From: Arabidopsis thaliana
Lineage: Eukaryota; Streptophyta; Magnoliopsida; Brassicales; Brassicaceae
Length of the DNA stretch: 64,000 bases
Reading direction: 5' to 3'
Assembly (NCBI RefSeq): GCF_000001735.4
Contig: NC_003074.8
Coordinates: 2,852,101 to 2,916,100, forward strand
Shown here: piece by piece, positions 1 through 64,000 of the stretch
How the letters are laid out: every line of letters starts with the position of its first letter
Position numbering within the stretch: the first letter of the stretch is position 1
Made by a program: the position numbers and the translations under genes
The notes under the pieces: model-generated
Seen by the model: the letters and a program-made list of their open reading frames with translations, nothing else
What the model was told of the DNA's origin: nothing
Database searches by the model: none

Positions 1-2184
1 GGAAACCAGAGTAGATCCCTAGCTACTATTAGATTAAACATAGTAAAGTTTCTTATATAAGTGAATCAAAGACAGCGAGATCTATGATGTGTTTATATGT
101 AAAGTTTGTCTGAAATGTGTTTTGATTAAAGTAGGAAGTGAAGCTACTTTGTCTCGAGGCAAGGACCAAGGTGGTCGGGAAGTAGCTTCCTCTTTGTTTT
201 GTGTTTTATTATAGTTTTCGAGATTATGGTGTTAAAAAAGAGATAGAAAATTGGTATATATGTGTTTGATCAAAAAAGAAAAATGGTATATATGTGTGTG
301 TATGGATCGGATGTAAAAATATATGTAGTTGGGAAATATTCGATTTATAGTTAGAACTGATAAGTTTAAATTCATCAATAATTGAGATTTAGAAACTTCG
401 CTAATTACCCATGCCAATTCTGTCAAGTCATGGGTTAATTAGACAATTTAAGTTTTGAATAAAGAGAAAATGTTTGCTTATATAATGGTACTTTTAGTTG
501 TTTATGTGAAGAATATGTCCACATATTATATTTTTCATGTATGTGTATGGTTTGCGTTAATGGATACTACACCTCGTTTGTCTAGGTTTAAACTCCCCTA
601 TATGAAAAGTGGAGTCAAATTTCTACAAGACCGAGTCCTTTTAGAGAGTATAGGCAACATATAGTCTTTGCCAAAAGACATATTTGAGCACAAATTCGGA
701 TTAGACACGTGTGGTAGGTTAATTTGGTTTGATTTAAAAGTATCGCACAAATGTAAAGCTCTCGCCTTTTGAAGAGCCGATGAGAGCAAAACAAGCAAAT
801 CATAACCTGTATTTTCCTTTATTTCGACAAAGACAAACCTCTTTCCTCTTGTCGTTATAGAGAATTAAAGAAATAGATCATTAGTTACAGAATTTATTCT
901 CATAACCCTTTCTCATGATTAGTCTACTATTTTTCTTTGATGCCGACAGGTAACTTTATTTTATTTACACAAAAAAAAAAAACTCACGACTAGACAGAGT
1001 TTATAGATAAATCTGAAAAATCTTAACAAAAATATATATCCAAACATTAGTTTACATATAAAAGTAAAACAAAATTTCAATAGTAACTCTAAAAATAGTC
1101 TTCTTGTGAATACTTTTATCCATTTCCTCTTTTTCTAACCAATCAAAATTTTGTTACCTAACAAAAAAAATAACGGAAATTTTCTATTGGGTTTCAAGTA
1201 AATAAGAGAAGCTGAATAAATTTTACAAAAGGAAAACAAATGTTTTTCCCTATATATGTACTAACGAACTAAATAAATCAATAATTGCGAGGAGAATAAA
1301 TAATGATCCGAGGGAAGATCTCATTGGCATACAAGGCACAATAAGAATAAGCAAGGAAAGGCAGTCAAAAGAAGTCGAATATTATTTGTCTGTTAGAAAG
1401 CATAATCCTAAGTTCCCATCATTGGCTCATAGAGAACATATAATCTTTCTCCAATGATTTGATGTCTCACACTCACTAGTCACTACTTTTACTTTTCACA
1501 TTTTATATGCCATTTGCTTGCGCAAAAATACACTGCGAATGAAGTGGTTGTAATTTGTGGTTTCATTAGTTTGATCGATCGACATAAAACGATTTGTAAC
1601 AATAGATCCAAAACAGTTGCAAGTCGATCGATAACTAGTATGGGTTCAAGTCCATGAAATTCAATCACAGCTTTGCGGAATTCAATTGCTTAGATTTCTT
1701 GAAGAGTTTTGTTAGGAATTTCATGTCTCAACAAGAAGAAACTTAAAATAACACATAACGAATGTTAGCTAACATAAACATATTCACGTTGTAAATGCAT
1801 TACGTTTTAATCTTAGAAATTCATGAATGTCTATATTCTTAAAGAATACCATAAATTTATCAGTACAGATTCGACATCCCATCAATCATTCGCATAGTTA
1901 TAGCTCTAAAGATCTATCCAGTACAATCATATCAAACAAAGAAGGCTAAGACATACGAATGGACATGATAGAACATGAACAACAAAATTTTGTTTTCCAC
2001 TAGAGCATATGTTCTCATAGCATTAAACCTTTCGAATAAGCATCTTCTCAATACTATTTAGCCTCACGAGGGTTATAAATTCTCACATTTCCCTACTGAC
2101 TTCTCACCAAACAAAAAAAACTAGAAGAAGAACGATACATAAACTATGCTCACGCAAGAACTTGCGCGCATTATGGGGGGTGAC
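1..2184. other. AT-rich intergenic spacer upstream of miR2111
   Basis: No convincing exon was found on either strand. Open frames of 60-70 codons near 232-800 overlap each other on both strands and have no family resemblance. The first 200 bases may be the 3' untranslated end of a gene outside the window. A short perfect inverted repeat at 140-149/180-189 is reported separately. The rest is A/T runs and simple spacer. Confidence 0.6.
140..189. repeat. Short perfect inverted repeat (10-bp stem)
   Basis: Bases 140-149 (GAAGCTACTT) are the exact reverse complement of 180-189. The loop carries a second smaller palindrome, GACC...GGTC. It could form a hairpin in the transcript of an upstream gene or be a transposon remnant. 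No function is established. Confidence 0.45.
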
Positions 2185-2363
2185 GATGATGAGTATTGGT
2201 GAGGACCGGGTAATCTGCATCCTGAGGTTTAAAGCTTAATTTACGCAGGAAATTTGTATACGCATATACGTATGTGTATTAGTATACCTTTTAGTCCTCG
2301 GGATGCGGATTACCTCGTTCTTACTTACAATACACGTACTCGGAGACACGATTACTCATCATC
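2185..2363 (+). ncRNA. MIR2111A: MIR2111 precursor hairpin (miR2111a)
   Basis: Positions 2211-2231 match the 21-nt mature miR2111-5p as I know it (beginning TAATCTGCATCC), and 2294-2314 match miR2111-3p (beginning GTCCTCGGGATG). The two arms pair with each other, and the stem base is closed by a perfect 11-bp pairing of 2185-2195 with 2353-2363. The terminal loop lies around 2240-2285 and contains a GCATATAC word that fits the PHR1 site GNATATNC, though its place inside the precursor makes a regulatory role doubtful. miR2111 is known as a phosphate- and nitrogen-status-responsive, phloem-mobile microRNA that targets kelch F-box mRNAs (TML in legumes, its homologue in Arabidopsis). The precursor ends given are those of the visible stem, not mapped transcript ends. 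Confidence 0.93.
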
Positions 2364-4040
2364 TAGAGGTTGGTTTTGATCCTCCATTTCTTCTAAGTTT
2401 AAACATCATTAATAAGATATTTAAGACTGAATATCACCACACATATATAGAGTCAGTCTCATAGATGATGAATTGGTAATATTATATGACACTACTGACT
2501 TAAAATTATTATCATATAATATTACTAATTATATTAAAGTTTTTTTTCGTCAACATACACACTAGTTAAAAATTTGAATTTAGAAAAGTTCAATTGATGA
2601 CTCATTTCAGGAATGCTCGAAACAATGGCAACGACGCTTGTGTATGTTTGAATTAGTGATATATCCGTTTTATTCATACTTAATTAAACTGGTAACTCTA
2701 ACTAATACGCTGTATATTTACCTTTTTGTCTAGTGAATAAAAAAAAATCACGACGACCTAGTTTTATGTCTTTTATCTATTGCTCAAAGGTCGCTCATTG
2801 CCTTTGACTAATATGTTTAGACTTGTGATTTCTGCTATTCAATTAAATTAATTAACTGCGTTTATTAAATTTCAGTTAGGTGACTCATAAAAAGAAAACA
2901 TAGATTAATTAAGTTATATATATAGTATAATGATGTACATACAAATTCAAAAGTACTATGGATCTTGCTTTGAAAACGAGTCAGTCAATTGATTTTGTAG
3001 ATTTATTCAGTTTTCATAGATGTCCAACACTGGAATAATTGTTGATAATTTCAGGAAAAGCATATGTTAAAATAATGCTAATAACAAAAACAAAGCTAGT
3101 GATGTGTATCAAACTACCAATTGTGCAGAGACAAAAACAAAACGCCAAAATGCTGTGTTGTACCCTTTTTTGTCAACTGCGTATCTGTTTTTTTTTCAGT
3201 ATAAAAAACTTAAGAAATCTCTAAACCTAATTATTGAGAGTAAAAAAAAAAACAAATAAATAATCAAATTTTACTGAAATAAATTGTAATGATCAAATAT
3301 ATTTAAGCATTGAATTTTTTTTGTGTAGTCCTAAAGTTGAATCTTGAAAGGCTGCTGATCTTAATTTGTCTTTTTTTTTTTGTTCGTGCAAAGCTGCTGA
3401 TCTTTGTTATTGTCTCATATGTAAGTGGTTAGCATAAAATAATATTAATTTCTTGAATATGCGTTGTATATTTTGGTGACCATATACAACTACTTACATC
3501 GATCTTGTAAGAATTGCACATAGTAAAGTAAATATATCACAAATCATATGTCCGATAACTTCATCTATTTATATATTTAATGATGAAAATTGTAGTTTGA
3601 TAAAAAAAATAAAAAAAATAATGATGAAAATTGTAGAAACGAAAGTATTTTAATCGTAAAATGGAAAAAATTGTTAGATTTTTATTGATCATTTTTTGGT
3701 AGTTGCTATACTGTTTATAGGTTTTATATTTAGTTGTGGAAATAATTTATAACTATAACAGAATAGATTATTCATGTAATGACATAGAAACAGTTGTTTT
3801 CACTTTTCTTGTTTTGTCTTGGTGCCGTGGTAGATTTTGATAATAAAATTAGAGTGTTGATTAATTTATATTTGCCAAAACAAAATAAACAAATAAATAA
3901 TTTCAAGTTGACCAATTCATATTTCTTGATGGAAAACACTGATCTCTTCTCTTCTATTCTTTCTTTCTCTTATGAGGAATTTTCACAATCTTTGATCATC
4001 TTCTCCTTTATTCTACGGAAGAAATCTATATATTCTATAT
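2364..4040. other. Spacer between miR2111 and TAC1
   Basis: AT-rich, with poly-T and poly-A runs and no credible coding exon. It holds a near-perfect 18-bp inverted repeat at 2472-2489/2512-2529. TATA-like words at about 4026-4042 lie directly against the TAC1 start, so the true TAC1 transcription start is probably further upstream, in 3790-3960. Confidence 0.55.
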
Positions 4041-4559
4041 ATGGAAAACATCAAAAACCCTAAAAACGCAGATGATTGTTCCGATAGCATATCAAAAAAC
4101 AGTCATCAAGGCGTTGATGATTCCCTGAACCAGTCAAGATCTTACGTATGCAGTTTCTGCATAAGGGGCTTCTCGAATGCTCAAGCACTAGGAGGGCATA
4201 TGAACATCCACAGAAGAGACAGGGCTAAACTCAGACAAAAGCTTATGGAAGATAATAAGGATGATGTCGTCGCCGAGAGTGATGCATCCGAAGTTGTGTC
4301 TCTAGACCTTAATGAACAACAACAACAACAAGGAGAAGCTTTGACATGTGATGATCACGATCAATATGTTGATAACGATATAAGTCCTAAACAGAAATTA
4401 GAGTTTTGGGTTCAAGAAAGCAAGCTTGATACTAATGATCATGGAAAGGTCACGGAGGCTAGCATAGATGGTTCGAGTTCGAGTCATCATCGTGATATTG
4501 AAGTATTGGATCTCGAGCTTCGGTTAGGCCAAAGCGTCGTAAAGAAGAAGACAACATAG
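4041..4559 (+). CDS. TAC1: TAC1, C2H2 zinc-finger transcription factor
   Basis: Intronless 172-residue protein. One plant-type C2H2 finger at about residues 36-58 (CSFC, QALGGH, HRRDR) binds DNA through the QALGGH helix. A run of five Q lies in the middle (about 92-96). Near the C-terminus is an LDLELRLG motif of the EAR type, with an additional LDLN at about 88. The protein matches TELOMERASE ACTIVATOR1 (At3g09290 by memory), a SUPERMAN-like nuclear factor that induces telomerase in leaves and acts through BT2 in auxin responses. The start was chosen as the first ATG of the frame, just after the TATA-rich stretch; an upstream overlapping 89-codon frame (3794-4063) is not considered real. Single-exon structure and length are normal for this subfamily. 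Confidence 0.93.
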
Positions 4560-5967
4560 TCTCTGAACGATGAATCATATATTGATTGCATTGTATCAAT
4601 GGGAAAATCCCTATGAAACACCAAACTCTCTAATCCGTCTATTACAAATGGATTCGTGGCTCAAATTGTATTGTAAGGTATGCATTTGTATCTTATTGCT
4701 ACCATTATCGTTGTTGTACCTTGTATTGATATTTGTTTCCTTGCTTGGGTTAATTTCACCAACAACTTTTGTAAATGACATACACGTCCAAACAAACAAA
4801 CATATATATAGAAATTATATATATTTGGTGTTTGCTTTATAGTTGTTTAGGGAAAATGAATAACTAATAAGCTTAACTTAGCTCAACATTATTGATCTGG
4901 TCATGGTAGAGACTATTCAAACTTGTTCACTGAGAAATATTGTTACAGTTGAGTTATATATTGGTAGTCGTCCTCAGATTTTCGAGTAAGCATTTGCCAA
5001 TTATGACTCTTATATTCGAGATTAGCACTCAACATTTAATTATATGTTAGCAAATAGTATAACATTAGCTAGCAAACTTATAAACGATAAATTTGACCAA
5101 AACAACATAAACCAAGGTCACTTTATCTACTTTTTGTTCTCTGAATTCTGAAAACGAATTTGAATATCGTATTCTAACAGTGAATATTGCATTTATACTA
5201 AAATTTACGATCATAGCCATAAATAAGTAGTTATGTATAGTCAAACTATATGTAGTTATACAGTACTTTAAGACGTTTGAACCGCTAAGATTCCCATAAT
5301 CTGCATGATAATATAATGTATGTAAACTGATACATGCACAATTGCACATGATAAATATAACTAAATTGATACATGCCGATTTGCGCATGATAATTATAAT
5401 TATATGCTCTATAACATGTTAGGATTTAAAATGAAAAGAGCAAATGGTTCAAGGCTGCAACTTGGTGACGCCACCAATGATGACCTTTTACGTCTTAACC
5501 ACGTTCCGGTTTGGTTCGAGAACTTGTTTGAGATCCGCTTTGGATCTAAATTCAGATTGGTTTTATTTGAGATGCCGTGGAAAATTGGATAATTTCCACC
5601 AGAGATATATGATTTAATTAATTGGATTTTGGATTCGATTATAGTAAACCGATAATAGTGAGGCAGTAACGAACAAAACAACTTCAACCGGATCATTGGG
5701 TTGGTTTAGTTTACTAATTGAACCGGTTTGATAATGTTTAAAAAATAAACAAGTGACAACGAAGACCAGCAGGTCCAGCACACGATCCTAAATCCTGTGA
5801 GCATCGTCTCCATCGCTGGTCTTCCATTATTGACGAATCTCTTTGCCTTTTTTTCTTCCTTCTTAAACAAACCCAATTCGATTTCAACGAACGCCTCTTC
5901 TCTCTCACTCTCTTTCGATTTGTTCTTTGCCGGAGCTCGTAGTGTAAGCGTGATCCGCGGCGGAGAG
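4560..5967. other. TAC1-ORP3B spacer and ORP3B 5' leader
   Basis: Contains the TAC1 3' region and an AT-rich spacer. Small open frames on both strands (5065-5388, 5409-5696) show no family features. The pyrimidine-rich stretch at about 5830-5960 is the likely 5' untranslated leader of ORP3B. Confidence 0.5.
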
Positions 5968-8362
5968 ATGGCTCCTAATGATCCTAAAAAAGCCGTTGGT
6001 GGCGGCGGAAGTGGTTTCTTCGCCTCTCTTGCTTCGTCGATCTCCAATTTGGGATCTGCTATGACCAAATCAGTTAATGGGTGAGGTTTTTGAGATCCCT
6101 TTTCTTAAACCCGGATCTGCCACTCAGCTCGATTCGTCATTTTGATTTGAAAAATGGAAACTTTTTTGCTTTTGGTGTCTCCTATGTTTAGATCTTCTTC
6201 TAACGTAGATTGTTATTTCTCCCAAGTCTGCTTCTTTGGAATTGATATTAGACTAGAGCTTAACTCACATTTCACATAGATGGAGAATTTTGATGCACTT
6301 CTAAAATGGGCTTTGCTTAAAGTTAAGCTCTTTTGAACGATTCGTTGTGTTTTGATTTGCTTCTCAGTTTGGTTCCCTATGAGGGACTTGAAGTTATCAA
6401 TCCTGAAGGAAGTACAGATGATGCTGAGGAGGAAGCAAGCAGAGGAAGATGGAAGCAAGAGGTATATATACTTCTTCCTTTACTATTGTTGTTGTTGACA
6501 TAACTGTTGATCTAATCATCTGAGAAATATACACAATTCTTAGGATCGAGATGGCTATTGGAAGATGATGCAGAAGTACATAGGATCTGATGTTACATCA
6601 ATGGTGACCCTTCCTGTGATTATTTTTGAACCAATGACAATGCTTCAGAAAATGGCGGAGGTTTGTGCTCATGATCACATCTGATGATTTGTTCCTGTCT
6701 GATATAGTTTTGTAATCCGATGATGCCAATGATATGTGCTCTGTTTCTGGTAGTTGATGGAATACTCGCATCTGCTAGACATGGCAGACAAAACCGAGGA
6801 CCCTTATTTGCGCATGGTGTATGCATGTAAGAACATTTTCCCTCCTTTGATTTCTTCTATGATCAGTATCTGTCCTGCGTGGCTAACTTGTAAGAATTGA
6901 TTTTTAACAGCATCGTGGGCTATATCCGTGTATTATGCTTTCCAACGTACCTGGAAACCATTCAATCCAATCCTTGGTGAGACTTATGAGATGGCTAATT
7001 ACAATGGTGTTAACTTCATATCTGAACAGGTCAGGGCCATTTCTTTAAAACTCAAATAAATGTCAACGTGCTATACCTGGCAACATCTCACAGATGGTTG
7101 ATACCAATGGGTTTGTTCTCAGGTCAGCCATCACCCACCAATGAGTGCTGGTCATGCTGAAAATGAGCATTTTACGTATGATTGTACTTCAAAACTGAAA
7201 ACAAAATTTTTGGGCAATTCCATTGACGTTTACCCAGTAGGAAGGTACTTCTGCAAAACCACAGCACGGGCTGAAACTCTATATCCTGAATTTCAGATTC
7301 TTCATTTGTACATTATCCTGAACCTTAAATGCCATGAATCTATGATTGTAGGACACGGGTGACACTTAAAAGAGATGGAGTTGTTCTTGACTTGGTACCT
7401 CCTCTGACCAAAGTTCACAACCTAATCTTTGGACGAACTTGGGTCGATTCGCCTGGGGAAATGATCATGACAAATCAGACCACCGGTGACAAAGTCGTGC
7501 TTTACTTTCAACCATGTGGCTGGTTCGGGTAAGTTTTTTTCACTGCAACCTCATTTCCTGTTATATTTTTTCCATTCAAAGCTGAAGAAATGTGCATTTA
7601 TGGTCTCTACAGATCTGGTCGATATGAAGTGGATGGATATGTCTATAACGCCTCTGAGGAGCCTAAGATACTCATGACTGGCAAATGGAACGAGTCCATG
7701 AGTTATCAGCCGTGTGATGGTGAAGGTGAACCTCTCCCAGGCACCGAACTGAAAGAGGTTTGCCAAATCTTCCTCTGTCATTGACTCAATTCTCTTTTTG
7801 TAAAAATCTCAGTTTGATGAAACATTTTAATGCTGCCTTTTGTTCATAGGTATGGAAACTCGCTGATGTGCCAAAGGATGACAAATATCAATACACTCAC
7901 TTTGCTCACAAGATTAATAGCTTCGACACTGCCCCGAAAAAGCTGTTGCCCTCTGATTCACGGTTACGACCTGATAGATACGCACTTGAGATGGGCGACA
8001 TGTCCAAATCAGGCTATGAGAAGAGCAGGTATGGTAGCAAAAACTTGTCCTTAGGATCTGAAATTGAAGTAAAAGCTAATAAATTGGGATTTTTCTAATT
8101 CTTCTCCTCATCTTTGATATGAAGCATGGAAGAGAGACAGAGAGCTGAAAAGAGAACCCGCGAAGAGAAAGGCCAAGCCTTTACTCCAAAATGGTTCGAT
8201 GTAACGGAAGAAGTCACTGCTACACCATGGGGTGATCTGGAAGTTTACCAATTCAATGGAAAGTACTCGGAACATCGTGCAGCTGCGGATAACTCTGAAG
8301 ATAACACCGACCCTAAGTCGATCCAATTCAACCCATGGCAATTCCAAGATCTGTCTACTTAA
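5968..8362 (+). CDS. ORP3B: Oxysterol-binding protein-related protein ORP3B
   Basis: Ten exons: 5968-6080, 6368-6461, 6544-6660, 6754-6826, 6911-7029, 7123-7244, 7352-7528, 7613-7757, 7850-8028 and 8125-8362, all with GT-AG borders, giving about 457 residues. It is a short ORP consisting almost only of the OSBP lipid-binding domain; the family signature around E-Q-V-S-H-H-P-P is read across the exon 5/6 junction. There is no PH or ankyrin domain and no clear transmembrane helix. The N-terminus is Gly/Ser-rich (about residues 10-20). ORPs bind and move sterols or phosphoinositides between membranes; the plant ORP3 group is linked to ER-Golgi sterol binding. Start: the ATG at 5968 follows a leader and begins MAPNDPKK. 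By memory this is At3g09300, ohnologue of ORP3A on chromosome 5. Confidence 0.95.
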
Positions 8363-8521
8363 ATGTATCGCTCCAAAAGACAGAAAAGATCAAATCTTTT
8401 TGGAAACAAATGTATTCTTATTCTCTCGTAGTTACAAAAAACTTTGTTCTACATCTGCTAGCTTTCCCATTGCTTTCTCTAGTATTAGTGTACAACTTCT
8501 ACTGTTTTGTCTTAAATTCAT

Positions 8522-9197
8522 TCAAATCTTTCTTTGATCTTCGTCGTCATAGTTATCTTCTTCTTCTTCGTCTCCTTCTCGGAGCTTGATCCCACTCTCA
8601 CCAAACCATCTTGGAGGATCGAACCCAGATCCACCAAGAGGATTGCAGCGACAGAGACGCCAAGTTGTGAGAACAGTGCCTTTAAGAACTCCATATTTCT
8701 TGTAAGCTTCCATTGAGTATTCACTGCAAGTCGGAACGTAACGGCAGCTTCTAGGTAACACCGGCGATATCTCTCCTGTTTTTCACCGGAAAACGCTAGT
8801 TAACCACCGGAAAAACACTCGTACAAACCCTAAAATCAGAATCAGATGATGAATTACTCTTGTAGAATCTCAGCATTGCTAAAGCTGCTTTGACTCCCAC
8901 ACTCTCCAGCTCTTCCCCATCTGAACTCAACCCAATCAATTATTTGTTACAAAAGATACAAACTTTATTAACCCCGATTTATGGATAAGAGAAAGAGAGA
9001 CCTTGAGGGGATGCAGGGTCTGGTTTCGATGGCGTCGATTTCGCAGATAAGCAACGGAGCTGATTTTTGGTGTTCCGAGGAAGATGATCAAACCTCAGGC
9101 AGGATTCGTTGAATTGTCGGTGAGGTTTAAGAGGATTACGATTTTTAGAGATTGTGAGGGTTACATAAGGACGATGGATGGAGATGACGACCGCCAT
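8522..9197 (-). CDS. YidD-like membrane-insertion efficiency factor, probably organellar
   Basis: Three exons read on the minus strand (9002-9197, 8858-8920, 8522-8775), 170 residues. The C-terminal half holds the YidD/UPF0161 (DUF37) core: a short amphipathic helix, then [15 protein letters not shown] (about residues 93-107) and [14 protein letters not shown], with the conserved Cys/Arg pattern of the family. The tail is very acidic (EEEED). The first about 60 residues are rich in Ser/Arg/Asn and poor in acids, as in a plastid transit peptide. In bacteria YidD helps YidC/Sec insert inner-membrane proteins, so a role beside ALB3/Oxa1 in thylakoid or inner-envelope insertion is plausible but inferred. 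Its 3' end lies 160 bp from the 3' end of ORP3B (tail to tail). By memory At3g09310. Confidence 0.88.
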
Positions 9198-10041
9198 TTA
9201 ATGTTAAGCTCAAAACCAAGTTTCCAATCTCGCTAAAACAGAAAACTCTGTTTCTCTGTATGGAAAAACGACCCATTACCGACTATTTATATTTTTGTAT
9301 TAAAAAACAACACTGTGCTATGCATATAGTGTCGGAATCCAGTTTTTGTGGTGAAGAATTGTATATGACACGTTAGAGAAATTTGTACGAACGAAAAATG
9401 CATCTGAATACGGAGCACATCCACAAAGAGTCATACTTGATCTTTCACTATGACCAGATTCTGAACAGAGGAATTCTTCAGTTGATTGGTGTTGATGTTG
9501 GAAAAGGGCTTGATCTTCCTCTCTAATTCTGATCTTCTTCTTCGTCTTCCAATCTGGTCATACAAATGTCACAAACTCTTTTGGCTTTTTTTCTATACAA
9601 AGTGCTTACAGCTATAATTCTGCATAGAAACAAATACATATTGACAACTGTGTCTGAATCTGATAACAAAATATGAAAGCCTTAAATTATCGTACAATGA
9701 TGTCTTTTCGCCTGTTAAGTGGTATGTATAATAAGCATAATCAGCTTCTGAGTTCTGTATCCACAACCTAACTTCCTTTTTGAGGAATCCAAAGAAAAAC
9801 AAGGAAAATACCTAACCGATACCATATTTTTCACAAATGGATGCTCTTAATCCAGTTACAAGGATGCGAGAGGGAGAACCTTGCCAAGCAGAGTCTAGTA
9901 CTGATTACGGGCCAGTCTTGGTTTTAAGCTGAGGCGCCTAAAATGCTTGAAAAAGGACGAGCCAGTGTGCTGTGAAGTTCAAAATCTGCTGCCTTTTCGG
10001 TGGAACTCCCCAGAAAAAGGTATACATGATTTGGGTCTTGG
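9198..10041. other. Spacer and PAT16 3' region
   Basis: Head (about 9200-9300) is the likely promoter of the YidD-like gene. From about 9590 the sequence is probably PAT16 3' untranslated region. No independent gene is visible; the 9593-9802 open frame lacks any family feature. Confidence 0.5.
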
Positions 10042-12013
10042 CTAATGTTTTGTTTCAGATGAATCAGGGATTGAATCAAAAGCTGTACGAAAACGCACAC
10101 CAGAACCGATATGCCTTGATGTAGGGCAGAGCCAAGAAAGTATGTTCGGACCCAAAATCTGTAGAAGAAACAGTTAAAACTTGACATAGAATAAACCTTT
10201 GACTGATACTGACCATCTAAGAAAAGGATAAGAATTATTACCAAGGTTAGGTTTTCATATGCGCCGATGTCATATGGATGCTTATAGACTTGCCCACCTT
10301 TCTCTGCTAACCACATAGCTCTCACTCCTTCATGGTACTGTTCAATTTCCGAAAAATTGATTAGCAGAGGAACAATATCTAACTAGGGCTAAGGAGATCC
10401 ATAATCTAGCAATTGAAGAAATGAAAAGACAGGGAAGAAAGAAAGACAAAGAGAAAAGAAAAAGAACAACCTCAATAGTCGTCTTGTTTTGTAAAATGAG
10501 GTAGATGTGCCACCCCAGAAGAACACCTAACGCGATGCTTAATGGGATAAGAAGAAAAGCTGAAATTACCTGAAAAGAAAAACCATAAACCATTAGCACA
10601 ATAATAGTTGTTGGTAGTTTGCAAAACAAAACATCAATCTTAATCATTACATATATAGTTCTTAAATAGCTTCCCATCTCTTCCTCTTCATCTTGAGGTT
10701 CAACAGTAAGGCTTCCCACAAGTAAAACCTAGAAATTCAAGGAATATATATAAAGCTCATTTACTAAGTGGCACAGAGAGATATGCATTGAACTAACGGA
10801 AGTTAAGAAATGTACCAGAGAATATACACATGCAGTCACCGCATAGACAACAAAGACAAAGAAGACCTTGTAGTTAGTGTGTCCTACGCAGTTGTTGATC
10901 CAGATACAATGGTGGTCCTTCAAATCAAAGACGACTGGTTAAACATAATATCACATGGATTTGGGAGATTTCATGTTTAGTTTGGCAGGAAACATATGTG
11001 TTCAGTAGAGCATACCATTCTAAGCACACATCTTTTGCAAACTCGACAATGGTGAGCTCGCGGAGGTTTGAAATGTGAACACTTTTGGCAGTACCTCAAA
11101 TCTCCTCCCTGCAAATAACATAACCAAAGTAACAAGTGAATCCCAAAGCCACAAAACATGAGGTCACATATGGAATATCAAAACCTCAACTATTAAGGTC
11201 CTAATTAGAAGTTAGCTGGAAAAAAATCTGATCACTTGAAAGTTAAATTGTCTCATACATGCCATCAAAACAACGTTAGAGAAACAAACAAAACTACAAG
11301 AATCACCACTCTAACTAATCCATGTAGCCAAAAGATGAAGTTTTTACTGCAATCCCCAAGAGTCAACCTTTAATGTCCCTCACTAATAATTAGAAGAAGC
11401 TAGGAACAAATTTGAAAAGTTGAAATTTCTCTAGCAAGCCAACAAAATCTATCAAGAGAGTCAACAATCTACAAGAATCACCATTCAAGTAAATTCATAG
11501 AGCCTAAAGATTGAATTTTGATATGTACAGAAAATGACTACACACCATAGACTATCTAGAGAATTATTTTGACAAATATGGTAAAGTTCTAATGCAGAGA
11601 TAATGGCAAATCTCTTTGACATTGAAATGAACTAAAACCGATCATAATAATAATCCAAATTCCAAACTAATACTGATAAATCTCTGAATTGACTATTCAT
11701 CACCAAGTAACAGCTAAATGGGAGAGAAAGAGATGACCTTTCGCTTAATCTCATGAACAGGACTCTCCGGATCTTCAACATCCGGCATGTAATTGAGTGG
11801 AACCCGACCCGGATCCCTGAAAACCGCGATGGAGTAATTGTATATACACATCAGAGCCAAAGCGGTGAAAGCGGCGGCGTTAGCGATTCCGGGAGACGAA
11901 GTGAGGCTGAACCACCGATCGATGAAAGTGAAAACCGAGGCAAAGTAGATGAAACCGATCACCAACATCACCACCGTGACGGGGAGAGAGAATCCGACTC
12001 CTTTCCGTTTCAT
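10042..12013 (-). CDS. PAT16: DHHC protein S-acyltransferase PAT16
   Basis: Seven exons on the minus strand: 11738-12013, 11016-11108, 10816-10917, 10651-10728, 10471-10569, 10242-10337 and 10042-10158; the sum gives 286 residues. Two N-terminal transmembrane helices (about residues 10-32 and 45-66) precede a Cys-rich CRD ([21 protein letters not shown]) that runs into the catalytic [12 protein letters not shown]; the exon 2/3 junction falls just before DHHC. Two further helices follow ([14 protein letters not shown] and the [19 protein letters not shown] exon). An acidic loop with EEEE separates them. The enzyme transfers palmitate to Cys residues of membrane-associated proteins, and the DHHC Cys is the acyl-enzyme site. 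All catalytic residues are present. Intron 1 (11109-11737) is the longest. By memory At3g09320. Confidence 0.95.
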
Positions 12014-12681
12014 ATTTTTTTTGGAGCACCGGCGTCGAAACGACGGCGTCTCCGGCGAGTGGATTTTTAATTTAAATTATTTGTTTTATTTATTCGCTTT
12101 CTCTCGATTGATGTTGTTGTTGTACTTTGTTGTTGGAGTACGTCTGAAGTTGTCGACGATTTTGGAGATCTCTTGAACTCGAAGCTCCCCACCTAATTGA
12201 AATGACCCCTTCTTTATTATATTATTTCGTATTTGCCCCTTTTGTTTTAATTTTATCATTAAGGTCCTCTATTATTGTTTTCAAAATTTTGCTGACACAT
12301 TTCTTAATTCCTAAAATGCAGTTTCTGATTATCCGTATAACCGAAATTATTTAGCTCCATTTAAAAATGTCAGAGCATTTTCGATAATTCGCTTCGTCTC
12401 CAATAATTTAGCTATGTAACGTTCAGGTTTGTAATTGGAACTAGAATCATGGCTTGCAAAGACTTTCATGATGATATCTCTTAATGAGCATTTTTAGTTG
12501 CTCATATATAAATTCATTTAATAAAAAAAAGAAGATTGCAAGTTAATAAACTGTAAAACTGTACTAAAATTAGTGTTTAAAGTTTCACAAAACTTGATTA
12601 CGTATTTGATAGAACTTTTATTAAAGAAAATCTCTTATTGTTTCACAATTCTATGTTGTTTCATTGTTCACTATTCTACCA
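12014..12681. other. PAT16 promoter / transporter A 3' region
   Basis: PAT16 transcribes leftward from the left edge, and the first transporter gene ends at the right edge. The sequence is AT-rich spacer with no coding signal. Part of 12500-12680 resembles 15790-15950 downstream of the sister transporter, so the tandem duplication unit extends past the stop codon. Confidence 0.55.
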
Positions 12682-15130
12682 TCAATCCAGTTTTCCTACT
12701 AATCTTCCAATGGCGGAGTACGTCCCGCAGCAACCGCTTACAATGCCAGAGATTATGATGAATACGCATATTCCAATCTGCCAAAATATCAAATAGATAA
12801 AGCTTAAATGAAATTATCATGTAAAAATATATTGACTCTAAACAATAACCATTTTACTTTATGGCATAAAAGAAAAAAAAATATATCTTACTTGAGTCTT
12901 ACTCAATCTACCCTTCAAGATACTGAGATAACAAAGACAAGGAAAGATAAAATCCTGCACGGTAAACAAAAAAATATGAATCCTTTTAACAGATGTGATA
13001 TGTCTATAATCAATGATAGCTGTAATTTTCTTAAACGGTGACTTACGACAAGCATTGCGAGGAATGATCCCATCAAAGCCCCCATGATCGCTGCAAAGTT
13101 ATAATTAGAACAAACGACGATAAATTAAGATGCTTTTTGTTGTTGTTGTATAGTTTCATGCAAAAAGAAGGTAAGAGTATTTTACCGAAGAATGGGAATG
13201 TAAGTGCGACAACCAAAGTAGAGAGAACTAAAATCGTTTTAATAAAGATAGATACTCCATACGATCTCATCTTCTCTGATGGCAGCATAAGTTCTTCTAG
13301 ACCTAGCACAATTGGTGTGAGAGCTAACGCGTATTTGGTCATCGGTACTACCACCTAAAGTAAGAGAAAAAGAACCAATCAAATTTTAGTAATTATATAT
13401 ATGTCGAGACAAACATGTTTACCGAGTTTTAAAGTTATATCTCACCGCTGTCCAAACTGCGATTTTAGATGCTGTGTACTGCTGTGGCATGTTTAGTGTA
13501 AACTGTGATTGAATGGCCTCACCAAACATACTGTAGCCGCAAATCGCTACGACAATGTAAAAGAATACGCAGAAACCAAAACTGCAAAAAGAAACGGAGA
13601 AATGAAAATTTTGACCTAGTATCTAACGTCCATTATAAGTAACCTTAGGCAAAGAGATTTTTCACCTAATGAGAAGCACCAAAGGAAACTTGGATGGTTC
13701 TTTCATGGAAGAGTAAATGCTGGGTAAAACTGCGTGACCACTGAACCCAAACCCGAATATCCCAATAGCGACGGGTAAGTTAGCGAGATCAAGAGATTTT
13801 CCACCCGTGTGAAACCCGACTCCATCAACCGACCCAACCCAGAAGAGACAAAGAGCAAGCAAGATCGAAACAAAGACTCCTCCGGCTAAAAGAATGGAAC
13901 ACACATATTAAAGAATATATGAACGAATCTCGAAGCTATATTGGAAGGATCTTATGATAGAAAATGGAACCTGAGAGATAGGAGAGTAAGCTAAGGTCTT
14001 TGAGCCAAACTGTAGGAAGAACAATAAGAGTAGCTGATATAGCAAAGATCTGAGGAGAATCTAGAGATACTCCAACGATGTTTAATGTAATGTTGGGGAA
14101 AACTCTCGATAAATTATCGCTCATCATGATTATATACTCCACACAACATACGTATAACTCCATGTACAAAAGTATCTGCAACTCTCATGAGAGATCAAGA
14201 ACCCTATATATTAGTTTGGAGATATGTTAAGTATATATGTAAATGATTTCCATATGACTAACGGAGATGATGAGGCGGCCGGTAAATCCAAAGGCAGCTT
14301 GACCAATGTCCGGGTAGGTACGGAGATCAGAAGAGCTCTCAAGACATCGTTTGAGGAGGATACCGGTGTAGCAAGTGATGATAGCAAAGGATAAGAGTAT
14401 ACAAAGCCCGAGCCATCCTCCTTCTTTCACCGCGTAAGGCATTGTGAGTAGACTTATTCCACAAAGGACATTGATTCCTTCACCAAAAATAGGTTCAACT
14501 TAAAGAGAGATTGAAACTTTTCTTTTTGTTATGACGATAAAATCTCTGTTCAACCGAACCGAATGCCCAAACCCTAAAGACTTTTGAGACAAAATCAATA
14601 CCGATACTATGTCTTACCATTTAGAACAGATTGAGGAAACGAGCAGAAATTTGGTTCTCCATACGAGAGATCGGTGTTGGATAACCCGATCTGAGATGAA
14701 AGGAATAATACATCGTCTTTCTCAGAGAGCAGCGGTTGTTTGCTTGTGGAAGACGCAAACGAATTTGCAATAGAGGTTGGACGTCTCTTGTATAAGGAAG
14801 CGACAGAACTGGTGAATGATGTCTGAGAACTTCTCCGGTGAATGAAACTGATTGTAGGAGGTGTAACTCCGGTCAAGATATCCACAGATTGTCTATATTT
14901 TCCAGAAAAAGGAAGAATCTTCACAAACGTTATAAATTAATTCGTTAGATATCGAAAAAACAGAGGAATTTCTTTTACCGATAACTCCGAGGCCATGGAG
15001 CTGAATCGTTCTGAGATAATGAAGAATATGAACTAGAATCATCGTCTTCGTCATCGCAGGAGACATCAACTTGGCATTCCTCGTCATCTGTCGGAAACAA
15101 TATGTCTCTTTCTTGCTCCTCAAGTTCCAT
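12682..15130 (-). CDS. Amino-acid/auxin permease family transporter, copy A (vacuolar AVT1 type)
   Basis: Ten exons on the minus strand: 14979-15130, 14618-14892, 14263-14477, 13971-14175, 13666-13885, 13446-13581, 13186-13354, 13047-13090, 12892-12954 and 12682-12777; all phases agree and give 524 residues. A soluble, very acidic, Ser-rich N-terminus (about 140 residues, with a DDEDDDSSS run) precedes an Aa_trans (PF01490) domain with about ten or eleven helices. Recognisable pieces are the [20 protein letters not shown] first helix and [22 protein letters not shown]1-type carriers exchange neutral amino acids across the tonoplast. By memory At3g09330. It is tandem to copy B with near-identical exons and introns from exon 3 on; the last exon differs and ends earlier here (GKLD-stop). 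Confidence 0.93.
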
Positions 15131-15949
15131 CGTCGTTGTCTCTGTTTCAAAACAGAGTCGAATCAGAGCAACAAAGGAGCGAAATGAATACTATAAGAAA
15201 AAAAAAAGAGATCGAGCTCTGAGTTCGATTTGCTATCACGTCGAGTTTGTATTAATCCAATTGATACATGATCATAAACAAATTAATATTCTGGTTATTC
15301 TGGTCGTGATATGTAGTGTGGAAGTATTAGTGGCGGATCTACATTGCCACTAGGGTAGGCACGTGCCCCATACTAATTAGAAATTTTAAGCCATAGGATA
15401 ATGAGACTATGAAGTCATTGTTCTATATTTGATCCATTGGTAATGATTATTCTCCAAAACATTGAGATGGTGGAGTTTCACTTCCTTATTTGTTCTATAA
15501 AATTATTGTTATAATATGTAATTTTATCTTTATAGCCACCTTTCAGTTCAAGTTTTGGGTTAAAACATGTTGTAAGATTCAATTTTCTTCTTAGACAGTT
15601 ATTTTTCCTCTTCATTTTTCACCTCGCTATATTTCATATAAATGTATATGTGCCATATACTAGAAAAGTTTCTGGATCCGCCCCTCACATGTTCAAAAGT
15701 CAAAGGTATATGCGTGGAATTGGAAATTTGGAATGGATTTGATTTGTCAAAAATAAATTAAAAAAAAGTAGGTCGACGAAGGTTAAGATCTTTTTGTGAA
15801 AATAGAAGATTACAAGTTAAAACAAAGCTTCATTACGGTATTAAAATTACTGCTTCACGTTTCACAAATCTTGATCACTCTGTTAAATTTCATATAAAAA
15901 GACAATCTCTTATTGTTTCACAATTTAACATATGTTGTTTCATTGTTCT
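15131..15949. other. Spacer between tandem transporters
   Basis: Holds the promoter of copy A, a candidate hAT-type non-autonomous transposon (15329-15685) and the 3' flank of copy B. Flanks of the element align with 18700-18790 upstream of copy B, showing that the spacers share descent. Confidence 0.7.
15329..15685. mobile_element. Non-autonomous hAT-like (TTF-type) DNA transposon remnant
   Basis: The left end AGTGGCGGATCTA and the right end TGGATCCGCCCCT form a mostly matching terminal inverted repeat of the type seen on plant hAT elements with TTF zinc-finger transposases; a GGCACGTGCCCC palindrome lies just inside the left end, also typical. No transposase frame is present (about 357 bp). 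The paralogous place upstream of copy B, near 18716-18750, keeps GTGGAAG followed closely by TTCACATG without the insert, so it acts as an empty site. An 8-bp target duplication is not clear. Confidence 0.65.
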
Positions 15950-18426
<2,477 letters not shown>

Positions 18427-19115
18427 CTTCGTCGTCTCTGCTTCAAAACAGAGTTAAATCAGAGCAAGTAACAGATTCCAGGACAGAACAAACGAAACAG
18501 GAAAAAAAGGAGGGAACAGAGAAGTGAAATGAATATTGGAAGAAATATAAAGAGACGACGAAGAGACTCGGTATTGAGTTCGATGTGTTGTCACGTCTGA
18601 CGTCTGTCAACTTTGTATTAGTCTTAGGAAAAAAACACTTTGTATTAGTCCATTGATACTACTTGATCATATGTAACGAATTAAATTCTGGTCGACTGGT
18701 CGTTAAATTTAGAGTGGAAGGTAACGTTCACATGTTTAAAAGGTCCAAAGTCAAAAGGTACATGCGTGGCATAGATTTGCCAATAAATTAAAGAAAAAAA
18801 GGTAAATTCAAGAAAGGCTTATCGAGCTAATTTAAGCCCAATAATACTGAACTATTTGGGCTTGAGTCTTAAAGGCCCAATTTGTGGAGGAGGCGTCATC
18901 GTCTTCGCTTTTCCTTTTCCCTTGAGAGGTCGTCGACGAGGTTTAAGATTTTTAAGAATGTTGTAGTAGCTTCGCGAATAATCTCAGGTCTTCTATAAAA
19001 CCAAACTAGCGATTAGCCGACTCTTCCTCTTTATTATTACAAAGACGAAAAGGCTTCGAGTTTTGTAATTTCTTCTTCTGTTACAAGTTCTTTTCACTGT
19101 GAAAGTAATTCTTCA
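18427..19115. other. Divergent promoter region, transporter B / Fes1A
   Basis: Bidirectional spacer. GGCCCA/AGGCCCAA words (about 18835-18885), typical of plant housekeeping promoters (site II/telo-type settings), sit nearer Fes1A. The region 18700-18790 is the transposon-free counterpart of 15310-15760. Confidence 0.55.
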
Positions 19116-21009
19116 ATGGCGAAAGACGGACCTAATTGGGATGGTTTGCTTAAGTGGAGTCTCTCTCACGCCGACGGTACTCGACCCACTCGCCAGTTGA
19201 GGTACGGACATTCATCTTGTAGTTGGTTTTTTAGGTTCTGTCTTTTGATTTGTCTGAAACTGATGGGATGCTTGGTGGGTAGTTTAGGTATCTGTGTGGC
19301 TATGATTGAGCTTTCACTTGAGGAGATGAATCTTATGAGTGAATTCGAATCTGGGTTTGTTTAAAGTAGTTTTCTTTTTTGAAGATATCTGTTCAGTTCA
19401 TCGGTTTGGTTAAGATTCAATTATCGAATTCTGCTGTTATGTAGGTGAAAGGTTATCTATTTTCTCGTTTTTACATGAAACTCTGTTAATTTTTTTTAAG
19501 GGAATTCACGATTTGTTCATGTCAAATCATTCTGTATGTGTTTTATTGTGGATTGTTTTGTTGATTTGAGTTGTTTTAATGAGACAGTGAGGAGGATCGA
19601 AAATGGTTTATGGAGGCTATGCAATCGCAGACTGTAGATGTAGTCAAACGCATGAAGGAGATTACACTAGTTATGCAAACACCTGAACAAGTTTTGGTGG
19701 AACATGGAGTAACACCTGAAGATATCCAAGGTGCGTAATTTGTGGCTATAATACATAGCTTAGATCTTTATCTTTTGCCATTGTGTGTAGGGTACTAATT
19801 GAGTTTATTATTCTGGTAGATTTGCTGGATGAGCTGCAAGAGCACGTTGAATCGATCGATATGGCTAACGGTACATTATCTCTAACTTGGACTTTGCTTT
19901 TTTTTTTTTTTTTTTTTTCTTTCCTGTTCTGGTTAGCTCAATTTGAACATTGCTTGTAACAACTTGTTTACTTACTATTGTGTAGATCTTCATTCAATTG
20001 GAGGCTTGGTTCCTCTTCTTAGTTTCCTTAAAAACTCTCATGCTAATATTCGGGCAAAAGCTGCGGATGTCGTTAGCACAATAGTTCAGAACAATCCTAG
20101 AAGTCAGGAACTTGTTATGGAAACCAATGCTCTGGAGTCATTGCTCTCGAATTTCACTTCAGACACTGATATTCACGCTCGAACCCAGGCTCTTGGCGCA
20201 ATATCATGTAAGCCTGCTTCTGATAGTTCATTTTTAGTAAAGATTGAGATGATCAAAAGCTTTTGTGATTTCTATTTTACTTGGTTTGTGATACTAAAAG
20301 AGACTTATCTTTTCAATATGGGATGTAGCTTTGATTCGCCATAACAAACCAGGAGTAACGGCTTTCAAGCTTGCCAATGGTTATGCTGGCCTAAGAGACG
20401 CCTTGGCATCTGATAGTGTGAGATTTCAAAGGTAACCCACACAAATATTCTTATCATCTGCGGATATAAAATCGTGGAAGATTCTTGAATTGTTGCTCAT
20501 TTTCTTTATTCAAATTCTCCAGGAAAGCCTTAAACTTGTTGCAATATCTACTGCAAGAGGATGATTCAGACCGCAGTATTGCCACTGGACTTGGATTCCC
20601 CCGAGTGATGATGCATCTTGCCTCTAGTGACGATGCTGAGATCAGAGAAGCCGCTCTTCGTGGATTACTTGAGCTTTCAAGAGAGAAAAACGATGGAAGT
20701 AGCAGCATAGATAAAAGCGATGAGAAACTGAGGCAGCTACTAGAAGAACGGATCAAAGGAATCACCTTGATGTCACAAGAGGATCTTGAAACGGTTAAAG
20801 AAGAGAGACAGCTCGTGGATTTACTGTGGAGCATTTGCTACAATGAACCTTCTTCTCTGAGAGAAAAAGGACTTGTCGTTCTTCCCGGTGAAGACGCATT
20901 GCCTCCTGATGTCGCTAGCAAGCTCTTTGAGCCTCCTCTTAGAGCTTCTGCAGCAAACCGTAATGCTACTGAGAAGAAAGATGAACCTATGAAACTACTT
21001 GGACCATAG
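19116..21009 (+). CDS. FES1A: Fes1A, Hsp70-binding protein (HspBP1/Fes1 family)
   Basis: Six exons: 19116-19201, 19588-19730, 19820-19870, 19986-20207, 20329-20431 and 20523-21009; total 363 residues. The N-terminus MAKDGPNWDGLLKWSLSHAD is the Fes1 N-terminal domain, followed by armadillo-type repeats (for example GGLVPLLSFLKNSHANIRAKA at about 95-115 and LLQYLLQEDDSDRSIATGLG). Family members bind the ATPase domain of cytosolic Hsp70 and act as nucleotide exchange or stabilising factors; Arabidopsis Fes1A is known to protect cytosolic Hsp70 and to be needed for acquired thermotolerance. No signal peptide or membrane helix is present, so it is cytosolic. Intron 3 carries a T run of about 20 (19898-19919). 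By memory At3g09350. Confidence 0.96.
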
Positions 21010-21695
21010 ACGAGAAATCAAAGCTAAAACTTTTTATTACTTTTCCTTGTTTTTTATGTTTTGTAACTTTTCAAATTGTCAGAAAAGTTTCATAGATATA
21101 TGTATTATGTCAATGATCAAGGGCTATGTTATGTTAATTTTTGTTTTCATCATTCGAGATCTTTAGTCTTGTTATTGTTGAGATTAAGAATATTCAGCTT
21201 CAATGCTTTTTCAATTCAACAAGTGTTCTATACGATTTCGGTTTAGCAACAGCTAATACGGACCCGATCTAATTGATCGGTTAAAATTGGTAACTTTGAA
21301 TTGCGGTGAACCGAAGAACAAAACCAAAGCGAACGTCACAATTACTTTGCAATCCCTAAAGGGACAGAGTTCGAATCAAGGCAGTCTCACATATCGGAGA
21401 AATCTCTCGTCACGTCTCTCAGCTTCGCCTTCAACACCGTCGTCGCCGTCACGGCCAACTCCGGTATTGTTATATAGATACAATTACAGTGAACTAGATA
21501 ATCTCATCAAACCCTGATTCTTTCCACTTCCTCGCACGATTGTGTGAAAACAGTTACTTTCGCTATAAATAGTCTGATCTTCTTTCTATTGAGCAGTAAG
21601 ATTGGAAGCTGTTGTTTCGAATCGATTCAAGCCTCGAATCTGAGTTTCGGATCGATATTAGAAGCTAAGGTAGGAGCTTTTTGAGTGAAGGAGTT
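21010..21695. other. Fes1A 3' region and Brf1-like gene 5' region
   Basis: Likely Fes1A polyadenylation zone to about 21130, then the promoter and leader of the next gene (CG-richer from 21400). A 76-codon open frame at 21287-21517 has no recognisable feature. Confidence 0.5.
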
Positions 21696-24600
21696 ATGGT
21701 ATGGTGTAACCATTGCGTGAAGAATGTTCCCGGAATACGCCCTTATGATGGTGCATTGTAAGTGTTTTTGATTATTCACTGATGTTTTGTTATCTTATGG
21801 TTTGCTCTTTAGGAGCTCAGTTTCTGTTGGATTTGTGGTTTCCAAGCTTCGAATTATGAAATATCATCGTTTTTGATTTTTACAGGGCATGTAATTTATG
21901 TGGGAGGATATTGGAGAATTTCCATTTTTCTACCGAAGTTACATTCGTTAAGAATGCTGCTGGACAGGTATACGCAGCTGAGCTTTAGCTTCAGTTACCT
22001 CTTTTGAAGCTCTTCTGTTTTAGTGCTACATATGTTTCTTCGGATGTTCTCGATGTGTCTAGTGGTTTGCGGATGTGATTAATAGGATGTAGGATTAGAG
22101 AGATGTGAGAATATGAGTTGGAGAATCTTGGAACTGTTATCACATCTCTGCTTAAATGTTCTGTGGGGTTTGTATGCGAAGATGAACTTTTTCCTTCAGA
22201 CTGAAACTTTGCAAAGACCATATTATATGAAAGGTCAAAACTACCGAAGTATAAGAAAATGCACTAAGCAACCAGCTTTATTTAGCCACAACCAGTAGAA
22301 ATATCATCGATAGACTTGACAATGGATTTGTTTCCAAGACTGTTGTCTCTTTAGTGATGATATCCACAGAGTTACTTGAGATTTATACAGCCTTTGGTTT
22401 CTTTGAACAATTTGGTTCAAGCTTACAAATTATTTCTGTTTCTGCAGAGCCAAGCATCAGGTAACATAGTGAGGAGTGTTCAAAGTGGGATTACAAGCTC
22501 ACGTGAAAGGAGATTTAGAATAGGTATGCCCCTTTTTGTATATGTATATGTATCTGTGTTCGCTGTTGGCCCAAATTCTGCAACTGATACATCTATTCTA
22601 CAGCTTTCGCTTATGTTTGACAGAGCTATTCCCTTCCCTTTTTATTGTATTTCGAACTTTTCAGTTCAGTAATTGCGTATGTGTACTCATTAACCCATCC
22701 TTAAATTTACTTCCAAATTCAGGCCATGTGACTGTTTCAAAAACCATTGCATTGTTAGACTCTTTACATTAATGCAATTTTGATTCTTATGATCTGACAG
22801 ACCTTCGTCTTTTTGGCAGCTAGAGATGAGCTTATGAATTTGAAAGATGCATTGGGGATTGGTGATGAGAGAGATGATGTGATTGTCATCGCAGCTAAAT
22901 TCTTTGAAGTATGGTTGGTTTACTTAATCTCTGAATATTAATTTGTAAAGTACTTTTACCCCTTCTTTTAACTCCATTAATCTTCTGCAGATGGCAGTTG
23001 AGCAGAATTTCACGAAAGGCCGCAGAACTGAACTAGTACAGGCTTCCTGCCTCTACTTGACGTGCAGGTTAGATTCCTAGTAATCGTCTTATTGCTCTCC
23101 TATGTTTTTTCCTCTTTAGAATACCTTGCTGAATTATGTAGTTGATGTTTTATTCGCTGTATGTTAACCATAAAATTTCATGATCTGTAGGGAATTGAAC
23201 ATTGCGTTGCTTCTTATTGATTTCTCAAGCTACCTTCGAGTTAGCGTGTAAGATGATTCTTTTTCATTTCCCTACTGTTCTCTTTCTTTTGCAACCTAAT
23301 TACATGTTAAGTCTATTGCAATGACAATTCAGGCTTTGCTGTTTTGGTTTTATCAAATATTGTGCAGTTATGAGTTAGGTTCTGTATACTTACAACTCTG
23401 TGAAATGCTGTACCTTGTGGAAAATCGGAATTATGAAAAGCTTGTTGATCCTTCAATTTTCATGGATCGATTCTCAAACAGTAAGTATGTCATGTTTTGG
23501 CTACCATTCGTTTTTGTATTTGGTTGATGCAGAACATCAGCCAAGAAACAAACAGTTATATTGAATACTTAACCCAGCCTACTTGTTTCATCATACTCTT
23601 GCAGGCTTATTGAAAGGAAAAAATAATAAAGATGTTGTGGCAACAGCTAGAGACATTATAGCTAGTATGAAGAGAGATTGGATACAGGTGTGACTTTGTT
23701 ATGTTAGTGTATCGTTTCCTATGTACGCTTTGCCTTAGAGTTAATTAAATTATGAGTTATGTTAATATTAGCTACGTATTGGCTTGCAGACCGGCCGGAA
23801 GCCTAGTGGAATATGTGGAGCAGCACTTTACACAGCTGCTCTTTCTCATGGTATCAAGTGCTCTAAGACAGATATTGTAAGATATGATTGGCTATAAAGA
23901 AATATTGTTTTAGATGAGAGGAAAAGTGTTTTAGCCTTTAATTCACTAATTTAGTACTGATTTGGTGTGTTTTCTACTTCCAGGTAAACATTGTGCATAT
24001 ATGTGAAGCAACTCTCACCAAACGATTGATTGAGTTTGGCGATACGGATTCTGGAAATTTAAATGTGAGTTAAGGCTAATGAGTGTCTAGCAGAATTACA
24101 TGCTATCTGGTCATATCAGCACACATTGGGTTAAATATGAGGATCTGGTTCCGCCGTCATAGTAGTTATAACTTATAATATTGCATGTTCCACTGCTATT
24201 GGTTTGTTGTCATATGCAATAGTGTCACAGGCTCGATTTGCTTTGCCTCATATCAGTTGAAGAATTATGTTCATTTTTAACGGTTGTACATATGTGGCTA
24301 GGTTAATGAGCTCAGAGAAAGAGAATCGCATAAAAGATCTTTTACCATGAAACCAACCTCAAATAAAGAGGCGGTGCTCTGTATGCATCAGGATAGTAAA
24401 CCTTTTGGTTATGGACTATGTGAAGACTGCTACAAAGATGTAGGTCACCGGTTAATTTCCTGATTTTTCTAATCACGTCTTCTGTTTACGTAGTTGCGAG
24501 TCGTTGACAAATGGTTCCCAGAGTTAACAATCAAATGTTTTCTTTTGCAATTTTTAATGCAGTTCATAAATGTTTCTGGTGGACTTGTTGGTGGGTCCAA

Positions 24601-26332
24601 TCCTCCTGCTTTCCAGCGCGCAGAGAAAGAGCGAATGGAAAAAGCAGCTAGAGAAGAAAACGAGGGAGGAATTAGTAGCCTAAACCACGATGAACAACTA
24701 TATGTAAGTTTTGGTGCTCTTTTATTTGAGGATTGCAGTTTAGATATTTTCCTCCCTACCCAAAGCACCTGTATTGGGAGCTTGTTCACTTCTGCTTGTA
24801 TGATATTATAATAAAATCTTTCTTGTGCCGAACTTTTAACAGTCAGACTATTGCAGTATGAGCAAAAGGGGAAAACAATGTTCTGGTGAGTGCAATTGTT
24901 TTCTATCAGATTAAAGTTCTTCACTATCGTTTGAGCACTTGAGAATCTATTTGGGCTGTGTCGCAGAGAAAGGTGAAAAAGATAAAGATGGGGCTGAAGA
25001 ACATGCTGATACTTCGGATGAATCAGACAACTTTTCTGACATCAGTGATGATGAGGTCGGTAATTGTTTAGTAGTAAATGCTATGTCAAATTTCCAACCT
25101 CGAATATGGAACATGAAATAAAGAAGAATTCTCAACAGTTTCAAAGTCTTGTTTTCTCACTACAGTTTCCCTTGTTATATTTGATCGTCAGTCATAGTAT
25201 TTTACTGTTGCTCAGGTAAATGGCTATATCAACAACGAGGAGGAAACGCACTATAAGACGATCACATGGACAGAAATGAACAAAGATTATCTTGAGGTGA
25301 TTTCAGAGGCTATATAATATGTATCTTCTCTTGGATTCCTTTTGATTTATCACCTAGGAGATCAAATCACATACAAAATTATGTTGTTTTGTAGGAGCAA
25401 GCTGCTAAGGAAGCAGCTCTGAAGGCGGCTAGTGAAGCTTTAAAAGCTAGCAACTCTAATTGCCCAGAAGATGCAAGAAAGGCTTTCGAAGCTGCCAAAG
25501 CTGATGCGGCAAAATCTAGAAAGGTGACTCAGTTTGAACTTTGAAATTATGTTCCTGATCAAGCATCTGACTTTTGGAGAATAACATGATACCCATTGAT
25601 GACATATGGTTTCTCAATCAATTTCTGATTCTTTTTTCTCTCTCTTCATATAGGAAAAGCAACAAAAAAAAGCTGAGGAAGCAAAGAACGCGGCTCCTCC
25701 AGCCACAGCAGTGGAGGCGGTACGCCGAACGCTTGATAAAAAGGTTAGAATGTCAGCTTCTTTGATACCTTGATACTTGAAAACGAATATGCAAAAAAAG
25801 ATAAACCGAGTATGCCATGTATCATCTGTTAAAAACCTGGCCTGGAAGTACATAGTCAACAACATGGCTGTCGAAATTATTAGCATTGAAGAAACTTTAG
25901 AGTCTGTGTTTCTTCCTTTTTCCTGATTTTGAGTGTTGACTCTTACAGAGACTTAGTTCGGTGATCAACTACGATGTTTTGGAGTCGCTATTTGATACAT
26001 CCGTAAGTTTTTGATTACCTCTTCTTGTATCCTCAATTCTCATCACTTTTTGAGGTCTTTACAATTTTGCTTCTCTTTTCTTCTTTCAGGCACCTGAGAA
26101 ATCACCCAAGAGGTCGAAAACAGAGACAGACATTGAGAAGAAGAAGGAAGAGAACAAGGAAATGAAGAGTAATGAACATGAGAATGGTGAAAATGAAGAT
26201 GAAGATGAAGAGGATGAAGAAGAAGGCAATGTAGAATCATACGACATGAAGACAGATTTTCAAAACGGCGAGAAATTCTATGAAGAGGACGAGGAAGAAG
26301 AAGAGGATGGTAATGATTTTGGATTGTATTGA
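21696..26332 (+). CDS. TFIIIB subunit Brf1-like (TFIIB-related factor)
   Basis: About 19 small exons with GT-AG borders, first 21696-21757, last ending at the stop 26330-26332; about 600 residues. Order of parts: an N-terminal zinc ribbon (CNHC in exon 1, CNLC in exon 2), two TFIIB cyclin repeats (second one includes RKPSGICGAALYTAALSHG), a second Cys cluster (CMHQDSKPFGYGLCEDC), an acidic linker, the BRF1 TBP-binding core (NNEEETHYKTITWTEMNKDYLE), an Ala/Lys-rich helical stretch, and a strongly acidic Glu/Asp tail ending GLY. Brf1 joins TBP and Bdp1 to form TFIIIB, which recruits RNA polymerase III to tRNA and 5S genes. The start is the first ATG, immediately before the zinc ribbon. By memory At3g09360. 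Confidence 0.9.
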
Positions 26333-27433
26333 TGATATGTATTGTGAAACACAAGAGTTTTAATTTCTTTTGTTTTGCCGGATTAGTTGATTTTATTTGC
26401 ATTAATATAGGAGAACCCCAACTAAATTTATTCTTTATTATCAGTAACAAATATTTAAGATTTAAAAGAAAAAAAAGTTCACACAAATGATCTATTTATT
26501 TTTACAATTCAAGTGGTACTGACTAAGAAATGAAAAACCACTAACTTAATTAATTTAATAAAATCTATATGTATTTAATTTTGATAATTTTATTTTCCTT
26601 GTTTATGATAATTCTAATTTCTATCAGATAACAACTAACAATCACTGAACTTATCTCACCTATTTGATGAGCTAAATGTATTTTAAATTTATTTTTCTAT
26701 AAAGATATAACTGAAACAAAAGTGATGACTTTTTATGAAAATTCCCAAAATCAAATACCAGAAAATTCAATTTTAAACAAAATGTGTCGGTCCGGATGAT
26801 CTTACATCTAGCTTGGTTTTACAGGATAGTATTTAAGAAGAATCATAAAGTTCATCTCAAACCAAATCCGACGGTCCAGAGTCACCTGCAAAGCTTGGCA
26901 TCGTATACGTGTTCAGTGGTCAACGGATCAGCTACGAGTGCCGTTTGAGGTTCAAACTTCTGTTTCTGAGGTTAACTCTCTACCGTTAACGTCCGTTAGT
27001 GTACCTTCTAACCTTGACGACTTTTCCACTTTCCAAAAGATAACGACGGCGTTAAATTGGTCTATTTTACTGAACCAGCTTTAACCAGAATTAGATTGCA
27101 TTACATTCAACTCGTGCTTATGGATAAATATCAGTTCGGTTTGGAGAAAATAGGTTACTTAAGGTAAAAAGAACGGCAAGTAACGGTGTGACGTCAGCAG
27201 AAGAAGTATTCGTTATAATAGTGAGAGAGAGAGAGATAAAACTTAGGGAACCCTTTTTTATGTTTTATTTTCTCGCTTTGTTTCGATCAAGTCTTCTCTT
27301 TCTCTCTCTATCCCTCTCTCTCTGGTTCAACGGGCAAAGTATTTTTCGAATAAAGTTTTGGTTTTTTTTTTAACGTTCCTTTCGCCTTCTTTCTTCTTCT
27401 TCTGCTGGTGAATTCGTGTATCTATCTATCTCG
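26333..27433. other. Brf1-like 3' region and MYB3R3 promoter/leader
   Basis: AT-rich to about 26800, then more balanced promoter sequence. A GA repeat (27221-27236) and CT-rich stretches (27290-27330, 27395-27430) lie in the presumed MYB3R3 leader. No coding exon is visible. Confidence 0.5.
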
Positions 27434-30028
27434 ATGAGCTCCACTTTTAATCCAGCCGCTTCTTCTCCAGATGAGGTTAGTTTTTGTGTATCGAATCTGA
27501 ATTTTTAAGGGTTTTGTTCTTGTGATCAGATTCTAGTGAAATTGAGTTCTTTGTTGTTTGGCTCTGATTCGAAACGAATTTAACTTTATTGAAACTATAA
27601 ATTTTTGTGATTACAATTGTTATAAACCCTAATTTTGCTGTGGTTGGTGTTAATGTTGAGCTGTTTACTGAATTCGTGATTTGTGAGATCTGGGTTCTGT
27701 CTGCTTTGTGTTTTACGATGATTGCTTTTTTAGGGTTTCTCTGTTTCTTATCAAAGTCTGGATCTTTTTTTTCTTTCATTGAGATGATGGATCTTCAGGA
27801 AGAAACAGGTGAAGTGAAAATTGAGGATCAGTGTGTAGAAAATAAGCAATCAACACCTGCTTCGTGCTCTTCTGTATCTGAAGGCAGTGCTGGTAGTTCC
27901 CACAAGTCACCTACAATTGCAAGTCCTGCCACAGTATCACCTACTCATAGGTACCTCGGGTTAGTTCGTCTCCTTCTTCTTCTTCCTTGTTTTGTATCTC
28001 CTCCGCAGCACTCGTTTGCGAATTTGCATCTTTTCTACAAGAGATTGATGTTGATAGTGTTTGGTATGCAGGAGGACGAGTGGCCCTATAAGGCGAGCCA
28101 AAGGTGGGTGGACTCCGGAAGAGGTTAGTATTGAGTATTGACTAGTGATTGCTTTTGACCAATATCAATTTTGGATCAGTAGTTCGAAATTCAAGATGTG
28201 AGTTGTTTTACTTAATGCAGGATGAGACATTGAGACAAGCAGTTGACACGTTTAAAGGCAAGAGCTGGAAGAACATAGGTAAGTCTCTTCTTCTTTTTAG
28301 ATTCTAGTTCTCATATTAACAAGAGTAATGTCAGTGCTACAACATACTCCATAGATTTGTGGTTCGAATATTAAAGTTGGAGCCTACTTGCTTACAGTAA
28401 CTATTAGTTCCATACTCTTGTCTCTGTAGTTTTATGAGTTACTCTTGTATGTTAACTTGATCATCTGAGGCTGAGCATCTAGTAGAAAGACTTTCTTTTA
28501 CGTTTGTTTCCGTTTTGTTCCGTGAAGCATTTAGTATTGTTTGAATTGGTGTATTCATTTTTGCAGCGAAATCTTTCCCTGATAGAACTGAAGTTCAATG
28601 CCTGCATCGGTGGCAGAAAGTTCTAAATCCAGACCTTATTAAGGGACCTTGGACACATGAGGTTGATTCTGTTTCTGATTTTATTTATTATTTGGCTTCA
28701 TTTTTTATGTGAAATACGAAGGCTTAAAGTTTGTTGTTTTGCAGGAGGATGAGAAAATCGTTGAACTGGTTGAAAAATACGGGCCTGCGAAATGGTCTAT
28801 TATCGCACAGTCTTTACCAGGTCGAATTGGGAAGCAATGCCGAGAGAGGTAGTTAATTCATATGAGCCAAGCATTTTTCTTATAGTTATATTGGAAGCTT
28901 TAATGTGTTTTGATATGTATGCAGGTGGCATAACCATTTGAATCCTGATATTAACAAGGATGCTTGGACCACAGAGGAAGAAGTAGCTCTCATGAATGCT
29001 CATCGAAGCCACGGAAACAAATGGGCTGAAATTGCTAAGGTCTTACCCGGCAGGTATTTTTACTTTTCTTGGCATGCGTCATTGGAGTTGAGACTTTAGA
29101 GAAGGGTTAGCTTCTGGGTTTAATGAAGGTTTTACTTAAAACTTGCTGCAGGACTGATAATGCAATAAAGAACCATTGGAATAGTTCATTGAAAAAGAAG
29201 TCAGAATTCTACTTATTGACTGGTAGGTTACCACCACCAACAACAACAAGGAATGGTGTTCCTGATAGTGTAACCAAACGTTCATCGTCTGCTCAGAAAA
29301 GGGTTTTTGGTTCAGTTGCTCAAACCTCATCAGTAACTACAGATGTAAACAATCTCGCTGAAGACGGAAATGGCCAAATAAACTCATCTGTTCCTGTCGA
29401 AGAAGTAGTAGCTGCTTCACGAATGACTAGTCTTAATGAGTATGCTCGTTCTCCTCAGTTGCCTAACCCAGAGCCATTGCCAGAGAATGGTGGAGCTGCA
29501 AATAATGGTTATCATCTGTACTACACGCCTCAAATAGACTATTACAGGGCGTCAGAAGTGGATACGCAGCGTATGTATGGGAATGAATGTGGTTGCAGTC
29601 CAAGCGCATCACCAGTTAGCTTCTTCACTCCACCGCCGTGTAGGAATGTGCACAGTAACGGTTCGACTCCAAGAAGTCCTGAATCTTACCTGAGAGAAGC
29701 TGGTAGAACTTACCCAAACACACCATCCATATTCAGGAAAAGACGACCCAGGGTTGTTGTTCAGGATAACAACAACGCCAAGAAAACAGATGAAGCTAAA
29801 GAGGTTGATCAAAAGGTGAATGATGGTAAGGATAGTTCAGAGATTCAAAATAATGGATCAAATGCTTACAATCTATCTCCTCCATATCGGATAAGATCGA
29901 AAAGGACAGCAGTTTTCAAATCAAGACAGCTTGAGTTTATATCTAGAGAGGAAGAGAAAGCTGATGATGAAACCAAATCATCTGAGAAAGATATGTTGAT
30001 TGATGGAGATTCTCAACTCCTAGGCTAA
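27434..30028 (+). CDS. MYB3R3: MYB3R3, three-repeat (R1R2R3) MYB cell-cycle regulator
   Basis: Eight exons: 27434-27475, 27784-27959, 28072-28123, 28221-28278, 28567-28661, 28745-28848, 28925-29053 and 29152-30028; about 505 residues. Three MYB repeats at about 75-230 carry the regularly spaced Trp residues (GGWTPEEDETLRQAV; KGPWTHEEDEKIVEL; KDAWTTEEEVALMNA) with R3 ending in NAIKNHWNSSLKKK. The C-terminal region is long and Ser/Pro-rich, with SPVSFFTPPP and several S/T-P sites suited to CDK phosphorylation. MYB3R proteins bind MSA elements of G2/M genes; MYB3R3 is classed with the repressor members that act outside G2/M with DREAM-type complexes. Exon 2 has a second usable donor at 27951. 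By memory At3g09370. Confidence 0.95.
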
Positions 30029-30391
30029 ACAGTGACTAGATGATTACACGCTGAATGTTGTTTCATTGGTTATATTTTTATTTTTGGGTTAATGTTAGAG
30101 ATGTTAGATGTATTTAGTCCAAAGAATAATTTACACCTCATAGTTGAGCTAGGTTTTTTTTTTCCATAACAAAAAAAAGATCTTCAGTAGTGGGCCATAG
30201 AAATTGGTGCATGTTCTTGATTATTTGATTGATATGCGTCTTTGATTATTTGAACATTGAATCATTCGTTCACCGATGTGAACAATATCACTCTGCTTTG
30301 AATTTTTTTCTAAATAGACTTTATGATGTCATTATTCAAACGGGTAGGTAATTTACAAATCATAAGATAGTTTCACATTGACAAAAGTGTT
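30029..30391. other. Convergent 3' spacer
   Basis: Tail-to-tail gap between MYB3R3 and the eIF4A-III-like copy. It holds AATAAT/poly-A words suitable for polyadenylation and nothing else seen. Confidence 0.5.
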
Positions 30392-31670
30392 TTAGATCAA
30401 ATCAGCTATATTCTTTGGCAACTCGTCAATCTGAGTACTGTAGTACTGCTCAATGTCCCGGAGAATCTTGATCTCGTCGATTTTAACAAAGTTGATTGCA
30501 ACACCCTTACGTCCGAAACGACCAGACCGTCCAATACGATGAATGTAGAGCTCACGGTTGTTAGGGAGATCATAATTGATGACAAGAGAAACTTGATCCA
30601 CATCAATCCCACGTGCAAACATATCTGTTGTGATCAAAACGCGACTTTCACCTGTCCGAAACTGATTCATGATCTCGTCTCTCTCCTTCTGAGGCATGTC
30701 CCCATGCATTGATGAGACAGTGAAGTTGCTGCTCCTCATTTTCTCACTAATATAGTCCACTTTTCGTTTTGTGTTGCAGAAGATAACAGCTTTAGTGATG
30801 ATAAGTGTGTCGTAAAGATCACATATTGTCTCAAATTTCCACTCCTCTTTCTCTACAGAAATAAAAAAGTTTTTAATTCCCTCAAGAGTCAACTCATCAC
30901 GCTTCACAAGTATCTTCACCGGATCCGTCATAAACTTGCTTGTCATCTCCAAAATCTCGTGAGGTAGAGTTGCAGAAACCAAGCAAACCTGAATATCAGG
31001 TGGAAGATATCTGTAAACATCATAGATTTGTTCCTTGAATCCTCTGCTCAGCATTTCATCTGATTCATCAAGAATCAAAAGGTTAATAGCTCTGGTGCCT
31101 AGACTTCTCCTCTTTATCATGTCATAGACACGACCAGGTGTTCCGGACACAACATGGACACCATGCTCCAGCTTCCTTATGTCTTCTCCGAGGCTCTTCC
31201 CACCAATGCATGCATGCGTCTTATCTGTTTGTGAAAGCCAGCTCTCTTGTTGGGGATAATATCAAGGCCTGAACCCTGCAATCAGAAATACCAACAAATA
31301 AGATGAGAATAAATTTGGAGATAACTTGGCAGAAAAGTTAAAATTGGAATTAGGGTATGAGGAAGAGAAAACGTACTCTCTAGACGAAAGTGTCAACGAC
31401 TTGGCAGACGGAGAGAGCAATCATAGAGGTCTTTCCCGTACCGGACTGAGCTTGAGCAATAACATCTCGCCCTTGGAGAATTGGCATGATCGCCCTCTGC
31501 TGAATGGCCGAGGGCTTCTCGTAACCGTACTCGTATAAACCACGAAGAACATCCTCTTTAAGGCCCATATCTTCGAAACTCTCGATGGGATCGACCCCTT
31601 TGGTCGTCTCGAAGTCATCCATTGTTCCAACGCCTCTCCTACGGTCTCCACGGCCAGGATTCGCCACCAT
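30392..31670 (-). pseudogene. eIF4A-III-like DEAD-box RNA helicase copy, damaged in the middle
   Basis: Exon 1 (about 31377-31670) encodes the N-terminus with the Q motif and motif I (AQSGTGKT). A spliceable intron (31276-31376) follows, then about 880 bases with no further intron, carrying DESD, SAT, the ARGID motif and [13 protein letters not shown], ending in ADLI as in eIF4A-III. Between the halves the reading frame is broken. One extra T lies near 31386, just before the intron, and creates a stop; a second extra T follows the motif Ia part (SPTRELA); then about 12 codons expected by homology before ACIGG are missing. The last 250 codons are uninterrupted and well conserved. eIF4A-III is the exon-junction-complex helicase. 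This looks like a partly processed duplicate of a host gene that has lost function recently; a truncated product cannot be excluded. Confidence 0.8.
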
Positions 31671-33164
31671 AATAATCTATACCCTAATCGATCTCTGTTT
31701 AAAAGTTGAAAAGCTTTTTGATTTTTTGTATTCAATAGAAGAATGTTGTGAGCTCTAAACAACACCAAAGGTCACGTTTATATAGCAAAAATCCAACACC
31801 CTTTTCCTATCAAGAATATGTTTCTAATAAGGAATACCCCGATCCGAAACCGACTTTAGCCATATTATAAAGAAAAATAAAAAAAAAGAACGAATTACAT
31901 ACGTGTTATTGGTTACCGATTTAAATAGAGTTTTAGTAATTTAAAATATTGTGGAGAATCTGTTGTTATTTAATCAAGACTTTTAAAAAGTTTGTTAAAG
32001 TTAGGTGTTAATAGTTTAATATTTGTAAAAAGTAATCTAAAATCTTCATAAATTTAGAGTTATTGGATTCATACTTTTATAAAAATTCATTAAAAGTTTG
32101 TTTCAAATAAAATAAAAGAATTTATGATTGTTAATGAATTAAATTATTGTGTTATTGGTTTATGACTTTCTACGCTTTTCGTTAAAAAAAATAAAGTCAT
32201 GAAAAATATCATCAAAATAGAGAGATTGTTTGAAAAGCTAATCAACAACATTATAGAAAATTCTCAAACAATAGTTTAGAATTTTTGATACTGACACCCA
32301 ACTTCAACAAACTTTTTAAAGCCTTCAAAATTCTTGGTAATTTAAGAATCAATAACACACCAAAAAGAAAAGAAAAGACCAAAACAATAACACTGACTTT
32401 AGCAATAAATTAAGTGTAATGGGCCCATATCAAGATGAACAATGATGCTTCCACATGACCAGGGTTACTAACATCCAGTTTATAATACATTGTTTTGTAC
32501 TAACTAAAGAGTTTGCAAACCCTTTAACCCTTCTATGACCAGCGTTAATAACATCCAGTTAAGCGTTAATAATGAAGCTAAGGAAGGCTACTGTACAAGT
32601 TTCAAGGAGAGAAGGATTGCTTGAAATTCATGACCAATAACGAATACATGATATGTTACCAGTTACCACCATTATGTGAAAATGTTACGTTAAGAACAAA
32701 TATTTGGATTGTTAATTTATTAAAAATGATGTTAAAGAAACATTAGACTAACATAGCTTATTACTGATTCATGTCAACACCACAAACTCTCACAACTTGT
32801 CTTATACTCTTATTAGTAAAACCATCAATTCCATTCCATCTTTCTCTGTTTCGATTCCCATCCGTAACGTTTTCATTTGGTCAGGCGAAATTATGTCATG
32901 ATTTTGACTCATTAGAGAATTACCAAGTTCCTGATTTTGGTAAGAATATATATATATAGAGACAACACCAACGACTTTTCATACCATATTTTAATCATTT
33001 AGCAATGACAAGTTGTGACTAGATATTTGAGAATAAAGTGAAAAACAGAGTAAATGTTACGAGGCTCTTGTTTTGAGTTAATGTCATAGAAGAGATTGAA
33101 ACAAGAAACTGAAGACAGAGGTAAATCATATATAGACGATGTGCCGAAACTTAGATGAATCAAA
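31671..33164. other. Gene-free spacer with an inverted-repeat element
   Basis: AT-rich. It holds a palindromic MITE-like unit (31903-32358) and a pair of about 25-bp direct repeats (32456-32480, 32536-32560). A 62-codon frame at 32771 has no family feature. Confidence 0.6.
31903..32358. repeat. Foldback/MITE-like inverted-repeat element
   Basis: The left end GTGTTATTGGTT (31903-31914) is mirrored at the right end as AATCAATAACAC (32347-32358). Deeper in, TTTAAAAAGTTTGTT near 31983 is mirrored near 32306-32320, so the arms extend to roughly 70-110 bp with indels. A third copy of the terminal word in direct orientation sits at 32149-32160, suggesting a nested or rearranged element. No protein frame is present. 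The superfamily is not certain. Confidence 0.5.
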
Positions 33165-33995
33165 CTAACACACTTGCATCATTTTATTAAGCAGAGCCAC
33201 CAACTCGGGATTCTCTAATGCTGCAGTCACACGTTCTTTATCCCCAAGTTGTTTATTGACTGCATTATAACATCAATTTGAGGATCAAATTCAAAACATT
33301 TACTTCCACTGCAACCAAAAAATAAAAATGAAAGTTTATACCTGTCGTCTCTTTATCATGACTCCCTGGTGCTACTCTCACATCAACCTGAGATTTCATT
33401 ACAACAAAATTAGCTTTAAGATTACAAAGAATATTCTTAATAAACAAAAATTGAACACAACACAACAACAATACCTTGAATCTAGCAGGTAAGCTTTGCA
33501 CAAGTTTGACTAAGATGCAAAGACCAATATGGGTTGGCAAGTGACAATGAGGAAGAGTTGGAGTGAATGTAATTCTGTAAAAAGATAGCACAACTTAATA
33601 GATTGGAGTAAAGAGAAAAAGCTATTAATCACAACATTTGTTTTTTCTTTTTACCTAACGTAACTCTTGTGATCATCAACTTCAACTGATTCTTCAGTAA
33701 GAACATTGAGATCTTCCAAAGAAAGTTCAGGATGCTCTGGATCTTTGATATCTCTTATACGATTTGTAGACTGTTAAGGGAAACAAAAAAAAGAAGATGA
33801 TCCAATAACAATATAAACATAACTACGAGAAAGTCATTGTCTTAGTAATGAATAACAAAAATTAAGGATATCAAAAATCTCGAGCTGATCAATTGGTTCT
33901 ACTGAAAACTCATCGGTACTGCTCTGATCAGTACGATAACGCCGTGTTCTCTTCGGATAAATAATTGGGTTCTTATTGGTTAATACAGAATCCAT
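33165..33995 (-). CDS. AEL2: AE7-like MIP18-family protein (cytosolic Fe-S targeting)
   Basis: Five exons on the minus strand: 33872-33995, 33655-33763, 33475-33574, 33342-33387 and 33165-33259; 157 residues, the same length as AE7 by memory. The N-terminus reads NKNPIIYPKRTRR, then DRIRDIKDPEHPELSLEDL, the DUF59 core with FTPTLPHCHL and VRVAPGSH, and the C-terminus NKQLGDKERVTAALENPEL. MIP18/CIA2B proteins join CIA1 and MET18 in the CIA targeting complex that hands Fe-S clusters to cytosolic and nuclear enzymes. The usual Cys of TPTVPHCS-type motifs is kept (PHCH). Intron 1 (33764-33871) is not GT-AG; it starts ATATCCTT and must end in AA to keep frame (see findings). The ATG at 33995 is chosen over an upstream in-frame one at 34016 because AE7 proteins start there. 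By memory At3g09380. Confidence 0.88.
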
Positions 33996-34484
33996 GTTTT
34001 TCTCTCCTGAACGCATAAACCCTAACGATCAATTAGTAGAAAACCGAAGAAGCTTATCGAATGAGACGTGGGAGACCTCAATAAACCTAAACCTAAATAT
34101 AATCTGAGTCATGAAGTTAATTATACAAATCATATAAAGGAAATATCGGGAAATACTTAAACGGCGCCGTACTCTCGGTAATGTAATTCTCGTATCCAAT
34201 TTTCGTTTTAATTGTTTCCTTTTTTAAAAAGGAATATTTTCTTTTACATATACACTATGGTTTTCCTATTCGAAAAGTGAACTAATATGGTTAATAATAA
34301 TACATGGTGGATTAGGAATGATAATTCCCTATATAAACACTTTAGGTGGTATTGGCAAAAAAAAAAGAAGAAAACTTGAGGTGAGATTGGTCGAGATTTC
34401 TGGATACATAAAGAAGTTAACAGAAGGAACAAGCGCAAGAAAAGGCCATCCATACAACTATCGCAAGTGTGCACTTCCATAGCC
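33996..34484. other. Divergent spacer, AE7-like / F-box
   Basis: Bidirectional promoter zone of 490 bases. It includes AAACCCTAA-type (telo-box) words near 34018 on the AE7-like side. No coding signal. Confidence 0.45.
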
Positions 34485-35576
34485 ATGAATGGAGAAGAGA
34501 CGACACCTTTTAAAAGAAGACAGATGACAATTCTGATGCTTCCTAATGATTTGCTATTCAACTGCTTAGCCCGCATCTCAAGATTGTATTATCCAACTCT
34601 CTCGTTAGTCTCCACGAGATTCCGCTCTCTCCTTGCTTCAACGGAACTTTATCAAACCCGAACCCACCTGGGCCGCACCGAGAGATGTCTTTATGTGTGT
34701 TTCCGACTATTTACCGAATCTGACCAACTACGTTGGTTCACGCTCTGTCAGGGACCATTTAACTCCAAAAAAATTTTGGTTCCGATTTCATCTCCTAATT
34801 TTCCATCTGCATCCTGGTCGGATGCTGCAATAGTCGGTCCTAACATCTATGCTATTGGAGGGTTAGTAAATAAGAATTATTCGTCTAGCGTCATGGTCAT
34901 GGATTGTTATTCTCACACATGGCGTGAGGCACCAAGTATGCATGTGGCCCGTTTGTCCCACTCTGTTTGTGTCCATGATGGGAAAATATATGTAACAGGA
35001 GGTTGCAAAAATCTTGATTCAACGAATTGGATGGAGGTTTTTGATACGCAGACCCAAACTTGGGAGTTTTTGCAGATCCCTAGCGAGGAGATATTTGGAG
35101 GCTCAAAGTACAGAAGCGTAGAGTATGAAGGAACTGTCTATGTAAAGTCTGAGGCAAAGGATGTGACTTACAAGCTGCATAAAGGTAGATGGCGAACAGC
35201 AGACATAGCGATAAATAAAGGGTGGTGATGTCCTTCATTATCCCATTATTGTGTGATAGAGAACGTGTTCTACCGTTATACTGATAGAAGAATCGAATGG
35301 TATGACTCCGAAAAAAGATTATGGACAACTTTGAAAGGTGTGGAAAAATTGCGTAGTTTTTCTCGTGTAAACTTGGTGAATTATGGTGGGAAAATGGCAG
35401 TTGTGTCGGTAGAGTATGTGTTCGGTAAGAAGGAGGCAAAAATTTGGTGGGCGGAAATTGCGATTGAAAAACGTCAAACGGGAGAGATTTGGGGAATGCT
35501 AGAGTGGCTTGACATTGTGTTTAGAACCAATGACAAGTCATATAGTTTAGAGCGTGCTCTTGCTACTACCATTTGA
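34485..35576 (+). pseudogene. F-box/kelch-repeat protein gene with an in-frame premature stop
   Basis: Intronless reading frame of about 363 codons. An N-terminal F-box ([32 protein letters not shown]-type, about residues 12-50) precedes kelch repeats ([22 protein letters not shown]-like [18 protein letters not shown]) and a C-terminal region ENVFYRYTDRRIEWYDSEK. A TGA at 35226-35228 interrupts the frame after NKGW, where relatives have Gly (GGA would be one base away); the frame then stays open to 35574-35576. Plant F-box/kelch proteins are SCF ubiquitin-ligase substrate receptors. The product as written is about 247 residues with F-box and two or three kelch units, so it may be a recent pseudogene or encode a shortened receptor. 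A related fragment lies 1.3 kb downstream. Confidence 0.8.
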
Positions 35577-36861
35577 TGGCTATGAATCATGACTCATAAT
35601 TGTGTAAACATAATGAATCATTCACCAACATATATGAACCAAAGGACAAGTCAAATTGTGTGTATAAGATTATGTGCATATCGTAGAGATTTATGAAGCA
35701 ATTTAATAGTAATATGACTAGATTACACAAAAATAAAGTAATTGACTTTGTTTGCCTTTGCTAATCTTTTGTTTTTCTCTTTGAAATTATCAGCATTTCA
35801 CAAGTTTTCTGATTTCAACAAATCTAACTATCATAGAAGGTTTCTGGTTATGAAATGAATTATTAATTTAGGAATCGAATCCTTATGATGTTTCTCTTTA
35901 TCTCGAGACTTTTAAGTTGAGAACATATTGTGTAATGAATAGTGAGTCTACTCTTTAACACAAAAGCATGAGCTTTTAAATTATTTGGTTATTGGATGTC
36001 TCTAGATGCTGATACAAACGAACGAACTGTATTCAAATACATTAAAATTAGTGTTGCTTTTATGTGCAATAAAAGAATTAACTATTATTTGGAAAAGAAA
36101 AAAAAATACATTAACACTACATGTATGTGTAGGTAAACCGTATCCCTACAGCTGAGAGTCTCCGACCGCTGTAGCGTAGGGGAGTCATCTGCTAAAGTCG
36201 TTAAGTGAGCATGTGTGAACCTACGAAAAAACCACTAGTACATGGAGAAAATCAAGAGCGTTGACTCTCGCATAGTCAATGTCCTGTAAAATATTATGAA
36301 TCATGGATCTCCAACTCTGATACACTAAAATGAATTGTGTCTTCGCGGCACCGTGCTTAGCGTTTATAGATCCGTAAGCTAAAGAAAAAATATAATTTAT
36401 GGTAATGAAATAAATTTTCAATAATAACTTATAGTTATAATATAAAAATGTAGTTTAATATTTGATAATGTATTACAAAAAGTTATGCAAAATAATTTAT
36501 AAAATAGTTAGTCACAAAAATTGTACAAAACTAAAAAAGTCTTATGTGATTAACTATGATATGCCTAATGATTTGTGCTAGTGCCATTGTCGCATGTCGT
36601 AATTTTGTAATCGGGTCTTTTGTCACCTCTCATTTTTAAACCGGTATAATGCATGCATGTTATTGAAGAAAAAAAAGTTGTAATATACAAAATTTGTTAT
36701 TTAATATTAAATTTGTAATACACATTTCAAAAGCCGGCTAAAACCGGCGAACCATCAAAACCCCGGTTCTTCAAGTTTTTAGTCTTTCACCATTGCTTTT
36801 TTGTGTTTTTTTACAGTAAAATTAGTTTTCTATCATTTGCATTGATTTATTTGATCTAAAT
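35577..36861. other. Spacer between F-box gene and its fragment
   Basis: AT-rich; no exons seen. A small GC-richer island at 36120-36230 contains a CTACAGC...GCTGTAG inverted repeat. Confidence 0.5.
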
Positions 36862-37180
36862 ATTGTGTGATAGAGAATGTGTTCTAGATTGTAATTGTAC
36901 AATGATCCAATGGTATGACTCCGAAAAGAGTTTATGGACAACTTTGAAAAGTTTGGAAAAATGGCCTAGTTTTTTTTTATGTAAACTTGGTGAATTATGG
37001 TGGGAAAATGACAGTTGTATTGGTGGAGCATATGTTCGGTAAGAAGGTCACAAAAGTACAGTGTGCGAAAATTGCGATTGAAAAACGCCAAAAGAGAGAG
37101 ATTTGGGGAATGGTAGAGTGGTTTGACATTTGTGTTTACAACCAATGGAGTCGTGCATGCTCTTGCTACTACCATTTGAA
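36862..37180 (+). pseudogene. Fragment of F-box/kelch gene (C-terminal part only)
   Basis: The sequence from TTGTGTGATAGAGAA onward aligns with 35258-35576 of the neighbouring gene: EWYDSEK, VNYGGKM, FGKK, AKIAIEKRQ and EIWGMVEW are all recognisable, but the frame is broken by small indels, and no F-box or earlier kelch repeats precede it. It is a truncated tandem duplicate, already decayed. Confidence 0.8.
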
Positions 37181-37636
37181 GGATTCATTCACCAACGTAA
37201 GGAATAAATCACTTTGTTTTTACTTTTTTTTAAAAAAAATTATTCATTAATTTTTGTCATATTTGAAATTCTAGAATTAATCCATAAAATTTTCGAACTC
37301 ATTAACCAAGCCAAATAAATCCATAAAAAATTAATTCTTCAAAATTTAGAAACAATGGAGGACCAATGAAGAAAACCCAACGAACAAAGAGATTTAAAAC
37401 TATAATATTATTATCATTCCACTGGAAGTACAAACTCATCACATGGCAGAGTTGCTAGACATCTAAAAGATATGATCAAAACAAACACAAAAGACAATGA
37501 TCGGCTAAAAGATAAGCTGAAGCCATTATTACACATAAACCAAACCTAAAAACACCATCCTATATATGGTTTACTTATTGAATAACTTAATTAATTAAAG
37601 AGACTCGATTATCTCTGCTTATTTAAAAAGGCTTCT
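37181..37636. other. Spacer and MT2A 3' region
   Basis: AT-rich; the right half is the probable 3' untranslated region of MT2A. Confidence 0.5.
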
Positions 37637-38088
37637 TCACTTGCAGGTGCAAGGATCACACTTGCAGTCAGATCCACACTTGCAAGCATCGTTCTCAGCG
37701 TTGTTACTCTCCCCTGAAGCCTCGTACTGATTCTTCATCGCCGGTGCAACGCCCAAGACAAAAGTCTCAGTTGTGGTTGTCTCGCCGGAGAATCCCAAGT
37801 CAGGGTACATTTTGCAACTGCAACAATCGAAAGAAAAAACCCATCAGTATCCTATGAAAACAGAGATCGTGTAAATTCAAAAGAGTTGTATCTTTTTACA
37901 AGAAAAATCTCCAAGAAACCATTCATCAAAACAAGATATCATCATCGATTCACAGTTGTTGCATACTTGCATGCAACGATTTCACCGGAAAATATAAATA
38001 CAAACGAGACGTTGGAGACTTACCCTCCACAACCGTTGCCGCACTTGCAGCCAGATCCACATCCGCAGTTTCCTCCACAGCAAGACAT
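37637..38088 (-). CDS. MT2A: Metallothionein MT2A
   Basis: Two exons on the minus strand (38024-38088 and 37637-37817), 81 residues. The N-terminal Cys domain MSCCGGNCGCGSGCKCGNG and the C-terminal CKCGSDCKCDPCTCK flank a Cys-free spacer of about 40 residues, which is the type 2 plant metallothionein layout. The intron splits the N-terminal Cys domain at GG. It binds Cu and Zn in the cytosol and contributes to metal tolerance and redistribution; expression is usually high in phloem and trichomes and copper-inducible. By memory At3g09390. Confidence 0.97.
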
Positions 38089-39134
38089 TTTTCTCGAGAA
38101 AATTCAAATTGAAGAAAAATTTATGAATGAAAATTAATGATAGAGGAAGCTCCCAAATTTATAAGCTAAATGAGATTAATATTGACCATACATGTGTCGC
38201 AATCTTTCTCCGCTCTTATCTCCAAAACTAGTTCTTCATTTACGTCTTTACCCTCAGCGCATTGATTCTCGTACGTCGGTTCAATAATTGTCCAGTGTTC
38301 AAATAATTGTGGAGTGTTTGTGTGTCGTCGATTCTTGTACGTTCGAGAGCGTACCGATGTTCCGTGTGTTATGGTCTTATCACCGTTTAGATTCTCACCG
38401 CCTTTCATGCAGATCTTTATTCTACGGCTAGATCTATTAACCTCAGTCGTCCACTTGGTATTTCGTGTTTTTATAATAATCGTATATTTGGGTTTGTCTA
38501 CACTAGATAAAATTAGCAGGAAAAATATCTAAAAATATCTATAAAAAAATTGTTTGATATTGTTAGACTTCTTTTTTGTCGTTTCTGATCAAAAGATAAA
38601 TTACGTTGAAAAAGAGAAGGAGAAAATCTTAAAAGGGTGTTCAGTGTGTGTGGTCCAGAGAGAACGTAGCAAAATTCAGTTCCGAATTCCTTATCCTAGT
38701 TCATCAGAAAAGTAACTTTTTCTTTTGCTAAACCGATTTTGTTTGTTTAGTCAAAAGTGTATAACTATAGTTTATGAAAATATAAAATTTATGACTTTAT
38801 TAGTGGCAAGCATATCTGCAAAAAGCAAAAATTACGTATACTACGAGTATTATAAAGTTCAAGTCTGTTATTTTCATTCACGGTAACTAAAGTTCGAGTT
38901 CAAAATTTGCGTTAGCTTTGCTAGTAGGATAGTTATATAAATTATTCTTACATTATATTTTTCACTAACAATAACGTATATGGGACACAAATGCAACATC
39001 GTTAAAATATGCTGAGTAACAAAATGGTAAAACCTCAGCGAAATCCAAAAAAAAAAAAAAAAAAAATCTATTCTAAAAAGATTGAATCAATTCTAAAAGT
39101 TACTTTAGTAAGAGTCTCTTCAAAAGATTAGTAT
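38089..39134. other. MT2A promoter and PLL3 3' region
   Basis: The TATA-like TTTATAAGC near 38157-38165 (minus strand orientation) fits MT2A. An A run of about 23 lies at 39049-39066. Nothing else is recognised. Confidence 0.5.
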
Positions 39135-41432
39135 TCACATGGAAGATCTCCAAATTCTTCCTTCAAGTGAAATCACAATCACAGAAACATCGTCATGATA
39201 CCTCCGACGATCTCCTTGTGGTATCTCTAGCAATTCATGAAAGTCCATACCTAAAAAAAAAAAAAAATGCACGTGAGTTTAATCAAAGATTGCGTTTCGA
39301 ATCTTAAGTGCGTTTGCGTTTTGTTCTTAGTATTACCATATTTCTTGGCAGCTCTAAGGAGGACTTCTTGAATGAGATGTTGAGCAGGATCGCCTTCAGG
39401 GAAGGCTGAGATGAATGAGTCAACCTCGAAGATGGCTTCCTCGTTCGAGAAGTATTCGTATAGTCCATCGGATGAGAGGATTAGGAATTTGTCACGTGAT
39501 GAGAGTCTATGGTGGTGTAGCGACGGAGAGCACGTGATGTACGGCGATGTTCCGACGTAGTCTATTCTGAACATCTCTAGAAGCGCCTCGTTCCATTTTG
39601 GCTGAGGAAAGACATTGAACAAAACTATTATCAAATCGAATAAAAACAAACCAGGTTTTGTAATAGTATTTTTCTGCATTTTGATATTTCTACAAACCTT
39701 GTAGACCTAATAATCCAACCCTAAAAACTATAAAACATGCAAAATTTTGAAACTATCTGATTAAAATCATGAGTATATATATACCTGTTTAAGAAATCCA
39801 GCGCCAAATGCACGAGTGACTTTGAGATAACCTTTCACTCTATTATTCTCTATCGCTAATATATCATCAGGATGTTCCTTCTTGATTCTTCTCACTTCCT
39901 GTCACATCAAAAGATCGTTAGTGTCTAATGTTCGCAAAACAAAACACTGAATCAGGACTCGCAAAAAGATTCACCTCTTCAACACTTGTGCTATGTTCCT
40001 TATTGAGCTGAACAGGGACCAGAAGACTCAGTCCTCTTTCGGTGATGAACAAGGTCTCTAATGGACTTTCTTCTTTGACTCTCTCAAGCTCCTTTTGCAT
40101 CTTCATTTTCTCGACATTAGGTCTTCGAGCAAGAACCGCTCGGCTATCTCCAACGCTCATCACGTAAACATCTTCTCCTTTCATCAATGTCACAAGAACG
40201 CAGGATCCCATCAAGGCTAATTCTGGATTCTCATTAACCATCAGATCAAACGATTCTTCTGTTTTCTCCAACGCTTGTTGAAGAGCTCTAAGAACGTCTT
40301 TGTGGTTAATATTATTAGACTTGTTGCTTGAGTTATGCTCCCACTCGCACCTCCATTGCAACTTCTTCACGTCACTCGTAATGTTTCTTGATCCACAAGC
40401 AACATCGTTTCCATTCATCACAGGGCAGTTTTCTTGATCCGAATCGGATGCATGCTCGACTGTACTCTGTTTCTCGATGTTGGACTCGCCGTTTCTATTA
40501 TATGATTCACCTTTGTCGATCCATAGTAACCCTTTGAGCTCTCTGAGCACGGCAGTGTAGAGATTTTTGATAAGATAATCCGGTGGATCTGGACCGCTGA
40601 ATCCGTCGTAAATTCCGACGAAAAGCCAACCGTTTTCCTCGGAGAGGATGACGTGTACTCGATCTTCACCTGCTTTCCCCTGTGCCCATTGTATCTTTGG
40701 CTCCTCTAAAGCAGACTCAGTCTTATCTTCTTCTTCTTTGATTCTAGGTTTCTCATGGCTGCTCACAATCGTGCTTAAGGAGTTGATCTCAGGTATGTAA
40801 CGATCAGTATCTGATGATCCATCGAATGAATCGAAACCGTTGATTGGCTTAATCACACTCTTCTTCGAACAAGATAAGTTGGTGAAAACGTTTTTGAATG
40901 TAAAGATTTTGCTTTCACTTTTCTTCAGTTTTGGTTTCGTAAAGGATTTGCTTCCACTTTTCTTCAGTTTTGCTTTCTCCTTGGTCTTCTTCCCTGAAAC
41001 CAAACCGCTTTCAATCGGACCGGATAAGAACCGGCGTTCGAATAGACCCGACCCGTGATCCGATTTCTTAATAGGACTACGTGGTACAGGCTGGAGAGGC
41101 AAGGAAGCGAATCTATTGGAACTCTCGAACGCGGAGGCTATTCCAGACGTATCTGTTGACAGAGAAGTTGAGAGCGCGGTTGAAGTATTGGCGCTAACAG
41201 AGGCGCCGGAGATTGATCGGAAAGTGGTGGTGGTTCCGGGTATCGGGTCGGGTCGGAGGGGCGGTTCCGGCGGGAAAGAAGATTTTGATCCGGTGAGAAC
41301 TGGACGAACGTAGCAGAAAGAGTGGCCGAGGTTTTCTTGAACCAGTCCTACTCCGGTTACGTATCGACCGGAAATTTCTCCGGCGGTGGTTCCGGCGCAA
41401 CAGCCACTAAAACTCGCGACTCCATTTCCCAT
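39135..41432 (-). CDS. PLL3: PLL3, POLTERGEIST-like PP2C phosphatase
   Basis: Four exons on the minus strand (39975-41432, 39785-39898, 39337-39601, 39135-39250), 650 residues. Start [12 protein letters not shown]: Gly2 and nearby Cys are an N-myristoylation/palmitoylation type plasma-membrane anchor, shared with POL/PLL1. Residues about 60-230 are Ser/Lys-rich and disordered. The PP2C domain follows: GEDRVHV and [17 protein letters not shown] (metal-binding Asp), [61 protein letters not shown], and the C-terminal [14 protein letters not shown]. All PP2C metal ligands appear present. PLL proteins act downstream of CLV/CLE-type receptor kinases; PLL3 has no strong single-mutant phenotype that I recall. 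By memory At3g09400. Confidence 0.95.
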
Positions 41433-42908
41433 TTGAGAATGTTGGATTACGCAGCTAAAAACGTCACCGTTCAGTGAAGAAGAAACTGTGCCGTGTCGTG
41501 TCACAGAATGAAGTCGAAACGGCGCCGTTAGTCTACAAGGAGATTTGTCGAGATTTATGAACGAGAAGTTTTTTGGCTATTTATTTATGTTGGAGCCAAA
41601 TGGTGAAGAGGATGAAAAGGGTTGACTTTCAATGAGGTTTATTCTCTTGGAATTATGTTTATGCCGATTTTTATTTGAATTAGTAAAAAAATTCATGAAA
41701 CTTTTGACAAGTTTCTTTAAACAATATGTCCACGAGTTCCTTTTAACACTGTTTTCTGTGAGGAATAAAAAAAAGATTTGCCCTCTTTGGCCTTTGCAAC
41801 GCTGGAATTAACTCAGTTTCCTATAAACCATAAGTCCAATTTTACTTGACATTCTTTAAACCAATGACAAGTTTACCAAAAAAACAAACATCTGTTGGTA
41901 AAAAAATTCATTGTTATTTTAGATAAATTTGTTTATTTTTTGGTACGAGGGAGTTGACTTTTAAAGAAGGGTACGTGTGTTTTGATTTCATAAATAACTG
42001 AAAAATTATGAATTTATAAACTAATGGAATGCAAAAAGTCAAATGGCTTACATGTTAATTCAATGAGTAACGTGGTTAGACCAGTCACAAAGAAGAAACT
42101 AAATGCAGGAAACTTGCTTTACCTGTCTCTCTAGGGAAGGCAAATCTGTGTGCTGATGACTTAGCAAATTTAGCTATTCAAAACTTTAAAAAGTGTGAAT
42201 GCAGAAAACAAAACTATTAGTTTTTTCATATAGGAAATTAATAGAAAAAAAAAGATACCAGATATTCTTGAAAGAGTAGCTGGCTGCTTGCGTTGCAGTA
42301 TGTATTGCATGAACTCTGCAATCAAATTTCTTTTTCTTCTTTTGAAAAATTCAACGTACCATGTTTCTGTTTTTCACACAATGATATTAAATTACTAATA
42401 TTGCTACTAGTCGATGAGACTAACTCGATGAAATGCCATGATCAGGACAGAGTAGTGTTGGAACATTCATTTTTTAATTAATTTATGAGGCAATTAGTTT
42501 ATCAACATAACCATATATTATGCTTAAGCACGTAATTATTATATTTTGCGGATCTTATAAATTTTGTCAACGAATATACGGGGATTGGATAGAACGTGGA
42601 AGCAAAGAGTTTCTCAATTAATTCCACCTAGCTGACTTTTCCGTATCGTGAAAACTTTTTAACTATTTGTAAAAGAAAAATGAAGAAGATTTATTACCCC
42701 AAACATGCTCATTTAGGGAGATACCTTATTCATATGGTTCGTCACATCCACACTTATATAATTCACGTTTCGGTTATATAAAAAGGAAAAACATGCACCG
42801 TTAATAACATGCACTATTACATTTCTACTGTTATAAAAGCTATCGTAATAAGATCAAAACGATACAATCTATTTCAGTTCCAATGATTAACATACGGAAA
42901 ATCCATGT
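41433..42908. other. PLL3 promoter and PAE4 3' region
   Basis: About 1.5 kb without a gene. The first 200 bases are the PLL3 leader and promoter. The rest is AT-rich with no exon, repeat or RNA gene that I recognise. Confidence 0.5.
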
Positions 42909-45266
42909 TCAACAAGAGGCATTGCACGGATAAGGACAATCGATTAGCTTCACCGGTTTTCGGTTGAAGTACCAATCACCTACAGACTCTGCAATCGTCT
43001 GTTTCAACAAAAACAAAAAGAGGAGACATGAGTTTGGAAAGTTCATTAATTTGCTAGAAGAGATGCTCGAGAGAAAAGAAAGCAACAGATTGCGTCAATT
43101 GTCTTTTTCTAACCTTATTTTCGATTCTTGTTGAGGTTGCGGAATGCCATGACTCTCTTATCTGGCAATGAGAATTGCACGAATTTATAAACATCCCACC
43201 CTCTTTGTTCACATGAAATTCTCCTATCGCATCGATCAGGGAACTGCGGAAACCTGCAAATCATAGAAGATTTATAAAATATAGAGCTGACAAAACATAA
43301 CTTATGCTCCAAGAAAGACCGAAGATTTAACCTTTGCTCCAAGGGTTGATAGAATCAGTTAAAGGTTTATTAATGAGTAGATAAATTACCATGCAGAACT
43401 TTCATTTGTGCGGCATCACATTCCTGAATATTGAGTCTACAAATTTTCCATCTTTCATCTAGATCCGGAGAATCTGGTACCAGGCCGTTTTGAATCTGAA
43501 TGTGTGCTTACTTTTAGTAAAATCAATCATGAATTGCAGTAAAACCAAAATGGAGATAGGACAAAAGTTCTCATAATATTGCTAGGATTGGTAACTCTAA
43601 CCTGCCAATAATCGTAGGCTGTGTTGACAAGAAATACCGGAGTTCTTATGTTTTTAAGAGATTCTTGAGGAAACATACACTGGAAACCGAAATCAAGAAG
43701 CCTCAGTACCAATCATAATTAGGCACGAAAGATTTTTCGAAGGAAGAGACAAAAGCTACCTTAGATGGTTCCATTTTGGCAACACAATTCTGATCCAAGC
43801 TCTTATCTACGCTCTGGTCGGTGTCAACCGCAGCAATCCAACCCAAAACCATGACATGTTCTTGATTATTTCAATGAAGACTTATTCAAGATAATATTGA
43901 CAGAAAGTGAATACAAACCTGCAGGGTAACAACATCATGAAAGAAAGATCCCATTGTTGGGTTTCCAAGGACATCAAGCCTGAAAGTGAAGGAAAATAGC
44001 TTTTGTTGATAGTCATTGTTAGCTGCTTTTCCTTAGCTCTGTGGGAGTATCACCAGCTTCATTGAAGGAATTAATGAAAGAGCACTGAAAAGGTAAAGTC
44101 ATGACTTGTGATAAAAGGAAGTTACATACACATTAAGAATATAGCCTCCATCGGAAACACATTTAACAGTTGCATCTTTAGGCAGATGGTCTCGAAAGTA
44201 GTCACAATGTATTAGAGTAGACAAGCCACCAGCAGAACATCCTGTGAGCATGGCCTGCAATTTATCAAACATGTAAAACAAAAAGAAACATTAATGGGAT
44301 TTCAAGACAGAGACTTAAGTTCTACAAATTAAGATTTATAAGATAATGAGGACGGTACACGTTTCGCATGTGACATGCCCATCGACAACAATTCATCCAT
44401 GATAGCCTCCCAAATGAGCTGGCCGCGGAAGAAAAGCCGTGTTTCATTCTGAGACGAAAGAAAGAGAGTCAAAGAATCATGAAAACTAGTCAATTTTTTT
44501 GGCTATCATCCGACCAAAAGCCTTATTACCTTGAATTCAGCTTCAGGGTGTCCAGAAAAACAAGCACCATCACAGTACCGTATCATAACTCTGTTCCAGT
44601 TAAAGAAGTCTACAAACAAACAACAAAGACAACTATATAGATCTTCAAAGAAACTACCATATATATATACAAAAGCAACAACGGAGAAGCTACTAAAGAT
44701 TTCTCGTAATGTACCAGGGTTTTGAGATGGGTCACTGCTTAAAACGCCAAAAAAAGGCACTTCATGTTCAAAGAAGTTGGAAGAACCTAACCTAGTCATT
44801 GCTCTAGCAGAACATGACTCAATTGTACGGCACCCGCCTCCACCCTTTTATAAAATCTCACTGTAATATCTTCTAACTCCCAAGTAGAAATAAATTCAAA
44901 TTCAGTCGACAAATAAGAATACCTCTAAATAAAGAAGCCAGCTATTGGAGCCAGATCCTGAACCCTTATGAAAGTGATAACCAGGTAAGCTTCCATCTAA
45001 GCAAACTGCGAAACATAGTATATAAATACTCCGAAAGTTAAAAAAAAAGAAAGTATTGGAGATGATACAGTACAAGCTCCTCTCTCTTTAGCTTTACTCG
45101 ACAGCTTCAGTTTAACTAGATCGCTACGGTCAACGGAGGGGATAGAGTCTGAAGTTGAATTGAAGGACAAAGAAAAGGAATAAACGATCAAGACTATTCC
45201 GATTGAAGCGAGAAGCCAGTCACTCTTAGACCATGTTCTGCATTGTAGCAGAGAGCGAATCACCAT
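42909..45266 (-). CDS. PAE4: Pectin acetylesterase (CE13 family), downstream tandem copy
   Basis: Twelve exons on the minus strand from 45074-45266 to 42909-42998; phases agree and give 409 residues. An N-terminal signal-anchor helix ([19 protein letters not shown], about 15-33) precedes the CE13 esterase domain. The catalytic Ser lies in [16 protein letters not shown]; the Asp side is in [29 protein letters not shown] and the C-terminal [11 protein letters not shown] are family blocks with paired Cys. These enzymes remove acetyl groups from homogalacturonan or rhamnogalacturonan in the cell wall. Unlike its neighbour, the oxyanion-loop motif reads GGGGC instead of GGGWC. By memory At3g09405. 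Confidence 0.9.
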
Positions 45267-45377
45267 TGAAGAACAGAAGCAAAGGAAGTGAGCAGTAGTA
45301 TGTAAAATGGTGATATTTGTGTTGCTTTTGTAACTTGTAAGGAAGTTTCTCAGTGATTAACTGTACGTTTGAAAAAT

Positions 45378-45468
45378 CTAGTTGTATCTTATTGACCAAA
45401 GATCTAGTTGTATCTTATAGACCAAAGAAAACCGAGGATCTAGCTAGTTGTATCTTATAGACCAAAGA
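45378..45468. repeat. Three imperfect direct repeats (about 25-bp unit)
   Basis: Copies start at about 45378, 45404 and 45444 and share CTAGTTGTATCTTATxGACC plus AAAGA. The repeat sits directly upstream of the downstream PAE gene promoter. Confidence 0.75.
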
Positions 45469-45622
45469 TCTAACTTATGCCCCAAGGAAACCGAGGATCT
45501 TAATAATAATAATATATATTTTAATAGAGAGACTGAAAAGATTGTATTTTACGATCTTTATATTTAAATTCTTGAATGATGATGCTTAAGTTTTCGTCGA
45601 TTTAAAATTCTATGTAGCGTAT

Positions 45623-46127
45623 CTTGCCCTTGACAATCGGGTAACAGCGAAAAAGGAGCAGTTAGTGAAGGAGGAGCTGGAAAAGGTGACATTTTGGGAT
45701 AAAACATTAATTACTGGGGGTTTTCGAAAATCCTAACACTAAACTTGAATGTGTTTTCTCTGATATTTGCAGGTGAAATAAGCAGGTACACATACAACCG
45801 ACATCTGGGTCTTACCACCGGATTACGTCAAAAATTATACAGACTGGTCCTGAAAAAAAGATTTTATTAACCGTTACAATGGATTAAAATCTAAATCAAA
45901 TCACATCATTAATGACCCGAAAAAACTTAGCTAAATATTCCATAATTGTCCATCTTTGTTGTTTCGCAAATATTGTCCTAGAATTTTGTAAACTTATTAG
46001 AGATTTAACAAGTACAAAACTTTTAGGACTCACCCGGATTGAGAATTTTGAGGAAGTGACTGCTCCCTTGCTGAAGAAGCTTCTGGAGAATCGAAAAAGT
46101 CCACAAGCAGAGGAAGTGGTAAAATGA
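45623..46127 (+). other. Two unassigned exon-like open stretches
   Basis: Segment 1 (45623-45735) reads LALDNRVTAKKEQLVKEELE followed by KVTFWDKT, a charged helix-forming stretch. Segment 2 (46021-46127) reads LGLTRIENFEEVTAPLLKKL and ENRKSPQAEEVVK then a stop. Both look protein-like in composition, but no start, no joining splice sites in frame and no family could be assigned. It is probably the relic of a captured or duplicated host gene. Confidence 0.3.
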
Positions 46128-46142
46128 GGATATAAGGCAAGT

Positions 46143-48884
46143 TCATGTGAAATTCATGTTGTAACAAGAAGGATTGCACGGGTATGGACAATCGATTAGC
46201 TTCACCGGTTTTCTGTTGAAGTACCAGTCACCTACAGACTCTGCAATTGTCTGTTCCCACAAGAACAACGGAAAAAACAGACACGAAACAGGTGAGGTCA
46301 TTTGTAAGAACAAGCAACATGTTAAATATCTTTTACCTTATTTTCGATTCTTGGTGAGGTCAGGGAGTGCCATGTCACGGACATGACTGTCTGGCAATGA
46401 GCATAGCAGGAATCTATGAACATCCCACCATCTTTGTTCTGATGAAATTCCCCAATTGCAGTCATCATAGAACTGCGAAAACCTGTAAATTAAATAGGAT
46501 TTATATAAATAGAGCTGGCCGTATTAACTTATGCTCCGAGGAAGATCTTATGATTCATATAAATATTCAACAACTTGTATCTTGTATCTTATAGCTGCTT
46601 CACAGCTTGCTCATATCTACTGATTGTACTTTGAAACAGAGGATACTTTTGATAATCAGGTTACAAGATCAATTTGCTCATCCTTGTTTGGCATCATTTA
46701 TTTTTATTAAGGAGTAAATTACCGTGTAGAACTTTAATCTGTTCGGCATCACATTCCTTAATATTGAGTCTGCACTTTGCCCAACTTTTATCTGGATCCG
46801 CAGAAGTTGGTACCAAGACATGTTGAATCTGAATGTATGTTTGGTATTAGTAAAACAGTAAACATGAATTGGAGTCAAATCTAATGGAAGCAGGCAATAA
46901 GTGCTGCTCATGCTTGGATTGGCAACTCTAACCTGCCAAAAATCGTAGGCTGGATTGACAAGAAATACCGGAGTTCTTATGTTTTTCAGGAATTCTTGAG
47001 GAAACATACACTGCAAATTTTAAAAAAAAAGTCTCAAATACCAATCATAATCAGGTAAAGAACGATTTTATCAGTAGATGGAAAATACAATCAAAGTAAG
47101 AGACAAAACCTACCTTAGATGGCTCCGTTTTGGCTACACATTTCTGATCCAAGCTCTTCTCTACGCCCTGGTTGGTATCAACCGCAGCAACCCAGCACAG
47201 AACCAATGGAAAACCCCATGATATGTTCTTACTCATTTCGATGAAGAATTCAAGATATATCACAAAGTATTATTTCGACTATTGAAAGAAAGTGAATGGA
47301 ACCTGCAAATTAACAACATCATGATAGAAAGACCTCATTGTTGGGTTTCCAAGGACATCAGGCCTGAAATGAAGGAAAATAGCTTTACTGAGACTGAGAG
47401 ACAGTGTGAGCTTGTTTCACATCAACAGTAACTTCTTAGCTCTGTGGAGTATATAGTCTGCTAAAAATCTAACATGTGTGCTTCTTAAAACTAGTTTAGA
47501 CCCAAAAAACTAAAAGAAAGAGCAGTGGAACTCATGAATCTGTCAAAAAAAAAATCATGAGAAAATGAATATGAGCACAAACATACACGTTGAGAAAGTA
47601 GCCTCCATCAGAAACACATTTGACAGCTGCATCTTTTGGAAGATGATCTCGAAAGTAGTCACAATGTATAAGACTTGCCAAGCCACCGGCAGAACATCCT
47701 GTAAGTATGGCCTACATTTACTCAAATTACAAAGAAGAACAAAAATTAATCTGTAGCAAATTACCTAAGTAGGCGAATTCAACTAAATGCAGAAGATATA
47801 TGGTAGGTCTTGTTAACATAGATGGATATTGGAGTGCAAGACAGACTTTCATGGTAACCAGAAGAACATTATTAACAGATCCATTTTTATAAGATCATGA
47901 AGACGTTACCTGTTTGGCATCTGACATGCCCATTGACAAAAGTTCATCAATAATAGCCTCCCAAATAAGCTGGCCCCGGAAGAAAAGCCGTGTGCCATTC
48001 TAAGAAGAGGGAAAAAGAGAGTAAACTAAACATGAAACTATTGAACTTGAATTGCTTTCAACAAAATCTGACGCAAATCCTCGAAACCAAAAGCCTTATT
48101 ATTACCTTGAATTCAGCTTCAGGGCGTCCAGAAAAAGAAGCACCATCACAGTACCTTATCGCAACCTTGTTCCAGTTAAAGAATTCTGCACAAAACAAAA
48201 AAAAGACTACCTAATTAATTCATACTAGAAGATTGTCAACTATAAAAGACAACAATGTAAAAGCTACTAGAGATATCTCGTACCAGGATTTTGAGATGGG
48301 TCACTACTTAAAACACCTTGAAAGGCCACTTCTTGTTCAAAGTAGTTGGAAGAACCTAATTTAGTCAATGCTCGAGCAGAACATGACGCAACTGTGTTGC
48401 ACCAGCCTCCACCCTTTCACTCAAATATATTCTCATCCCCATCTAAACTCATTATATTTAAATTCAATCAATACAAAAGAAAAGACAAATACCTCCAAAT
48501 GAACAAGCCAGCTTTGGGAGCCAGATCCAGAACCCTCATGAAAGTGGTACCCAGGCAAGCTTCCATCCAAACAAACTGCGCAATTGAATCAATTTCAGTT
48601 AAAAATCCAAACTTGCAAAAGTGTAAGACAAAAAAAAAACGAGAGGATTAGTAACAGTTACAAGCTCCTCTCTCTTTAGCTACACTCGACAACTTCAGCT
48701 TGACCAGATCGCTAGGAGATATGATTGGCCGAGATCGGTCAACGGAGGGGACAGAGTCTGAAGTGGGATCGAAGAAGAAAGAGAGGAAAAAAACGATCAA
48801 TACGCATCCTATAGAAGCGACAAGCCAGTCACTTTTAGCCCATTTTCTACACCGTAACAGAGAGCTAAACCTTGGAATCGCCAT
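46143..48884 (-). CDS. PAE5: Pectin acetylesterase (CE13 family), upstream tandem copy
   Basis: Same exon layout as the neighbouring PAE, starting [15 protein letters not shown] at 48884 and stopping at 46143 after [12 protein letters not shown]. Signal-anchor helix at about 19-40. The CE13 blocks are all present and canonical: GGGWCNT at the oxyanion loop, a GCSAGG-type nucleophile motif, [36 protein letters not shown] and [11 protein letters not shown]. The N-terminal stem is longer than in the neighbour (extra SRPIISP). The expected product is a cell-wall or Golgi-facing pectin deacetylating enzyme. I did not trace every exon border, so interior coordinates are implied only. By memory At3g09410. 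Confidence 0.88.
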
Positions 48885-49179
48885 TGAAGAAGATTAGAAG
48901 AAGAATCAAAGGAAGAGATCACTTCACTGTTTCAAATATGTTATTATTTACATCTCTGGGACTCACGATTGCGACAGCCCAACCGAATGATTAATACATA
49001 ACTGAAATCGAAATTACCGGTTTAAATTGGTTCAAAGAGGAGAGATTTTAACCGGAATGGAATAAGAAGGGACCTTTATGCCTAAAGCCTCTATCCCAAT
49101 TAGCGGATTTTCGTGTAAATTTGAATGTATTAAAATAAGCTATTTGCCGCTTTGCACGAAAAAACAGTGAACGCTTTCA
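48885..49179. promoter_or_regulatory. Divergent promoter between PAE5 and the next gene
   Basis: A 295-bp head-to-head spacer serving both genes. It carries AGCCCA/GGGC-type words and TTAAA stretches, but no clear TATA box. Confidence 0.4.
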
Positions 49180-50793
49180 ATGGCGTCGTCATCGTCACGA
49201 TCTCTGGTTTCTTCCTACACCTTTGATGAGAAAGACCTAGACGACGCTGATTTATGGGCGGTGATTGATTCCGCCGCCGCTGCAGCTACTATCGCCGGCA
49301 AATCTCCGAAACCCCTTGCTATTAGGTATCCAAATTACAATTCTCCTCCGACGCCTGTTTCGTATCCTTCTCCACAGTCGAAAATTCTTCAGATCCCCAA
49401 TCGTAACCCTAATCTTGGCCGAGGATTGAACGAGGAGTCTAATCGTCCGAGCAAAATGGCCAGATCTCGCATCTTGTCTGAGGTGAAGAGTGAGACTCCG
49501 ATGGCTCTTGTTACGACGGCGCACCGGAATTCGACCCCGAATATCATCAATTCGACGAAGTTTTCTTCGCCGGAGAGTTACTTGTCGCCTGGGATTAGAC
49601 AGCCTACGCCTTTTGCGGAGGTTTCTCCGTCAGCGAGCTGTGTTAAGAACGATCCGATTAATGAGATGCGACATAGCTTGTCCGGTAGCTTTCCTTCTGC
49701 TACTCTGTTCAAGGAGTACCAGAATACAGCAATGGCGGTATCATTTCGATTTTCCTCTATCCATTTTTGTTTATTTCGGAAATGAGTTTTGTGCACTGAA
49801 AGGTGTTCGATGAAATGTCAAGCATTGTTTTGCTTGATTATTTCGATCATGACTTGTTCCTTCATAATAATTTCTAAATTTTTCTCAATACAAAACCAAA
49901 GAACCCAAGCTAGATCACTACTCTTGGATTCACTCAACCAATATCATATTTGTCATTGGTACATCAAGTGCTATCGTGAACTAACAATATTGCTTCATCA
50001 TTTTGCAGATTCTAGAGAAATCTGATTACACGATGATATCAGGGAAGGCATACATCAAAAAGTCAGGTGAAGATTATGCTTGTAGTCTGCTTATTGTTTC
50101 TTTTACATTCAAAATTGGTTTTGATGCTACATTGTATGGAAATGTGAAGGTTGGAGGAAAATATCGTTTTACTTCAATGTGTCTTATGAAATAAGAGACA
50201 AGACTATTGAATTCGACGAAAACAGAAATGTCCAGCGTGCTGAGTTCATCGTTCGAGCCATTATGCAGTAATGTTCTTCTATATAAACTTGAATTTGATG
50301 GTGTGTTTAGCAAATAGTGTGTAGTGATTAATTGGTGTTTAACCTTTTGGTTGATGGGGTCTCGCAGTGGAGGAAGATTCGCTGACGGATGGGGTTCTTG
50401 TGAGCGACGTGAGAAGAAATTTCTTAAACCGAATCACGATATCCCTAGCACAGCGGAGACCAGAGCCAAAAACAGGGCTTGTCAGGTAAACTTCCACTTC
50501 TAATGCTCCAGTTACTTGAGCAAGTTGCTATGTCATTTTGTCACAGACTGTACTTGTTGAATCTTAAACATCTGCATATTCAAGGAAACAAAGAAGCTTA
50601 GAGAATCAAGTACCTTAACATGTAGAGGTTTTAGCCTAAAGGTCCTGCATATTTGAAAGAGACAAGACAACACACTGATATCTTGCACTTTACCATCCAG
50701 AAGCTGTTCCCTAAGAAGCTGTTTTTTTCTTTCCTGCAGGATCTTCTTGGAATCGGTGAATATCGAGAAAGCCCAGCTGGGCTTCCACGATGA
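49180..50793 (+). CDS. Unrecognised plant protein with a conserved C-terminal module
   Basis: Five exons (49180-49737, 50009-50066, 50150-50267, 50368-50485, 50740-50793), phases consistent, 301 residues. The first about 185 residues are low-complexity and Ser/Pro-rich (DADLWAVIDSAAAAATIAGK near residue 22-41; then many S/T-P), likely disordered. From about 187 to the end the protein is ordered: EKSDYTMISGKAYIKKSGWR, FYFNVSYEIRDKTIEFDENR, FIVRAIMQ-type helix ending in HGGRFADGWGSCERREKK, and PSTAETRAKNRACQDLLGIG. I do not recognise the family. The order strand-helix plus T-A-E-T-R-A...A-C-x-x-L-L-G recalls single-strand-annealing (Rad52/Erf-like) helices, but this is weak. By memory At3g09430. 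Confidence 0.75.
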
Positions 50794-51333
50794 TCAGACA
50801 ACATCAAATGTATTTCCCGACCTTGCCAATCCCAAGCTAAACCTTATCAAACCCACACCAACCGATGTCTTTTATGGGTTTTTAACTCTTGAAATCATAC
50901 GATATAAACGAATAGAACTTGGTTGCTGAAGTATGGTGGATTATGATTTGTGTCGAGTATTCTAAAATCAACAAATCACAGATAATAGTCAATCTTAGAT
51001 GATTATGTTGTTGAATCTCAGCAAGCTTTTTCCAAAGCAACTCACCAGAGTTCCAAAGGGAGACTTGAATCATGCGGTTACAGTATCTCATTGTTTTTGA
51101 GATAAAGTATCTTTCTTAAGTTAAAAAGGCTAAAAGAATAAAAACCTTGCAGAATTAATCAAAACATTCCTGTTATAGATTAAAAAAAATAAGGAGCTCA
51201 TCGAAACAAGCGAGCCCTCAAAATAGAGTCAATACAAGAAAGAAAAAGAAAAAAAAAACTAGGGGACAAAACAGGAAAATGTTGAAATACAAACACATAA
51301 AGACTGAGAGTAAGAGAGTAAGAGAGAAAGTTA
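50794..51333. other. Convergent 3' spacer
   Basis: 3' untranslated regions of the unrecognised gene and of HSC70-3 meet here. A-rich; no gene seen. Confidence 0.55.
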
Positions 51334-53532
51334 TTAGTCGACTTCCTCAATCTTGGGACCTGCACCTCCGGCAGAAGGAGGAACATCCTCGTCCATTCCT
51401 CCTGCAGCTGGACCACCAGCTTCACCGCCTTGGTACATCTTTGCTATGATCGGGTTGCAAATACTCTCGAGCTCTTTCATCTTGTCCTCAAATTCATCAC
51501 ACTCTGCTAGCTGATTCGCTTCTAGCCATTCAATGGCTGCTTCAATTGAGTCTTCAATCTTCTTCTTGTCATCTCCAGCAAGCTTCTCGCCAATCTTCTC
51601 ATCACGGATTGTGTTCCTCATGTTGTATGCGTAATTCTCAAGAGCATTCTTGGCGTCCACCTTCTTCTTGTGCTCCTCATCCTCCGACTTGTACTTCTCT
51701 GCCTCTTGAACCATTTTCTCAATCTCGTCCTTTGACAATCTTCCCTTGTCGTTGGTGATTGTGATCTTGTTCTTCTGCCCCGTTGTCTTGTCCTCAGCCG
51801 AGACGTTGAGGATACCGTTTGCATCAATGTCAAAACAGACAGTGATTTGAGGAACACCTCTTGGTGCTGGAGGGATACCAGAAAGCTCGAATTTACCCAA
51901 CAGGTTGTTGTCCTTGGTTCTTGCTCTCTCGCCTTCATAGACTTGGATCAAAACACCGGGTTGGTTGTCTGAATAAGTTGAGAAGACTTGCTCCTTCTTT
52001 GTGGGGATGGTTGTATTCCTCTGGATCAAGACAGTCATGACTCCTCCAGCGGTTTCAAGACCAAGAGATAGTGGTGTGACATCAAGCAAGAGGAGATCTT
52101 GAACCTTCTCATTACCCTCACCACTGAGAATAGCTGCCTGGACAGCAGCACCATATGCAACAGCCTCATCGGGGTTGATAGATTTGCAAAGCTCCTTGCC
52201 GTTGAAGAAGTCAACGAGCAATTGCTGGACCTTGGGGATACGGGTTGAGCCACCAACAAGGACAACATCATCGATTGAGTTCTTGTCCATCTTAGCATCA
52301 CGAAGACACTTCTCAACAGGCTCCATACACTTTCTGAAGAGATCTATGTTAAGCTCCTCGAATCTGGCACGGGTGATAGGAGCGTAGAAGTCAATACCAT
52401 CGAACAGAGAGTCGATTTCGATGGTGGTCTGAGCCGTAGATGACAAAGTCCTCTTCGCTCTCTCACAGGCGGTTCTCAACCTCCTTAGAGCTCTCGGGTT
52501 TCCACTAATGTCCTTCTTGTTCTTCCTCTTGAACTCTTGAACAAAGTGATTCACCATTCTGTTGTCGAAATCCTCACCACCAAGATGAGTGTCTCCTGCA
52601 GTCGCCTTCACTTCAAATATACCTTCCTCAATGGTCAAAAGAGAGACATCGAATGTACCACCACCAAGGTCAAAGATCAAAACGTTCTTCTCACCAACAC
52701 TTGTAGCCTTCTTGTCAAGACCGTAAGCAATAGCAGCTGCAGTAGGCTCGTTGATGATACGCATAACATTCAAACCAGCAATAACACCAGCATCCTTAGT
52801 AGCCTGACGCTGAGAGTCATTGAAGTAAGCTGGAACAGTAACAACAGCGTTCTTGATCGTTGTACCAAGGTAAGCTTCAGCAATCTCACGCATCTTGATG
52901 AGAATCATAGAAGAGATTTCTTCAGCAGAAAACTCTTTATCTTCTCCCTTGTAGTTAACGACGATCATTGGTTTTTCAGCAGGTCCAGATTTGAGCGTGA
53001 AGGGCCACAATTTGATGTCACTTTGAACAGAGCTATCAGTAAATCTTCGACCAATCAACCTCTTCGCATCTGTCACACAACAAAATTGAACACAATTAGA
53101 CCACAGATACTATACGAATTAAAACGATGCTATATGTATATTTTGCCTAAAGGCTAAAATTAGTAACATTAGATCGAAAATTGAATCTCACTAGCTCCAG
53201 CAATGTTAAAACATTCTTATGAAACCCTAAATCATCGCTATGGATCTACCGATTACAGATCTACTTATAATCCAAGTTCGAAAGACAAATTTAGCAAGAG
53301 GAAACGAGTGAAACGTACCGAAAACAGTGTTAATCGGGTTCATGGCGACCTGATTCTTTGCGGCGTCACCAATCAACCGTTCGCTATCAGTGAAGGCGAC
53401 GTAAGACGGTGTGGTTCTGTTACCTTGATCATTAGCAATGATCTCAACACGGTCGTGTTGCCAAACTCCAACGCAAGAGTAAGTGGTACCGAGATCGATA
53501 CCAATCGCTGGACCTTCTCCTTTACCAGCCAT
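51334..53532 (-). CDS. HSC70-3: Cytosolic heat-shock cognate 70 kDa protein, HSC70-3
   Basis: Two exons on the minus strand (53319-53532 and 51334-53069), 649 residues. The intron lies after NPINTVF, at the position conserved in plant HSP70s. ATPase domain signatures: IDLGTTYS (about 13), [14 protein letters not shown] (about 200) and [13 protein letters not shown] (about 340). The substrate-binding domain follows, then the helical lid ([20 protein letters not shown]) and a Gly/Ala-rich tail ending in EEVD, the cytosolic TPR-cochaperone signal that binds HOP and CHIP. No transit peptide. It refolds and triages cytosolic and nuclear clients and supports preprotein transport. Two perfect heat-shock elements and a TATA box lie upstream. 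By memory At3g09440. Confidence 0.98.
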
Positions 53533-53648
53533 TGTTAACGCTACTCAGGATTAAGCTAAAAAATCGAAAGAAAGATTGTGAAAGAGGAATTGTGAATTGC
53601 GGCTAGGTTTGTTTTCTTTTTTCCAAAATATCAGGTCGAAGGAGAAGT

Positions 53649-53658
53649 CTATATAGAG
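53649..53658 (-). promoter_or_regulatory. TATA box of HSC70-3
   Basis: CTATATAGAG (reads CTCTATATAG on the minus strand) lies about 120 bases before the start codon, with the heat-shock elements a little further upstream. Confidence 0.75.
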
Positions 53659-53672
53659 TCTTGTACTCGAGT

Positions 53673-53685
53673 TTCGAGAAGGTTC
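53673..53685 (-). promoter_or_regulatory. Heat-shock element 1 of HSC70-3
   Basis: A perfect three-unit HSE, TTCGAGAAGGTTC, about 15-25 bases upstream of the TATA box; this is the binding site of trimeric HSFs. Confidence 0.8.
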
Positions 53686-53801
53686 GATGGCTCGCTATGT
53701 AACCGCACGATCTTTTGGAGTTGGATCTGACGGTCCAGGAATGATTCTTTTCTCCTACTTTTCCTTTTCCTTTAACAAATAAGGAAAGCCGTTTAAAAAG
53801 G

Positions 53802-53814
53802 TTCGAGAATGTTC
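53802..53814 (-). promoter_or_regulatory. Heat-shock element 2 of HSC70-3
   Basis: A second perfect three-unit HSE, TTCGAGAATGTTC, about 130 bases upstream of the first. Confidence 0.78.
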
Positions 53815-55447
53815 GGTTCGATGGCTTAGTCCATAATCAAAAGTCGGTCATTGGCTCAACATTTTCTTGCGTTCTCATTGGCTTTGAGTCGGTCCACCGT
53901 TCACCGTCAGTGACTCATTGATAGCTTTTTTCCTTTTCGTTTTTCTGTTTTTTTTCCCAAAACTAGCTGTAGGCCCAATGGGCTTATCTTGGAGAAAATT
54001 TGAAAAACAAGAAAAAGTTAATGTGTTTATTTATTGTATGCTGCATAGGTTTTTGCCTTTTACACAAATGATAATTCAGGGCAGTTGTTGACATGGTCCA
54101 TGAGTTTGAATAGTTTGAGTTGCTCGAGCTATATTCACAATAAGCCCAAAGAATTGTACACACAATTGAAAGAGATTGACGAGAGAGTAAAGAGTTTTGG
54201 GTTTCCTCTTTTGATAGCTAAAATAAGCCCCAAACAATACGTGGAAGAAGCATGCAAAGTGGACGGTATACGTAACGTAACTATGTAATAACTTTAACAT
54301 TCTCAAAGAAAATAATTTATAAATGCAATGAAATAACCAATATAGAAACTCAACCAAAAAAAAAGGGAACTCATTTTCAGATTAAAATTTCTATTGAAAA
54401 AAAAACGAATTTTTGTGGCACAGAAATTTGTAGCCACAAATTGGAAATAAAATAGGTGTACAAGTACCAAGTATATGATAGAGTAGGACCAAATTGATTA
54501 TGCCATGGAAATTACCTGGTGAAGAGGAAACAATACTAACCATGAAGCGTGCAGCTTGTGATTAATGCTCTCGATCTCTACTTGAACTCGAACTGTTGAT
54601 GAGACTAATGTCTTTCATATCACTTCTTCTTCTTCTCTTTTGTCTTATTCCTATATTTAATCTTACCCTTTTTTCGGTCTACCACATTTTAAATCGAGAA
54701 ATGAAAGGTCGATTACGTGGAGAAATTATAACATTTTAAACTCTCGAGAAACTTGTAGAAAATACTGTTTTATCAATTAGTATTTGAAACCATTATGTTT
54801 TAGTTTTAGAGTATGAAACCAGCTGGTTTTGACTCGTTTCCAACCTATACGTGCCTCAATTTTAGAGATGTCCCATTTGGTTTAATCTGACCAAGCTGTA
54901 TCCAAAAAGTGATTCAAGTTTTATTTCGGTTTATCACCAGTTACATTTTCTTCGATATATACGAAAAGTATCGGAAAATAAGAAGACACAATCAAACTTG
55001 AAATTGGTACCAAAACTAGAACAGTGTAAGTCAAACCGAAACCGGATATATGGGCATGGCCTAAACCAAACTAAACCGTAATCCATTCGGTTAAAATTAG
55101 TTTCCCTTCCAACTATTTGTATATGGCATGGCCTAATTTAACCCAAACTATTTGAAATATCAGTGTCTCTTCCCTCCTTTGATGTATGAGGCACTGCCTA
55201 AACCGAAACTAACCAGATGCAGTACAGAGACTGGTTTGGTTTGGTAACTACACAATATAGAAAATGAAAGTACTTGGAGTTAAAAGACAGCTGCTCAAAA
55301 GTCTTAACTCTTTGACGTTGCCACTTTAAATCCCATCACACCTTATATATACGTAGTCTTCTTGCTCACCATAACCTTCATCTCATCATCTTTATCTAAC
55401 AAGTATTCCTACATACAAATCCACTAAAACAACAATCCGTTAAAAGA
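53815..55447. other. Divergent spacer, HSC70-3 / FUSC-like gene
   Basis: About 1.6 kb without a gene. AT-rich, with recurring CATGGCCTAAAC / GCACTGCCTAAACCG phrases at about 55055-55210 that look like decayed short duplications. A 67-codon open frame at 54085-54288 (and a 93-codon one opposite) shows no family feature. TATATATA at about 55344 fits the downstream gene. Confidence 0.5.
55344..55351 (+). promoter_or_regulatory. TATA box of FUSC-like gene
   Basis: TATATATA about 100 bases before the ATG at 55448, followed by a CA-rich leader. Confidence 0.6.
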
Positions 55448-57991
55448 ATGCGCGACACAACATGGCTCGAGCGACTTGGCCTGGCTCTGCGAACCGCCAT
55501 GGCTTGTCTCATCGTGAGCTTAACCACTTTGTACGGTCCCAAACCACTAAGACACTTCACAACGTTTCCAGCCTTTTCTTACCTGACCACAATCTTGATC
55601 TGGCTCTCCGATGCTGAACCAACATACGGCGAAGTTCTCAAGTGCTGTCTTGATGTCTCTTACGCCACTTTTCAGACAATAGCCATTGCGCTAGTGAGTG
55701 TCTTGGTGGTTGGACCAGCTTCACTAGGGAATGGCTTGGTGGCTCCAGTTGCTGTGGCTCTAGCTTCATTCATAGTGGCTTTCCCCGTGTCCACGAGTCT
55801 GCTGACTAAACGGATTGCCTTTGGGCAGATTGTTGTAGTCTACGTGACTTTTGTGGTGTTCAATGGAGAGGTGGCTCATGTATTCATGCTCCCGGTTCAT
55901 GTGGCAGGCAGTACAGCACTTGGAGCCATTGCTTCACTCATCGCAGTGCTTCTCCCGTTTCCAAGGCTGGCTCATAGTCAGGTGAGTCTTGAGTTTTTTT
56001 TTTGTTTTTCCACGACGATGAGATGGTCACAAAATACTTACCTTGGGTTTTAAATGGTTTGCAGATGAGTAAGGGTTGCAAATTATATGCTGAAAATGCT
56101 CTTGAGAGGTTGAATATGTTTGTGGAGATCATGATGGCACGAGACAACACCACAGCTCAGGTTTTGATCGCACGGGCTGCTTCATTGTCTGCAGCAGCTA
56201 AAAACACACTCAAGAACATCAAAATCCACCATGTAAGCCAACTGTCTAAACAAAATTAAGCATAATCACTGAAATATCATCTGTTATATAACTGTAACTC
56301 TTTTGTTTTGACCCGTCTTGTGGGACTAATTATCTGTTTCTGACTAATCAATTCTTTGGCAACAGGAGCGTATATCATGGGAGAGACCAGATACAAGATT
56401 CTTGAGCAGGAAGCAGAAGTTGGATCCTGCAGAGAAACTGCATGCAACAGATTTTCTGTTGAGGGGATTGGAGCTGGCTTTGGGCTCTTGCAGTTCCTTT
56501 CCTCAAGGCATGAGCCGCGACGAACTGACTCGTCTTTTAGAAGGTCCCAGGACACATATTGCTCCACGGTCAGAATCTACTCTCAAGTCCCAAGATAGTC
56601 TAGGGTGGCATCATGAGGCTGAGTCTCTGTCTACTGCAGCTTTACCGGTTTGCTTCTTCCGGTACTGCGTAGAACTCTTCAGAGGTGATTTCTTATCTTT
56701 GAGACAAGACAGTAAATCCGTAAATGGAAGGACCACGGAGGAAGAAATTCATCCAGCAAACGAAGGGTTGTCCATGGCCAGAAAGTTTTGGGACATTCTC
56801 TGTGTCTGGATGGCCAGAGAAAGGTTTGTTTTTGCATTCAAGTGCTCAATTTCTCTTGGCCTTGCGGTGCTGTTTGGTATACTGTATAATAAAAATAACG
56901 GGTATTGGTCGGGTCTAACTGTAGCCATTAGCCTTGTAAGCGGTAGGCAAGCAACACTAACAGTAGCAAATTCTCGTCTACAAGGGACAGCCATGGGATC
57001 AGTCTACGGTCTAATATGTTGTTCTGTTTTCCAAAGACTAGAAGAATTCAGGTTCTTACCTCTTCTCCCTTGGATAATCCTCGCCGTCTTCATGAGGCAC
57101 AGCAAAGTCTATGGCCAGCCTGGAGGAGTTACGGCTGCAATTGCTGCACTGTTGATACTTGGGAGGAGAAATTATGGAGCTCCAACTGAATTTGCAATCG
57201 CTCGCATCGTTGAAGCTTCGATCGGGTTGCTCTGTTTTGTCTTCGGGGAGATTCTTGTCACCCCTGCGAGAGCAGCAACGCTTGCAAGAACCGAAATTTC
57301 ACACTGTCTCGATGCCCTCTTAGATTGCATCCAATCACTCGTTCTTTGTTCTGAGCAGAAGAACCAGAAAGTGGTTGCAGATTTGAGAAAAAGTCAGGTA
57401 AAACTCAAATCTCATGTTGAAGCATTAGAGAGGTTTGCAGCAGAAGCCTTAACAGAGCCTAAGATTCCGTTCCTCCGCCGGCTCAACACGGACAGTTACA
57501 ACAGGCTTTTGGGCTCTTTCTCGAAGATATCTGATCTTTGTCTCTATGTTTGTGATGGCCTCAAAAATCTATCTGGAGTTCAACCAACACTTGCATTTCC
57601 TTGGGACAACATCACTCATGAGCTTAGAGCCTTCCAAGAAAAGCTTCACCCTTCGGTGAAATGCTTAAAAGAGATTTCTCAAACCAAGTCTCAAGCAAGA
57701 CTCCAAAAGGAGTTGCAGAAGAGAAAGATCTGCCATGATGTTGAAGCAGGAACAACATCAAACGACAACTACTCATACATGGAGCTGGGTCCAAGCCAGG
57801 CTGATGTGGAGAGGTTTTCGGTTTCTTTCGTCATGCTACTGAAGGAAGCAACAGACAAGATAAGTTGTAACACAGCAGACGATGCGTTCAAGAGTGAAAC
57901 TGCCCTATGTCTGAGCAGTCTAGGGTTCTGCATTAGCAGATTAATGCAGGAAACAATATGTATTATGACAGAAATAACCCATACAACTTGA
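55448..57991 (+). CDS. FUSC/aromatic-acid-exporter-like membrane protein
   Basis: Three exons (55448-55981, 56065-56232, 56366-57991), 775 residues. Two hydrophobic halves of about six helices each: residues about 15-175 (LGLALRTAMACLIVSLTTLY start, SLLTKRIAFGQIVVVYVTFV inside) and about 360-520 (FAFKCSISLGLAVLFGILYN; WSGLTVAISLVSGRQATLTV; GTAMGSVYGLICCSVFQ). They are separated by a soluble linker and followed by a long helical cytosolic tail. This is the two-bundle layout of FUSC_2/ArAE proteins, distantly related to bacterial fusaric-acid resistance and plant ALMT channels. The substrate is unknown. It probably lies in the plasma membrane or an endomembrane. By memory At3g09450. Confidence 0.9.
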
Positions 57992-58526
57992 TTTTGGAAG
58001 AATTCTAGAGGATGTTAGTACCTATAGCACAAACCATTTTGTAAGAAACGTTTGGTGTACAAAATTAATCTAAAAAAGAGCAAAAACGAAGCAAATTGTT
58101 TCTCTAGAGCAACAAAACATAGAAACGCTGCAAACAGAACAATTCTCATTATTAACTGGAGTTCATCTAGCTCTAGCTCTAACAGATACACGGACTCGTG
58201 ATTGGTCTTGTATCAATGAACATGTAAATCCAAACAAAAATATACAGCAAAGCTTTCACCAACCTATCAGATAACAAATCCGCTCATAATTTAACATGCA
58301 AGACCCGGAAATTGCTATAGAAACAAGCCTTTTATAGCGAATTATCAAAGTATATGAATAACAGCACTACAAAAAAAAAAGATTTCTGCAGCTAAAACCA
58401 AGTATTACAAAAGCTTAAACATCTTCCTTAAGAGCTACAAAAAAACATCTTCAAGTATCGAATCTGAATGACATGTTGAGTCTGACATAACATTGTAGAA
58501 ACCAACAATGATTCTGAACCTCATTT
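57992..58526. other. Convergent 3' spacer
   Basis: 3' ends of the FUSC-like gene and of OST4; AT-rich, nothing else recognised. Confidence 0.5.
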
Positions 58527-58634
58527 CTATTCGAATTTAGGGTCAGCCATGACGAAATGGTAGGCAATCACCAGTATGAAAATGAAGATTCCCAGGAAAT
58601 TGGCAAAGAATCCCAGATCTTGATCGTCAAACAT
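58527..58634 (-). CDS. OST4: OST4, 35-residue oligosaccharyltransferase subunit
   Basis: A short frame of 36 codons starting [17 protein letters not shown] and ending VMADPKFE. It has one transmembrane helix (about residues 9-29) and the short conserved luminal and cytosolic ends of OST4. The subunit stabilises the STT3-containing oligosaccharyltransferase in the ER membrane for N-glycosylation. The acceptor AG directly precedes the ATG, so the leader is spliced; a probable 5' untranslated exon lies at about 59144-59220 with donor AAG/GTAAAT. The whole coding region is in one exon. The neighbouring HSC70-OST4 order recurs on chromosome 5 as I recall. Confidence 0.93.
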
Positions 58635-59567
58635 CTGTAACACAATAACCATTGGAGAGAATATTAGAACAAAGAGCTAAGCTTAGCAAGTGAAGTCTGA
58701 AGATTAAACGAATCAGATATTCACAAAAATGTTCACATCTACTACATTCTCAGCTATATCTTGTAGAAATCACTCCAAAATCTCAGCTAGATCTAGAGGA
58801 TATCCGAATCATTATCAAAATTGGTAGCAACGATTACGGTCATACATTATAATGAATCCATGATTTTGATTACAAATTCAATATATATTTCTTCTACAAA
58901 CAAGACCTGATCTGGAACACGAAATCTAGTAAGAACAATACGTGTTAATAAAAATAATATTGATTCATAAGATAACCAAACCACGACATTGGTTGAATCT
59001 GATACCTGTGAGATGAAACAAAGGCTTTGCTCAGATCACAGTGTAAACCTCGGGGACTAAATTATGCCTAAGAACCAGAATTTGAATTCGAAAATATGAA
59101 GGTATATAAAAAAAGATCCTAAAGAAATCACCGATTATTTACCTTCGAAAGCGCAGAGAATTTCGTGATAGAGAATTCTGGAAGAGCAGGGAACTCGTGA
59201 AATGTGTTTCTTCAACTGTGAAGTCTCTCTGAATGAAACACATGTTTTACAAAAATAAAGTAAAAGCTAGCTCCAAACGACGACGTTTCTAGTTAATTTA
59301 ACCGAGAAATTCACATCTATTAGATTTGGTTCTTGTGGTTTAATTTGGTCAATATCGGTTTGCTACAAATGTCATATCCAGGACATGAATAAAGGAAAGA
59401 CTGAAAAATTGAAAAGTTGCATACTTCCCAAGTCTCAATTATAAGGAACTTCCAGAGACATTAATTATTATACAAAACGACCATTTTTGTTCTTTACAAT
59501 TGAATAGACAATACTGTTTTAAGCTTTTCACACTTGTGATCTCCCCGAATGTGAACAGATCAAAGAG
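58635..59567. other. OST4 leader intron, promoter and UNC93-like 3' region
   Basis: 58635-59143 is the inferred leader intron of OST4; 59144-59220 its first exon; the rest is promoter of OST4 and the 3' region of the UNC93-like gene. No other coding signal. Confidence 0.55.
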
Positions 59568-62310
59568 TTATTCGTCGTGGGTAAATACATTCTCTACCTT
59601 AAGAGCTAAAAACAGGAAAGAGAAGAGTGAAACACAGACCATAACCAGCATCACTATGAGCATTGCTTGCAGTGATATGTACGGGCTTAGGAAGAACACT
59701 ATCGCTATTGCTGCGCTCTGCCATACTTTTAGCTGCGCAAATGCTCCTTCCTGTTTTCACAAGTACAAACATAGGAGACCGTTTAGAGGATTTGTCAGTT
59801 GAGAGAATAACAATAATAATATTTTGATAATATTAACCGTGTCATGTTTGAAGAGTAATGCGAGAAGAGCACTGATTTGAGTATTTAATATTCCATCACC
59901 AATTCCTAATATGGCCGCCATTATAAGTGGGTAAGCTGTGCCAAGTACTCCGCTAGTTTGCCTGCATCACCATATCACCATAGCTTAGATTCTTCAGAAA
60001 CACTTATAGGTTGTCAGGTGCCCGCAATTCCTAATTCTCTTCAGAACTTGCATAGTTTCACAAATATGACAAAGAAATCGGGATACTACCAAAGGAAGTT
60101 GCTTGATCAATGCCACTAATACATACCAATACCCATAATGAAGCTTTATGAGGAAATCATTTCATGAATTCAGAAACACAAGGACTTCTAGACTCGATAT
60201 GTCTCTATTTGTGAAGTTGCTAATGGTTTGAATGAAAATAGGGTGTAGAAGTATCAAACCTGTACCCGAGAAGAAGCCAGAGAAACACAGAAGCTTGAGC
60301 AACAGCTCCACCAGAAACTATGAAGGTGATCGATGACAAACCAGAGGTAAACCTTCCAGCAGTCATTGAACACTAGAATGATTTTACAGCAGGAAAAATA
60401 AGGATTAACCACATAAAAAAAACACGAGAGTAAAAAAGGATGATTTTTTACGTTTCCTTTTAACTTACAACTGCATCAAGAGCTCCGTAGACTGCCATCG
60501 CCCCACCAACACCTGAGACACCAATCGCCGGCGTAACAATTTCCTTTGTAAACTCAGCCCTATAGAGTGGAAAATGTAACTTGTAAGAATAATGAAGATT
60601 TATATCAGTATATCTTACAAAAAAAATAACAAACTTTTGCTGATTTCGCTGACAAGAAATGAAAACTTATGTATAGATTGGAAACAACTATTCACTGCTA
60701 AGATCCTGAGACTCCAACCACCACAATGAACTTTATGTACGTTATCTAGGGCCTGACCGATAATAACTTTGATCGCAATAAATCCTAATCATTTAAGGAT
60801 ATCCTTGTGAGAATAAAAGGGAAAACGGGGAATGTATATCCAGTTTGTTGAGAGACATACCAAACAAATGCTTGTTGCAATCCTGAATATGCAAGGAGTG
60901 GGACAATCAGTAGCATCCGTATGTCGAGCAAAGGAGTAATTATCATCCTTGGAAGAGATGCCAAGGAATCAACTAAGCCCACAGGAGAACCCACAGGTCC
61001 TTTTCCATCTTCTCCATCAATTTTCCGAATGAAGAACATAAGTATTGTTCCTAATGTCATACTGAAGAGAAACACCAACATCAATAAGGTAGTGCCACTG
61101 GTGCTTCCTTCCTACAGTCATGTCAACAAGAAGAAAACAATGGTGGGGATACCCAACTAGAAGGAGGTATATATAATTCATCACTGAGAATGTGTAGCAT
61201 GATCTGCTATTCAATACTCCAACTTTAGGAATGATCACTTCATTAAACAGTAGTCAATACTAATAACTCTAATACATGAGATTGCTGTCAACGATAAAGA
61301 AAAGTTAGTACCTTTCCATCTTTCAGTAATGCAAGTGTGATGAGATTCCCAAACAGCTACAAAAAGATTGACATGAAATGTGTCACAAGAAGAATTAAGA
61401 GTAAGTGCATACAAGATTCTGAGGTAACCAAAGAAGAAAGAGCATTAAGAAAGCATAATAAAAGAAACATGCACCTGGTGGCAGGCAAACATAGCCCAAA
61501 ATTCCCCATTGAAGACACCTATTACCGAACCTTCATGCAGGCCATGATCTGTAGCATGGCTTCTCGCAATTGATGTAAGGTATGTTCCCTAATGCAGTCA
61601 ATACAATGTAATTTAAGGTCATGAAATCCACTATATATCCGCATAAATAACATTAAGAGAAAACAAGAGCATGTAGTGTCACCTGACCAACCCATATTAT
61701 TGAAGCTGCAAATCCAAGGTATAAAGAGGCTGGTACCATAGTAAACCTAGAACCAATAACCATATATCAAGACAAAAAGTGTTAAAGACTAAAAGATTCA
61801 AATAGATGGAGACAGGTGGCCAAAAGAAGCAAGAGAACATATGATAATACCATGATGGCTTCAGATTAGCAGCAACAAAGAGCCAATACCCAGTAGTTCC
61901 TAAAACCAGAGCATTCTTTGATCCCATTAACCGGACAACCAAAGATGCAACCATGGAGCAAAACATGAAGGACACATACAATATCCCCAGAGAGATTGTT
62001 CCCAAATCCTGAAGTAATCAAAACAACTCAAATATCACAACACACACACACAGTCTAACATGTCCTGCTCCTAAATTCATATTCCTCTCTCTTAAGATCC
62101 ATCAATACAAAATGACAGTATAATTTAACGGTAGAGCACCTTATTTACGGTAGTTTCGAGGTTCTGAGCAGCACCGTAAGCGAGGAAGATTAGCAGAAAG
62201 GAGATGCTGAGGATATGAACATCCCTTGTGTAGCACTTTCCAGCTCTGACTTTCCGATCCTCACCAGAGGCAGAGATCAACGGCGCCTCCTCGTCGTTTC
62301 GAGATTCCAT
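59568..62310 (-). CDS. UNC93-like major-facilitator protein
   Basis: About nine or ten exons on the minus strand; exon 1 is 62140-62310 (MESRNDEEAPLISASG...), the last ends at the stop 59568-59570 after ENVFTHDE; about 437 residues. A short cytosolic N-terminus precedes about 11-12 helices, with the UNC93 pattern: ISFLLIFLAYGAAQNLETTV in helix 1, then DLGTISLGILYVSF, LFGNLITLALLKDGK, and PLLAYSGLQQAFVWAEFTKE. UNC93 proteins are MFS-like; in animals they regulate K2P potassium channels or escort Toll-like receptors, and in plants an UNC93 homologue has been linked to potassium and abscisic-acid responses. The substrate is unproven. By memory At3g09470. Confidence 0.9.
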
Positions 62311-62789
62311 GGCGGAGATTTAGTCCGGTCACCTCACTGACTACAGCTCCGGGAAAGATGAGCGGTGCTCCACGGAGAGAGTGAAAGTCAAACTCTGTAG
62401 AGAGAGAGATCGATGCCTACCGTTTCAGAGATTTGGAACTTCCAAGACCGGTGATGATTGCGGTTCGGTTTATTTTGGTACGGTATTTCTAATTTCAATT
62501 TATATCGGTTCAGACTAAATTGAGATTGGTGTTTGTTGGGCTGGGCCAATTAAAGAATCTCAAGATTTATAATTTCCGTTTATTTCCCGGGGAAACTGAG
62601 GAAGAAACGAGATCCTTTACAATTTTGTATTTATTATACCCAAAGATTTGTAAACCCTAATTTCAATAGCATCATAACGTAAAATCAATCATAGAAAATA
62701 TCGAAGAGACTGCCGAAAATTATATCTTTGAAATCAACTGGTGAACATATTAACCGAAAATAAAATCGAAGAGAAAAAAAGAACCTAAT
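62311..62789. other. UNC93-like promoter and H2B 3' region
   Basis: Both flanking genes are on the minus strand. It contains GGGCTGGGCC (site II-like) at about 62540 and H2B 3' sequence from about 62580. No gene is visible. Confidence 0.5.
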
Positions 62790-63170
62790 CTAAGAACTGG
62801 TGAATTTGGTGACGGCTTTGGTACCCTCAGAAACAGCGTGCTTCGCTAATTCACCAGGCAACACGAGCCTTACGGCGGTTTGGATTTCCCGGGACGTGAT
62901 CGTCGGTTTCTTGTTATACCTAGCCAATCGCGACGATTCCAGAGCAATTTTCTCGAAGGTGTCGTTGATGAAACTGTTCATGATTCCCATGGCTTTTCCA
63001 GAGATCCCGATATCAGGATGAACTTGTTTCAACACCTTGAATAGGTAGATCTTGTACGTCTCTGTGCTCTTCTTAGTCTTCTTCTTCCTCTCGCTTCCTC
63101 CTTCTTTCGTGATCTTCTTATCTGCCTTTGGTGCTTTCTCCGACGGTTTCTTCTCTGCCTTCGGTGCCAT
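62790..63170 (-). CDS. Histone H2B
   Basis: Intronless, 126 residues. The N-terminal tail is Lys/Ala/Pro-rich ([19 protein letters not shown]) and the histone fold runs from [20 protein letters not shown] through [20 protein letters not shown] and [20 protein letters not shown] to [15 protein letters not shown]. The C-terminal Lys of AVTKFTSS is the site ubiquitinated by HUB1/2. The tail is shorter than that of most Arabidopsis H2Bs (about 145-150), so it is a minor variant. The ATG at 63170 starts the conserved MAPKAEK; an upstream in-frame extension is not H2B-like. TATA at 63244-63256. By memory At3g09480. Confidence 0.97.
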
Positions 63171-63535
63171 TGCTTTGGATAAAATTCGGATTTCGCGACT
63201 AGTTGTAAATTGACGATTAATGATCGCTCTCCGAGTGATACCGAGATATATATAGAGGTGCTGATACGAACATGATTGGTTTTTGATCAATCTCACGGAT
63301 CGTCTACGTGGCGTTATCACGTGCGTTGATACAAGATAATCTACGGTTGAATTCACGAGAGGAACCGAACTAATCGTGGGCTCATCTAATGGGCCTTGGC
63401 CTTTTACAAGACGGCATCCTTTTTAAAAAATTTCGTCGATTTCCAACTTATTTGCTCTGCTCTTCTTTAATCTGCTCTGTTCTTCTCTTTCCATTTCAGC
63501 GTTGACTTAGTTATTGGGATTTCTCAGAAGCAAAA
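63171..63535. promoter_or_regulatory. Divergent promoter H2B / TPR protein
   Basis: On the H2B side a TATA box (ATATATATAG, 63245-63254) and a CACGGATC octamer-like word (about 63295) followed by ACGTGGCG and CACGTG (about 63306-63322), the mix common to plant histone promoters. Near the right gene are GGGCTC / GGGCC and TCTTTCC leader sequence. Confidence 0.6.
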
Positions 63536-64000
63536 ATGGCGTCTCCGGCGACGTTTCAATTCTCTAGAACAAAACTTAACCTTCAGATCAACCTCGTCGA
63601 GCGAAAATCTCCTTCAAAACTCTCGTTTCCTCTTTTATTCAGAGACCAAGCAAAGTCAACACCAATCAGATTTCCCGTCATAAGAGCTTCATCATCTTCG
63701 TCGGCGTCAAATCATAAACCTTCACTGCTTAAAACCACCTTCATCAGCCTCACCGCAGCCGCAGCTCTGTTCTCAGCATCGTTTTACTTCGTCAACAAAC
63801 GCGCCGCGATGACTCCAGTTGCTGTGGTAGAGACGACACTCGAGAAGCACCTCGAGACACAATCAAACGATGTGAATGCTTTATCATTGCTGACGGAAAT
63901 CAAATTTAAGTCCGATAAACATGAGCAGGCGATTGTATTTCTGGACCGTCTGATCGAGATCGAGCCATATGAACGAAAATGGCCGGCTATGAAGGCTCGG
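63536..64000 (+). CDS. TPR-repeat protein with plastid-type leader (5' part only)
   Basis: Open from the ATG at 63536 to the window end: 155 codons. The first about 60 residues are Ser/Lys/Arg-rich with few acids (SASNHKPSLLKT and a SSSSSS-type run), as in a chloroplast transit peptide. A hydrophobic helix (TTFISLTAAAALFSASFYFV, about 68-87) follows, then helices that fit the start of tetratricopeptide repeats (NALSLLTEIKFKSDKHEQAI, FLDRLIEIEPYERKW). It is probably an envelope- or thylakoid-anchored TPR adaptor. The 3' part lies outside the window. By memory At3g09490. Confidence 0.85.
   Translation, partial: MASPATFQFSRTKLNLQINLVERKSPSKLSFPLLFRDQAKSTPIRFPVIRASSSSSASNHKPSLLKTTFISLTAAAALFSASFYFVNKRAAMTPVAVVETTLEKHLETQSNDVNALSLLTEIKFKSDKHEQAIVFLDRLIEIEPYERKWPAMKAR

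Follow-up and report, generated by a model that had tools for sequence, protein, structure and literature searches.

How is the first intron of an AE7-like gene on chromosome 3 of Arabidopsis thaliana removed, when it begins like an intron of the minor spliceosome and seems to end in AA? The gene lies in a 64,000-nucleotide stretch of DNA (hereafter the window), and a preliminary description made from the letters of that stretch proposed a rare U12-type intron with AT-AA ends. Here we compare the locus with its paralogues, with protein models of relatives, with the other exon junctions that its sequence permits and with described minor introns.

Gene structure and identity

Five exons were recognized on the minus strand (Table 1), which when joined encode a protein of 157 residues. 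This protein has one match to PF01883 (FeS_assembly_P; 28.1 bits, cut-off 23.5) and, among solved CIAO2 structures, corresponds by sequence to MIP18 family protein galla-2 (6tbl_C, 1.1e-41). Since its best match among the relatives is A. lyrata 'protein AE7-like 2' (88%), and given its place on contig C3, taken to be chromosome 3, we infer that the locus is AEL2 (At3g09380). The names AEL2, AEL1 (At3g50845) and AE7 (At1g68310) are taken from passages of PMC3721309, according to which ae7 is not rescued by AEL1 or AEL2. AEL2 is a paralogue of AE7, a cytosolic iron-sulphur assembly protein.

Elsewhere in the window, a long F-box/kelch-like reading frame (judged by eye) occupies 34485-35576 of the plus strand, has an in-frame TGA at 35226-35228 and is then open for about 115 codons. 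It is possibly a pseudogene, or it contains a short intron.

Table 1. Features of AEL2 in window coordinates, and intron 1 of its paralogues; slashes mark exon-intron boundaries
Feature	Position	Strand	Remarks
Exon 1, coding part	33995-33872	minus	ends ...GAGATTTTTG
Intron 1, 108 nt, phase 1	33871-33764	minus	AT...AA, predicted U12-type; from sequence and paralogue comparison
Putative U12-type 5' splice site ATATCCTTAA	33871-33862	minus	
Putative U12 branch-point word TCCCTTAAC	33781-33773	minus	
3' terminal AA of intron 1	33765-33764	minus	
Exon 2	33763-33655	minus	begins ATCGTATAAGAG
Exon 3	33574-33475	minus	limits set by GT-AG ends and homology
Exon 4	33387-33342	minus	limits set by GT-AG ends and homology
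Exon 5, stop codon included	33259-33165	minus	limits set by GT-AG ends and homology
Rival GT-AG intron, TCA/GTAGAACC...CTTAACAG/TCT	33902-33771	minus	product EFSSTNRIRDIKD
Second rival GT-AG intron, TGA/GTTTTCAG...CGTATAAG/AGA	33909-33754	minus	product STDEDIKD
AE7 intron 1, 436 nt	L011 637-1072		AT-AA, predicted U12-type
AEL1 intron 1, 97 nt	L012 1104-1200	reversed	AT-AA, predicted U12-type

Sequence elements and register of intron 1

AEL2 intron 1 reads ATATCCTTAA...TTTCCCTTAACAGTCTACAA, CTACAA being its final letters, and its removal joins the G at 33872 to the ATCGT that starts at 33763, which yields EIFDRIRDIKD. The coordinates and letters in the preliminary description (33764-33871) hence agree with ours, and its joined peptide IFDRIRDIKD was reproduced. 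With (A/G)TATCCTT as definition of a U12-type donor, ATATCCTTAA at 33871 belongs to that class. The branch consensus of U12-type introns is about TTCCTTAAC, which pairs with U12, and the distance from branch to 3' end is short, about 10-13 nt. The AEL2 word TCCCTTAAC corresponds to this in its letters as well as in its pairing with GTAAGGAA of the U12 gene, where 7/8 positions pair and one pair is missed; for the nine-base words of AE7 and AEL1 the pairing is 8/8 and 7/8, the branch A being bulged. Counted from the presumed branch A of AEL2 (the last A of TTAAC) to the last base of the intron the distance is 10 nt, and hand counts give 10 nt for AE7 and 13 nt for AEL1, all within the usual range. 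As in other members of the AT-AA subclass, the intron starts with AT and ends with AA, and its removal restores a conserved protein junction. If the cuts are moved by a base or two (TA...AA, AT...AT), the product is the same and, since such shifted cuts give identical mRNA, the splice register is settled solely by the donor motif.

Components of the minor spliceosome are represented in the A. thaliana genome by one U12 gene, one match to U11 and two matches to U6atac, while CCDC84/CENATAC, a splicing factor for A-type introns, has three exon matches in a single place.

Neither the motifs nor the reading frame prove the case. In a scan of the genome (119,662,809 bases, 7 contigs) the donor ATATCCTTAA was found 285 + 266 = 551 times, versus 186 + 173 = 359 times for the reversed control. 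For ATATCCTT with a branch word behind it, 60 sequences simulated with a first-order model lead one to expect about 0.35 occurrences on each strand of the 64-kb window; when the window itself was scanned, one such combination was listed, AEL2 intron 1. Rarity of the motifs was on these numbers rejected as proof. Reading frame was rejected likewise and counts as weak evidence, since 183 introns between the two exons are in frame and free of stops when nine dinucleotide pairs are allowed. That the AEL2 donor goes beyond chance follows from its position, as it occupies the same codon and phase as the same donor in two paralogues.

The same intron in AE7 and AEL1

The AEL2 protein has ten exon matches in the A. 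thaliana genome, which belong to three genes. All three have G/ATATCCTT...ACAA/ at one codon and in one phase: the junctions are GAGATTTTTG/ATATCCTTAA...TCCCTTAACAGTCTACAA/ATCGTATAAG in AEL2, GAGATTTTTG/ATATCCTTTC...TTCTTTAACAATACACAA/ATCATATAAG in AE7 and GAAATATATG/ATATCCTTTT...TCTTTGACGAAAATGGACAA/AGTATGTAAG in AEL1. Inspection of AE7, as had been advised in the preliminary description, thus extends the pattern to that gene. The three introns differ in length (108 nt in AEL2 versus 436 nt in AE7 and 97 nt in AEL1), and their interiors show no clear likeness beyond chance. Local alignment scores of the interiors were 12 for AEL2-AE7, 15 for AEL2-AEL1 and 10 for AE7-AEL1, versus shuffled means of 11.6 (sd 1.5), 11.1 (1.8) and 11.5 (1.8), so that the highest, AEL2-AEL1, lies 2.2 sd over its mean. 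The first 12 bases match at 10/12, 9/12 and 10/12 positions for the same pairs.

The AT-AA product is found in protein records of both paralogues, as IFDHIRDIKD in A. thaliana AE7 record P0016 and as IYEYVRDIRD in P0122, a short-contig record (source 'lgn') that matches AEL1 at 99%. A second A. thaliana AE7 record, P0040, runs into the intron (IFDILSSSNIKD).

AE7, AEL1 and AEL2 thus agree in the donor, the branch word, the distance between branch and 3' end and the phase, and the U12-type AT-AA reading put forward in the preliminary description was upheld. On grounds of homology we are confident, though short of certain, in reading 33871-33764 of AEL2 as a U12-dependent intron of the A-type (AT-AN) that has AT-AA ends. 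It is very probably removed by the minor spliceosome.

The junction in related proteins

The junction was then sorted in 240 relatives, taken from two lists of matches, of which the 120 best were used out of 158 in one and out of 2389 in the other, with the query fragment P0001 excluded; these records come from related species, include at times two models per gene and are not independent. Among them 142 have the conserved junction, 67 a DIL junction and 31 an otherwise altered one (98 altered). These figures result from a strict sorting, which replaced a looser first one (148 versus 92) that some DIL models had slipped through. The AEL2 protein that the AT-AA cut would give fits the junction of the 142 conserved relatives listed. 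In the 67 DIL models the protein continues with 'FDIL' or 'YDIL', as would a translation of GATATCCTT, a sequence read as DNA behind DIL in the three A. thaliana genes only. It would seem that many members of both the AE7 and the AEL1 group have retained the donor ATATCCTT, and that it misleads gene finders.

From the same collection, 27 short-contig or Trinity records were picked by hand on source and contig size, P0111 (short contig, conserved junction) being outside this set. The conserved junction is present in 26 of the 27, the exception being P0114, and we infer that such records are transcripts. P0114 itself, a contig of 1,152 bases with a grass-like AE7 protein, reads in frame through the whole intron, as if the intron had been retained in RNA.

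Thirteen records were grouped as AEL2-like by resemblance, without a tree. Six are intact (P0002, P0005, P0006, P0007, P0008 and P0015), and seven are altered (P0003, P0004, P0009, P0096, P0105, P0107 and P0116). The intact ones include records named 'AE7-like 2' from A. lyrata (P0002), Capsella (P0007) and Cardamine (P0005), which count in favour of the AT-AA junction; the seven altered ones count against it.

False models that enter upstream of the true 3' end also allow its last base to be estimated from the codon read across that end. For 49 models, from related species and with codons of false joins that could mislead, 25 gave A, 16 gave C, 2 each gave G and T, and 4 were unreadable. By this indirect reading the intron seems to have exchanged AT-AA for AT-AC ends or the reverse, and perhaps for AT-AG, at a single site.

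Alternative splicing patterns

The preliminary description also held that no AG or AC acceptor nearby keeps the frame. This is incorrect, as the AC at 33773 does so and both GT-AG introns of Table 1 do. Pairing of the U12 donor with AC 33773 would give an AT-AC intron of 99 nt with canonical ends, and with the product IFESTNRIRDIKD, in which the codons EST are extra. The branch word itself ends with this AC, which lies one base past the presumed branch A. The second splicing step demands a minimum spacing between branch and acceptor, and AC 33773 is unfit for that step because it is too close. The corresponding form was also absent from the altered junctions (0/98), the 142 conserved ones being excluded by definition. 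Lying inside the branch word, this AT-AC intron was rejected, and its use is hardly credible.

The serious rivals to AT-AA are the GT-AG pairs. The major spliceosome could take 33902-33771 or 33909-33754, both in frame and stop-free, in which case the U12 motifs in AEL2 would be a relic. Removal of 33902-33771 joins TCA to TCTACAAAT and shortens the protein by eight residues, and its junction is found in A. lyrata model P0003 and B. rapa record P0096. The public A. thaliana AEL2 entry, which we take to be of 149 residues, would fit this form. Junctions of the 33909-33754 kind occur in P0105 (Capsella), P0107 (Eruca) and P0116 (B. napus). Major donors usually have G at -1 and at +5, both of which TCA/GTAGAA lacks, and in the 33902-33771 product the conserved stretch PIDQLEIFD is missing, along with the greater part of helix 1. 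The U12 donor in AEL2 is perfect. Furthermore, A. lyrata has the full model P0002 as well as P0003 on equal-sized contigs, and Capsella has intact P0007 and P0105, again on equal-sized contigs. Since the GT-AG forms vary between species and between models, they resemble choices of gene finders. According to passages of PMC3721309 AEL2 is unable to replace AE7, therefore a defective product is thinkable. On balance we regard splicing by the major spliceosome as improbable.

The two forms were modelled with AlphaFold on the A. lyrata pair, using 29 relatives for each. The model of P0002 (AT-AA form) has a helix at 44-51, a mean pLDDT of 76.0 and a pTM of 0.67, versus a five-residue helix at 39-43, 69.5 and 0.61 for P0003 (GT-AG form). 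Compared with PDB the models match CIAO2B chains at 3.8e-14 (6tbl_C) and 5.2e-13, respectively. The short form is thus predicted to lose much of helix 1 with a fold that is still CIAO2B-like, and misfolding is weak as proof against it, since both models match CIAO2B.

Both kinds of intron could also be used, in proportions that decide how much long and how much short AEL2 is made, a reading that overlaps the others. Competition between two spliceosomes is conceivable since the U12 donor lies inside GT-AG 33902-33771, whose 3' end falls just past the branch word, and A. lyrata has long as well as short forms among its models (P0002, P0003). The short form is perhaps only a preference of gene finders for GT-AG, and we give dual use a small though appreciable chance.

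Proposed mechanism and significance

For the preferred AT-AA intron, we propose that the minor spliceosome recognizes ATATCCTT as donor and TCCCTTAAC as branch word. How far the 3' end lies from the branch point (10 nt), more than an AG or AC, would decide where the intron stops; a final A would therefore be tolerated. Splicing would restore helix 1 of the MIP18 fold (DQLEIFDR), and the intron was probably already present in the gene from which AE7, AEL1 and AEL2 descend. The course of splicing in vivo, the choice of 3' end and any role of CCDC84/CENATAC are here deduced from these comparisons.

The novelty is modest: the AEL2 AT-AA intron is of a known kind, and what is newer is its spread, its seemingly drifting 3' end and the damage to gene models. 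One overlooked splice type spoils gene models, 98/240 listed plant AE7-family proteins being altered at this junction. The occurrence of AA, AC and perhaps AG at one site may be a natural series on 3' end choice in minor splicing, and may also bear on the need of A-type introns for CENATAC in plants. Finally, the DIL signature (translated ATATCCTT) could be used to search other families for A-type minor introns that have been annotated wrongly.

Comparison with known minor introns

A counterpart appears to exist in animals. Intron 1 of human FAM96B (CIAO2B) accumulates unspliced when U6atac is blocked, according to passages of PMC4010461, and the primer given there for unspliced RNA reads, when reversed by hand, ATCTTCG/ATATCCGCCGCT, that is Ile-Phe-G followed by ATATCC (ATC TTC G/AT ATC CGC CGC T). 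Human intron 1 is in this part like that of AEL2 in codon, phase and the ATATCC after Ile-Phe-G, and unlike it in having GC at +7/+8, where AEL2 has TT. This suggests, from the 5' end in the human case, that one A-type minor intron has persisted in this position in both animals and plants. A wider scenario is that the CIAO2/AE7 intron predates the plant-animal split, that in plants its last base, with the end set by branch distance and reading frame, was free to drift between A, C and perhaps G, and that in AEL2 an overgrowth by GT-AG led to competition of spliceosomes, to long and short protein and to an Fe-S paralogue tied to minor-spliceosome activity. This scenario in full is speculative and rather doubtful.

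In titles and abstract openings on AE7, AEL1, AEL2, DUF59 and FAM96, no plant AE7-family intron was described as minor; AE7 is expected to be listed in U12DB, ERISdb and IAOD. Loss of CENATAC in human cells affected 92% of A-type introns, as given in passages of PMC8280824. AEL2 is like these CENATAC/CCDC84-dependent introns in its AT-AN ends, and the A. thaliana genome has a CCDC84 match.

The rarity that the preliminary description attributed to AT-AA introns must be tempered. Among the minor introns conserved in plants about 4% are non-canonical, and AT-AA accounts for almost 75% of the non-canonical ones and is their commonest ending (PMC10639083). For A. thaliana, passages on IAOD give 1.1% of U12 introns with ends other than GT-AG, GC-AG and AT-AC (PMC7367187). 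AE7-family genes are not named in section 30 and the accompanying passages of the plant survey (PMC10639083). With the plant AT-AA minor introns as described in those passages, AEL2 intron 1 shares the A-type donor, the U12 branch word and the terminal AA, and it is structurally no different from them.
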